From the NCBI GenBank assembly GCA_017434855.1, contig JAFRUA010000059.1, positions 1-42,344 of the forward strand: a DNA stretch of 42,344 nucleotides, written 5' to 3'. This document shows positions 1 to 42,344 of this stretch, piece after piece (position 1 is the first letter of the stretch; each line of letters opens with the position of its first letter). The position numbers and the translations under genes were made by a program. Under the pieces are notes generated by a model that searched no databases, was not told the origin of the DNA, and saw only the letters and a program-made list of their open reading frames with translations. Origin of the DNA: Clostridia bacterium. Its GTDB lineage: Bacteria; Bacillota; Clostridia; Oscillospirales; Acutalibacteraceae.

Positions 1-194
1 AACATGCGGAACAGAATCTCCGGTTCTATCGCCGGCCGTCCGTTGTTCTCGCAATAATATGGCTTGCAGATTTCATTGATAAAACTGAAATCTATGACCT
101 TATCTATTTTTCTCAGCAGGTGATTTCCCGGCACCAGATTCTCCACCATCACCAGTTCCATTTTCATTTGCTTCCCTTTGTTTTCTCGAATCAT
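1..194 (-). CDS. IS1182-type transposase, N-terminal part (runs off window)
   Basis: Reading leftward from an ATG at 194, the frame stays open to the window edge and gives about 64 residues including NHLLRKIDKVIDFSFI and a CENNGRPAIEPEILF stretch. This is the typical beginning of IS1182-family (DDE) transposases, which start with a helix-rich DNA-binding segment before the catalytic core. A second in-frame ATG at 167 has a GGGAAG-like ribosome site and could be the true start. Only the N-terminus is visible, so intactness and the element's ends cannot be judged. Family assignment is by recognition of this N-terminal pattern. Confidence 0.8.
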   Translation of the reverse strand, partial: MIRENKGKQMKMELVMVENLVPGNHLLRKIDKVIDFSFINEICKPYYCENNGRPAIEPEILFRM

Positions 195-246
195 TTCATC
201 ACCCTTTTCTTGCCTCTATTATACCACTTCTTCCTTCCTTTTTCCA

Positions 247-285
247 CAAAAAAAACAAAGTCCACTGGTTTATTGTGGACTTTGT
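247..285 (-). terminator. Rho-independent terminator after the LRR gene
   Basis: Perfect 11-bp stem (255-265 with 275-285, core ACAAAGTCCAC) with a 9-nt loop. Read on the minus strand it is followed directly by a run of eight T (254-247). It lies between the stop of the leucine-rich-repeat gene and the transposase. Confidence 0.8.
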
Positions 286-297
286 CAGCAGTCTGAA

Positions 298-320
298 GGT
301 ACAGTTCAAAGAGCTGTACC
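298..320. terminator. Second hairpin of the tandem terminator
   Basis: Ten-bp stem with one G-U pair (298-307 with 311-320, loop AAA), starting just beyond the LRR stop codon. It probably acts with the T-rich hairpin at 247-285 as a double terminator. Confidence 0.5.
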
Positions 321-334
321 TTGTTTCATAATAT

Positions 335-2164
335 TTATTTGAACCTTGAGATGATGGAAAACAACTTGTTCAGCAGCGTGATGACCCAGCGCATGGCTTT
401 TTTGATGGCACCGATAAACCCGCTTTCGTCGTCATCCTTTGTTGTGATTTGGGTATCTTTGATCTGCTTGTGATTTTCGTCAGAGGCAATCAGAGAAAAG
501 CTTGTGATGCTCTTGTCTGCCATCCCGTTGACGAGCGCGTTGAAGCTGATCGGTGTGGCTTCGCCATCGATATAGATCATCGGGTACATCTCACCGTTGA
601 CCAATGTGTTGTCTTCGATACGAACTGCGCCGCTGTCTTCTTCCGGATAATAATACATCGGAATGGAATCAAATGTGAAACGCCGGAAAGAGAGTATTTG
701 AATGTCGTCGTAATGCAGGGTGAAAGCTGCCATGGTATCAAAGAATTCATAGGAGCCAAAGTTGACGTCGGCAAGCAGTTGCAGGGTTTTGTCTGAAAAA
801 CGGTAGGGAACAACCGCGAGATTGTTTTCCGGTGCGTTGAAGGTGTACGCCGCATCTGTGTTTTCATAGACCTTGCAATCGCCGTCGAAACCGAACGCAT
901 CTGCGCTGAAATCGCTGCTGCCGAAACAAAGCACGGCCTGCAGGTTCGGGCAACTTGTAAAAGCGCCGTCCGCGATCGCAGTGGATTCTGTGTCGAGAAT
1001 CACGGTGGTCAATTCCGAAAAGTCCGTGAACGCGCCTTCGGCAATCGTGTGGAAGTCACCGCTCAAAAGAACAGCTGTCACGCTCTCTTTATCCTTGTCC
1101 CAATAATGCCAGCCGCCGGGAATGTTGCCGCTGCCAGTAAAGGTCAGAATGTCGTTGTCGTTTTCAAAAGCGAAGTCCTCATAGGCTTCAATCGGTACGT
1201 TGTAATGGATGGTGCAGGTGTCGATGACGACCGGGCGGTCGCCATAATATGCGTTTGTATCGATTGAAATGTTTGCCCAATCCTCTGCGGAGCCGGCATA
1301 GCAAATATCGGTCAACGACGTGCAGTTGCCAAATACGGCCAGTTTGATGGATTCCAGCGTGGAGGGAAGATAAACATACTCCAGCGCAGAATCGCTTTCA
1401 AACAGATGAATGTTTAGTGTGGTGATACCTTCGGAAATGATAGCGCACTTTAAAGAAGTACAGTCGGTGAACGCGCTGTTATTAAGTGTTGTCACAGTCG
1501 AGGGGATGACAACGGTTTCCAGACTGGTGCAAAAAGCGAAGCAGTTTGCGCTGATTAAAGTCAAACCCTCATTCAAATGAATCTTTTTTAAGCTTTGTGC
1601 GTTGTAAAATGCCTGATCTGCGATCACTTGAACAGAGTCGGGGAGGATGATCTCTTCCAAAAGAACACAGGTGTGGAACGCCCACGGACCGATGGTTTCC
1701 ACACCGTCAGGCACGGTATAGCATTCAGAAGCAAAACCGCCGGAGGCTACTATCAATGTCTTCATATCCTTGCTGAACAGAACGCCGTTTTCGTCCGAAG
1801 TATAATTCGGATTGTCACTGGCAACAAGAATTTGTCTGATGTCGCTGAAGGTGAAGACCCCATAGGATATGCTTGTGACGGTTTTCGGAATGAAGAGCGT
1901 GTCGGCACCGTTTCCTCGTATGCTGTCGTTGTCGCGGAATGCCCTGTCGCCGAATCTTGTCACCGGAACACCGCCCAATGTTTCCGGAATCACAATGTCT
2001 TTGACTTCGCTGCAGTCCACAGCGGTGATGGTTGCCTGATCATCTGCGACGGTGTAGGTGAATATGCCCTCTGTTTCCGCTGCGGCAAAAACGACAGTCA
2101 CTGCAGACAGAAGAGCGGTCAGAACAAAGAACCCGAGCCATTTTTTCCATGCAATATGTTTCAT
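335..2164 (-). CDS. BspA-like leucine-rich-repeat surface protein
   Basis: 609-residue exported protein with an N-terminal signal peptide (about residues 1-28, ending AAA). The body is made of BspA-type (LRR_5) repeats of the form IPxxVxxIxxxAFxxCxxL, clearest at about residues 60-290 and again around 370-430; such proteins act as surface adhesins or binding scaffolds. The last ~30 residues (starting GFIGAIKKAMRW) form a basic, hydrophobic tail reminiscent of the tail on the peptidase encoded at 4562-6556. The start is well supported: GGAGGG lies just upstream of ATG 2164. It is transcribed away from the LytTR regulator, and a LytTR-type site sits in the shared intergenic region, so co-regulation is plausible. 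The binding partner is unknown. Confidence 0.85.
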   Translation of the reverse strand: MKHIAWKKWLGFFVLTALLSAVTVVFAAAETEGIFTYTVADDQATITAVDCSEVKDIVIPETLGGVPVTRFGDRAFRDNDSIRGNGADTLFIPKTVTSISYGVFTFSDIRQILVASDNPNYTSDENGVLFSKDMKTLIVASGGFASECYTVPDGVETIGPWAFHTCVLLEEIILPDSVQVIADQAFYNAQSLKKIHLNEGLTLISANCFAFCTSLETVVIPSTVTTLNNSAFTDCTSLKCAIISEGITTLNIHLFESDSALEYVYLPSTLESIKLAVFGNCTSLTDICYAGSAEDWANISIDTNAYYGDRPVVIDTCTIHYNVPIEAYEDFAFENDNDILTFTGSGNIPGGWHYWDKDKESVTAVLLSGDFHTIAEGAFTDFSELTTVILDTESTAIADGAFTSCPNLQAVLCFGSSDFSADAFGFDGDCKVYENTDAAYTFNAPENNLAVVPYRFSDKTLQLLADVNFGSYEFFDTMAAFTLHYDDIQILSFRRFTFDSIPMYYYPEEDSGAVRIEDNTLVNGEMYPMIYIDGEATPISFNALVNGMADKSITSFSLIASDENHKQIKDTQITTKDDDESGFIGAIKKAMRWVITLLNKLFSIISRFK

Positions 2165-2196
2165 GAAAAGCCCTCCAAAAATTTATTCTTGCTGAA

Positions 2197-2226
2197 AGTA
2201 TAGCATACGGTGTCAGAATCTGTCAA
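2197..2226 (-). promoter_or_regulatory. Promoter of the LRR surface-protein gene
   Basis: On the minus strand: -35 TTGACA (2226-2221), 18-bp spacer, -10 TATACT (2202-2197) preceded by TGC (extended -10). The LytTR-type repeats at 2238-2266 begin 11 bp upstream of this -35. Confidence 0.7.
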
Positions 2227-2237
2227 CGCGGTTTGCG

Positions 2238-2266
2238 GCCGTTTATTCCGTATTTCGACCGTTTGT
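2238..2266 (+). promoter_or_regulatory. LytTR-type direct-repeat operator, site A
   Basis: Two 9-bp direct repeats, GCCGTTTAT (2238-2246) and ACCGTTTGT (2258-2266), start to start 20 bp. They match the published LytTR/AgrA half-site pattern (W-M-M-GTT-N-R-K). The segment 2239-2273 is nearly identical to site B at 4433-4461. It lies between divergent promoters, so it could control both the regulator and the LRR gene. Confidence 0.7.
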
Positions 2267-2276
2267 GTCAAAAGGA

Positions 2277-2340
2277 TTGATTTTTTTGAAAGAACATGAT
2301 AGCATGAAACATTGTAAAGCAGAGAAGGATATGCTATAAT
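2277..2340 (+). promoter_or_regulatory. Promoters of the LytTR regulator operon
   Basis: Two candidates. A weak one, TTGATT (2277-2282), 17 bp, TAGCAT (2300-2305), begins exactly 10 bp after the LytTR repeats, the same geometry as at site B. A stronger one, TTGTAA (2312-2317), 17 bp, TATAAT (2335-2340), lies just before the ribosome site and may give basal expression. Confidence 0.55.
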
Positions 2341-2359
2341 CTTTGAGGGTGGGAGTGCT

Positions 2360-3067
2360 ATGAAAATCGCGATCATTGAAGATGAACGCATGGAACGGGA
2401 ACAGATGACGCAGTGCGTACGGGAAATTGCTGATGACGAAGGCATCGGGTTGCAATTCGAAGTGGAAGCTTTTTCTTCGATGAACGAATTTGAATCATTA
2501 GCAAAGCAGCCGGATCTTCTAATCTTAGACTTGCACCTACCGGACGGCAACGGTCTGGAGTTGGCGCGCCGCCTGAAAATAGCACGCGCTGATATCGGCG
2601 TCATCATCATCACCGCTTATCAGGAACACGTCTATGAGGGCTATGAGGTTGGTGCGTTCCGATTTTTGCCGAAGCCGGTGGAAGCGCATGTGTTGAAGGA
2701 TGCAGTGCTGCAATATGTGGACGAATATCGTTCAATGAAGGCTTTGCTGGTTCCGACAGAAACCCAGCAGCTTGTGGTTGCTTTGGATGACGTCGTTTGT
2801 ATCGAGTCGCAGGGACGGCATTCCGTCATCTATTTTCAGGACGGAAGAAATATTGATTCCGCACGCTCGATTACAGACTACGAGCGTGAAATTGAAAATC
2901 GCTGCTTCGTTCGTGTCCATCGGCGATATCTTGTGAATATGAAACATATCATTCGCCTGAAGGACAGCAAAATTGTTTTTGACAGCGACTGCTGCCACGC
3001 TGAAATCAGCCGCCGTAACCGCAGCGCGTTTGAAGCGCGGTTCGCAGCGTATCTAAAAACACGATGA
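2360..3067 (+). CDS. LytTR-family response regulator
   Basis: 235 residues with the LytR/AlgR layout: receiver domain at about 1-120 and LytTR DNA-binding domain at about 133-230. The receiver shows acidic-pocket residues E7/D8/E9, phosphoacceptor D57 (in LLILDLHLPDG), T85 and K105. The LytTR part contains the expected RVHRRYLVN segment. GGGTGGGAG precedes ATG 2360. It is followed by the GHKL kinase with almost no gap, forming a two-component pair of the AgrC/AgrA type. Two LytTR-type sites, one in front of this gene and one in front of 4562, suggest autoregulation and direct control of the secreted peptidase. No peptide precursor gene was recognised nearby, so the input signal is unknown. 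Confidence 0.92.
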   Translation: MKIAIIEDERMEREQMTQCVREIADDEGIGLQFEVEAFSSMNEFESLAKQPDLLILDLHLPDGNGLELARRLKIARADIGVIIITAYQEHVYEGYEVGAFRFLPKPVEAHVLKDAVLQYVDEYRSMKALLVPTETQQLVVALDDVVCIESQGRHSVIYFQDGRNIDSARSITDYEREIENRCFVRVHRRYLVNMKHIIRLKDSKIVFDSDCCHAEISRRNRSAFEARFAAYLKTR

Positions 3068-3076
3068 GGATTGTTT

Positions 3077-4354
3077 ATGTACCAGATTTTGACGGCAACT
3101 ACCTATTTGTTGCGTGATCTCACTGCAACGGTCGGTATGGTTTTGTTTATGCGCTTGGTCTTCCGCCGGGAGGTTTGTGTCACCGTGCCGAAAGTGCTTC
3201 TGCTTTTGGCCCTGATGACAGGGAATGCCTGTGTCGGTGCATTCGCCCTGATGGGTCGCGTAGAGGATTACAAGGCGATCATGGATTTCGCAGCCAACTG
3301 CATTGACGTTGTGAGTATTCTGCTGCTGACCAGACCGCGAAAGTTCTGGAAAACAGTGCTGTTTGTTTTGATTTACAGCTTCACGATTGATATGTTTTAT
3401 TCGCTGCTTGCGCCATATATTCCGCAGGATTTGTACATCGAATGTCTGATCAATGTGGTGCTGTACGGCAGTGTGGTGTTATTGCTGTATTTTGCTTTGA
3501 AGAATGAAGCCGGCAATTTTTTGCCGCAGGTGTTCAGCGAGATCCCAAAGTGGCTGTACGCAGTGCTGCTGCTGTTTGAACTGACATGCTGCTACAAGGA
3601 GTTCGGTGTTTCTACCGATTGGTACAACGCACTGTATGTCGTTTCATCGGCTGGCGTTTTTCTCACGGTTCTGTACTTGGTGGTGAAAATCTTTTCGTTG
3701 GCGCACAGGCAAAATGCGATTCTCCAGCAAATGGAGCTGCAAAAGCAGTTCGGCGAAAAGGCGATTGTCGGTGATGAGGAACTGCGCCGCTTCCGCCACG
3801 ATTACCGCAACCATTTGATCGTAGTCAACGCCTATCTGCAAAATGGGCGCATTGACGAGGCGAGCGCTTATCTTGCCGCGATCAACAGCAGCGTGAACGG
3901 GTTTCTCAACAAAATTGTGACGGGCAACTTTGTCGCCGATGCCATCCTCAACCATAAGGCGGTCGTTGCGGCACAGAGCGACATTTCGATTGTGTTTGAC
4001 GGCGCAATTCCGGAAAGCGGAATCAAAAACGAAGACGTGTGCACGATTCTCGCGAATCTTCTCGACAATGCAATCGAGGCGAGCAGGGTCGTGACGGCAT
4101 TGAAAGAAAAGCAAATCAAGGTTCAAAGTACGCGTCAGAGCGACGTTCTGCTGCTGTGTGTTGAGAATCCGACGCTGGCGAAAACGGTGTCGAAAAAAAC
4201 GACCAAACGGGACAGCCGAAACCATGGGCTCGGTTTGAAAAACGTTGAACGGGTAGTAAAACGCTACAGCGGTTCGGCGACCTACGATGTGAACGATAGC
4301 ATTTTTTCCGCGAATGTGCGGCTGTGTTTGCAGGCGGAAGACGCAGCAAAATAA
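3077..4354 (+). CDS. GHKL (AgrC-like) sensor histidine kinase
   Basis: 425 residues from ATG 3077, chosen because the AGGA ribosome site at 3067-3070 fits this start and is too close to the TTG at 3071. The N-terminal half (to about residue 210) has about six hydrophobic segments and is the likely sensor. The catalytic half shows the RHDYRNHL motif (phosphoacceptor H241), the N-box DNAIEAS and the GLGLKN G-box of GHKL ATPases. Polytopic sensors of this class usually detect peptides or envelope state. It partners the LytTR regulator immediately upstream and is followed by a terminator. Confidence 0.9.
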   Translation: MYQILTATTYLLRDLTATVGMVLFMRLVFRREVCVTVPKVLLLLALMTGNACVGAFALMGRVEDYKAIMDFAANCIDVVSILLLTRPRKFWKTVLFVLIYSFTIDMFYSLLAPYIPQDLYIECLINVVLYGSVVLLLYFALKNEAGNFLPQVFSEIPKWLYAVLLLFELTCCYKEFGVSTDWYNALYVVSSAGVFLTVLYLVVKIFSLAHRQNAILQQMELQKQFGEKAIVGDEELRRFRHDYRNHLIVVNAYLQNGRIDEASAYLAAINSSVNGFLNKIVTGNFVADAILNHKAVVAAQSDISIVFDGAIPESGIKNEDVCTILANLLDNAIEASRVVTALKEKQIKVQSTRQSDVLLLCVENPTLAKTVSKKTTKRDSRNHGLGLKNVERVVKRYSGSATYDVNDSIFSANVRLCLQAEDAAK

Positions 4355-4371
4355 CACAAAAACAAAAAAGA

Positions 4372-4405
4372 AACACGGCAGGCATTTCGCTTGCCGTGTT
4401 TTTCC
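4372..4405 (+). terminator. Terminator after the two-component operon
   Basis: Twelve-bp stem with one G-U pair (4372-4383 with 4389-4400, AACACGGCAGGC arm), 5-nt loop, followed by TTTTCCGTTTT. It separates the regulator/kinase pair from the peptidase promoter. Confidence 0.8.
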
Positions 4406-4432
4406 GTTTTGGAAACGAATGAAAAAAGTTTG

Positions 4433-4500
4433 ACCGTTCATTCCGTATATTGACCGTTGGTGTCAAATCGCTTGAAATCGGTTTTTTGATGTGATATAAA
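4433..4500 (+). promoter_or_regulatory. LytTR-type operator site B and promoter of the secreted peptidase
   Basis: Direct repeats ACCGTTCAT (4433-4441) and ACCGTTGGT (4453-4461), 20 bp start to start. After a 10-bp gap comes -35 TTGAAA (4472-4477), a 17-bp spacer and -10 TATAAA (4495-4500). The order and all spacings equal those at site A, the arrangement expected for an activator contacting RNA polymerase. Confidence 0.75.
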
Positions 4501-4561
4501 GGGTGTAACAGGGCTGGAACGGACCTGAAAAAATCTTTATCTGACGGAGGTAGAAACAACA

Positions 4562-6556
4562 ATGAAAACCATCAAACGAACCCTTGCAGTGTTGTTGACA
4601 CTGTTCATGCTCATCGGTGCTGTGCCGGTGGGAATGATGAGTGTCAGCGCAGCAAACCCAACATGGACATTGAACGCAGTCACAGAAATTTCAGACACGA
4701 ACGCAAAAATCAGCAGTAAGATTCAGTTTTCTTCAAGTGTAAAGTTTACAGAGGGCGGGTTTTACATCGGAACCAGTCAAAGCAATCTAAGAAAAAATGC
4801 TTACCCTGACAAAAACTTTACAATCAACTCATCTTATTTGGTGTCAACTTTTTTGATGAGTAAGTATAAAGAAACGCTGACGCCAAATACTACTTACTAT
4901 TATAAAATCTATGTGGTTGGAAATGGAACAACATATACAAGCCCCGTTGGTTCATTTAAAACGACCGGCCCATCCTGGACGTTGAATCCCGTTTCTGGAA
5001 TCAGTACAACGGATGCAACCATCAGCAGTAAAATTACGTTTACTGCTCAAAAGACATTTACCAAGGGCGGGTTCTATATTGGCACCAGTCAAAGCAACAT
5101 GCACATGAACGCCTACCCGGATGTTAATTTCAGCATTACATCAACTTATCTGGTTTCAACTTTTTTGATGAGCAAATACCATGAGACATTGATGCCGGGA
5201 ACAACCTATTATTATAAAATTTATGTTGTCGGCGACGGTGTAACCTATGAAAGCGGCATCGGACAATTCACCACGTTGCCGCTTCCTGTGCAGACATACA
5301 ATTTGACTTACGATGCGAACGGTGGAAGTGGAGCTCCGGCTACACAAACAGGAGCTGCAACATATACAATCTCTTCAACTGTTCCAAGCAGAAGTGGATA
5401 TACTTTTTGGGGATGGGCAACCAATAGTTCGGCAACAACGGGGCAATACTCAGCGGGAAACACAATTACACTGACGGCAAATACGACGCTATATGCTGTT
5501 TGGAATGCAATTGCTGTTAATGTTTACAACTTGGGTGAAGAAACCTATGGTTTTAAAAACTATACTGTCTGTTCATCTAACAACAAGTGTAATAAATATG
5601 GTCACTGTTTTGGAATGTCGGCAACTAGTTCAATGTATTATTTAGGGTTTTTGAATACCAGCAGCATCGGGGTCGCAGATAGTAGTAAAATCCATTCTGC
5701 GCCTTTAAACACGACCGTCAAAACACCGATTTGTTATTATCAAAATAGGCAAGGATACAGAGTTGATCGAAATTCGGTTGTTGCTGGCGGAAAGCACTAT
5801 TTAACGAATACATGGGATACATCGTCAGACTGGAATCAAGTTGTCAACTATGTAAGAAGCCATGCATACGATAATAAAGGACAACTGCAAATCAGTATTA
5901 GAATCCCCAAAAGCAATGGAACAGCTGGGCACGCGGTTAATTTTTTGTACTATAGTTATGAAAATGGTCAAGATCGCATATATGCCTATGATAATAACTT
6001 CCCAAACGTGAAAACATATTTTTACATGAATGAAAATGGAGAAATCAGACAGGCGCCAAATTCAACTTTTTCAACTCCAATTCGATGTATTGCACTTAGG
6101 GATATGTCAAAATATTTTAATTATATAGGAAGCTTTGATTCTTCGCACGTAATATATGCCGATAACGGTGCTATTACAGTAGAAGGCGTTGATCCATATG
6201 TTATGGACACAGATTCAGAATTTGAATCCTTGTTAATGTATGAGATTCCAGATAATTGGACCGAAGTGACAATTATTCCTCAAATCGAAAATGCTAGTTT
6301 TGAATACATGGATGAAAACTATATCTTCGGTGAAACCAATGAAGATACTTATGGTGTATTCACTCTATCAATAACCGACGACGGCGCTGCATCCGGATTT
6401 GATAATTTCACGATTATCAACGGTGGACGAAAAGAAACCACAGAAGATGCGTCCGGCCTCTGTCCTTGGTGCGGCCAGGTCCATGAGGGCTTCTTCCAGA
6501 AGATCATCGGCTTCTTCCACAATATCCTCGCCGCCATTCTCGGCGCAAAGTATTAA
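4562..6556 (+). CDS. Secreted multidomain protein with probable papain-like cysteine peptidase domain
   Basis: 664 residues; GGAGG precedes ATG 4562. A signal peptide (1-30) is followed by two near-identical ~103-residue beta-rich repeats (about 33-137 and 138-239, both with GGFYIGTSQSN and TTYYYKIYVVG). Next is a Listeria-Bacteroides (Flg_new) repeat at about 246-314, then a C-terminal domain with GHCFGMSATS (C349), GTAGHAVNF (H457) and YAYDNN (D477), which fits a Cys-His-Asp papain-fold peptidase. The protein ends with CPWCGQVHEG plus a hydrophobic tail. The middle of the gene is clearly more AT-rich than its neighbours, suggesting acquisition. Its promoter carries a LytTR-type site. Peptidase activity is inferred from motif order only; a non-hydrolytic transglutaminase-like role is possible. 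Confidence 0.7.
   Translation: MKTIKRTLAVLLTLFMLIGAVPVGMMSVSAANPTWTLNAVTEISDTNAKISSKIQFSSSVKFTEGGFYIGTSQSNLRKNAYPDKNFTINSSYLVSTFLMSKYKETLTPNTTYYYKIYVVGNGTTYTSPVGSFKTTGPSWTLNPVSGISTTDATISSKITFTAQKTFTKGGFYIGTSQSNMHMNAYPDVNFSITSTYLVSTFLMSKYHETLMPGTTYYYKIYVVGDGVTYESGIGQFTTLPLPVQTYNLTYDANGGSGAPATQTGAATYTISSTVPSRSGYTFWGWATNSSATTGQYSAGNTITLTANTTLYAVWNAIAVNVYNLGEETYGFKNYTVCSSNNKCNKYGHCFGMSATSSMYYLGFLNTSSIGVADSSKIHSAPLNTTVKTPICYYQNRQGYRVDRNSVVAGGKHYLTNTWDTSSDWNQVVNYVRSHAYDNKGQLQISIRIPKSNGTAGHAVNFLYYSYENGQDRIYAYDNNFPNVKTYFYMNENGEIRQAPNSTFSTPIRCIALRDMSKYFNYIGSFDSSHVIYADNGAITVEGVDPYVMDTDSEFESLLMYEIPDNWTEVTIIPQIENASFEYMDENYIFGETNEDTYGVFTLSITDDGAASGFDNFTIINGGRKETTEDASGLCPWCGQVHEGFFQKIIGFFHNILAAILGAKY
4658..5278 (+). 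repeat. Two tandem ~310-bp coding repeats in the peptidase gene
   Basis: The segments encoding residues ~33-137 and ~138-239 share most residues, including the YLVSTFLMSKY block, and represent an internal duplication of one fibronectin-like module. Confidence 0.75.
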
Positions 6557-6569
6557 CTGACAATCCCAA

Positions 6570-6596
6570 CCAAGCGGCAGTTTTTCTGCCGCTTGG
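6570..6596 (+). terminator. Intercistronic hairpin (weak terminator or processing site)
   Basis: Perfect 11-bp stem (6570-6580 with 6586-6596) around a T5 loop, without a following T-run. It probably attenuates read-through from the peptidase gene into the lipoprotein gene. Confidence 0.5.
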
Positions 6597-6623
6597 CGTC
6601 TTGTGTGAAAGGGAGGAATCTCA

Positions 6624-7949
6624 ATGAGAAAAGCTTATTTGGCTTTGCTTGCGCTGGTGCTATGCCTGATCCTTGCCGCCTGCGGGCAGGGGAAGGACGA
6701 CGCGGCGACGACGGAAACCGCCGCCGCGACAACCAAACCGACGACCGAATCGACAACCGAACCGCCCACGGAACCGGTCAAAAAAGACTGGAACGTGACG
6801 CCGGTGAAGAATGATGGAACCATCCATTTTGATGAAGGTCGGGGCACGGAAATTCATGGATGTTTTGTAGAAACAGACGAGAATGGCATTCGTCTCGTGG
6901 ATGCAAAAACGGGCAAAAAAACGACCATTACAGACGATGGCTCCTGGATCTGTGCTTTTGATGGCGATACAATTCTGTATTGTCAGCGGCGTGTGGATCC
7001 GACAGTCGATTTTGATAGATCATATATATTTTCATATGAAGAAGAGCCGATTACTGCTCAGGTTTATGAAGTGGACGATGTGATGAGCTATGATGTCGCA
7101 ACCGAAAAGACGGAAAAGCTCTTCACAAAGTACTGTACCGGTGGCAGTATTGTCTATTTTAACAACAATGTGGTCTACTATGAGGATATCAAGAAATCCC
7201 AGATCGGGTACAAGAACGGATATGATCCTTACAGAAAATGCTTATACAGTTATGATCTGAAGACAGACGAACGAAAAATCGTTTTAGCTGACAGCTTTTA
7301 CACAGGAATGGAGGAGATCAGTGGGAAACCCTGTATCGAAATGGAAGACGGGGTTTACGATATTTCCACTGCGACGCCGACGAAATTGTATTCGATACCG
7401 CATGGTTCATTTTGCTGGACGGACGGAACGTATGTATACGCTGTCGAACACCTTGGTTATGACGATGATGACAATGAACAATACGCAATTTGGGCGTACA
7501 AAATTAGCGATGGTACTGAAGAAAAGCTGAAAGAATACACCATATCGGAGGAAATGCGGTTTTTTACTAATGAATTTTGGGGACGTTACGTCATGTGCGG
7601 CGCCGACGTGACGAAAACTCAAAAAGCAAAAACCGTGAACTACAGCGCCACAAAATATCATGTCTATGATTTGCTCACAAGAAAAACGATTGAAGTCGAT
7701 CCAATGTATTATGACGAGGTAACTTTCGTGGATGGCGTGATGGTTACTTGGATTGATATTGGCGGTGGCAAAAATGAGATCTGGTACTATGACGACGACG
7801 GCAATCAAATATACTATGATACATGGAAGATCGACGGAGAACTGGATAGCATCAAGGCGGATGGGTATTGTGTGAGCACAGACATAGACGAAAACGGAAA
7901 CGACAATCGCCGGTTTATTGAAAGCCCCTTGGAATTTTTACAAGAATAA
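6624..7949 (+). CDS. Lipoprotein of unknown function, probable beta-propeller
   Basis: 441 residues with GGGAGG before ATG 6624. Residues 1-20 form a lipoprotein signal with lipobox LAAC (C20), followed by a Thr/Pro/Glu-rich linker to about residue 50. The remainder has repeating short strands with Tyr/Asp-rich turns (for example YSYDLKTDERKIV and YAIWAYKISDGTEEKL), which resembles DUF5050-like or WD-type propeller lipoproteins of Clostridia. No catalytic motif was seen. It lies 67 bp after the peptidase gene with only a weak hairpin between and may be co-transcribed from the LytTR-linked promoter. Role inferred only as a surface-exposed, membrane-anchored binding protein. Confidence 0.75.
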   Translation: MRKAYLALLALVLCLILAACGQGKDDAATTETAAATTKPTTESTTEPPTEPVKKDWNVTPVKNDGTIHFDEGRGTEIHGCFVETDENGIRLVDAKTGKKTTITDDGSWICAFDGDTILYCQRRVDPTVDFDRSYIFSYEEEPITAQVYEVDDVMSYDVATEKTEKLFTKYCTGGSIVYFNNNVVYYEDIKKSQIGYKNGYDPYRKCLYSYDLKTDERKIVLADSFYTGMEEISGKPCIEMEDGVYDISTATPTKLYSIPHGSFCWTDGTYVYAVEHLGYDDDDNEQYAIWAYKISDGTEEKLKEYTISEEMRFFTNEFWGRYVMCGADVTKTQKAKTVNYSATKYHVYDLLTRKTIEVDPMYYDEVTFVDGVMVTWIDIGGGKNEIWYYDDDGNQIYYDTWKIDGELDSIKADGYCVSTDIDENGNDNRRFIESPLEFLQE

Positions 7950-8019
7950 AACCGTTATACTGAGATTATCGCGAAACGAACAACAAGTCCCGAAGAGCAT
8001 ATTCAGTCATATGCATCAC

Positions 8020-8220
8020 TGTGTTCTGTGCTTCGTGATGGAATGATTGAGTTTCTGTGGTCAAGTTTTGGTCAATAACGCCGTGAAACCTCGTGAAACG
8101 TGGTGCAGCCTCGTGAAACACTAAGGTGCCACAAACTGAGAGTTTATGCGGCTTTACGCCGCTTCACGCAACGTCACAGCACATCAAAACGGGATTTCAA
8201 GTCCCGTCACTCCGACCAGC
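8020..8220 (+). repeat. Dispersed ~200-bp repeat, copy A (att-like)
   Basis: Starts at TGTGTTCTGTG and ends with GGGATTTCAAGTCCCGTC then ACTCCGACCAG. Copies B (20579-20758) and C (39552-39748) share the same order of blocks, including GGTCAAxTTxTGGTCAAT, GTGAAxCCTC and TTTATGCGG. The 3' end resembles the T-arm and acceptor end (…CACTCCGACCA) of a tRNA, as in integrase attachment sites. No full tRNA cloverleaf can be folded. Copy A lies next to an integrase fragment. The 70 bp between 7949 and this repeat hold nothing recognisable. Confidence 0.75.
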
Positions 8221-8222
8221 AC

Positions 8223-8264
8223 AACGAAAAGCCTGAAACCACAAGGGTTTCGGGCTTTTTCGTT
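8223..8264 (+). terminator. Terminator-like hairpin after repeat copy A
   Basis: Long stem (8223-8240 with 8245-8264, one bulge, loop ACAA) containing a CTTTTT run on its 3' side. It abuts the tRNA-like end of the repeat. Copy C is also followed by a strong but sequence-unrelated hairpin. Confidence 0.65.
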
Positions 8265-8325
8265 GTTGCTGATGCGCGCTTGGTTTTTTGAAGAAATCCA
8301 AGGGAACCAAGCGTGGTGTTTTAAA

Positions 8326-8589
8326 ATGAAAAAAAGGCCGACAATCCGCATGAAATCAAGGGAAACCGCCCGTGCGTGCTTTGAGCGATTTCTGGGAACC
8401 AAGCGCGCAGATGGCGTAAAACCAAGCACGCTAAGGACTTATTCGCAACAGTTCAACGCCATTTCAAAGCATCTTGACATTGACAAAGATATGAAAGAAA
8501 TGACGGCACAGGACTTGAAAGAGATGGCGAATTCGATGCGAGATGTTTATCATAGAAATTATTTGAAAAGGAGCTGGAATTCAAAATGA
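8326..8589 (+). pseudogene. Truncated tyrosine-recombinase (integrase) N-terminal domain
   Basis: 87 residues from ATG 8326. Residues ~10-72 (ETARACFERFLGTK … PSTLRTYSQQFNAI … ISKHLDIDKDMKEM) match the SAM-like core-binding domain of phage-type tyrosine integrases. The catalytic domain (R-H-x-x-R … Y) is absent: after residue ~72 the frame runs into the leader of the next gene and stops at TGA 8587-8589, overlapping that gene's ATG by 4 bp. It is most simply the 5' remnant of an integrase deleted when the ene-reductase gene was joined. A short functional DNA-binding protein cannot be excluded. Confidence 0.8.
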
Positions 8590-10676
8590 ATCCGAGCTAT
8601 GAAGCGTTGTTCCGGCCGTGGAAGGTCGGCAGCGTTGAAATCAAAAACCGTATCGTCATGCTGCCCATGGAAGGAACCAATATGATCCAATGGGAAGCAA
8701 AAACGGGCTTTGTAAAAGGCATCGACGCCTTTTACCGCGACCGCAAAGACAACAACATCGGCCTGTTCATCCCCGGGCTGATCCCGATGATCAGCATCAT
8801 CGGCCAGAAGTGGGTCTATAAGCATCCGGAGGTGTTTGAACCGGTCAAGCCGGTCGTCAAAGAGATCCACGACAGCGGCGCAAAAATCTTTTTCCAGTTG
8901 AGCGCCGGCGCGGGCCGGTCCATGCTGCTGCCGCCGATCCTGCGGCCGTTCATAAAGAAAGGTGTGCTGAAAACCGTTTCGTCACCGTTTCTGATGACAA
9001 AATGGTGGTGGTCCGCGCCGGACCCGAACGAGCCGAACGTCTGGGACCCCGACGTGGCCATGGATCACTTCACCGAAGAAATGATCCGCAAATATGTCTA
9101 TGCGTTCGGCCAAACGGCAAAGCTGTGCAAAGAGGCCGGTGTGGACGGGGTGGAGATCCATGCCGTACACGAGGGGTATCTTCTGGATCAGTTCGCCATG
9201 CCTTACACGAACCACAGAAAAGACGCTTACGGCGGATCTCTGGAAAACCGTCTGCGCTTTGCCTGCGAGATCGTCAAGGAGATCAAGCAGGTCTGTGGTG
9301 CGGACTATCCGGTGTCACTGCGTTATTCCGTCTGCTCCATGACCCGCGGCTTCAACAAAGGCGCCGTCCCCGGCGAACAGTTCACGGAGGTCGGGCGCAC
9401 TATGGAGGAATCCGAGCGGGCAATCCGCATTCTGGAAGACGCCGGCTACGATTTGTTCAACTGCGACAACGGCACCTATGATGCCTGGTACTGGGCCCAT
9501 CCGCCCGTTTACGCGCCGCTGAACCTCAACCTTTCGTATGTGGAGCATATCAAGCAGTTTACCTCCAAGCCGGTCGTCTGCGCAGGGCGTATGCAGCCGG
9601 ACGCTGCGGCGGCGTCCATTGCCGCGGGCAAAATCGACGCCATGGGCATCGGGCGGCAGCTTTTGTGCGACCCGGAATTCATCACAAAAATCAAGGAGGA
9701 CCGACCGGAAGATGTACGTCCCTGCATTGCCTGCCACGGTGCGTGCCTGCCCTTCAACGGTATGAACGGCAAGGGTACGGACATTGACCCGATGCACGTG
9801 GAAATGGGACGCTGCGTGCTGAACCCCTGGACAAACAACGAAACGAAATATTCCAAAGCACCGACGAAAAAGCCGAAACACATCGCGGTGATCGGCGGCG
9901 GCATCGGCGGCATGGAAACCGCAATTCAGGCGTCCCTGCGTGGGCACAGGGTGGACCTGTATGAAAAGACCGACCGCTTGGGCGGTGTGTTCTGCGCGGC
10001 GGCAGCTATGTCCTTCAAAGAAAAGGATCAGGCCCTGCTGGAATGGTACCGCCGGAAGCTGCGCGAAAGCGGCGCCGCGGTGCACCTGAACACCGAGATC
10101 ACCGAGATTGACACGTTAGACGCCGACGTCGTGGTGATTGCAACCGGTGCACAAGCCAAAACGCTGCCCATTCCCGGCGCAGAACGCGCAATCACGGCAA
10201 CAGCATTTTTGAACGGTGAAAAAGAAGTTGGCGACCGGGTCGTGATCATCGGCGGCGGCCTGACCGGCTGCGAGATCGCCTATGAACTTGCTCTGCAGGG
10301 TAAGCACCCTGCTATTGTGGAAATGACGCCGTATCTGGTCGGCGCAAAGGGCATCTGCATGGCAAACTCGACCATGCTGCGGGAGCTGCTGCGCTATCAC
10401 AAGGTTCCGGCCTATCTGAACACCGTGACCGAAGCGATCACGGACGAAGGCGTTGTGCTCCAAACGCCGCAGGGCAAGCAGACCGTGCCGGCGGATTCGG
10501 TGATCCTTTCGGTCGGTTACACGCCGGACACCCGGTTCGCTGACAAGAAGGAGAAGAAAAACCACGCGCAGAAGACGCCGAACTCCTGCTTCGTGGGCGA
10601 CTGTGACAAGGTCGGCAGCCTGAAAACCGTGATCAAACAGGCCTACGAGCTTGTGCAGACACTGTCCTATGCATAA
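8586..10676 (+). CDS. NADH:flavin oxidoreductase / ene-reductase (2,4-dienoyl-CoA reductase-like)
   Basis: 696 residues; AAAGGAG precedes ATG 8586. Residues ~1-375 are an old-yellow-enzyme FMN barrel (DGVEIHAVHEGYLLDQF, then YGGSLENRLRFA). Cysteines C380, C383, C387 and C410 form the 4Fe-4S site; the last spacing (22 residues) is longer than the ~11 usual in FadH. The C-terminal half carries an FAD fold (AVIGGGIGGMETA, near residue 432) and a second dinucleotide fold (VIIGGGLTGCEIA, near 552). Family members reduce activated C=C bonds of enoyl-CoAs, bile acids, flavonoids or other enones using NAD(P)H. The exact substrate cannot be read from sequence; nearby rhamnosidase and symporter genes suggest a plant-glycoside aglycone. 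Downstream there are two hairpins. Confidence 0.88.
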   Translation: MNPSYEALFRPWKVGSVEIKNRIVMLPMEGTNMIQWEAKTGFVKGIDAFYRDRKDNNIGLFIPGLIPMISIIGQKWVYKHPEVFEPVKPVVKEIHDSGAKIFFQLSAGAGRSMLLPPILRPFIKKGVLKTVSSPFLMTKWWWSAPDPNEPNVWDPDVAMDHFTEEMIRKYVYAFGQTAKLCKEAGVDGVEIHAVHEGYLLDQFAMPYTNHRKDAYGGSLENRLRFACEIVKEIKQVCGADYPVSLRYSVCSMTRGFNKGAVPGEQFTEVGRTMEESERAIRILEDAGYDLFNCDNGTYDAWYWAHPPVYAPLNLNLSYVEHIKQFTSKPVVCAGRMQPDAAAASIAAGKIDAMGIGRQLLCDPEFITKIKEDRPEDVRPCIACHGACLPFNGMNGKGTDIDPMHVEMGRCVLNPWTNNETKYSKAPTKKPKHIAVIGGGIGGMETAIQASLRGHRVDLYEKTDRLGGVFCAAAAMSFKEKDQALLEWYRRKLRESGAAVHLNTEITEIDTLDADVVVIATGAQAKTLPIPGAERAITATAFLNGEKEVGDRVVIIGGGLTGCEIAYELALQGKHPAIVEMTPYLVGAKGICMANSTMLRELLRYHKVPAYLNTVTEAITDEGVVLQTPQGKQTVPADSVILSVGYTPDTRFADKKEKKNHAQKTPNSCFVGDCDKVGSLKTVIKQAYELVQTLSYA

Positions 10677-10706
10677 CTGACCGCATTTGTAATCAAGCAT
10701 GAAAAA

Positions 10707-10741
10707 CAGGAAAACCGCTGGTTCAGCCGGCGGTTTTCCTG
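10707..10741. terminator. Terminator hairpin after the ene-reductase
   Basis: Fifteen-bp stem with one G-U pair (10707-10721 with 10727-10741), loop TTCAG. The minus-strand side is followed by TTTTTC, so it may also stop tetR-side transcription. Confidence 0.7.
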
Positions 10742-10747
10742 TCGAAC

Positions 10748-10774
10748 GAACCACACGAGATCGTCGTGTGGTTC
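10748..10774. terminator. Second hairpin after the ene-reductase
   Basis: Perfect 11-bp stem (GAACCACACGA, 10748-10758, with 10764-10774), loop GATCG, followed by AAAAAA. The rest of 10675-10901 holds no recognisable gene. Confidence 0.6.
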
Positions 10775-10901
10775 AAAAAAGCTCAAGCGAAGAGAAAGGC
10801 AAAAAAACCTTTTGCGATATGATAAAGTGCGGTCTGCCAACTGCACAAAAAAAAGTTTGCACTTTTTACATGATCGGTTTATTCTTTTTCATCATTTCCA
10901 C

Positions 10902-11468
10902 TCAACTCACCAGCGGAAGGATTGCGGAGCTGTTGAGCGTAAACAGCAGATCAACGATTTCCTGTATGGAGACGGTGTAATCGGAACGGATCCATTGTGT
11001 GATCACGCCAAGGCTGCCGTTCAGAAGGTAGGAATAGATAAACTGCTGCTTTTCGGGATCGATGTTCACTTGAAGATGCGCAAAGAGCTGCAGCAACGAC
11101 AACTGCATAAACCGGCTTTTGAAAGAGGGATCGGCAGCTGTGACAAGAAGCACCCGAAATACCTTGTCGTTCTCTCGGATATACCGAAGAAACGAGGATA
11201 AGAATTCTTTTCCTCCGCCGGCTTTTTCCGCGCCGATTTTGCGCAGGTGTTCCGCCGTCTGATGCAGGATTTTTTCTTCGGCCTCAGTGAGAACGTCCCG
11301 CGGTTCGTTGTAATGCGCATAGAAGGTGGAGCGGTTCAGCTCCGCCTTTTCACATAATTCCCGCACGGAGATTTTTTCCACTGCCCCCTTTTCCGTGAGC
11401 AGATCGAGCAGGGCGTTTTTCAGCAGCAGCTTTGAGAGTCTTGACCTCTGATTGTTTTTCGTGTTCAT
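10902..11468 (-). CDS. TetR/AcrR-family transcriptional regulator
   Basis: 188 residues. The N-terminal helix-turn-helix (about residues 10-55, with KISVRELCEKAELNRSTFYAHY) is characteristic of TetR proteins. The C-terminal half is a helical ligand domain ending in a segment typical of the DhaS/TetR_C_33-like group (LLNGSLGVITQWI). It is divergent from the sugar symporter/rhamnosidase operon, and a perfect palindrome lies between the -35 and -10 of that operon, so it is probably its repressor, with a glycoside or aglycone as the inducer (inference). The ribosome site before ATG 11468 is weak. Confidence 0.88.
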   Translation of the reverse strand: MNTKNNQRSRLSKLLLKNALLDLLTEKGAVEKISVRELCEKAELNRSTFYAHYNEPRDVLTEAEEKILHQTAEHLRKIGAEKAGGGKEFLSSFLRYIRENDKVFRVLLVTAADPSFKSRFMQLSLLQLFAHLQVNIDPEKQQFIYSYLLNGSLGVITQWIRSDYTVSIQEIVDLLFTLNSSAILPLVS

Positions 11469-11530
11469 GATTATCCCGTCACTTTCTCCGGCTTTGTCGG
11501 CTTAATAGCCATTCTTACACAAACTGATGA

Positions 11531-11559
11531 TTGCAAAAACAACATAATGTTGGTATAAT
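11531..11559 (+). promoter_or_regulatory. Promoter of symporter-rhamnosidase operon with TetR operator
   Basis: -35 TTGCAA (11531-11536), 17-bp spacer, -10 TATAAT (11554-11559). The palindrome CAACAT-A-ATGTTG (11540-11552) fills the spacer, a classic repressor position. The divergent tetR promoter would start from the same region. Confidence 0.75.
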
Positions 11560-11608
11560 GATTATAAACCAAACATCCATTCCTTGTCAAGAGAAAGAGG
11601 GACGATCT

Positions 11609-13171
11609 ATGAAACTGATGAACAGTCCGCTCGTTGCCAGCCGCATCAAGAGCGAAACCGTCACCAAAAGCGAAAAATGGCTCGGCTACCTGTTGGGCCC
11701 CGCCGGGGCGCTGCTGCTCAACGCCGTGCTGGCGACTTACCTGAACGTCTACTACACCGACGTGCTGAACCTGACCCCGCTTTGGAACGGAGTGTTCCTC
11801 ACGGTGTTCCCCATCGTGTCCAAGATCATCGACGCGATCACCAACGTGGTCATGGGGCAGGTCATCGACCGCACCAAAACAAAAGAGGGCAAGGCGCGCC
11901 CCTGGCTGCTGCTGTCTGCATTTCTGGTACCCGTTACCGGCATTTTGCTGTTTACCGTACCGGAAAGCAACGACACCGTCAAGGCGCTGTGGGTCATGCT
12001 CAGCTACAACCTGTTCTATTCCTTCGCCTACACGATCTTCAACATGAGCCACAACCTGATGGTGCCGCTGTCCACCCGCGACGGCACGGCCCGCGGCGGT
12101 CTGTCAGTCTTCAACCAGATCACCACCATTATGATGAGCGGCATCCTTGTGGCGCTGGTCTTCCCGATGGTCATCATGCCGATGATCGGTGTGGACAAAA
12201 GCAAATGGATCACGCTGATGACGATCCTTTCCATCATCGCGCTGCCGCTGACACTACTGGAATACTACTTCACCAAGGAGCGCGTGACCCAGGAAGCCGC
12301 GGCCGCCGAAGAAGGGGACAAGCTGCCGTTTGTGAAACAGCTCAAGATTTTGTTCACAGACAAGTACATGATTCTGATGTACGTCTATTTCTTCGTCTAT
12401 AATGTCGGCGTTACGCTCAAAAACCTCGGCTTGGTATACTACTGCAACTATGTCCTCGGCACATATAACGACGGCATCACACAGATGCTTGTTTCCGTGA
12501 TCGGCGGCATCCCGATGGGCATCGGCATTTTTGCCGTGTGGCCGCTGGCCAAAAAGTTCGGAAAGCGCAACGTGACAATGGTCGGCTTCATCCTCTACGC
12601 CGTCGGCTCGCTGATCTGCTGGCTGTTCGCGCACAATCTCGTGATCGTCCTCATCGGCCAGTTCATCAAGAACATCGGCGGCCTGCCCTGCGCCTATGTG
12701 TTCATGGCGCTGTTTGCCGACTGCCTGGATCACCTCGAATGGAAAACCGATCTGCGCATGGACGGCGCGGCGATGTCGATCTATAACATCATCGCCGTTG
12801 CCATGGTCGGCATCATGACCGGCGTGTTCAACTGGCTGCTGGCCAAAGCCGGCTACCTTGCACCCATCACGGCAAGCAGCACTGCGGACGCAGCGGCAAC
12901 GCTTGCGCAGAACGGATGGGCGTCACAGGTGGCGCTGGAGAATCTGAAGCCCGCTGCCGACGGGGTGCTGACAGTTGCCATACAGCAGCCGAGCGCCGTG
13001 ACCTCAGTCATTTCGTTTGCCTTTGTCGGTCTGGAGGTTTTCACCGGCATCGCTCTGGTTGCAATCCTGTTCTTCCTGAACGTGGAAAAGAACCTGCCGC
13101 AGGAGCAGGCAGAGATCAAAGCGCGGCATGAAGCAAACGGCGCGGCGCTGACGGAGGGTGAAGAAGCATGA
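11609..13171 (+). CDS. GPH-family (MelB-like) glycoside:cation symporter
   Basis: 520 residues from ATG 11609, chosen over upstream in-frame codons because AAAGAGGGA precedes it and the promoter overlaps the alternative. About 12 hydrophobic segments are present. The [19 protein letters not shown] segment after helix 3 and the conserved [10 protein letters not shown] region are signatures of glycoside-pentoside-hexuronide symporters of the MFS. It would import a sugar or glycoside with Na+ or H+. Its stop overlaps the start of the GH78 gene (ATGA), so transporter and rhamnosidase are translationally coupled, pointing to a rhamnoside substrate. A short extracytoplasmic-like insertion of about 40 residues lies before the last helix. 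Confidence 0.9.
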
Positions 13172-15699
13172 AAGCGGTCCATCTCAGAACGGAATACCTG
13201 ATCGACCCCGTCGGGATCGACATCGCCAATCCGCGCATCTTCTGGAACTGCGACAGCGGCGTGAGGCAGACCGCCTACCGCATCGTCAGCGAGCGCTGGG
13301 ACAGCGGCAAGGTGGAAAGCGACAGCATGCACGCGCAGTATCCGCTGACCCTTGTGTCCGGCGAACGGGTGAACTACAGGATCAAGCTTTGGGACGAGAA
13401 CGGAAACGAAGGCGACTGGTCGGAACCCGCATTCTTTGAAATGGGTCTGCTGCGCGCGAGTCATTGGCAGGCCAAATGGATCACCGGGGATTATAGCGTA
13501 AACAAAAAGAACCGTTATCCCGTGGATTGCTTTTGCAAGAACTTCTCGGCCGGCGGCAAGGTGGTTTCCGCCCGGCTGTATATCACCGCCTGCGGTCTTT
13601 ACAGCGCCGTTCTCAACGGTATGCGCGTGTCGATGCCACTCGCCCCGGGCATCACGGATTACCGCAAGCGCGTGCAATATCAGACCTATGATGTGACGGC
13701 TCTTTTGCAGGAAAGCAACACGCTGGCTGTGGAACTGGCCGATGGCTGGTACCGCGGTTCCTGCGGCGCGTGGGGACTGACGAACCAGTACGGCACCGAA
13801 ACCAAACTGTTGGCGCAGTTAGAGATCGTATATGAAGACGGCACGAAAGAGCGGATTGTCACGGATGAAAGCTGGCAGTGGTCCAACGACGGACCGATCC
13901 GCTTTGCCGACAACAAGGACGGCGAAATCCTTGATGCCCGGATGGAGCCTTCCCATGGCGGGCGGGCAAAAGTGACGTCGCACCCCGTGATTCCGACCGC
14001 GTCGAACAACGTGCCGATTGCGGAAAAAGAGACGTTCAAGGGCAAGATGACCGTTACGCCGAGCGGCAAAAAGCTGTTTGACTTCGGACAGAACATCGCC
14101 GGGTATCTTTCTTTCAAAGTCAACGCCAGGGCTGGACAAACGGTCACGATCCGCTGTGGCGAGCTGCTGGAAAACGGTGAACTGACGCTCAAAAACATCC
14201 AACTTTCCCTCATGAAAAAAACCACGCCGCTGCAGAAGATCGAATACATCTGCAGGGACGGCGTGAACGACTACAAAACCACCTTTGCCATCTTCGGCTT
14301 TCAGTACGCCGAGATCGACACGGACGTTGAAATCACGGAAGACGACGTGACGGCGATTGCGGTCTATTCCGATCTGGAGGAAACAGGAACATTCAAAAGC
14401 TCCAACGAGTTGCTGAACCGCTTTGTGGACGCCACGCGCTGGTCGGCCAAAAACAACAGCGCCGATCTGCCCACCGACTGTCCCACACGGGAACGCCACG
14501 GCTGGCTCGGCGACGCTCAGATCTTTGTGAAGACAGCAAGCTATCTGTTCAACGATCTGCCGTTTGCGCGCAAGTTCGAGAACGATATCTGTGACGCACA
14601 GCATAAGAACGGCTGTTTCACGCAGATTGCGCCCGTGGGTGGCGTCGACTTCTATATGAACGCCATGGACGGCTCGGCCGGCTGGTCGGACGCCGGTGTG
14701 TTCATTCCATTCCGCCTCTATCTGCAGTACGGTGACAAAGCGATGCTGCAAACCTACTATGACCGGATGAAACGGTTTGCGGACTACAAGATCGGTACGC
14801 TCGGCAAGTGGTACCCGACTGCGAAGCCGACCGGCATCGATCTGCGGTATGTGCGATCCATCTCCAACTACGGCCAGTCCTACGGCGAATGGGCGGAGCC
14901 TGCGGACGTCAAGGTTTTTGCAATCTCCGATTTTGTTTCACCGCACCCGGAAGAAACCACGGCATACATCGTCTATCTGATGGAAGTGATGACGGAGATC
15001 GCCCGCGTCCTCGGAAAAGAGGATGACAAAGCGAAGTACCGCGCGGTTGCCGAAAAAGTACGCAAGGGCTATCAGAAGCTGGTGCAGACCAAGCAGTACT
15101 CACTCGACACCGACCGGCAGGCAAAGCTCGTGCGCCCGCTGTATTTCCGTCTGCTGAACGATGCGCAGACGGCCTTTGCCAAAGAGCGGCTGATTAAAGC
15201 GTTGGAGCACTATAACTGGCGGCTCGGCACGGGCTTCCTTTCCACGCCGCTGATCCTCTATGTGCTGGCGGACATCGACGTTGAATATGCCTACCGGCTG
15301 CTCGAAAACGAGGAGATCCCCGGCTGGCTTTCCATGCCGAAGGCAGGCGCCAACACAATCTGGGAGGCCTGGGAAGGGCCGAACTCGACTTCGGGCGGGA
15401 TCGGCAGCCTGAACCACTATTCCAAGGGCGCCGTCGTCGAATGGCTGTTCGGCGAAATGTGCGGCATACAGGTGGACGGCGGGAACCGTTTCACGATCGC
15501 TCCGAAGCCCGGCGGACACTTCACCTTTGCCGAAGCGAGTTACAGGAGCGTGTACGGCGCCGTAGAATCCGGCTGGTCAAAGACGAAGGACGGCTATGTG
15601 TTTACCGTGACCGTACCGGCAAACACCACGGCGACGTTCATCACACCGGACGGCAACAAACAAACCCTGCTGCCAGGAACGCACAGGATCGTGTTTTGA
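13168..15699 (+). CDS. GH78 alpha-L-rhamnosidase (intracellular)
   Basis: 843 residues with no signal peptide, so cytoplasmic. It has N-terminal beta-sandwich domains (Bac_rhamnosid_N and the concanavalin-like domain, to about residue 400), then an (alpha/alpha)6 barrel. The GH78 signature [15 protein letters not shown] lies near residues 437-451 and contains the general-acid Glu; a WEAWEG motif follows near 735. Length and domain order are normal for the family. It cleaves terminal alpha-L-rhamnose from glycosides. It overlaps the GPH symporter by 4 bp (ATGA) and is under the same probable TetR control. Confidence 0.93.
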
Positions 15700-15714
15700 A
15701 ACGAGTCAGGAACT

Positions 15715-15837
15715 TTGAAACAAAAAGCGGATCATCTGGCCGCCAGGCAGAAGTACTACAAATCGCACGGTCTGAAGCAGCCGTTTGCGTGGGTCGGGGA
15801 GCCTATGCACAAAGCGGAGGATATCTTGGTGCAATGA
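15715..15837 (+). CDS. Possible 40-residue ORF after the rhamnosidase gene
   Basis: A TTG-started frame at 15715 with AGGA 4 bp upstream encodes 40 residues (MKQKADHLAARQKYYKSHGL … ending DILVQ). The composition is protein-like (charged helix, Trp, several Tyr). It begins 15 bp after the rhamnosidase stop and ends 10 bp before the convergent GH76 gene. I do not recognise it. It may be a small protein or the tail of a lost gene. Confidence 0.3.
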   Translation: MKQKADHLAARQKYYKSHGLKQPFAWVGEPMHKAEDILVQ

Positions 15838-15847
15838 AGAGGCCATT

Positions 15848-17056
15848 TCATTTTAAAATCACGTTGTAATATGCAGCGCACAAAAACGCGGATGCCACGC
15901 CGTCCTGCGCCAGAAGCTCCGAGACGTTGTCCGGATCGCTTTCGCCGGAACAGAAGAAGGGATCGTAAAGCCCGTCCTTTGTTTTGGTCAGAAGCTCTTG
16001 ATCCAGCACCGCAATCAGCAGATCCATCGGCCGGGTATCTTTGGCCGGGTCTGTTTCAAAGAACTTCACATAGCTTCTGGCAAGCCAGCCCACACACCAC
16101 GCTTTGAAGATTGGGTTGCCGTTCATACGGATCTTTGTCGTGCCGTCCGCCGTATGCTCTTCACGGAACATCAGCCCGAGCGTCGCGTTCACCGTTCGGC
16201 GTGTCAATTCGTAATAGGTTTCATCGCCGGTGATCTCATACAGCAGGCTGCCTGCGAAAATCATGGTGGCCTGGTTATAGATGCCCTTCCAGTGGTTCTT
16301 TGCACCGGTTTCAATTACGATATTGTCGATAAACAGGTCATCTTCACGCAGCGCAGCATTTACCCAGTTGTAGATCTGTTTTCCTTTCTCAAGGTATTCC
16401 GCGTTGCCGGTACACTGATAAGCCAGCAGGAACGCGATCGCGGCCGGGGCGTTCGAGCAGGCGTTTTTGCTGCTGCGGTCCTGGTGCCAATAGATGCCGC
16501 CGCCGAGTACGTCATCCCAACCCGTCCAGAGGAATTCCAGGTTTTTCTGCGCGGCTTTCAAAAAGTCGGCTTTGCCGAGCTGTCGGTATCCGAGCAAAAG
16601 CTGAATGCAAACCCATTCATTGTCGTCGTAATAAAAAGAGTTCCGGTTTCCTGCGGAAGAGTTATAGAACGAGACGTTGTTCACAGTGCCGTCCGCCGTC
16701 GTGATGTCGGCGTCCTCCACAAGATAGTTTTTCAGTGCGTTCAAGAGCGCGTCGCAGTAGTCCAGCTTCAGGCAGGCATTGTTTGGGAACAAGCGGTATG
16801 CTTCTGCCATCGTTTCAATCAAAGACACCGCCGGCCACACAAACGGTATTTCGTTGCGGTCGGGGTGATCCCGCATAGTGTGATGAATGATATCATATCG
16901 CTCCTTCAGAAGCTGTGCGGTGATCCCGTAGCCCGCGGTCGCATACGGATCCTTTGCAGCGGCGCTCATCTGCGCCGGGGTACGGCGGCCGGAAAGCGAC
17001 CCTGCGGAGAAAAAGAGTATGACGCTTGTAATGAAGGCAATCAATCGTTGTATCAC
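15848..17056 (-). CDS. Exported GH76-like glycoside hydrolase (alpha-1,6-mannanase type)
   Basis: 402 residues from GTG 17056, preceded by GGGAGG. A hydrophobic N-terminal signal (about 1-20) indicates export. The sequence shows the GH76 pattern: FYYDDNEWVCIQLL with the catalytic Asp pair D144-D145, and GGGIYWHQDRSSKNACSNAP, which corresponds to the conserved GGG-I-W-W … KN-A-x-SN segment. GH76 enzymes cut alpha-1,6-mannan backbones of fungal or bacterial cell-wall polymers. The gene is convergent with the rhamnosidase operon and has its own promoter, so it is probably a separate transcription unit. Confidence 0.83.
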   Translation of the reverse strand: MIQRLIAFITSVILFFSAGSLSGRRTPAQMSAAAKDPYATAGYGITAQLLKERYDIIHHTMRDHPDRNEIPFVWPAVSLIETMAEAYRLFPNNACLKLDYCDALLNALKNYLVEDADITTADGTVNNVSFYNSSAGNRNSFYYDDNEWVCIQLLLGYRQLGKADFLKAAQKNLEFLWTGWDDVLGGGIYWHQDRSSKNACSNAPAAIAFLLAYQCTGNAEYLEKGKQIYNWVNAALREDDLFIDNIVIETGAKNHWKGIYNQATMIFAGSLLYEITGDETYYELTRRTVNATLGLMFREEHTADGTTKIRMNGNPIFKAWCVGWLARSYVKFFETDPAKDTRPMDLLIAVLDQELLTKTKDGLYDPFFCSGESDPDNVSELLAQDGVASAFLCAAYYNVILK

Positions 17057-17085
17057 CGGTTTTTCCTCCCTGATTTGTTTTTATT

Positions 17086-17113
17086 ATTATACTCTTTTTT
17101 ACCGATTTTTCAA
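17086..17113 (-). promoter_or_regulatory. Promoter of the GH76-like gene
   Basis: Minus strand: -35 TTGAAA (17113-17108), 16-bp spacer, -10 TATAAT (17091-17086), about 30 bp from the GTG start. Confidence 0.6.
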
Positions 17114-17258
17114 CGCACAGAGGCGCCCAATTTTAAAAAGCATCTGCAAAACGAAAGCAGCAGGATTGCAAAAAAGCGCCGATTCAGGTGTAATATAGCA
17201 AAGTCACAAACAGATGTTTTGGATATCTGACGGAGATGATATGCTCCCGTGCGCAAAT

Positions 17259-17296
17259 AAACGGAACCGACGGTTTTTACAGCGGTTCCGTTTTTC
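17259..17296 (+). terminator. Terminator hairpin with plus-strand T-run
   Basis: Perfect 11-bp stem AAACGGAACCG / CGGTTCCGTTT (17259-17269 with 17283-17293) followed by TTC on the plus strand. It sits ~30 bp beyond the stop of the minus-strand CrtI-like gene and may terminate that gene, yet the T-run suits a plus-strand transcript starting near 17200. Confidence 0.6.
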
Positions 17297-17325
17297 GATT
17301 CTCTCTTCAGGTGGCAAAAATGATT

Positions 17326-18831
17326 TTACCGTTTATTTCGGATGCTTGCCCGGTATGCAGCTGCGGCGCCGTTGGATACAGCCCACAGTCCGCCGCCGTT
17401 TTCGCTTTGCTGCCCTATAAACCACAGGTTCTTAACCGGTGTTTTGTGGGGCGGATTCTTCTGATGCCAGACAGGTACCGTACCGCCGAAAGAACTTTTG
17501 CTCATATGCGTCATTTCTCTGTAATCAACTGCTGTCATGATTTTCCTGACGGTGATATGTTGCCTGAGATCCGGCAGATAACGCTCGGCACGTTCAAGCA
17601 GATGATCGGCATATTTTTCTTTTTCCTTCTCCCAGTCGCCGTCACAAAGCGTGTCCGGTGCAACGGTATACACAGTCAGGCAATGTTTGCCGTCAGGTGC
17701 AAATTCAGGCGCGTGATAGGAGGGAACATAAAGCAGAAAACCATCGTTACCGTCATGATATCTGCCTGCACGCAGGCGCTCTGTGGCCCGAGAAAGATCA
17801 TAGGAACCGTAACAATAGCAAAGTGCCGTGCCCAGCACTTTTACAGGGTCAAAGTCAACACCGGCGTGCACCATGAATACCGCTTCCATCGGGCGGTAGG
17901 TTTCCAGGATCTTTCTGTAATTGGCATCCAGGTGTTCCGTTCCGACGGCTTTGCCGAAGAAATCCCGGCCGCTGCCGCTTCCGGCAACGACGTCCGCTTT
18001 TTTCTGTGTACCGTCCGCAAGACGGATCCCCGTCGCCCTTCCGTTTTCAATCAGCACACGGTCAACAACCGTATTCAGTTTGATTGTGCAGCCGTTTTTC
18101 GTAATATAGTCTGAAAGTGCTTGTGCTATTTTCTGGCAGCCGCCTCTGATATAGCCGAAACCGCCGAGATAGTGTTTTCCGTTCTTTTCAAGAGGGATTC
18201 TGTCATCAAATCCGGTTTCAAGGTTTGTCAGCGGAACGGCAAGTCCCCAGACCTCCCTTGGATCGGCACAGTAGTCTGCGAGAATGCCGGTGTAAAGCGC
18301 CTGAAGTTTTTTATCAGAGAAAAAGTGCTCAACCAGCTGCTGCGCTGTCATACGGGAATAGCGCGCTGCGGGTAAAAATGAAGCGATCAGCGCGATCGCG
18401 CTGCCGAAAGACAACTTGCGATTGAGATGATAACGCACGCGCATCATTTGATCGTAAAACCGGTAGTATTGATCAAGCCCGTCAGCGTCATCTGGAAAAA
18501 GCTGTTTCAGGCGGTCGCGACGCCAGTAAGGTCCCTCATAGGTTTCCGGGCGGTGCATGGAATAGTCCGGCATCTCAACATTCCGGTCTGCACGCATAAG
18601 GTCAAGGTGAATACCGAATTCAGCCAGAAGATGACTCATCGGCTCACCCGGCAAAAGATCGCACATAAGAAGCGGACCCTGCTCAAAGCGGTAATCGCCG
18701 ACCTCGCAAAGAGCCAGCACGCCTCCGGGAACCGGGTTTTTATCATAGATCACCACTTCGTGCCCGTCTTTGACAGCCATGGCGCCGAACACCAGTCCGG
18801 CAAGGCCTGCGCCGATTACGGTATATTTCAT
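17326..18831 (-). CDS. CrtI/phytoene-desaturase-like FAD-dependent oxidoreductase
   Basis: 501 residues from ATG 18831, chosen because AGGAGGTG lies 7 bp upstream; longer in-frame extensions enter the inverted-repeat element and lack a ribosome site. The N-terminus has the FAD-binding VIGAGLAGLVFGAMAVKDGH motif and acidic strand end; the C-terminus has the family's second FAD contact (LWFIGQQSENGGGLWAVSNG). Phytoene desaturases and prolycopene isomerases share this fold, but no carotenoid genes are present, so the substrate is more likely another hydrophobic or polyketide-like compound. Divergent from an MFS transporter, a common arrangement for export or uptake of the substrate. Confidence 0.82.
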   Translation of the reverse strand: MKYTVIGAGLAGLVFGAMAVKDGHEVVIYDKNPVPGGVLALCEVGDYRFEQGPLLMCDLLPGEPMSHLLAEFGIHLDLMRADRNVEMPDYSMHRPETYEGPYWRRDRLKQLFPDDADGLDQYYRFYDQMMRVRYHLNRKLSFGSAIALIASFLPAARYSRMTAQQLVEHFFSDKKLQALYTGILADYCADPREVWGLAVPLTNLETGFDDRIPLEKNGKHYLGGFGYIRGGCQKIAQALSDYITKNGCTIKLNTVVDRVLIENGRATGIRLADGTQKKADVVAGSGSGRDFFGKAVGTEHLDANYRKILETYRPMEAVFMVHAGVDFDPVKVLGTALCYCYGSYDLSRATERLRAGRYHDGNDGFLLYVPSYHAPEFAPDGKHCLTVYTVAPDTLCDGDWEKEKEKYADHLLERAERYLPDLRQHITVRKIMTAVDYREMTHMSKSSFGGTVPVWHQKNPPHKTPVKNLWFIGQQSENGGGLWAVSNGAAAAYRASIRNKR

Positions 18832-18849
18832 GGAACCACCTCCTGTATA

Positions 18850-18878
18850 ATTATAGATTAAAAAACAAAAAAAGTAAA
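18850..18878 (-). promoter_or_regulatory. Promoter of the CrtI-like gene
   Basis: Minus strand: -35 TTTACT (18878-18873), 17-bp T-rich spacer, -10 TATAAT (18855-18850), immediately before the AGGAGG ribosome site. Confidence 0.6.
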
Positions 18879-18896
18879 CATCCTGAAAAAAATACT

Positions 18897-18924
18897 TTTC
18901 AAACGCTGATCCTTGTGATAGAAT
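18897..18924 (+). promoter_or_regulatory. Candidate promoter of the MFS gene, abutting the MITE
   Basis: TTTCAA (18897-18902), 16-bp spacer, TAGAAT (18919-18924). The inverted-repeat element begins at the last base of the -10, so the transcript would start inside the element and carry it as a structured leader. Confidence 0.4.
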
Positions 18925-19092
18925 TAAGGCAACACCGCACAAATGCGGCCGCACGCCTTGCTTGATCTTTGTTCCGTCAGATTGCACAGCTTTTCCTTGC
19001 CAACCGACAGGTTGCCTGCGTCAAATCTATGCAATCTGACGAAAAAATCTGCTGCGCAATCCGCATGCCCGAATTGTGCGGTGTTGCCTTAA
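18924..19092. mobile_element. MITE-like element 1 with 19-bp terminal inverted repeats
   Basis: 169 bp bounded by perfect inverted repeats TTAAGGCAACACCGCACAA (18924-18942 and 19074-19092). The outer TTAA may be the target duplication. An inner 11-bp inverted repeat CGTCAGATTGC (18975-18985 with 19031-19041) encloses a core related to the element at 34783-34946. No coding capacity. It lies between divergent genes, 31 bp upstream of the MFS start codon. A partial copy of its end occurs at 38678-38711. Confidence 0.8.
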
Positions 19093-19123
19093 GAAAGATG
19101 AATATGTGTACGGGAGGCAGTAT

Positions 19124-20515
19124 ATGAAGAACGAAAGCAAAATCATGGAACGTGACCGAAAGCAGCTCACAAGACTTGAAAAGCTCGGGAACAAGAAACC
19201 GTATGCAGGATATTTTGCGGTGATTCTGTTTCTGGTTGCTTCGGTCAATATTATTGACGAAATCACCTCAAGCCTCCCGGCAAATCTGCAGTCCTGCTAT
19301 GTGACGGAGTTCCTGGCAATCGACGGACGAAACTATACGGATGCACTGGCGCTGCACAGTTCGGTGAGCATCATCAGCTATGTGCTTGGGATTTTCACGC
19401 CCTTTTACAAGGCACTGGCGGATAAAATCGGGCGCAAGCCGCTGTTTTTCCTTTCAACCCTCGGCATGAGTATCGGAATGCTGATTGCGTCAGCGGCGCC
19501 CAACTACTGGATTTATTTGTTCGGTTCCTCCGTTATGAGCTTTTTTATCGCGCACGACATTCAGATCATATATATTCTGGAAGTTGCACCTGCGAAGCAT
19601 CGCGCAAGAATTTACAGCATTCTTAAATCAATCGGAATTGTCGGTGTTGTCGCAATCCCATGGATGCGTAAAGTGTTGATGAATAACGACCCGACACGCT
19701 GGCGTGTGGTTTACCTTGTTCCCGCAATTGCCGCCTTCATAGCAGCGGTCTGTGTCCTGCTGTTTGCACGGGAGACGAGCGTCTATATCGAGGGACGTAC
19801 CGCATATCTTCGCCGTCCTTATGCCGAGCGCAAGGAAGAGTCGGAACGGCTCAGGCGCGAGAAGAAATCAGATGCCGGCAAGCAGGGCGTTTTTGCGGGC
19901 GTGAAATACATTATGAAGCACCGCGATCTGCGCGCCCTCATGATTTGCCATATTGTTTTTGACGTCGGTCTCGCTTGCGTGGGACTGTATCATGAATCCA
20001 TGCTGAAAGACGCGGGATACGCAACGGCCGAGGCAACGCAGGCGCTGTTCTTTGTTCCTGTTATGTATGCGATTTGTGTTTTCATCAGCGGTTTTGTGGC
20101 CGACAGTCTCGGGCGTAAAAAGACGATTCTTCTTTTCGGCGCTCTGCATATCCTCGCTTTCTGCGTTTTTGTGTATGGCCTGAGGCACAGCTTTGCGCCA
20201 ACGGTTCTCGGAATGTTGTGCGGCATATATCAGGGCGGTTACTGGATCGGCCGCGATTATATGGACATCATGGTGACCGAAAAAGTACCGACGGAAATAC
20301 GCGCCTCCGTTATGGGTGCGGACGGACTGCTTGTCACCATCGGAATGGCGGTCGGATATCTTCTCTGTATCGCAGGCATAAGCATGATCGGCGTTGCGTT
20401 CTCCTGCCTGTTTGTCACGGTGCCGTGTGTTGCGGCTGCGATTATCGGAGTATCCGTCAAGGTGAAGGAAACCAAGGGCACGGTGATGGAAGAGATTGTT
20501 GATCCGGTGGAATAG
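19124..20515 (+). CDS. Major facilitator superfamily transporter
   Basis: 463 residues from ATG 19124, preceded by GGGAGG. Twelve hydrophobic segments and two MFS loop motifs (ADKIGRKPLFFLS after helix 2 and ADSLGRKKTILLFG after helix 8) place it near the sugar-porter/general-substrate MFS groups. A ~50-residue charged cytoplasmic loop separates the halves. It is divergent from the CrtI-like oxidoreductase, with an inverted-repeat element in the shared promoter region. Substrate unknown; it could move the oxidoreductase's substrate or product. Confidence 0.87.
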   Translation: MKNESKIMERDRKQLTRLEKLGNKKPYAGYFAVILFLVASVNIIDEITSSLPANLQSCYVTEFLAIDGRNYTDALALHSSVSIISYVLGIFTPFYKALADKIGRKPLFFLSTLGMSIGMLIASAAPNYWIYLFGSSVMSFFIAHDIQIIYILEVAPAKHRARIYSILKSIGIVGVVAIPWMRKVLMNNDPTRWRVVYLVPAIAAFIAAVCVLLFARETSVYIEGRTAYLRRPYAERKEESERLRREKKSDAGKQGVFAGVKYIMKHRDLRALMICHIVFDVGLACVGLYHESMLKDAGYATAEATQALFFVPVMYAICVFISGFVADSLGRKKTILLFGALHILAFCVFVYGLRHSFAPTVLGMLCGIYQGGYWIGRDYMDIMVTEKVPTEIRASVMGADGLLVTIGMAVGYLLCIAGISMIGVAFSCLFVTVPCVAAAIIGVSVKVKETKGTVMEEIVDPVE

Positions 20516-20578
20516 ATGACGGAGAAAGCAGTTCCGGCTTGCAGAGAATAAGACAAAACCGATTGCTGTAACAAACCT

Positions 20579-20758
20579 GTGTTCTGTGTTTCGCAATGTA
20601 ATCATTGCAGTTTTGTGGTCAACTTTTGGTCAATCTCGCCGTGAAGCCTCATGGAACACGGTGCAATCTCATGAAACACCGAGGTGTCACAAGCCAAGAC
20701 TTTATGCGGCTTGCGGCACCTCGTGCAATGTTGCGGAACATCAAAATGAGATTTCAAC
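20579..20758 (+). repeat. Dispersed ~200-bp repeat, copy B (degenerate 3' end)
   Basis: Shares block order with copies A and C (GTGTTCTGTGTTTCGC, GGTCAACTTTTGGTCAAT, TTTATGCGGC) but the tRNA-like end has decayed to AAAATGAGATTTCAAC. The gene-free stretch 20516-20865 holds this repeat and the terminator at 20766-20805. Confidence 0.7.
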
Positions 20759-20765
20759 ATAAAAA

Positions 20766-20805
20766 GGTCGGGATGATATGATAAAGCAATCATATCATCC
20801 CGACC
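20766..20805. terminator. Strong bidirectional terminator
   Basis: Perfect 17-bp stem (20766-20782 with 20789-20805, loop AAAGCA). Plus side is followed by GTACTTTTT, minus side by TTTTTATG. It ends the pilus operon on the minus strand. Confidence 0.85.
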
Positions 20806-20865
20806 GTACTTTTTGGGAAAAAGATCAGCATAAAAACGTGCAGGCGAATCTGAGGGTCTGACAAC

Positions 20866-23800
20866 TCAGGCTTCTATCCCGTAACGCTTTTTCTTAACGA
20901 TCCGCAGCGCGATAAAGGATGTGCCGACGCCTGCGACAAGCAGGGCAACGAAAGAAGGAAGCAGTCGCACACCGAAGACGCCCGTATTCACATATTCGCA
21001 TTGGTTTTCCGCCTCAATTCTGCGGCTGGAAGTTGAAATATCAGCAGCGGTCAACATAAAGCCATCCGGCGCATTGGGCGGAGCGAGTTCATTTTCGCTG
21101 AACCAGAAATAGAAGGGCTGGGGATTCTCCGGAAGAATATATCCAACAGGCGCTGCCGTTTCCATAATACAGTAGGCCATGTCCTTTGCGTATATTCTTG
21201 TTCCGTTGTCGTATTCATCAGTCACTTTTATAATGATTCTGCCGATGTTGTCAGTGGTATATGTTTTTCCGGTCGAGACCCATGCGTTGCTTTGGGCGTC
21301 CCAGAAATATACAGTGAACACGGCCCCTGCCAGCGGTCTTCCGTCTTCCTGATCTATTTTTATGAGACAGAATTCCTCAAACGTCGATTCGCCGGACGTC
21401 TGGAAATCTTCAACTTCAATATGGGTATCATCGTGGTCGGATTCCTCTCCGTGCCCTTCCAGCGTTGCGGAGTTGGCAAGCGTGATTCCGCTATCCATGG
21501 AGCAGTTGACATGATAAATGTATGTCAGCCGCAAATGCGTTTCGTCGGGAACGCTCATTTCGATGATCGCATTTTTTATATTGGGATCAACGGAATCATT
21601 TTCAGTATGGGCGGTCCACTGGATATTTGAAAGCGGGGTCCAAACGCCGTTTTCTTCTTTTTCCAGAACGACGGAGTTCAGGCTGAGAACGACCTCACCG
21701 GTACCTGTTCCCTGTCTTGCCGTATAAGAAAGCACGTCGGTAAACGTCAGCCAATCAGGATCAATCGTACCGCCGGCGCTTGTCAGAAGGTTTTCGGCAA
21801 GCGGGTTGATGTCGATCGAATAGGTGATCAAATGAGAATCCTTGTCCCAACTGCCCACCTTATTGACAATATCTTCTGTTTTTGTTGCGTCGATATTGAT
21901 TTGGTTTTCTGCCTGACCGTAGTCTTGACCGTCCGCCTCAACACTGACCGTGTTGTTGAGTGCAAGGTGGACCGTGCCGTTTTGGGGCCATGCATCCTCG
22001 GCGAGCTGACAGTAATAAATCACGTTAAACGTATCGTTGAACAAGGAGGACCCGTTCGCGGGATTGGCCGGCTCCAGCGTAATGTCAACCAACTGCCTGC
22101 CGTCGGCTGTGGTCGAAACTTCACCGGATGCGATCGTTCTGGTGGCCCAAAGATTACCGACCTCTCCGGAAATCGTACCGTCGGCGGCGATTGTCAGGTT
22201 GTTGTTCGTGTTTTCCATGGAGTAATTCCATGTGGTCAGGGGAGAAGGGATCACCTTGACGCCGAGCAGCTCAACGCCCTCCGGAAGTGTGTCGGTGACG
22301 CGATACTCCTGCAGCCCGGGCACCGGCGTGACCTGCGCGATCCAAACGAAGGTTTTGTCCTCGTCATCATAATCAAGCGAAATCGTGGTGGGTTCTTCGG
22401 TAAAGATCGTTGACCAGTCACTGATTTTTCTGGCATTCAGTTTCTTGACGTTCGGGCTGATGACGTTGCTGATCGGAAGGGTCTTTTCACCATCAGAAAA
22501 CGTATTGATAAATGACTCTGAATGCTTACCGCTCATATCACCGGTGGTTTGGTACTGCCAGGTGATCACATCCACATCGCCGTTATCCATCAGATATCCG
22601 TTGCCTGCGGTGCCGACCGTGAAGGTGTAGCCGGTGATGTAGTTGTCCGTGTAGATCGGTGTGACGGACACATTGGGCCCCCATGCGGTCCCGAGCGCTG
22701 CAACCAGTGCGTTATACTGCGCCTGTGTCATATAATGCCCTTCGGGACTCAGCGTGTCGGAAAAAGACGTGCCGGACAGAATGCCTTCGACAGGGATCTC
22801 AACACGGACTGTCCAGTTCATCCCGTGCAGGTCGTTGCCGAGACTTTCGTCACCGTCCGAGGTTTTGTCAAAATCGCCGCCATGAACAACGACGTCATAG
22901 GATACGCTGTCACCGTCGAATTCTGCGTCATTGTGCACGCTCGTGGTCTCGCCGTACGCGACGTCCGGATGCGTGTAGTAGGTGATATGGTAAGTGTTGT
23001 TGTTGGGCGTGCTGCCGTCTGCCGGCAAAAAGCGAATGCCGATGATCGCTCCGCTGCCGTCGTAAACGTATTCGTAATCAACGCCGAGAACCGCATCTGC
23101 CCATCCCTTTTGCACCACAATGCCGTTGGTGCCGTTGATCGTTTCGTTTTGCGCATCTGCAAAGCTGTCGTCATAGACGACTTTTCCGGCAATATCGCTT
23201 TCACGGGCGTTTACGGAAATATGCCACTGAACATATTCTTCGTAAGGAATGCCGTCTTTCGCAAGCTTTTTGCGCTGCTGATTGTAAATGAAATAGTCTG
23301 CGTAATCCGTGGTTGTATCATGGTTGTCGGTCGAGGTGGCTTCAAGCGTGTTATATGCCGAAACGCCTGCGTCCTCGTCCGTCAGGCCGGTGAGCGCGTA
23401 TTCATAAACAAGCGTATAATACTCATGCTCGTCAAGCTGCGGCAGATTGAGCTCGATTTCATAGGTGTTCTGCGCGATGGCAGAGATATGTCCCTGCGAG
23501 GGGATTTCGGATGTTTCAACGGTTCCGTCCGCATTGTGCTTGACGACCGAAATCGATGTCGGCGGGCTGGTCGTTCCTTCGCCCGAATACGTAAAGGTAT
23601 CCATAAGATCAATGGAGGACGGCGTTCCGTTGACAGAACTGACAGTGACCTCATACCGAAATTTTCCGTCCGCCGTGTAGGAACCTGTTTTCTGCGCCGT
23701 AATATCATAATTCTCATTGATCTCTTCGGGCGGGATAAACAGCGATTGGATGTCGGTAAAGGTGACGTCCAATCCGTCATGGCTGGCATCGCCACTCGAT

Positions 23801-24714
23801 CTGATGAAACATCTGCAGCGCAAAACGTTGTTGATAAACTCGGTTTCGCTTGTAACCGCATCCTGCACAAAATCATCATCGTAAATGATTTCAATTCTGC
23901 AGCTTCCGTTGCCCAGAGGTATGAAATTGTATGTGAACGCCACTTCAAGCTCCGGGTAGCTGTCCAGCAGGTATGCATAGTATGGGCCGCCGTTGGTAAG
24001 CTCCTCGGGGATGATTATTTCATCCGGGAGATCAAATATGAACTTATACCCGCTATCTGTTACCTCTTCAATGTACTGCGTATCGATTCTGAAATGGAGC
24101 TCAAGTGTTGTCTGATAAAGATTCTCTTCAACCTTTGTCGTTCCGGAACCGGAAATGTCCGTGATGTAATCGTCAAGCGGAACGTCTGCTTCCGGCGCCG
24201 ACCGCTGCGGTCTGCCGGATCTTGCGGGCGCTTTTGCAGGCGCTTTTGTTGCTGATTCATGTTTGCTGTCGCTCCAGGCGGATGCCGATATTGCCTCTGC
24301 GTAATAAGAAGGCATCGCATCGGAAAGGGCCGGCAGGTCTTTATCGACCTCGCTGCCGGTGCTTTCTTCGGTTTCGTCGGAAGGGGCCGGCGGGTCTTCA
24401 TCGACCTCGCTGCCGGTGCTTTCTTCGGCTTCGTCGGAAGGGGCCGGCGGGTCTTCATCGACCTCGCTGCCGGTGCTTTCTTCGGTTTCGTCGGAAGGGG
24501 CCGACGGATCTTCAATGACCGCATTGCTTACGCTTTCTTCGATCCCATCGGTGTTTTCAGCACGGGCATAGATGATCGCGATGCCGATTGTTCCGATTTG
24601 CCAAAAGCTGAGCAACAAAACGGTCACCAAAAAAAGGCATAGGGCTTTCATGGCTCTTTGCCTGTTTTTATCTTTATTCAATTTTTTGCTGTAATCAAAT
24701 AAAGATCCGTTCAT
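20866..24714 (-). CDS. Large sortase-anchored surface protein (pilus tip/adhesin candidate)
   Basis: 1282 residues, last gene of the pilus cluster. The N-terminus has a basic stretch and signal segment (about 22-52). Residues 68-132 are three imperfect 19-residue acidic Ser/Pro/Glu repeats, a stalk-like region. Several ~150-residue beta-rich domains follow, resembling isopeptide-forming fimbrial modules. A SpaA/Cna_B-type prealbumin-like domain near 1130-1230 has the LIKID lysine and CIMETAAPVGY glutamate expected for an isopeptide bond. The C-terminus is a sorting signal: YVNTG, hydrophobic stretch, then VKKKR. No canonical LPXTG and no obvious thioester Cys-Gln domain. By position and size it would be the tip or ancillary adhesin, like Cpa in streptococcal FCT loci. 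GGAAAG is ~12 bp upstream of the start. Confidence 0.82.
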   Translation of the reverse strand: MNGSLFDYSKKLNKDKNRQRAMKALCLFLVTVLLLSFWQIGTIGIAIIYARAENTDGIEESVSNAVIEDPSAPSDETEESTGSEVDEDPPAPSDEAEESTGSEVDEDPPAPSDETEESTGSEVDKDLPALSDAMPSYYAEAISASAWSDSKHESATKAPAKAPARSGRPQRSAPEADVPLDDYITDISGSGTTKVEENLYQTTLELHFRIDTQYIEEVTDSGYKFIFDLPDEIIIPEELTNGGPYYAYLLDSYPELEVAFTYNFIPLGNGSCRIEIIYDDDFVQDAVTSETEFINNVLRCRCFIRSSGDASHDGLDVTFTDIQSLFIPPEEINENYDITAQKTGSYTADGKFRYEVTVSSVNGTPSSIDLMDTFTYSGEGTTSPPTSISVVKHNADGTVETSEIPSQGHISAIAQNTYEIELNLPQLDEHEYYTLVYEYALTGLTDEDAGVSAYNTLEATSTDNHDTTTDYADYFIYNQQRKKLAKDGIPYEEYVQWHISVNARESDIAGKVVYDDSFADAQNETINGTNGIVVQKGWADAVLGVDYEYVYDGSGAIIGIRFLPADGSTPNNNTYHITYYTHPDVAYGETTSVHNDAEFDGDSVSYDVVVHGGDFDKTSDGDESLGNDLHGMNWTVRVEIPVEGILSGTSFSDTLSPEGHYMTQAQYNALVAALGTAWGPNVSVTPIYTDNYITGYTFTVGTAGNGYLMDNGDVDVITWQYQTTGDMSGKHSESFINTFSDGEKTLPISNVISPNVKKLNARKISDWSTIFTEEPTTISLDYDDEDKTFVWIAQVTPVPGLQEYRVTDTLPEGVELLGVKVIPSPLTTWNYSMENTNNNLTIAADGTISGEVGNLWATRTIASGEVSTTADGRQLVDITLEPANPANGSSLFNDTFNVIYYCQLAEDAWPQNGTVHLALNNTVSVEADGQDYGQAENQINIDATKTEDIVNKVGSWDKDSHLITYSIDINPLAENLLTSAGGTIDPDWLTFTDVLSYTARQGTGTGEVVLSLNSVVLEKEENGVWTPLSNIQWTAHTENDSVDPNIKNAIIEMSVPDETHLRLTYIYHVNCSMDSGITLANSATLEGHGEESDHDDTHIEVEDFQTSGESTFEEFCLIKIDQEDGRPLAGAVFTVYFWDAQSNAWVSTGKTYTTDNIGRIIIKVTDEYDNGTRIYAKDMAYCIMETAAPVGYILPENPQPFYFWFSENELAPPNAPDGFMLTAADISTSSRRIEAENQCEYVNTGVFGVRLLPSFVALLVAGVGTSFIALRIVKKKRYGIEA
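24319..24513 (-). repeat. Tandem 57-bp coding repeats in the adhesin gene
   Basis: About three and a half in-frame copies of a 57-bp unit encoding SDEAEESTGSEVDEDPPAP-like sequence; the two central copies are almost identical at DNA level. Copy number could change by slippage without breaking the frame. Confidence 0.85.
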
Positions 24715-24828
24715 CTGCTGCCTGCACTTTCCTTTGGAATGATTGGCTCGGGTCGGTCGCTTGCGCCTCTTTTTGATCTCGAAAGGCGCCGTCGAAAGCG
24801 GCTGACGGCGGCGCGCTCGCCTGAAAGG

Positions 24829-25461
24829 TTATTCTTTTCTGATCAGTCTGTTGGTGTTCAGCGTATACAGCAGCGCAAGACAGAACAGGCCGAAGGAGGA
24901 CGCGATGGCGATCAGTATATATTGGGTCAGATGCGATTCATCGCCGGTCCTTGGGGTGCCGGACGGTTTTTTGGGCTCGGTTGTGTTCGGCGTGGTTGGC
25001 GTGGTCGGCGTGGTCGGCGTATCGGATGGCTGCGTTGTTGTGGTGGGTTCCGGCGTTTTATCAAACCGGACCTGATCCTCTTTTTCCGCTGTGCGGTTGC
25101 TGTTGATGGTGGAAACCGTGTATAACGAGCCGTCCTCGCGCGCATAAACGTCCACGGTCAGGCGGAATGTCTCGTCCGCCGGGCGGGGCTGTCCGTCTTC
25201 GGAAAACGCGGCGCTGATCGTATAGTGGTATCTGCCCGGCTCGGTGAAATTGATATAAAAACGTCCGGTTCTGCCGTTATCCACCTGGATGGTGCCTTGC
25301 GTCGGCAGCGGACTGTTGACTTCGGGAATCATGGTTGCCGTTCCGCCGCCGTCAATGACCACGGGGATCACTGCGCTGGCTTCTTCGGCCGCAAGCGCGA
25401 TCCCGGTGAACGGGAACAGCAAGAGCAATAAGCTCAAACTCAGTAAAAGAACTTTTCGCAT
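24829..25461 (-). CDS. Small sortase-anchored pilin (FctB-like basal subunit candidate)
   Basis: 210 residues: signal peptide (1-25), one compact beta domain (about 45-115) with FTEPGRYHYTISAAF, the same FTEPGxYxY block as in the major pilin, then a Thr/Pro-rich stalk (about 135-165), sorting motif TPRTG, a hydrophobic helix and RLIRKE. This layout matches FctB-type anchor pilins, which link the pilus base to peptidoglycan. It lies 16 bp after the sortase gene and 114 bp before the large adhesin. GAGGAG is upstream of ATG 25461. Role as basal subunit is inferred from size, proline-rich tail and position. Confidence 0.75.
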   Translation of the reverse strand: MRKVLLLSLSLLLLLFPFTGIALAAEEASAVIPVVIDGGGTATMIPEVNSPLPTQGTIQVDNGRTGRFYINFTEPGRYHYTISAAFSEDGQPRPADETFRLTVDVYAREDGSLYTVSTINSNRTAEKEDQVRFDKTPEPTTTTQPSDTPTTPTTPTTPNTTEPKKPSGTPRTGDESHLTQYILIAIASSFGLFCLALLYTLNTNRLIRKE

Positions 25462-25477
25462 AAATAAAACAATCTCC

Positions 25478-26191
25478 TCAGGAACTCTCTTGCATCACGC
25501 CGAATACGACCATACGGTCGATGGTGTCGGCGGACTGACATGTGGAAAGCGCGATCAGTTTCAGATCGCCTTCTGTCTCCGGCGGTTCATAGATGATTGC
25601 GGATTTGGACAGCTCTTCAATCAAAGCGTCCGGCGTCGCGTCCTCCGGTCGGAACACGAGCTGGTCTGTGGCCTGCGCCATTGTGGCGGCAAAGAAACGG
25701 ATTTTGTAGAGCTTTCCGCCCACGGTGATCAACTGGCCCGTTCGGTGAGAATCAAAGTATTCTCTTTTTTTGAAATTGTCCAGCGCCCCGAACATGGTGC
25801 CGTATTCCATGTGGTGCCCGTACAGCAGGGAATAGCTGTCGGAAAAATCGCGGCTGTTGCGGTAGTCAAGAAAAATACTGCCGGACAGCGTATATTTGCC
25901 AAACGGGTCTTTGTTCAGGTATTCTTTGTTGTCGGCGCCCTGCATGACCGGATAGTCGATTTTGGTGTCGTCCACCGTGATCCACGCAATGGCGTTTTCA
26001 GAGATCTCGCGCAGAATCTCGGGGTTGGTCAGGTCGGGCTTGTATTTCAGAATGCTTCGGTCGTTTGCGTTGTAATAAACCATGGCTGCGTCATACATGG
26101 CATAAAAGCAGACAAGGAAGAAGAGAAGCGATGCCAGGAGAATGATCCTGTCAAAGCATTTGTCAAAAAATATGATCACTTTCCTGTTCAT
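25478..26191 (-). CDS. Class B sortase, pilus-type
   Basis: 237 residues with one N-terminal membrane helix (about 14-40). Catalytic residues are in order: H126 in YGHHMEYGTMF, C218 in IALSTCQSA, R226 in TIDRMVVF. Motif spacing and length fit class B sortases. Lying directly between the major pilin and the small anchor pilin, it is in the position of SrtC/SrtC2 in Streptococcus pyogenes FCT loci, where a class B enzyme polymerises FctA. AGGAGGAAGAG precedes the start. The second position after the catalytic His is His rather than the more usual Asn. Confidence 0.88.
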   Translation of the reverse strand: MNRKVIIFFDKCFDRIILLASLLFFLVCFYAMYDAAMVYYNANDRSILKYKPDLTNPEILREISENAIAWITVDDTKIDYPVMQGADNKEYLNKDPFGKYTLSGSIFLDYRNSRDFSDSYSLLYGHHMEYGTMFGALDNFKKREYFDSHRTGQLITVGGKLYKIRFFAATMAQATDQLVFRPEDATPDALIEELSKSAIIYEPPETEGDLKLIALSTCQSADTIDRMVVFGVMQESS

Positions 26192-26235
26192 CGCGATTCT
26201 CTTCCTCCTGCAGTCTTAAGAGTCTGATTCGCACT

Positions 26236-26269
26236 GAATCAGAGGGACGAGAACTCATCCCTCTGATTC
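26236..26269 (-). terminator. Intercistronic hairpin between major pilin and sortase
   Basis: Perfect 12-bp stem GAATCAGAGGGA / TCCCTCTGATTC (26236-26247 with 26258-26269), 10-nt loop, no T-run on the minus strand. It probably reduces or processes transcription past the pilin gene. Confidence 0.6.
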
Positions 26270-26293
26270 ATCATCCTCTTCTTCTTGATTCCT

Positions 26294-27445
26294 TCAATAA
26301 GCGACTCTTCTGCGCTTGCTGATCACGAACAGCATGACAGCGCCGAACAGAAGCAGGCCGATTGCGAACGGAGCGACCGTGATGATCACGCCGGTCGGAA
26401 TGATACCGTTGTGGGTATTGGTGAAACCGGTCTTGATGTCGGTGGTGACACCTGCAGTGCTCGCGACAGGATCGGTGAAATCATTATCAGTACCATCGTT
26501 GTCAACACCATCCGTGGACGTATAATCCTGGGCATCTTCACTCAAGGTGTACTGATATCCTTTGGAAAGGTCTTTCACTCTCACAATGTCGCCGTCAGTG
26601 AGTTCAAAGGTTCCGGTGTAGGTGCCGTCAGATGCAACCGTGATCATACCATTTGTAACACCGCTGCCATCAACGATGACGTCAGTGCCGTTGACAACTT
26701 CAATTGCATAGTCACCGGGGATAGCGTCAGTGATAGAAAGTGTAAATACGAACTTCTTGGTATTGTCAGCCTGGTTGCCTTCAATTTTCTTGGAGAACTC
26801 AAGGTCAACGGTTTCGTATGTGTTGGTGAAGGTGACTTGTTTGACGTCGGGATCCTGATTCGCATAGTTGTAAGGATCGCCCGGATAGTAGGGGGTATCG
26901 TCAACGTTGTCGTTCGGGTTTCTCATCGCATAGCCGATAATTTCAAGCGCGCCGTCCACGTTTTCAACGAACACATCTACATAACGGGTCGAATAGGTAT
27001 CGTTCGTGATACTGCCATGGTAAGCGGTGGTCGGCTGCTCGGTGAGCACATAACGATAGATGCCGGGCTCGGTGAAGGTTACGCTGCTGAAATCCATTAC
27101 GACGGTATCAGTCGCAAACTTTTTGCTGGTGTCCGTGGAATCCGTCGGTGTACCGGCGGTCGTTCCGTTTTCGGTCATGTCGTTGGTGAACACAGCGTTT
27201 TCGACCGTGGGGCTGCCGATACCGGCATTGACCGAAAGGGTGGTGCTGGTGCCCGGAACAGCTTCGCCCGGTGTGAGCGTGAATTCAAACTCAACATTGG
27301 GGACCTGAGCGCTGCTGTCAACGACAAGATTCTTGTTGAAAGACGTCGATGTTACACTTTCTGCGGATGCGGAGATTGCGGCAAACGACATGACGAGTGC
27401 GAGCGCCATGAGGACTGCCAAGACTTTGCTGATGTTTCTTTTCAT
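26294..27445 (-). CDS. FctA-like major pilin
   Basis: 383 residues with an ideal AAGGAGGT ribosome site and the shortest, cleanest signal peptide of the cluster (1-28, ending SASA). Domain 1 (about 30-190) is a Spy0128/FctA-type pilin domain with FTEPGIYRYVLTEQ and YSTRYVDVFVEN; domain 2 (about 195-335) contains the FSKKIEG strand lysines and TYTGTFELTDGD, resembling a DUF7601/Cna-like module. The sorting signal is IIPTGV, a hydrophobic stretch, then KRRR, close to the EVPTG of streptococcal FctA rather than LPXTG. Both lysine-rich strands could supply intramolecular isopeptide bonds and the intermolecular linkage. Acts as the polymerised shaft subunit, by homology. Confidence 0.85.
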   Translation of the reverse strand: MKRNISKVLAVLMALALVMSFAAISASAESVTSTSFNKNLVVDSSAQVPNVEFEFTLTPGEAVPGTSTTLSVNAGIGSPTVENAVFTNDMTENGTTAGTPTDSTDTSKKFATDTVVMDFSSVTFTEPGIYRYVLTEQPTTAYHGSITNDTYSTRYVDVFVENVDGALEIIGYAMRNPNDNVDDTPYYPGDPYNYANQDPDVKQVTFTNTYETVDLEFSKKIEGNQADNTKKFVFTLSITDAIPGDYAIEVVNGTDVIVDGSGVTNGMITVASDGTYTGTFELTDGDIVRVKDLSKGYQYTLSEDAQDYTSTDGVDNDGTDNDFTDPVASTAGVTTDIKTGFTNTHNGIIPTGVIITVAPFAIGLLLFGAVMLFVISKRRRVAY

Positions 27446-27480
27446 ACTTTTACCTCCTTAATGAAAAGAATTTTTTATGT

Positions 27481-27497
27481 ATGCAAAGTGATTGCAT
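27481..27497 (-). promoter_or_regulatory. Palindrome upstream of the major pilin gene
   Basis: ATGCAA-AGTGA-TTGCAT, a perfect 6-5-6 inverted repeat 36 bp before the fctA-like start. It may be an operator or a small leader hairpin; nothing else in 27446-27546 looks like a strong promoter. Confidence 0.35.
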
Positions 27498-27546
27498 CTG
27501 AAGTGAATGGGTGCCGAAACATCAAACCGATGCTCGGACTTCGGGT

Positions 27547-28266
27547 TTAGAAATTCCTGCGCCGGACGGTAAACAGCATTGGCCCCATGAGGTCTTTTCT
27601 GTCGACCGTGCCGAACGTGCGGCTGTCGTTGATGTCCTGACGAAAGTCGTTCAGAATGAACACCTTCCCCGGCTCCACGGTGTAAGGAAAGGTGACGGGG
27701 GAATTCTCTGCCTGATAGGTGGCGTAAAAGACCTCTTCCGCCGGAGAAACGCCGTTGACGGTCAGCGAACCGTTTTCAGAGATATCAACGACGCTGCCCT
27801 CCAGCGCGATCACCCTGCCGACTTCGGTCTTTCCGTTGACGCGATACAGCACCACGGCATTGATGAAAGGCTTTTGCAGCCGAAAGCTGACGGTCAGATC
27901 GCCGTCGTTCACCGCCGGGTACATGTTGTTGCCGTAATGCACGGACAGACCGAGCACAAAAGTAAACACCACCCAGATCAGTACAGCGACGACTGCGATT
28001 TTGATCAGCAAACCGATCAAAATCTGCTTTGTTGTTTTGGGCGGTACTTTTTTGGGTGGACCTTTCTTTGACGGCTCCTTCTTGGAAGGCGCTTTTTTAG
28101 AAGGTGATTTTTCAGAAGATGTTTTCTCAGACGGCGCATCATTCTCCTGCGCCGCGGTTTCTGTCTGCTTCGATTCGGGCGCGGGAACAGACGCGGCGCT
28201 TTGAGGGCTGGCAATCAGCTCGTTCGTATCCAGCTGTTCAATTTCAAACTGCTCGAAATCCTGCAA
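27547..28266 (-). CDS. SipA-like signal-peptidase homologue lacking the catalytic dyad
   Basis: 239 residues from TTG 28266, preceded at 8 bp by GGGGG; an in-frame TTG at 28308 has no ribosome site and overlaps the leader. A ~80-residue cytoplasmic region with PSKK-type Lys/Pro repeats precedes one membrane helix (about 84-108). The extracellular part follows S26 signal peptidase I, but the catalytic Ser position is N114 (GNNMYP) and the Lys position is G150 (VGRVIALEGS). Streptococcal SipA proteins also lack this dyad and act as chaperones for FctA polymerisation. Location directly before the FctA-like gene fits that role. The preceding promoter carries the palindromic operator shared with the regulator gene. 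Confidence 0.83.
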   Translation of the reverse strand: MQDFEQFEIEQLDTNELIASPQSAASVPAPESKQTETAAQENDAPSEKTSSEKSPSKKAPSKKEPSKKGPPKKVPPKTTKQILIGLLIKIAVVAVLIWVVFTFVLGLSVHYGNNMYPAVNDGDLTVSFRLQKPFINAVVLYRVNGKTEVGRVIALEGSVVDISENGSLTVNGVSPAEEVFYATYQAENSPVTFPYTVEPGKVFILNDFRQDINDSRTFGTVDRKDLMGPMLFTVRRRNF

Positions 28267-28317
28267 GATAAGCGCCCCCTTTGAATATGAGTGCCGTAAA
28301 GCCGACAAGATAAATAT

Positions 28318-28367
28318 ATTTTACACAAGTAATATGAAGGTGTCAAGGGAAAGTTCCGGATTGGAAC
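28318..28367 (-). promoter_or_regulatory. Main pilus-operon promoter with palindromic operator
   Basis: Minus strand: operator GTTCC-N5-GGAAC (28367-28353; extended GGTTCC at 28368), 6-bp gap, consensus -35 TTGACA (28346-28341), 17-bp spacer, -10 TAAAAT (28323-28318). The operator plus -35 region matches 31367-31394 with the same spacing. Position just upstream of -35 suggests activation. Confidence 0.8.
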
Positions 28368-28516
28368 CTGTGAATTTTCACGAATATTCGCCACGAATCC
28401 TTCTTCTTTTTGTTGCCTTTTGCAGACTAAATGATTGTTCGATTTTGGCATTTGAATCCCCAGTTCTTATTTGCAAAACAGAATAAAAACAGGGGGTTCG
28501 TTGCTATTCAGTGTTC

Positions 28517-29284
28517 TCACTCGGTGTCTACCCGATACGCCGCCACGACGAATCGGCCGTCCTTGGTGTGGTAGCTGCAGGTGGATAAAAACAAAAGCTG
28601 CGCGGGATACCGCGGCGCATCCGCCAGATTGATGATCGACATGGAGCGGATATTCGCCACCGTGTCAAAATACGTCGGTTCATCCAGCGCGCCGATCCGT
28701 TCATAGTATTTGAAAACATTGGCGTTCGCGGCATAAATCTTGGTCTGGAACGCGGCAAACACCCTGTATCGTCGGTTTTCCGTCGGCGTACCGATGCGGA
28801 TCAGCCGGTGCTTCAGCGCATAGTCCGGGTCGGCGTACCGATCCAGCTCGCCGAACATGGTGTCCGTATCCATATTGTGCCCGTAGATGATGAAGGAATC
28901 GGAATCCAGATTGCAGCCGCCGCCGATGAACAGGCACCCGGCGAACGAGTATTTTTTATCGAAGCCTCTTCTGAGATAATACTCCGGATCGTCCTCCGAC
29001 GTTTTCATCACGGGGTAATCGATGGAGGTGTCCGGAATCTTCAGCCAGCAGGCAAAGTCTCCGTTCTTATCCATCACGGACTTGTAACGGTTCACAAAGG
29101 CGTCCGAAGGCGCATCCCATTCCTCGGGGGGAAGCTCCTCCCGCAGTTTGGCGAAGCTGTTCTGTTCCCGCCGCTGCAGCAAATAGATGCGCAGCGCATG
29201 GAAGGAAGAGAACGCAAACACCGCGATCAGGATTGCGACCGGGATCCAATACAACCAGGCGATTCTTTTTTTCTTTTGACGCAT
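28517..29284 (-). CDS. Second class B sortase
   Basis: 255 residues with an N-terminal membrane helix (about 9-33). Catalytic set: H136 in IIYGHNMDTDTMFGEL, C236 in LFLSTCSYHT, R244 in DGRFVVAAY. It is only distantly similar to the sortase at 25478-26191, so the two probably have different jobs, for example anchoring of the finished pilus versus shaft polymerisation. It has its own consensus promoter and GAAAGGAG ribosome site, and sits between the sensor kinase and the sipA-like gene. An imperfect 14-bp hairpin (about 28480-28510) follows the stop. Confidence 0.88.
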   Translation of the reverse strand: MRQKKKRIAWLYWIPVAILIAVFAFSSFHALRIYLLQRREQNSFAKLREELPPEEWDAPSDAFVNRYKSVMDKNGDFACWLKIPDTSIDYPVMKTSEDDPEYYLRRGFDKKYSFAGCLFIGGGCNLDSDSFIIYGHNMDTDTMFGELDRYADPDYALKHRLIRIGTPTENRRYRVFAAFQTKIYAANANVFKYYERIGALDEPTYFDTVANIRSMSIINLADAPRYPAQLLFLSTCSYHTKDGRFVVAAYRVDTE

Positions 29285-29326
29285 CGGGCCGCTCCTTTCA
29301 GATAATCGTCAACGATGGATCGTTTT

Positions 29327-29355
29327 ATTATATGGCTTTTTCACATTTGTGTCAA
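29327..29355 (-). promoter_or_regulatory. Consensus promoter of the second sortase gene
   Basis: Minus strand: -35 TTGACA (29355-29350), 17-bp spacer, -10 TATAAT (29332-29327). Both hexamers are perfect. The GGTTCC-N5-GGAACC operator is absent here, so this gene is probably constitutive. Confidence 0.8.
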
Positions 29356-29375
29356 CAGTTTGCGTACGAAGCGGT

Positions 29376-30692
29376 TCATTCGATTCGTTCTTTTACGTCA
29401 CGTTTTTTCAAGGGGATCGTGACCTTTACCACGGTGCCGCCGCCGTCGCGCGGGGTGATCGTCAGTTCGCCGTCGCACATCATCTGCAGGCGCTGACGAA
29501 TGTTGGAAAGCGCGATGTGCGGTTCGCTGCTGTCGGATGAAAGATCAAAATCCGCGCCGTTGTTTTCTACGGTGATCTCGCAGCCGGCGTTGGTCTCGCG
29601 GGTGCGGATGCTGATGCACAGCGGCCCGGAATAGGGGTTCATGCCGTGCTTGACGGCGTTTTCCACAATGGGCTGCAGCGTCAGCGGCGGCAGACGGAAA
29701 TGGAGAAGCGGCGTATCGTAATCCACGGCAAGCATGTCCTCATACTGTGCCTGTTCCACAGCAAGATAGGCGCGGGTATGCTCCAATTCCGCAGTGAACG
29801 GAATGGTGCTGTCGCTGGCGACGGCGTTGAAATTTTTGCGCAGATAGTTGGTGAAATCCAGCGTGACCTGCCGCGCCTTCTGCGGGTCAAGATTGCACAG
29901 ACTGTAGATGCTCATCAGGGTATTATAGATGAAGTGGGGCCGCATCTGCAGCACCATGACGCTGGCGCGCTCATGGGCGATCTCCCGTTGCTGCCGGGCA
30001 ATCTCCCGCTGCTGATGCAGATCCCGTTCGATCTGGTCAAGCAGAACGAAGCCGTACATGGCCAGAGCGGAGACAACGATGCTGATGTCAATAAGCGGAA
30101 AGATGTCGATGAACACCTGGATACACAACGTGACCGTCTCCGGAACCATGGCAACAAGGAGGATGAGAAAGGCTTTTCGTGAAAGTTGTGCGCGGCGTTT
30201 GATCACGCCCGCAAGATTCAGCAGCAGGATCACGATCACCGGCACCAGCTGAAGCGGATACAGCGGCCCGCGGGAATAATTCATGTCCGGCGTGATGGTG
30301 GTGAATCCGTCGGTGAACAAAGCGCATACAAGAATGACCAGATAGACGCCCCAGATCGAAAGTACGGCGCGAAGGAGCTTGCTTTCGCGGATGCTTTCTT
30401 TGCAGCAGTGCAGCAGAAAAAACGTCAGCATGGGGAGCGGCACCGAAAGCAGCAGAGATTCCAGAAACAGTGTGCAGAGCAGCGCCTGGATGGAAGCGGG
30501 ATAATAATTGAAGATGAATTCGCCGAGGGTGGAAATGCAGCACAGCATAAGAACGATAAAATAGCTCACGAAAAAGCGCTTGTTCCACCGCTCCATACTG
30601 TGGATGGCGGCGGATAAAAACAGCCCCACCACGCTTAACAACAGCGCCGCGCCAAACAGCGAGATATATAGGAAATCGATCACACTGTTCAT
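29376..30692 (-). CDS. LytS/YehU-type sensor histidine kinase
   Basis: 438 residues from ATG 30692, which overlaps the regulator stop as ATGA and has GGGGAGG upstream. About seven membrane helices (residues ~5-220) lead into a short coiled coil (~222-248, HQQREIARQQREIAHER) and a His_kinase domain with LQMRPHFIYNTL (phosphoacceptor H253), followed by a GHKL ATPase domain with NAVKHG and LSNIRQRL. Translationally coupled to the XRE-receiver regulator, so the two form an atypical two-component system at the head of the pilus locus. Signal unknown; the multi-helix sensor resembles those detecting envelope or metabolite cues. Confidence 0.88.
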   Translation of the reverse strand: MNSVIDFLYISLFGAALLLSVVGLFLSAAIHSMERWNKRFFVSYFIVLMLCCISTLGEFIFNYYPASIQALLCTLFLESLLLSVPLPMLTFFLLHCCKESIRESKLLRAVLSIWGVYLVILVCALFTDGFTTITPDMNYSRGPLYPLQLVPVIVILLLNLAGVIKRRAQLSRKAFLILLVAMVPETVTLCIQVFIDIFPLIDISIVVSALAMYGFVLLDQIERDLHQQREIARQQREIAHERASVMVLQMRPHFIYNTLMSIYSLCNLDPQKARQVTLDFTNYLRKNFNAVASDSTIPFTAELEHTRAYLAVEQAQYEDMLAVDYDTPLLHFRLPPLTLQPIVENAVKHGMNPYSGPLCISIRTRETNAGCEITVENNGADFDLSSDSSEPHIALSNIRQRLQMMCDGELTITPRDGGGTVVKVTIPLKKRDVKERIE

Positions 30693-31291
30693 GTATCCGC
30701 ACCTCCCCAAAACGGGTATCGCAGCTTCGTGAGCTGGTTGCGAACGCTCTGTGTGGTCAGCGGTTTGACCATGAATCCGCAGGCCCCGGTATTCCATGCA
30801 TCGAGCGAATAGTCCGGGTAGGCGGTCAGAAAGACCACGTTGGTGTGCGGATTGATTTCGAGCAGCGTTTGGCACAGGTCAAAACCGCTGGCCGTTCCCA
30901 GCTCGATGTCCAGAATGGCCAGGGCAACCCGGTTCGTCTTTGCGTACTCGATCGCCTCCTGCGGCCAGATGAAGCCCGTGATCGTGGCGTTCGGCACAAC
31001 AGCCTCCAGAACGGGCAGACTGTCCGATAAAATCACCTTGCTGTCGTCCACGATGATAATATTCGGCGCTTCGTCGCTTTGGGTCGCGGCGGTCAAAAGC
31101 TTGTTGACGTCTGCGCCGAGCGCCTTGGAAATGCGGGTGATCATCGTCGCATCCGGCAAGCGAAGGCCGCTTTCCCAGCGCGTGACCGTGGAACGGGTCA
31201 CGATCAGGCGTTCCGCCAACTCGTGCTGCGAAAGGCCCTTTTCCTGCCGCAGTGTTTTCAGAGTTTCCGCAAACAGCGTGTTCATATTCAT
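30689..31291 (-). CDS. XRE helix-turn-helix / receiver fusion regulator
   Basis: 200 residues. Residues 5-65 are an XRE/Cro-type helix-turn-helix (LRQEKGLSQHELAERL, then TRSTVTRWESG). Residues 76-190 are a receiver domain with acidic pocket D82/D83, phosphoacceptor D128 (in LAILDIELG), T156 and K176. This is the reverse of the normal receiver-then-DNA-binding order. The gene is followed by its kinase with a 4-bp overlap. A palindrome GGTTCC-N5-GGAACC lies 76 bp upstream and again before the sipA-like operon, the type of site an XRE dimer would bind. Probably the pilus regulator. The ribosome site AGGAGG is just before ATG 31291; an alternative ATG lies two codons in. Confidence 0.88.
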   Translation of the reverse strand: MNMNTLFAETLKTLRQEKGLSQHELAERLIVTRSTVTRWESGLRLPDATMITRISKALGADVNKLLTAATQSDEAPNIIIVDDSKVILSDSLPVLEAVVPNATITGFIWPQEAIEYAKTNRVALAILDIELGTASGFDLCQTLLEINPHTNVVFLTAYPDYSLDAWNTGACGFMVKPLTTQSVRNQLTKLRYPFWGGADT

Positions 31292-31305
31292 CGCCTCCTG
31301 TATTT

Positions 31306-31334
31306 AGTTTAACGGAAAATTGTGAAAAAGACAA
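31306..31334 (-). promoter_or_regulatory. Promoter of the XRE-receiver/kinase operon
   Basis: Minus strand: -35 TTGTCT (31334-31329), 17-bp spacer, -10 TAAACT (31311-31306), right before the AGGAGG ribosome site. Confidence 0.6.
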
Positions 31335-31366
31335 GAACCATGATTCATATTTGTGCAGTTTTTACG

Positions 31367-31394
31367 GGTTCCATTCTGGAACCTCCCCTTGAAA
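31367..31394 (+). promoter_or_regulatory. Palindromic operator plus -35, second copy
   Basis: Perfect 6-5-6 palindrome GGTTCC-ATTCT-GGAACC (31367-31383), then TCCCC and TTGAAA (31389-31394). Aligned with the sipA promoter, operator and -35 keep the same spacing, but here the -35 faces rightward, away from the regulator. A -10 17 bp later (TAATCG) is poor. The remaining part of 31292-31597 holds two other promoters and a possible 20-codon frame after an AAAGGGGGCG ribosome-like site (31431-31440). Confidence 0.65.
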
Positions 31395-31523
31395 ATGAAA
31401 CTTTTATGCGTTAATCGAATGAAACTGCAAAAAGGGGGCGTCTTCTGTTATCGAAGAAAACATTCGTGCGCAAACCTTTGAGCCATGCGTTCAACTTTAA
31501 CCGATAACGGTTCCATTTGCACA

Positions 31524-31571
31524 TTGCAATTTGTCAAAAAATATGCTATAATTTTTGCAATGAAACATTGC
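31524..31571 (+). promoter_or_regulatory. Promoter and operator of the GH106-like gene
   Basis: -35 TTGCAA (31524-31529), 17-bp spacer, -10 TATAAT (31547-31552). A perfect palindrome GCAATG-AAA-CATTGC (31557-31571) covers the expected transcription start, a likely repressor site. Confidence 0.7.
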
Positions 31572-31597
31572 GCAACTTTCATAAAGGCGGTGACCTT

Positions 31598-34500
31598 ATG
31601 CTGTATAAAAAGAACCAATCTCCGACATTGCCGACCCCGCTGTTTCAAAATCCGACAGCCGAATACCGCGGCACTCCTTTCTGGGCGTGGAATGATCTGC
31701 TGACCAAAAGCGAACTGGAACGCCAGATCGACGTGTTCCGCGACATGGGGCTCGGTGGCTTTCATATGCATGTGCGCACGGGGCTGAAAAACCAATATCT
31801 CAGCGATGCGTATATGGCGCTTGTGAAAGCCTGCGTGGACAAAGCGAAAGAAAACAAGATGCTCGCGTGGCTGTATGATGAGGACCGCTGGCCCTCCGGC
31901 GCGGCCGGCGGCATGGTGACAAAAGATCCGCGCTTTCGCGCCCGTGCGCTGTATTTCACCAACGATGCAGCGGATGCATCCTGCCTGTCCGGCGATGACC
32001 GGCTGCTCGCGTGCTACGACGTGTCGCTGCGCGCAGACGGCACGCTGAAAGACTACCGTCGGATTGCGCCGGACGACAAAGCAGACGGAAACAAATGGTT
32101 TGCCCTGCTGCGCATCATGACGCCGTCTTCGTGGTACAACGGCCAGACCTATGCCGACACGCTCAACAAAGAAGCGATCGAGCAGTTCATCAAGGTCACG
32201 CACGAGCGGTATAAAGAGACCGTTGGCGACGCATTCGGCGGCACGGTGCCGGCCATCTTCACCGACGAGCCGCAGTTCACGCGAAAAACAACCCTCGACC
32301 ACAGCAATCCGCAGAGCGCCACCTGGGTGCGCCTGCCGTGGACGGACAAGGTTCCCGACCTTTACAAAGCAGCCTGCGGTGAGGATCTGCTCGCGTCGCT
32401 GCCGGAACTGTTCTGGGAACTGCCGGACGGAAAAATCAGCGTTACCCGCTACCATTATCACGATTTCATCGCAGAGCTGTTCGCGCAAAGCTTTGCCGAC
32501 ACCGTCGGCGGCTGGTGCAAACAAAACGGCATTGCGCTCACCGGCCACATGATGGAAGAACCCACGCTGACCAGTCAGAGCGCGGCCTTGGGCGAAGCGA
32601 TGCGCTCCTACCGTTCGTTCGGTCTTCCGGGCATCGACATGCTGTGCAACGCCCACGAATTCACCACCGCCAAGCAGGCGCAGTCCGCCGCACATCAGTT
32701 TGGCTGCGAGGGTGTGCTGTCCGAACTCTATGGCGTGACAAGCTGGGACGCGGATTTCCGACTGTATAAGCATCAGGGCGACTGGCAGGCCGCGCTGGGC
32801 GTTACGGTGCGTGTGCCGCATCTGTCGTGGTATTCCATGCAGGGCGAAGCCAAACGGGACTACCCGGCCTCAATCAGCTATCAATCGCCGTGGTACAGGC
32901 AGTGGCATCTGGTCGAAGATCACTTTGCACGGGTCAATACCGCCATGACGCGCGGCAAGCCCAAGGTCAACCTTGCCGTGATCCATCCCGTGGAATCGTT
33001 CTGGCTGCACTGGGGCCCCAACGACAAGACCGCCGTCATCCGCGACGATATGAACGAACGGTTCATGAACCTGACACAGTGGTTGCTTGAGGGCACGATC
33101 GACTTTGATTTTGTCAGCGAATCGCTGCTTCCGCAGCTGTGCGCAGCCGGCGCCGCGCCGCTCAAAGTGGGTCAGATGCAGTATGACACCGTCCTCGTCC
33201 CGGCGTGCGAAACCCTGCGTTCTTCCACGCTCGAACGGCTTGAAGCATTTCAAAAAGCCGGCGGTCGCCTGATCTTTCTCGGCACTGCCCCAACGCTTGA
33301 AAACGCCGTGCCGTCCGGCCGCGGCAAGGCGCTGTTTGACCGAAGCGAACAGGTGCCGTTTGCCCGCGCCGCTGTGCTCGATGCGCTTGACGACACGCGA
33401 TTTGTCTCTATGCGCAACAAAAACGGCGAGCTGACGGACGAATTCCTCTATCAGCTGCGCACCGACACCGATGGCGACTGGCTGTTCATCGCGCACACGA
33501 AAGAGCCGGACAACAAAGATCTCAGCTCGCGCAAAGACGTGATTTTGACGTGCAGGGGAGAATATGCGCCCACGGTTTATGACACGGCAACCGGCGAGAT
33601 CTATCCCGTCGGTGCGGATTACCGGAGCGGCAATACCGTCATCAAAACGACGCTGCACGGTTACAACTCACTGCTTTTGAAGCTCACACCGGGCAAAGCG
33701 CAATTCCCTGCCGCGTTCGACGATACAAAGTACCGCATTGCGCAGGTCATTCCCGCACCGAAAGCATTCAAACGCACAGAGCCGAACGTGCTGCTGCTTG
33801 ACATGGCGGAATACGCCGTTGACGGCGGCGACTTCCAAGACGCGGAGGAGATCCTGCGGCTCGACAACCGGGTGCGGCGTGCGCTCGATCTGCCGGAACG
33901 CGGCGGACATGTCGTGCAGCCCTACATCATCGGGAACAAACCGCCGGTGCACACGATCACGCTGCGGTTCGAGATTGACAGCGAGATCGACGCTGCAGAC
34001 GCATATCTGGCACTGGAAGACGCCGACGTTTCGGTCATTACGCTCAACGGCGAACCGGTGAAAAACGTCGCCGACGGCAATTTTGCGGATATCGCGATCC
34101 AAAAAGTGCCGCTGCCCGGAATCCGCAAGGGCAAAAACATCCTCACCGTTACGCAGCCGTTTGGCGAGCGGACGAACACCGAGGCAATGTATCTGCTCGG
34201 CGATTTCGGCGTGCGTGTGGTCGGCGCAAAAAAAACGATCGTCAAAGAGACGGCGTCGCTGCAGTTCGGCGATCTTGCGGCGCAGGGTTATCCGTTTTAC
34301 GGCGGCGCGATGGAATATACCTTCGACGCCACGGCCAAAAACGGCAGCATCCGCCTGCGCGCATCGCTCTATCGCGGCGGTCTTTTGAAGGTCAGCTGCG
34401 ACGGCAAAGACGTCGGCGCGATCATCTATCCACCCTACACGCTGCAGATCGACGGCCTTTCCGACGGCCTGCACACCATCACACTGACTTCGTATCTCCA

Positions 34501-34660
34501 CCGCTACAACACGTTCGGCCCGGTGCACGTCGTCAACGAACACTGCCCGTGGTACGGCCCGGATTCCTGGCGCACCGATGACGAGGACTGGAGCTATCAG
34601 TATCATCTGCGTCAGACAGGCGTGCTCAAGTCGCCCGAGATCCTGGAAAAAGACGATTGA
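31598..34660 (+). CDS. Large intracellular glycoside hydrolase, GH106-like (putative alpha-L-rhamnosidase)
   Basis: 1020 residues from ATG 31598 (AAAGGCGG upstream; earlier in-frame codons lie in the promoter). No signal peptide. The N-terminal half looks like a TIM-barrel glycosidase: FWAWNDLLTKSELERQI, LYDEDRWPSGAAGG, FTDEPQFT, LTGHMMEEPTLTSQ and VLSELYGVTSWD, several of which end strands with acidic residues. The C-terminal ~250 residues are beta-sandwich, like GH2/GH106 sugar-binding domains. I favour the GH106-like group that contains rhamnosidases, consistent with the GH78 enzyme and symporter at 11.6-15.7 kb, but the family call is from pattern memory and another large GH family is possible. 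Confidence 0.6.
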   Translation: MLYKKNQSPTLPTPLFQNPTAEYRGTPFWAWNDLLTKSELERQIDVFRDMGLGGFHMHVRTGLKNQYLSDAYMALVKACVDKAKENKMLAWLYDEDRWPSGAAGGMVTKDPRFRARALYFTNDAADASCLSGDDRLLACYDVSLRADGTLKDYRRIAPDDKADGNKWFALLRIMTPSSWYNGQTYADTLNKEAIEQFIKVTHERYKETVGDAFGGTVPAIFTDEPQFTRKTTLDHSNPQSATWVRLPWTDKVPDLYKAACGEDLLASLPELFWELPDGKISVTRYHYHDFIAELFAQSFADTVGGWCKQNGIALTGHMMEEPTLTSQSAALGEAMRSYRSFGLPGIDMLCNAHEFTTAKQAQSAAHQFGCEGVLSELYGVTSWDADFRLYKHQGDWQAALGVTVRVPHLSWYSMQGEAKRDYPASISYQSPWYRQWHLVEDHFARVNTAMTRGKPKVNLAVIHPVESFWLHWGPNDKTAVIRDDMNERFMNLTQWLLEGTIDFDFVSESLLPQLCAAGAAPLKVGQMQYDTVLVPACETLRSSTLERLEAFQKAGGRLIFLGTAPTLENAVPSGRGKALFDRSEQVPFARAAVLDALDDTRFVSMRNKNGELTDEFLYQLRTDTDGDWLFIAHTKEPDNKDLSSRKDVILTCRGEYAPTVYDTATGEIYPVGADYRSGNTVIKTTLHGYNSLLLKLTPGKAQFPAAFDDTKYRIAQVIPAPKAFKRTEPNVLLLDMAEYAVDGGDFQDAEEILRLDNRVRRALDLPERGGHVVQPYIIGNKPPVHTITLRFEIDSEIDAADAYLALEDADVSVITLNGEPVKNVADGNFADIAIQKVPLPGIRKGKNILTVTQPFGERTNTEAMYLLGDFGVRVVGAKKTIVKETASLQFGDLAAQGYPFYGGAMEYTFDATAKNGSIRLRASLYRGGLLKVSCDGKDVGAIIYPPYTLQIDGLSDGLHTITLTSYLHRYNTFGPVHVVNEHCPWYGPDSWRTDDEDWSYQYHLRQTGVLKSPEILEKDD

Positions 34661-34782
34661 CCGTTTTGCGGTAAGGTTCACACCGGATGATTTGCCAAGT
34701 CGATCAGGATTGCACACCGTTCGTTTTCCATAATAAAAACCGCTTTTGTCTGCTGATACAAAGTCGTAGCCGGGATCTGAAT

Positions 34783-34946
34783 TGGGCACCTCTAAAAACG
34801 CAAGTCGTTTGAGCGCGATGCAGATTTTATCGTCAGATTGACAAAATTTGACGCAGGAATCCTATGTGGCTTTCAAGGAAAATATGGGCAATCTGACGGT
34901 GAAAGGTGCGCGCGATCGAGCGGCGCGCAGTTTTTAGAGGTGCCCA
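34783..34946. mobile_element. MITE-like element 2, 17-bp terminal inverted repeats
   Basis: 164 bp bounded by perfect inverted repeats TGGGCACCTCTAAAAAC (34783-34799 with 34930-34946). Flanking ATT on both sides may be a 3-bp target duplication. It contains an inner inverted repeat CGTCAGATTG / CAATCTGACG (34831-34840 with 34889-34898) and a ~85-bp core that aligns with the reverse complement of the core of element 1. No coding capacity. The 120 bp between the GH106-like stop and this element hold nothing recognisable. Confidence 0.8.
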
Positions 34947-34954
34947 TTTGCGAT

Positions 34955-35103
34955 ATGGATCAAGCCAAATGGGAAAATCTATCCTATGAAGAGAAAAACA
35001 GACAGCCGTTCTTTCGGCAAAAGGACCGCTGGATGCATTTCCGGAATGGAAGGCCATTTTCAAAGCGCAATTTTGCAAGAGCCTTGGCAATCGAACGGAA
35101 TAA
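34955..35103 (+). pseudogene. Frameshifted remnant of a small conserved Clostridia protein
   Basis: Starting at ATG 34955 the frame reads MDQAKWENLSYEEKNRQPFF, then RQKDR. After a one-base deletion at about 35028 the next frame continues LDAFPEWKAIFKAQFCKSLG and ends at TAA 35101. Joined, this matches a small hypothetical family (…SYEEKNRELFLRQK … LDTFLE … AQYxKSLGDL…) that I recall as common in these Clostridia; function unknown. The total of 149 nt is one short of a codon multiple, as expected. The upstream border is the MITE-like element, which may supply its AGAGGTG ribosome-like site. Calling it a pseudogene assumes no sequencing error. Confidence 0.6.
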
Positions 35104-35133
35104 AGAAGAGGTGTTGAAAGGAGACTGGTTGAG

Positions 35134-36627
35134 ATGTCTGCAGTGAAGCAGCACAAACACTTGAAGCTTATGGCATGGCTGATGCTGGGTGTCGGCTTGA
35201 TTGCATATATGTTTTCGGGCGGCAGGTGGAATATCGGCGTCACGGCATGGATCTGGCCGGCTGCGTTCCTGTACTTCAGCCGACAAACCCAAACACGAAA
35301 GCAGTTTTTGCTGCTGGTCGCTGCGCTTGCGGCCGGAAATGTGATCAAGTGGCTGAACGTTCTGGATGCCGGCTATTGGTTGGACGCTGCTTTTTGTCTG
35401 CTTTGGAGCATCTTCTGGGTGCTTCCGTTCCTTGCCGACCGGCTGCTTGCACAAAAAATGCCGGGCGCGTTTCTCAGCAGCCTGATTTTTCCGACGGTGT
35501 TCGTTTCGCTTGAATATCTGCGCGCACTGTTGCCGATCGGAAGCATCGGGTTGATGGCCTATACGCAGACAGGCTTTCTGCCGCTGGTGCAGATCACGTC
35601 GGTGATCGGCTCCTTCGGTCTGTCGTTCCTGATCTTCTGGTTCGGCGCGGTTGTCGTTACGGTTCTGGAAAAGCGGCAGGGTAGAAAGCTGACTGCTGCC
35701 GTGTGCCTCTGTCTCATAGCTGCGGCAATCGGCTTCGGATGCATCCGGCTGGCGGCGTTCCCGGTCAGTCGGGAGAACACGGTTCGGGTGGCCAGCGTGA
35801 TCAGTCCGTACTATGCAAAATTCAGTGACGATACCTATGCAACGCTCTCTGCCGAAGAAAGCCTGCAATACTTCCTTTCGGAGGCACAGCGTGCCGCGGA
35901 CGGCAATGCGAAGATCGCCTGCTGGAACGAAGAAGCCTTTGCGCTGGACGATGTAAATGAGCCGCTGCTGCTTGACGCTGCCGTCACGTTTGCGAAAGAC
36001 CACGATATGATTCTGATCGTGAGCTATGAAATCGCCGATACCGATGAAAGCGAAGACGGAGAATCCGTCAATAAATCCGTGATCATACTGCAGGACGGTT
36101 CTGTAACAGAATATATCAAGACACATCTGGTACCGGTCATGGAGATTCCCGGTTATGTCAAAGGTGAGGGAAAGATTCCAACCGTTGTGACAGACTATGG
36201 AACCCTTTCAAATGTCATTTGCTTCGACGACAGCTTTATCGGCTATTTGCGCGGAACGGGTGCTGTGACCAACGAACACTTCAAAAACACCGACCTGCTG
36301 TTTGTTCCGTCCTGGGACTGGAAACCCGTAAAAAACATACATACCGATCTCTCGGAGTTCCGTGCCGTTGAAAACGGCTTTGCGCTTGTGAAACCGACCT
36401 ATGACGGCATCAGCACGGCAGTGGATTATCAAGGACGTGTGATCAAACGGTTCGATACAGCCGACACCGGCTTTGACACGGTGCAATTCGCCGACGTACC
36501 GATCACCGGCGTTACAACGGTCTATGAAAAGATCGGCACAGCGCTTGATCTTGTGTTCTGTCTGTCCGGCTTTTTCACAATTGCACTCGGAATCATTGTA
36601 TTGCGAAGGAAAAACGAACCATCTTAA
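35134..36627 (+). CDS. Apolipoprotein N-acyltransferase-like membrane protein
   Basis: 497 residues, AAAGGAG before ATG 35134. About six membrane helices (residues 10-210) are followed by a carbon-nitrogen-hydrolase (nitrilase-fold) domain (about 215-460) and a last C-terminal helix (about 468-490), the topology of Lnt. The catalytic triad is in place: E266/E267 in ACWNEEAF, K329 in YIKTHLVP and C363 in NVICFDDSF. Lnt adds the third acyl chain to lipoproteins; most Firmicutes lack the classical enzyme, so this may be a divergent Lnt or an amidase/acyltransferase for another substrate. A lipoprotein (6624) occurs in the window. No operon partner is evident. Confidence 0.78.
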   Translation: MSAVKQHKHLKLMAWLMLGVGLIAYMFSGGRWNIGVTAWIWPAAFLYFSRQTQTRKQFLLLVAALAAGNVIKWLNVLDAGYWLDAAFCLLWSIFWVLPFLADRLLAQKMPGAFLSSLIFPTVFVSLEYLRALLPIGSIGLMAYTQTGFLPLVQITSVIGSFGLSFLIFWFGAVVVTVLEKRQGRKLTAAVCLCLIAAAIGFGCIRLAAFPVSRENTVRVASVISPYYAKFSDDTYATLSAEESLQYFLSEAQRAADGNAKIACWNEEAFALDDVNEPLLLDAAVTFAKDHDMILIVSYEIADTDESEDGESVNKSVIILQDGSVTEYIKTHLVPVMEIPGYVKGEGKIPTVVTDYGTLSNVICFDDSFIGYLRGTGAVTNEHFKNTDLLFVPSWDWKPVKNIHTDLSEFRAVENGFALVKPTYDGISTAVDYQGRVIKRFDTADTGFDTVQFADVPITGVTTVYEKIGTALDLVFCLSGFFTIALGIIVLRRKNEPS

Positions 36628-36942
36628 TTTGCTCAAACAATGAACGTCGCATTTCCCTATATCGTGAGAATTGGAAAAGACACCGTGAGAAGGTGTTCGG
36701 TACATCATCGGATCGTTTGAAAAATCGCAGTCAGCTTGCAAATAACACGAATGCCGCTCTGAAAACAGGGCGGCAAATTGGTTTTTCTCAGCCCTCCATA
36801 TATACCGAAAACGGAACGCGCAGGTTCTCATTCGGCGTCGCGTCGTGGCGGAGATCGTTTTCATTCTTATCAGTGCCCGGCAGCTCGTCCGCAAAGGGCG
36901 AGGAACACCTTGCCCGGGTCCGTGCAGGGCGGTTGATTCCCG
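36628..36942. other. Gene-free spacer with one terminator-like hairpin
   Basis: Between the Lnt-like and GH43 genes (convergent). The only clear structure is the hairpin 36753-36774 (9-bp stem with one G-U, loop AAAA), followed on the plus strand by GGTTTTT. Reading frames here are short and unconvincing. Confidence 0.5.
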
Positions 36943-38598
36943 CTATTTCTTGACGCCCCATACCGTTGCGTTGCTGCTCCCGCAGGCAGCGAAGGTCATG
37001 GCTGATCCGCTGCCGGATTCTCTTGACTGCACGCATAACACGCCGCGATAGGTGACGCCGTCCACAGTCAGCGTCAGGTACGGAGAACGGTCTGTAACGG
37101 TCCACACGCCGGCGGCAACTCCGCTTTTCATGAGACGGCCGTCGGGTTCCAGCACGAGGTCGACGGGATGATTGACTGTCTCCTCAATGTTGTCCCAGTC
37201 GTATCGGACGTCGGTTTTGAGCGGCTTCGATTCGTGCAGGATGAATTCGTATTCCCCACAGATGGCGTCGAGGGAATAGCCGTTCGGCGAGACAGTTTCT
37301 CCGTGATATTCCAGTGGGAGCGTCACGGCCCAGCCGTCTTCGTTGACCGCCATCTGATGCACCGTGGTCCGGAAGAACCCCACGCCGTCGTTGAAGCGCG
37401 TGTGATAGACCTGAAACATTTTTCCGTCATCGTCAATCAGGCAGGAGGAGTGTCCGCCGGAGAGATAGGCCCGTTCGTGCTCGGCAAATTTGTAGTTGCC
37501 GAACAGGAGCAGCCCCGTATTCTTCATTTCCAGCGCGTCGTTCCCCGCTGCGTCCGTATACGGTCCGTCCGGCGACGTGCTGCGGTATTCCCGGATCTGA
37601 TACCGGTCTGTTGCGCCGAGTCCGCCGTAAGTGAGATAGAAATAGTAATATCCGTGCTCCCGGTCGTAAACGATGAACGGCCCTTCGCCGGTACCGTCGG
37701 TCGCTTCGTTGGTTTTGGAGATCTGCTTTCCGAAATAGATGTCGTACCCCGGCGTATTGCGCATGTATTTGTAGTCCGGAAGGCCGGTTTCTTCGATCAG
37801 CGGCATCACATAGACGCCGCCGGAAAACGAGCCGTAACAAAGCCAAAGCCCGCCTTGCGCGTCGGCGAAGACCGTGGGATCGATGGCGTTCGGCATCCTG
37901 CCCCAGAAGACGTCATAATCCCCGAACTCTGTGAACCACGGCTGCGCCTCGATCTCCTTTCTGGTGAACACGCCTTGTTTGATCAGGTCTCCGATGTTGG
38001 TGTAAAGATAATGCAGCGAATCCAGTGGGAAGAAGCGGCGCTGCGTCTTTTTGTTGAAGCCGGAATAAATCAGGCTGCTCCGATAGGTGTACGGTCCCTC
38101 CGGCGCGTCCGCTGTGGCGAGCCAGATCACGGAATGCGGCACACCCCACACGGAGGAACAGGCATACCAGCAGTACTTGCCCATGGTCTTGTTGTAGATC
38201 ACGCTCGGCGCCCAGATTCCCGTCTGCAGATCGTCCTCTGCGTCGCCTCTCATGATCTGAAAGGCGTCCGTCCAGGAAAGCGGTTCCCGCAGGACGCTGC
38301 GCAGGGTTTCTCCTTCGGGGACGAAAAGCCGCGCGCTGTCATTCACGCCGGCGGTCACCAGTCCCCAGCGGATCAAGTCGTTCGATTTTCCCACCGCGAG
38401 GTGAGACCCGAACACATAGTAATTCTCTTCCGCTTTCAGGACGGAAGGATCGTGGATCGATACTTTGCCGGCATCCGGTGCGCGGTCCACCTCTCCGGGC
38501 AACTCCTTTTGTACCGCTTCGATTCTTTTCACGCCGAACCATGTCGACGTCATGCATAATAAGATGCAAATCATCAGCGCAGCCAGTTTTTGCAGCAT
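36943..38598 (-). CDS. Exported GH43-family glycoside hydrolase (arabinanase/xylosidase type)
   Basis: 551 residues from ATG 38598, preceded by AAGGAGGG; a longer GTG start would place this site inside the gene. An N-terminal hydrophobic segment (1-22) suggests export or membrane anchoring. The five-bladed propeller shows the GH43 triad: D50 (SIHDPSV), D240 (NAIDPTVF) and E305 (GTGEGPFIVYD), plus the usual GIWAPSVIY block. The last ~120 residues form a beta-rich C-terminal domain as in GH43 endo-arabinanases (GH43_C2-like). It would attack arabinan or related plant side chains outside the cell. Confidence 0.88.
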   Translation of the reverse strand: MLQKLAALMICILLCMTSTWFGVKRIEAVQKELPGEVDRAPDAGKVSIHDPSVLKAEENYYVFGSHLAVGKSNDLIRWGLVTAGVNDSARLFVPEGETLRSVLREPLSWTDAFQIMRGDAEDDLQTGIWAPSVIYNKTMGKYCWYACSSVWGVPHSVIWLATADAPEGPYTYRSSLIYSGFNKKTQRRFFPLDSLHYLYTNIGDLIKQGVFTRKEIEAQPWFTEFGDYDVFWGRMPNAIDPTVFADAQGGLWLCYGSFSGGVYVMPLIEETGLPDYKYMRNTPGYDIYFGKQISKTNEATDGTGEGPFIVYDREHGYYYFYLTYGGLGATDRYQIREYRSTSPDGPYTDAAGNDALEMKNTGLLLFGNYKFAEHERAYLSGGHSSCLIDDDGKMFQVYHTRFNDGVGFFRTTVHQMAVNEDGWAVTLPLEYHGETVSPNGYSLDAICGEYEFILHESKPLKTDVRYDWDNIEETVNHPVDLVLEPDGRLMKSGVAAGVWTVTDRSPYLTLTVDGVTYRGVLCVQSRESGSGSAMTFAACGSSNATVWGVKK

Positions 38599-38640
38599 AC
38601 GCACCCTCCTTCTTGTGGTGTGATCCAAGTGAGGATTCTA

Positions 38641-38955
38641 TTATTTATCAGTGTAACACAAGTCGAAGAAGATTGCAAGGGCAACACCGCGCAAATGCGG
38701 CCGCGCGCCTTCAGAGACTGGATTGACTTTGGAGCTGTGGCTGATGACGCCGTCTGCGCTGACCGCTTCCGCCGAACCGGACGCTCGTCCGGGCGACCGC
38801 AGCCACCAGCCGGAGTTCCCCCTATCATTGACCGAAAGGCCCTGCCATTTTGCATAATCTGTTCCCGGCGTATGTTTTGCTTTATCAGCACTGAATTCGG
38901 TTGTGTTTGTGCTGAACCCGCAGGCACCGTTGATTGTGTCACCATAAGGTTTTGT
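38641..38955 (-). pseudogene. C-terminal fragment of a DUF6273-type surface protein
   Basis: The minus frame from about 38955 to TAA 38641 contains TKPYGDTINGACGF, KWQGLSVNDRGNSGWWLRSPG and GARPHLRGVAL. The WWLRSPG … ADG … GARP pattern is the signature of the DUF6273/fibrobacter-succinogenes-major-like module of secreted Clostridia proteins. The upstream part of such a gene is missing: before 38955 the sequence switches to unrelated, plus-strand GtrA-like material. The last ~20 codons coincide with a partial copy of the end of MITE-like element 1. Confidence 0.65.
38678..38711. mobile_element. Partial end of MITE-like element 1
   Basis: 34 bp (AAGGGCAACACCGCGCAAAT … GCGCCTT) differs at only three positions from the left end of the element at 18924-19092. 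The rest of that element is not present beside it. Confidence 0.65.
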
Positions 38956-39091
38956 TTTACACCGTAATTTTACCGCAAAAAAGCGCCGTCCAACCCTTTT
39001 CGGGAAAGTCGGTGCCTTTGTTTGGCAGGCTTTGTTTTGCAGCAAGCCCTTCACCTCGCAAAACACACGATCACAATTTTGTGATTCTGTC

Positions 39092-39442
39092 AAGGAGGGA
39101 AAGGGTTTTCAGAAGAAACACACAAGGGAGTTTGTTGCGTTCCTCTTGTCAAGGGCGATTGCCGGCGTGATCGAGGTCGGCGGCGTGCCGCTGCTTGAAA
39201 AACTCGGGTTTGACCGCGCGGTGTTCCGTCTGCTGGAACAGCTCGGGCTGAAATGCGATCTGCTGTTTACCGACGGTCTTTACAGCAAACTGCTGATCGG
39301 CCTGTTCATTCTGGTTTTTGATTATCTGATGGCCAAGCTGGTTGTGTTCCGCAAAGCGAAGCAGCAGGGTAAGGAAACGGCTATACCGGAGGAAACGCAG
39401 AACGGAGAACCCGAAACGGAATCCGCCGGTACCGATCATTAA
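39092..39442 (+). pseudogene. GtrA-like membrane protein, 5'-truncated
   Basis: The frame ending at TAA 39440 encodes KKHTREFVAFLLSRAIAGVIE, then KLLIGLFILVFDYLMAKLVVF and an acidic tail. This corresponds to the second half of GtrA-family proteins (helices 3-4, R-E-F … NYxxSKxxVF pattern), which translocate polyprenyl-linked sugars or act in glycosylation. Helices 1-2 are missing, no ATG/GTG/TTG follows the GGAGGG at 39094, and the upstream frame runs into the DUF6273 fragment. Broken gene most likely. Confidence 0.6.
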
Positions 39443-39551
39443 AGATATATACAAAAAGATGTATGGAAACGTTTTTGCACGATGAATTCGCTGGCTGATT
39501 GACTTTCTGACGCGGCTGTTCAAACGCTGAATCCTATTCGGTACGAAAAGC

Positions 39552-39748
39552 GTGTTCTGTGTTTCGCGATGTAATCATTGTAGTTTTGCGGTCAAGTTCT
39601 GGTCAATTTCGCCGTGAAACCTCGTGAAACGTGGTGCAGTCTCGTGGAACACCGAGGTGTCAAAAACCTAGACTTTATGCGGTTTTTCGCCACTTTGTGC
39701 AACGTCATGACACGTCAAAACGGGATTTCAAGTCCCGTCACTCCGACC
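39552..39748 (+). repeat. Dispersed ~200-bp repeat, copy C (att-like)
   Basis: Closest to copy A, sharing the complete end CGGGATTTCAAGTCCCGTCA then CTCCGACC. Between the GtrA-like fragment and this copy lies ~110 bp with a short frame IRWLIDFLTRLFKR that resembles the hydrophobic tails of secreted proteins, probably a gene remnant. Confidence 0.75.
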
Positions 39749-39754
39749 GGCAGA

Positions 39755-39802
39755 AAAGCCTTATTTTACGCGGTTTTGTGTAGGATAAGGCTTTCTTTTT
39801 TT
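39755..39802 (+). terminator. Terminator after repeat copy C
   Basis: Ten-bp stem AAAGCCTTAT / ATAAGGCTTT (39755-39764 with 39785-39794) followed by CTTTTTTT. Confidence 0.75.
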
Positions 39803-39816
39803 GCCCATGATCGCGG

Positions 39817-39927
39817 TCATGATTCAGGCTTTTTTCCTTTTTCCCGCATCGCTTGCAGCAAAGCAATTTCTTCTTCAATTGCATACGGCGTCGCTTTGTC
39901 AGAATTTATAAAGAACAAAAGTTCCAT
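39817..39927 (-). CDS. Possible 36-residue ORF divergent from the polymerase gene
   Basis: ATG 39927 to TGA 39817 encodes MELLFFINSDKATPYAIEEE followed by IALLQAMREKGKKPES. The composition is protein-like, but AGGAA lies almost touching the ATG and the upstream LexA box overlaps codons 2-5, which argues against independent expression. Could be a gene tail or chance frame. Confidence 0.25.
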   Translation of the reverse strand: MELLFFINSDKATPYAIEEEIALLQAMREKGKKPES

Positions 39928-39962
39928 TTCCTATTGACCGGAACAAAAGTTCGTGGTATACT
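39913..39962 (+). promoter_or_regulatory. SOS promoter with two LexA boxes
   Basis: Two identical boxes GAACAAAAGTTC at 39913-39924 and 39941-39952 (Gram-positive LexA consensus GAAC-N4-GTTC). Promoter -35 TTGACC (39934-39939), 17-bp spacer, -10 TATACT (39957-39962). The second box fills the spacer. Confidence 0.88.
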
Positions 39963-39983
39963 GTCACCAGGGGCGGTGAGATC

Positions 39984-41480
39984 ATGGCAACCAGATTCTA
40001 TGTGGCGATTGACTTAAAATCCTTTTATGCGTCGGTGGAGTGTGTGCAGCGCGGCCTGGACCCGCTCACGACGAACCTTGTGGTGGCCGATGTGTCGCGG
40101 ACTGAAAAAACGATCTGTCTTGCCGCGTCGCCGTCGCTGAAATCGTACGGAATCGCCGGTCGTTCCAGATTGTTTGAGGTGATCCAAAAGGTGCAGGAAG
40201 TGAATGCTGCTCGACGCCTGAAAGCGCCGGACGGCCGGTTGACCTCGTCGTCATATCACAATCCGCAGGTGCTTGCCGACCCGTCCTGTGAACTGAGCTA
40301 CATCGTTGCGCCGCCGCAGATGCGCAAGTACATGGAAGTCAGCGCACGGATATACGAGATTTATCTCAAGTATGTCGCGCCGGAGGATATCCATGTCTAT
40401 TCGATCGACGAAGTCTTCATCGACGTTACGGACTATTTGCCGCTGTACAGACAAACGGCGCATGAACTGACGATGACGATGATCCGCGACGTGCTGGATT
40501 CAACCGGCATCACGGCGACCGCAGGCATCGGGACGAACCTTTATCTGGCAAAGGTCGCAATGGACATTGTTGCGAAGCACATTTCGGCAGATCGGGACGG
40601 CGTCCGGATTGCGGAACTGGATGAGATGTCCTATCGCCGACAGCTTTGGAATCATAAGCCGTTGACGGATTTTTGGCGCATTGGCCGCGGGACCGCAAAA
40701 AAGCTGGCGGAGTATCACATGTATACGATGGGGGACATTGCGCGGTGTTCCGAGGGCAAGGCCGCTGATTTTTACAACGAACGGCTGTTATACAAATTAT
40801 TCGGGATCAATGCGGAGCTGTTGATCGATCACGCCTGGGGCTGGGAGCCCTGTACGATGGCGGACATCAAAGCCTATATGCCGACAAGCAACAGTTTGAG
40901 CAGCGGGCAGGTTTTGCCGGAACCGTATCAGTATGAACAGGGGCGACTCATCGTTCGGGAGATGACAGATCTTCTGGTACTTGATATGGTGTCCAAAAAT
41001 CTCGTCACAGATCAGATGGTGCTGTACATCGGGTACGACCGGAAGAGCCTGACAAACGCCGATGGACCCTATGACGGCAAGATCACGCTGGATTATTACG
41101 GGCGCAGGGTACCGTCGTCGGCGCACGGTTCAGTCAATCTGTCGGCGTTTACATCGTCCACCGATCAGATCGTTGACAACGTGGTGCATCTGTATAACCG
41201 CATTGTCGATCCGGCGCTTTTGATTCGCCGCATCAACGTCACGGCCAATCACGTGACGCGGGCGTCCGACGCGCAGCGCCCCGTACAGTTGAGTTTGTTT
41301 GACGACGCCAAGCAAACATGCCGGCAGGAAAAAGACCGCCGGAAGGAACGCAGCAGGCAGCAGGTGATTCTGGAACTGCAGGCGCGGTTCGGAAAAAACG
41401 CGGTCTTAAAAGGAATGAATTATCTGGAGGGTGCCACGACCATTGCGCGCAACAATCAGGTCGGCGGGCACAAGGCATAG
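39984..41480 (+). CDS. Y-family DNA polymerase (UmuC/DinB-like, translesion)
   Basis: 498 residues with GGGGCGG before ATG 39984. The palm shows AIDLKSFYASVEC (D10) and YSIDEVFIDVT (D142/E143), the metal-binding carboxylates, followed by a helix-hairpin-helix region (about 225-260) and the little-finger domain. QLSLF at residues 435-439 is a sliding-clamp binding motif. The protein belongs to the UV-repair ImpB/MucB/SamB-type group common in Clostridia. Two LexA boxes in the promoter indicate SOS control. Next gene starts 9 bp later. Confidence 0.93.
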   Translation: MATRFYVAIDLKSFYASVECVQRGLDPLTTNLVVADVSRTEKTICLAASPSLKSYGIAGRSRLFEVIQKVQEVNAARRLKAPDGRLTSSSYHNPQVLADPSCELSYIVAPPQMRKYMEVSARIYEIYLKYVAPEDIHVYSIDEVFIDVTDYLPLYRQTAHELTMTMIRDVLDSTGITATAGIGTNLYLAKVAMDIVAKHISADRDGVRIAELDEMSYRRQLWNHKPLTDFWRIGRGTAKKLAEYHMYTMGDIARCSEGKAADFYNERLLYKLFGINAELLIDHAWGWEPCTMADIKAYMPTSNSLSSGQVLPEPYQYEQGRLIVREMTDLLVLDMVSKNLVTDQMVLYIGYDRKSLTNADGPYDGKITLDYYGRRVPSSAHGSVNLSAFTSSTDQIVDNVVHLYNRIVDPALLIRRINVTANHVTRASDAQRPVQLSLFDDAKQTCRQEKDRRKERSRQQVILELQARFGKNAVLKGMNYLEGATTIARNNQVGGHKA

Positions 41481-41488
41481 GTGAGCTT

Positions 41489-41899
41489 ATGTATGACGAT
41501 ATGATCAACCGCCCGCATCACACGTCTGAGCAGCGGCCGCGCATGCCGCAGAAAAACCGTGCTGCGCAGTTTGCGCCGTTCGCGGCCTTGACGGGGTTTG
41601 ACGGCGTGATTCTGGAGACACAGCGGCAGACGACCCGGCCGGTCACATTGGACGAAACGCAGATCATGGAACTGGATCGGCGCTTAAAACTGATCGATCA
41701 TTTTCTGTCGGATCAGCCGGTTGTTACGGTCACATATTTCCGAAAGGACCCGTCCAAAAGCGGCGGCGCGTACGTGACGCACACGGGACGTGTTGTCAAA
41801 ATGGATCATTTCCATCACATATTGCTGTTTGACGACGGGACGCGGGTGGTGTATGACACCATCTACAGCATGGATTCTGAAATGTTTCAAACGCTGTGA
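41489..41899 (+). CDS. YolD-like protein
   Basis: 136 residues from ATG 41489 (AGGTGA upstream). MYDDMINRPHHTSEQRPRMP and NRAAQFAPFAALTGFDGVI are typical of the YolD-like family in Firmicutes. The C-terminal part (about 70-130) is a small beta-barrel-like segment (HTGRVVKMDHFHHILLFDDG). YolD proteins are encoded next to Y-family polymerases and are thought to modulate translesion synthesis, analogous to UmuD. Same operon and SOS control as the polymerase. Confidence 0.85.
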   Translation: MYDDMINRPHHTSEQRPRMPQKNRAAQFAPFAALTGFDGVILETQRQTTRPVTLDETQIMELDRRLKLIDHFLSDQPVVTVTYFRKDPSKSGGAYVTHTGRVVKMDHFHHILLFDDGTRVVYDTIYSMDSEMFQTL

Positions 41900-42208
41900 A
41901 AAGCAATGATGTCTGCAAGCTTTGTCATCGTGTGCATAGGGGCCGGATCGGTTTGTACGTTGGAGCATTTCATGCAATCATCATTATACTCCGCATTACC
42001 AATATCATTCCCGGATGAAGCGGTTCATACGTTTCGGAGTTAAACACAGGGAACCATAGGACGGGGTTGCTTTATTAAGCACTGCTGAAAGCCGAAAAAG
42101 AACGACTGGTCAGCCAATGGGGCCTGATCGGTCGTTGCTTTTATTGTGTGCCTGACTGTTTATAATGTATACTGTGAAAGCAGTAACCGGGCCGTCTTTT
42201 TTCTGAAA
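41900..42208. other. Gene-free spacer after the yolD-like gene
   Basis: No convincing frame. The only clear structure is the terminator at 42101-42143; a TATAAT (about 42163) precedes the IS3 end without a good -35. Confidence 0.5.
42101..42143 (+). terminator. Terminator of the polymerase-yolD operon
   Basis: Thirteen-bp stem with two G-U pairs (42101-42113 with 42124-42136) followed by GCTTTTA, about 200 bp after the yolD-like stop. Confidence 0.6.
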
Positions 42209-42344
42209 TGCACCCCAAAAGTTAGACAATGTGGTATAATGTCTAACAAGGGGGTGCATTTTTCATGCCAAAAGGAATACCGAACAAGAGGTATACAGGA
42301 GAATTCAAACAAAAAGTTGTAGAAACAATGCAACAGGAAAGGTT
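42209..42344 (+). mobile_element. Left end of an IS3-family element
   Basis: TGCACCCCAAAAGTTAGACA at 42209 is a typical IS3/IS150-group terminal inverted repeat, followed within 60 bp by an orfA start. The leader folds into a nested hairpin (42206-42216 with 42251-42261; 42221-42228 with 42240-42247) and ends in T5. The right end lies outside the window. Confidence 0.8.
42265..42344 (+). CDS. IS3-family transposase OrfA, N-terminus (runs off window)
   Basis: ATG 42265 after GGGGGTG encodes MPKGIPNKRYTGEFKQKVVE followed by TMQQER. This is the start of the helix-turn-helix (HTH_8-like) OrfA protein of IS3/IS150 elements; YTxEFKxKVV is its hallmark. OrfB with the DDE domain would follow beyond the edge. 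Confidence 0.85.
   Translation, partial: MPKGIPNKRYTGEFKQKVVETMQQER

Follow-up and report, generated by a model that had tools for sequence, protein, structure and literature searches.

The window, by which we mean the whole 42,344-nt stretch of Clostridia DNA analysed here, carries eight minus-strand ORFs that run head to tail from position 31291 to 20866, all with open frames. In this direction they are predicted to encode an XRE (HTH_3)–receiver response regulator of 200 aa (30689..31291), a LytS-type membrane histidine kinase (29376..30692), a class B sortase that is of the anchoring type by profile (sortase 1; 28517..29284), a SipA-like pseudo-signal peptidase (27547..28308), a major pilin of FctA fold (26294..27445), a class B sortase of the pilus-polymerase type (sortase 2; 25478..26191), an FctB-like basal pilin (24829..25461) and a 1282-aa surface protein (20866..24714). 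An earlier sequence-only reading of this DNA had proposed the same one-direction set, and all eight genes were recovered where it had placed them. Family searches (Pfam/NCBIfam) agreed with the names it had given, returning HTH_3 and Response_reg for the regulator, His_kinase (PF06580) and HATPase_c for the kinase, TIGR03064 for the two class B sortases (below the cut-off for sortase 1) and signal peptidase S26 for the SipA-like protein. A decayed locus is ruled out by the eight open frames and by the sortase His, Cys and Arg, which are retained.

Opposite to the regulator gene lies a divergent rhamnosidase-like gene (PF17132; 31517-34660). A promoter scan of the coding strand brought out two prominent sites, TTGACA-N17-TATAAT before sortase 1 (12/12 matches; 29327..29355, minus strand), which is not accompanied by the palindromic box described below, and TTGACA-N17-TAAAAT before the sipA operon (11/12; 28318..28346, minus strand). 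The remaining coding-strand sites score 9 at best, and the whole scan contains 15 promoter-like sites vs 8.8 in shuffles. Since outstanding sites occur only before sortase 1 and sipA, the genes for SipA, the pilin, sortase 2, FctB and the 1282-aa protein probably form a single transcript; a terminator-like hairpin of 17 pairs with a T-rich tail follows the last gene (20766..20805, minus strand).

Pilins, SipA-like protein and sortases

The three predicted surface proteins carry different sorting signals, IIPTG in the two-domain pilin, TPRTG in the small pilin, which also has a Pro/Thr-rich linker, and YVNTG in the large protein; the first two were found by a motif script as well. The search with the FctA model PF12892 that had been suggested as a check came out negative for the pilin, with no match at E ≤ 0.01 and no score at the gathering cut-off, and placed the small pilin at 18.5 bits, under the cut-off of 22.1; the window's own genome gave 0 matches in this search, and 14 control genomes likewise gave 0. 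Because PF12892 fails to score the pilin, its assignment to FctA is based on comparisons of profiles and folds. In a profile built from 59 of the 67 listed pilins (300–480 aa, ≥150 bits), S. pyogenes T-antigens came out on top, with the T18.1 pilin 8f70 at 7.7e-52 and Spy0128 (3b2m) at 5e-32, and PitB of the PI-2 pilus (PitB, PitA; S. pneumoniae / S. oralis), which appears in both the profile and the fold lists of the pilin, was a weaker profile match than Spy0128 (4s3l, 3.9e-17). The AlphaFold model of the pilin (mean pLDDT 87.1, pTM 0.78) has Spy0128 as its first-ranked Foldseek match (E 1.1e-18; TM 0.69 by target length and 0.52 by query length), as the sequence-only reading had anticipated. 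Its expectation for the small pilin was borne out too, the first four fold matches of the model being FctB structures. In the corresponding profile, built from 39 of the 45 small pilins, 8k6t and 3klq, both FctB structures, scored 2.3e-20 and 9.4e-20, and the double-pilin chain 8f70 scored higher in sum (3.1e-24).

Ten columns are invariant in the 59 aligned pilins, including E136, N208, K202, T351 and G352, and K38, K219, E303, N343 and P350 are conserved at ≥90%. Specifically, K38/E136/N208 and K219/E303/N343 align with the corresponding residues of the two Spy0128 domains (3b2m), which we take to be the isopeptide Lys, Glu and Asn; E117 and N168 of Spy0128 are named in PDB titles. The residues for a predicted intramolecular isopeptide bond are thus present in both pilin domains. 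The polymerising lysine of Spy0128 is reported as K161 (PMC7900414). It lies seven residues before N168, and K202 of the window pilin lies six before N208, from which we infer that K202 is the acceptor lysine.

The SipA-like protein, whose likelier start is TTG 28266 (preceded by AAGGGGG), has a Lys/Pro-rich N-terminal region and carries Asn and Gly in place of the catalytic Ser and Lys. Its profile favours SipA (4n31, 3e-40) over the best true signal peptidase (1.8e-14), so that it is predicted to be a signal-peptidase family member without the Ser-Lys dyad, as in FCT SipA; loss of the dyad rules out a working signal peptidase. The dyad Lys is retained in 1/74 and the Ser in 30/74 SipA-like ORFs (those above 80 bits in the window and loci L034-L123; L045 and L069 are the same stretches as L034 and L036, which alone were counted, both here and for the sipA upstreams below), and both residues occur together in a single ORF, which encodes an additional signal peptidase of L044 and is located between fctB and the adhesin gene. 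S. pyogenes SipA is described as having Asp and Gly at the dyad and undetectable peptidase activity, and as being indispensable for polymerisation (PMC4049620). Loss of the catalytic Lys in 73 of the 74 ORFs favours a non-proteolytic SipA, a point on which the accounts we drew upon record debate (PMC4049620, PMC7900414).

Against TIGR03064, sortase 2 reached 160.3 bits, above the cut-off of 153.75, and sortase 1 108.1 bits, below it. The sortase 2 profile is headed by 3psq, which we take to be Spy0129 (1.7e-65), and 4y4q (1.1e-64), the other 13 listed structures following from 4.8e-41. This order is reversed for sortase 1, whose profile places 1rz2, presumably the anchoring SrtB of a Bacillus, at the top (2e-38), then sortase B and NPQTN-specific sortase B structures, and 3psq (7.9e-30) and 4y4q (1.9e-28) at the bottom of the 15 listed. 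Sortase 2 is therefore the predicted pilus-specific class B sortase, and for sortase 1 an anchoring role is the simplest and most likely reading. No usable association of sortase 1 with the FctB signal emerged when the surveyed loci were inspected by eye. The genome holds five sortase matches, two at the pilus locus, two in a Spa-like pilus locus (contig 29) and a class-B-like one on contig 67. Finally, the 1282-aa protein, which has a C-terminal SpaA (prealbumin-like) domain and for which a PDB sequence search (E ≤ 0.1) gave no match, is a candidate tip or wall adhesin; its YVNTG is unlike the [IV]PTG signal of many relatives' adhesins.

Known pili and relatives of the locus

When compared with S. 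pyogenes FCT-2, FCT-3 and FCT-4, the locus has four core families in common by profile, with the pilin and FctB also shared by fold. The core order given for these FCT types is sipA-fctA-srtC-fctB (PMC4049620), and that of the window, sipA-pilin-class B sortase-fctB, is the same. Both also have a SipA that lacks the dyad, and in both the pilin consists of two isopeptide-type domains and carries a PTG signal. The adhesin gene, however, is last in the window and first in S. pyogenes FCT, control lies with a two-component system instead of RofA/Nra/MsmR, and an anchoring-type class B sortase is encoded inside the locus, whereas S. pyogenes is described as using SrtA (PMC7900414). Gene content and order, FCT homology, folds and the lost SipA dyad were all computed here, and the profiles and models of the pilin, SipA, sortase 2 and FctB uphold the FCT-type pilus locus proposed earlier; at the level of sequence and predicted structure, this reading is well supported.

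The two-component module and the second sortase had been put forward as departures from this type. Both are real, but they have a precedent in the same class: the published NE pilus locus of C. perfringens VR-10B, also in Clostridia, combines a two-component system with three pilins, a class B sortase and a signal peptidase, and is flanked by a further sortase B gene (PMC8088525). That pilus is reported as shown by immunoblot and immunogold (PMC8088525). Unlike in the window, the second sortase B of VR-10B lies upstream in opposite orientation, the passages drawn upon mention no operator, and the likeness as a whole is drawn from the published description rather than from sequence comparison (PMC8088525).

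Searched with sortase 2, a genome contig collection yielded at least 584 relatives. Among the best 80, which were surveyed, a pilin lies near the sortase in 75/80, sipA in 66/80, fctB in 70/80 and all three in 60/80, and the strict order sipA-pilin-sortase 2-fctB is found in 48/80, with less than 4.5 kb before or less than 2.5 kb after the sortase available in 30/80 loci. By record title the relatives are mostly Clostridia, many of them from the rumen or other gut sources, with a few others, e.g., Sharpea and Anaerococcus. The locus type is not rare, and the pilus is a further member of a known streptococcal-type machine, which is hereby extended to uncultured Clostridia, many from the rumen or animal gut. 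Within the window's own order the pilus is patchy: a pilin relative occurs in 16 of 394 genomes, own included, and several of these matches are of partial coverage and lie inside giant proteins. The open-licence literature yielded no report on FctA in Ruminococcus, nor on a pilus with a class B sortase in Lachnospiraceae. Given that such pili are widespread in the survey, the question moves from their presence to the timing of their production.

The regulator–kinase pair and a palindromic box

In the regulator, the HTH_3 domain precedes the receiver, the inverse of the usual order. D128 is invariant in 5/5 sequences, and its position suggests that it is the acceptor Asp. The likeliest start of the kinase is ATG 30692, in an ATGA overlap with the regulator's stop codon, which gives 438 aa (the longest ORF, to 30875, would give 499 aa); a 7TM match stays below threshold. 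Together, the kinase domains and a receiver with a putative acceptor Asp identify the pair, by sequence, as a two-component system. As in LytS/LytTR systems, the kinase partner is LytS-type, and the receiver weakly matches LytR-like regulators; in contrast to LytTR regulators, the DNA-binding part is the N-terminal XRE HTH, and no LytTR domain was found in the regulator by Pfam/NCBIfam search.

A strict search recovered this XRE-receiver (XRE-REC) regulator in 8 of the 394 genomes of the order, own included, as 9 genes, and among 59 relatives, where full-length matches were counted, 3 further copies were found. A LytS-type kinase follows the regulator in 13/13 XRE-REC genes (window, L044, L141-L143, L165-L172), a set that does not include a regulator fragment at a contig edge in genome G019 (L144). 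We rejected the idea that the pair generally accompanies these pili, as it adjoins 1/80 surveyed loci (L044), a count made on loci of which 30 have the short flanks given above and with a receiver model that would miss distant types such as the lone receiver protein in L087 and a weak one in L056. L034/L045, the closest relative in pilin and adhesin, has no adjoining pair, indicating that a pilus of this kind can do without one. In the open-licence literature we recognised no paper on an XRE-REC regulator of this type, nor any account of one with its own operator at a pilus promoter.

Two palindromes are proposed as operators. Box 1, the 17-bp GGTTCCAGAATGGAACC (minus-strand reading; 31367..31383), lies upstream of the XRE-REC gene, 92 bp before it and 32 bp before the sequence TTGTCT-N17-TAAACT; box 2, GGTTCCAATCCGGAACT (minus-strand reading; 28352..28368), precedes the −35 hexamer of sipA with a gap of 5 bp. 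The pattern GGTTCCN5GGAAC(C) is confined to these two places in the window, with 4 strand matches at ≤1 mismatch, vs 0.72 on average in shuffled windows, 1/100 of which reaches 4. Genome-wide, GGTTCCN5GGAAC has 11 strand matches vs 1 for the reversed pattern, and the looser GTTCCN5GGAAC occurs at 8 places in the 2.74-Mb genome vs 6 for the reversed control. Because the looser count is hardly above its control, the argument depends on where the boxes lie and on what other genomes show. Only the two window boxes, among the eight genome places, precede promoter-like sequence (11 and 8/12; others ≤7). Further regulon members in the genome were rejected, the six remaining places having no good promoter-like sequence behind them; two lie in coding frames, three belong to a repeat family (contexts 66–80% alike), and one, C44, has a context 62–66% like that family.

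The box was first spotted by eye in the window, so that L044 and the other loci are the fresh tests. L044, the only other listed pilus locus with the pair, has both boxes with the same 5-bp and 32-bp gaps, and the spacer of the sipA promoter is 17 bp in both loci. These spacings agree even though the sipA upstream region of the window is otherwise no closer to that of L044 (93/202 columns) than to that of L034 (92/197); upstream of the regulator gene, window and L044 are more alike (113/191). Box matches of ≥10/12 occur in 2/69 sipA upstreams (ORFs above 120 bits with at least 100 bp upstream), both beside the pair, and the next best reaches 9. At the XRE-REC genes themselves, 8/13 upstreams have a ≥10/12 box, 92–124 bp before the start, vs an average of 0.09/13 and a maximum of 3 when the set was shuffled 400 times. 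Of 3900 stretches of 220 bp drawn at random from these loci, with the boxes left in place, 1.9% contain a match of ≥10/12. Lowering the threshold to ≥9/12 leaves 8/13 (0.98 shuffled average), and at ≥8/12 discrimination is lost (12/13 vs 5.7). The genes are related rather than independent, and the shuffle figure therefore looks more certain than it is. The upstreams without a good box are those of L141, L142, L166, L167 and L172. By eye, look-alikes of the box can be seen in L141, L142 and L172. Across 111 loci (1.51 Mb, partly overlapping), the palindrome turns up elsewhere only in L088, at a distance from sipA, and in two copies of the window itself, L127 and L129. It is thus the co-occurrence of box and pair in other genomes that carries the case, the box being less special within its own genome.

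Proposed control of the pilus and alternative readings

Taken together, we put at roughly 0.7 the probability that the window contains a locus for a covalent pilus of FCT type (class B sortase plus SipA) with a dedicated switch; the sensor–regulator pair is the very probable controller of the pilus, acting via a short box at its promoter. For signal, binding, activation, polymerisation and the division of labour between the sortases, we infer the following sequence of events. The membrane kinase would sense a signal and phosphorylate the receiver Asp of the XRE-REC protein, whose HTH dimer would then bind GGTTCCN5GGAACC immediately upstream of the −35 hexamer and activate a single operon, sipA-pilin-sortase 2-fctB-adhesin, as well as its own gene via the other box. 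Assisted by SipA in a non-proteolytic role, sortase 2 would join the Thr of IIPTG to Lys202 of the next pilin, FctB would terminate the fibre, and sortase 1, expressed from its separate consensus promoter, would most likely fix the fibre to the wall. The proposed operator predicts a very small regulon centred on the pilus locus.

The activation reading follows from the location of the box upstream of the −35 hexamer, position being its sole basis, and the pilus itself would be unchanged if the XRE-REC protein were instead a repressor of the sipA promoter and of its own gene, with phosphorylation releasing the block. Repression is common among XRE proteins, and with hexamers this close to consensus (11/12) the sipA promoter would require little activation; yet in both the window and L044 the two boxes stand upstream of the −35 (by 5 and 32 bp) and not over the promoter, and we consider repression the less probable mode, though one to be taken seriously. 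It is rather improbable that the pair is a chance neighbour that governs something else, e.g., the rhamnosidase-like gene. Box 1 does lie within the gap to that divergent gene as well, and genome G019 has a pilus with sortases and pilin 75–78% identical and no adjoining pair. However, box 2 is located at the sipA promoter, no other genome match precedes a comparable promoter-like sequence, and L044 repeats both boxes beside a different divergent gene.

Doubt may also extend to the fibre. The adhesin and FctB signals are unlike that of the pilin, as could be expected if the proteins were separately wall-anchored adhesins and formed no polymer, but Lys202, which is invariant and close to the position of K161 in Spy0128, the presence of SipA and a polymerase-type class B sortase, and the similar VR-10B locus, for which a pilus is reported from experiment (PMC8088525), make this very improbable. 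Within the polymer reading, the gene for sortase 1 lies inside the pilus locus and the YVNTG signal of the large protein differs from the pilin signal, and instead of anchoring the fibre, sortase 1 could act as a second polymerase or add the YVNTG protein at the tip. We regard this as somewhat unlikely, given the last places of 3psq and 4y4q in the sortase 1 profile and the presence of this sortase in 10/80 surveyed loci (7 before sipA, 3 after the adhesin gene), four of which have [IV]PTG adhesins (L050, L054, L055, L059).

Beyond the window, we see an even chance that, in this order of Clostridia, the XRE-REC/LytS pair acts as a transferable control module for surface structures, its inverted regulator and conserved TGTTCCN5GGAACA-like operator having come to govern assemblies as unrelated as class B pili of FCT type (window, L044), the class C pilus of Spa type in L171 and the giant surface proteins of L141-L143. 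A secreted or surface gene adjoins 8/13 XRE-REC genes, the five without one being L165, L166, L167, L169 and L172. Beside the pair in L141, L142 and L143 lie giant proteins of at least 2.3–3 kaa, and in L168 and L170 secreted-looking proteins that are cut off. In L171 the neighbours are a SpaH/EbpB pilin and a class C sortase, both above cut-offs, and the occurrence of the pair beside a class C pilus too suggests a single switch for several kinds of surface fibre.

SipA and signal peptidases of the pilus loci

In the pilus locus of the window, the N-terminal part of the pseudo-signal-peptidase SipA (28266-27980, minus strand) is of low complexity and rich in Lys, Pro and Ser. Such a stretch is also present in the SipA relative of L034, a related pilus locus from another genome, and in both proteins it is probably cytosolic; the 179-aa SipA of a further related locus, L036, is without it. 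The related locus L044 holds a second signal peptidase (L044:8846-9418), which has fctB on one side and the adhesin gene on the other and has kept both the Ser and the Lys of the catalytic dyad, while the dyad Lys is missing in all 73 other SipA-like ORFs counted.

Adhesins, sortases and a second locus

In four related loci (L036, L038, L040 and L041), a large adhesin-like gene precedes sipA and the pilin, which is the position of cpa in Streptococcus pyogenes, whereas many other relatives, like the window, have this gene last. As read from the sequence, the large surface protein of the window carries, a short way behind its signal region, a set of tandem repeats (24524-24340) that are nearly identical and have the form DPPAPSDETEESTGSEVDE. 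In L038, a pilus-type class B sortase lies inside a 575-aa frame (L038:5994-7721) with a long C-terminal extension that includes a hydrophobic segment. The window's own genome has a second, Spa-like pilus locus (contig C29:28800-34058). Besides two more sortase matches, it contains a gene resembling signal peptidases and a D2-type pilin with LPSTG at its end.

A GC-rich repeat carrying a palindrome

Elsewhere in this genome, the palindrome GGTTCCC-N3-GGGAACC is borne by a GC-rich repeat, perhaps a REP-type element, at C22:4972, C58:14108 and C58:14659, in contexts that are 66-80% alike. C44:813 is a weaker case, its context being 62-66% like that of the repeat.
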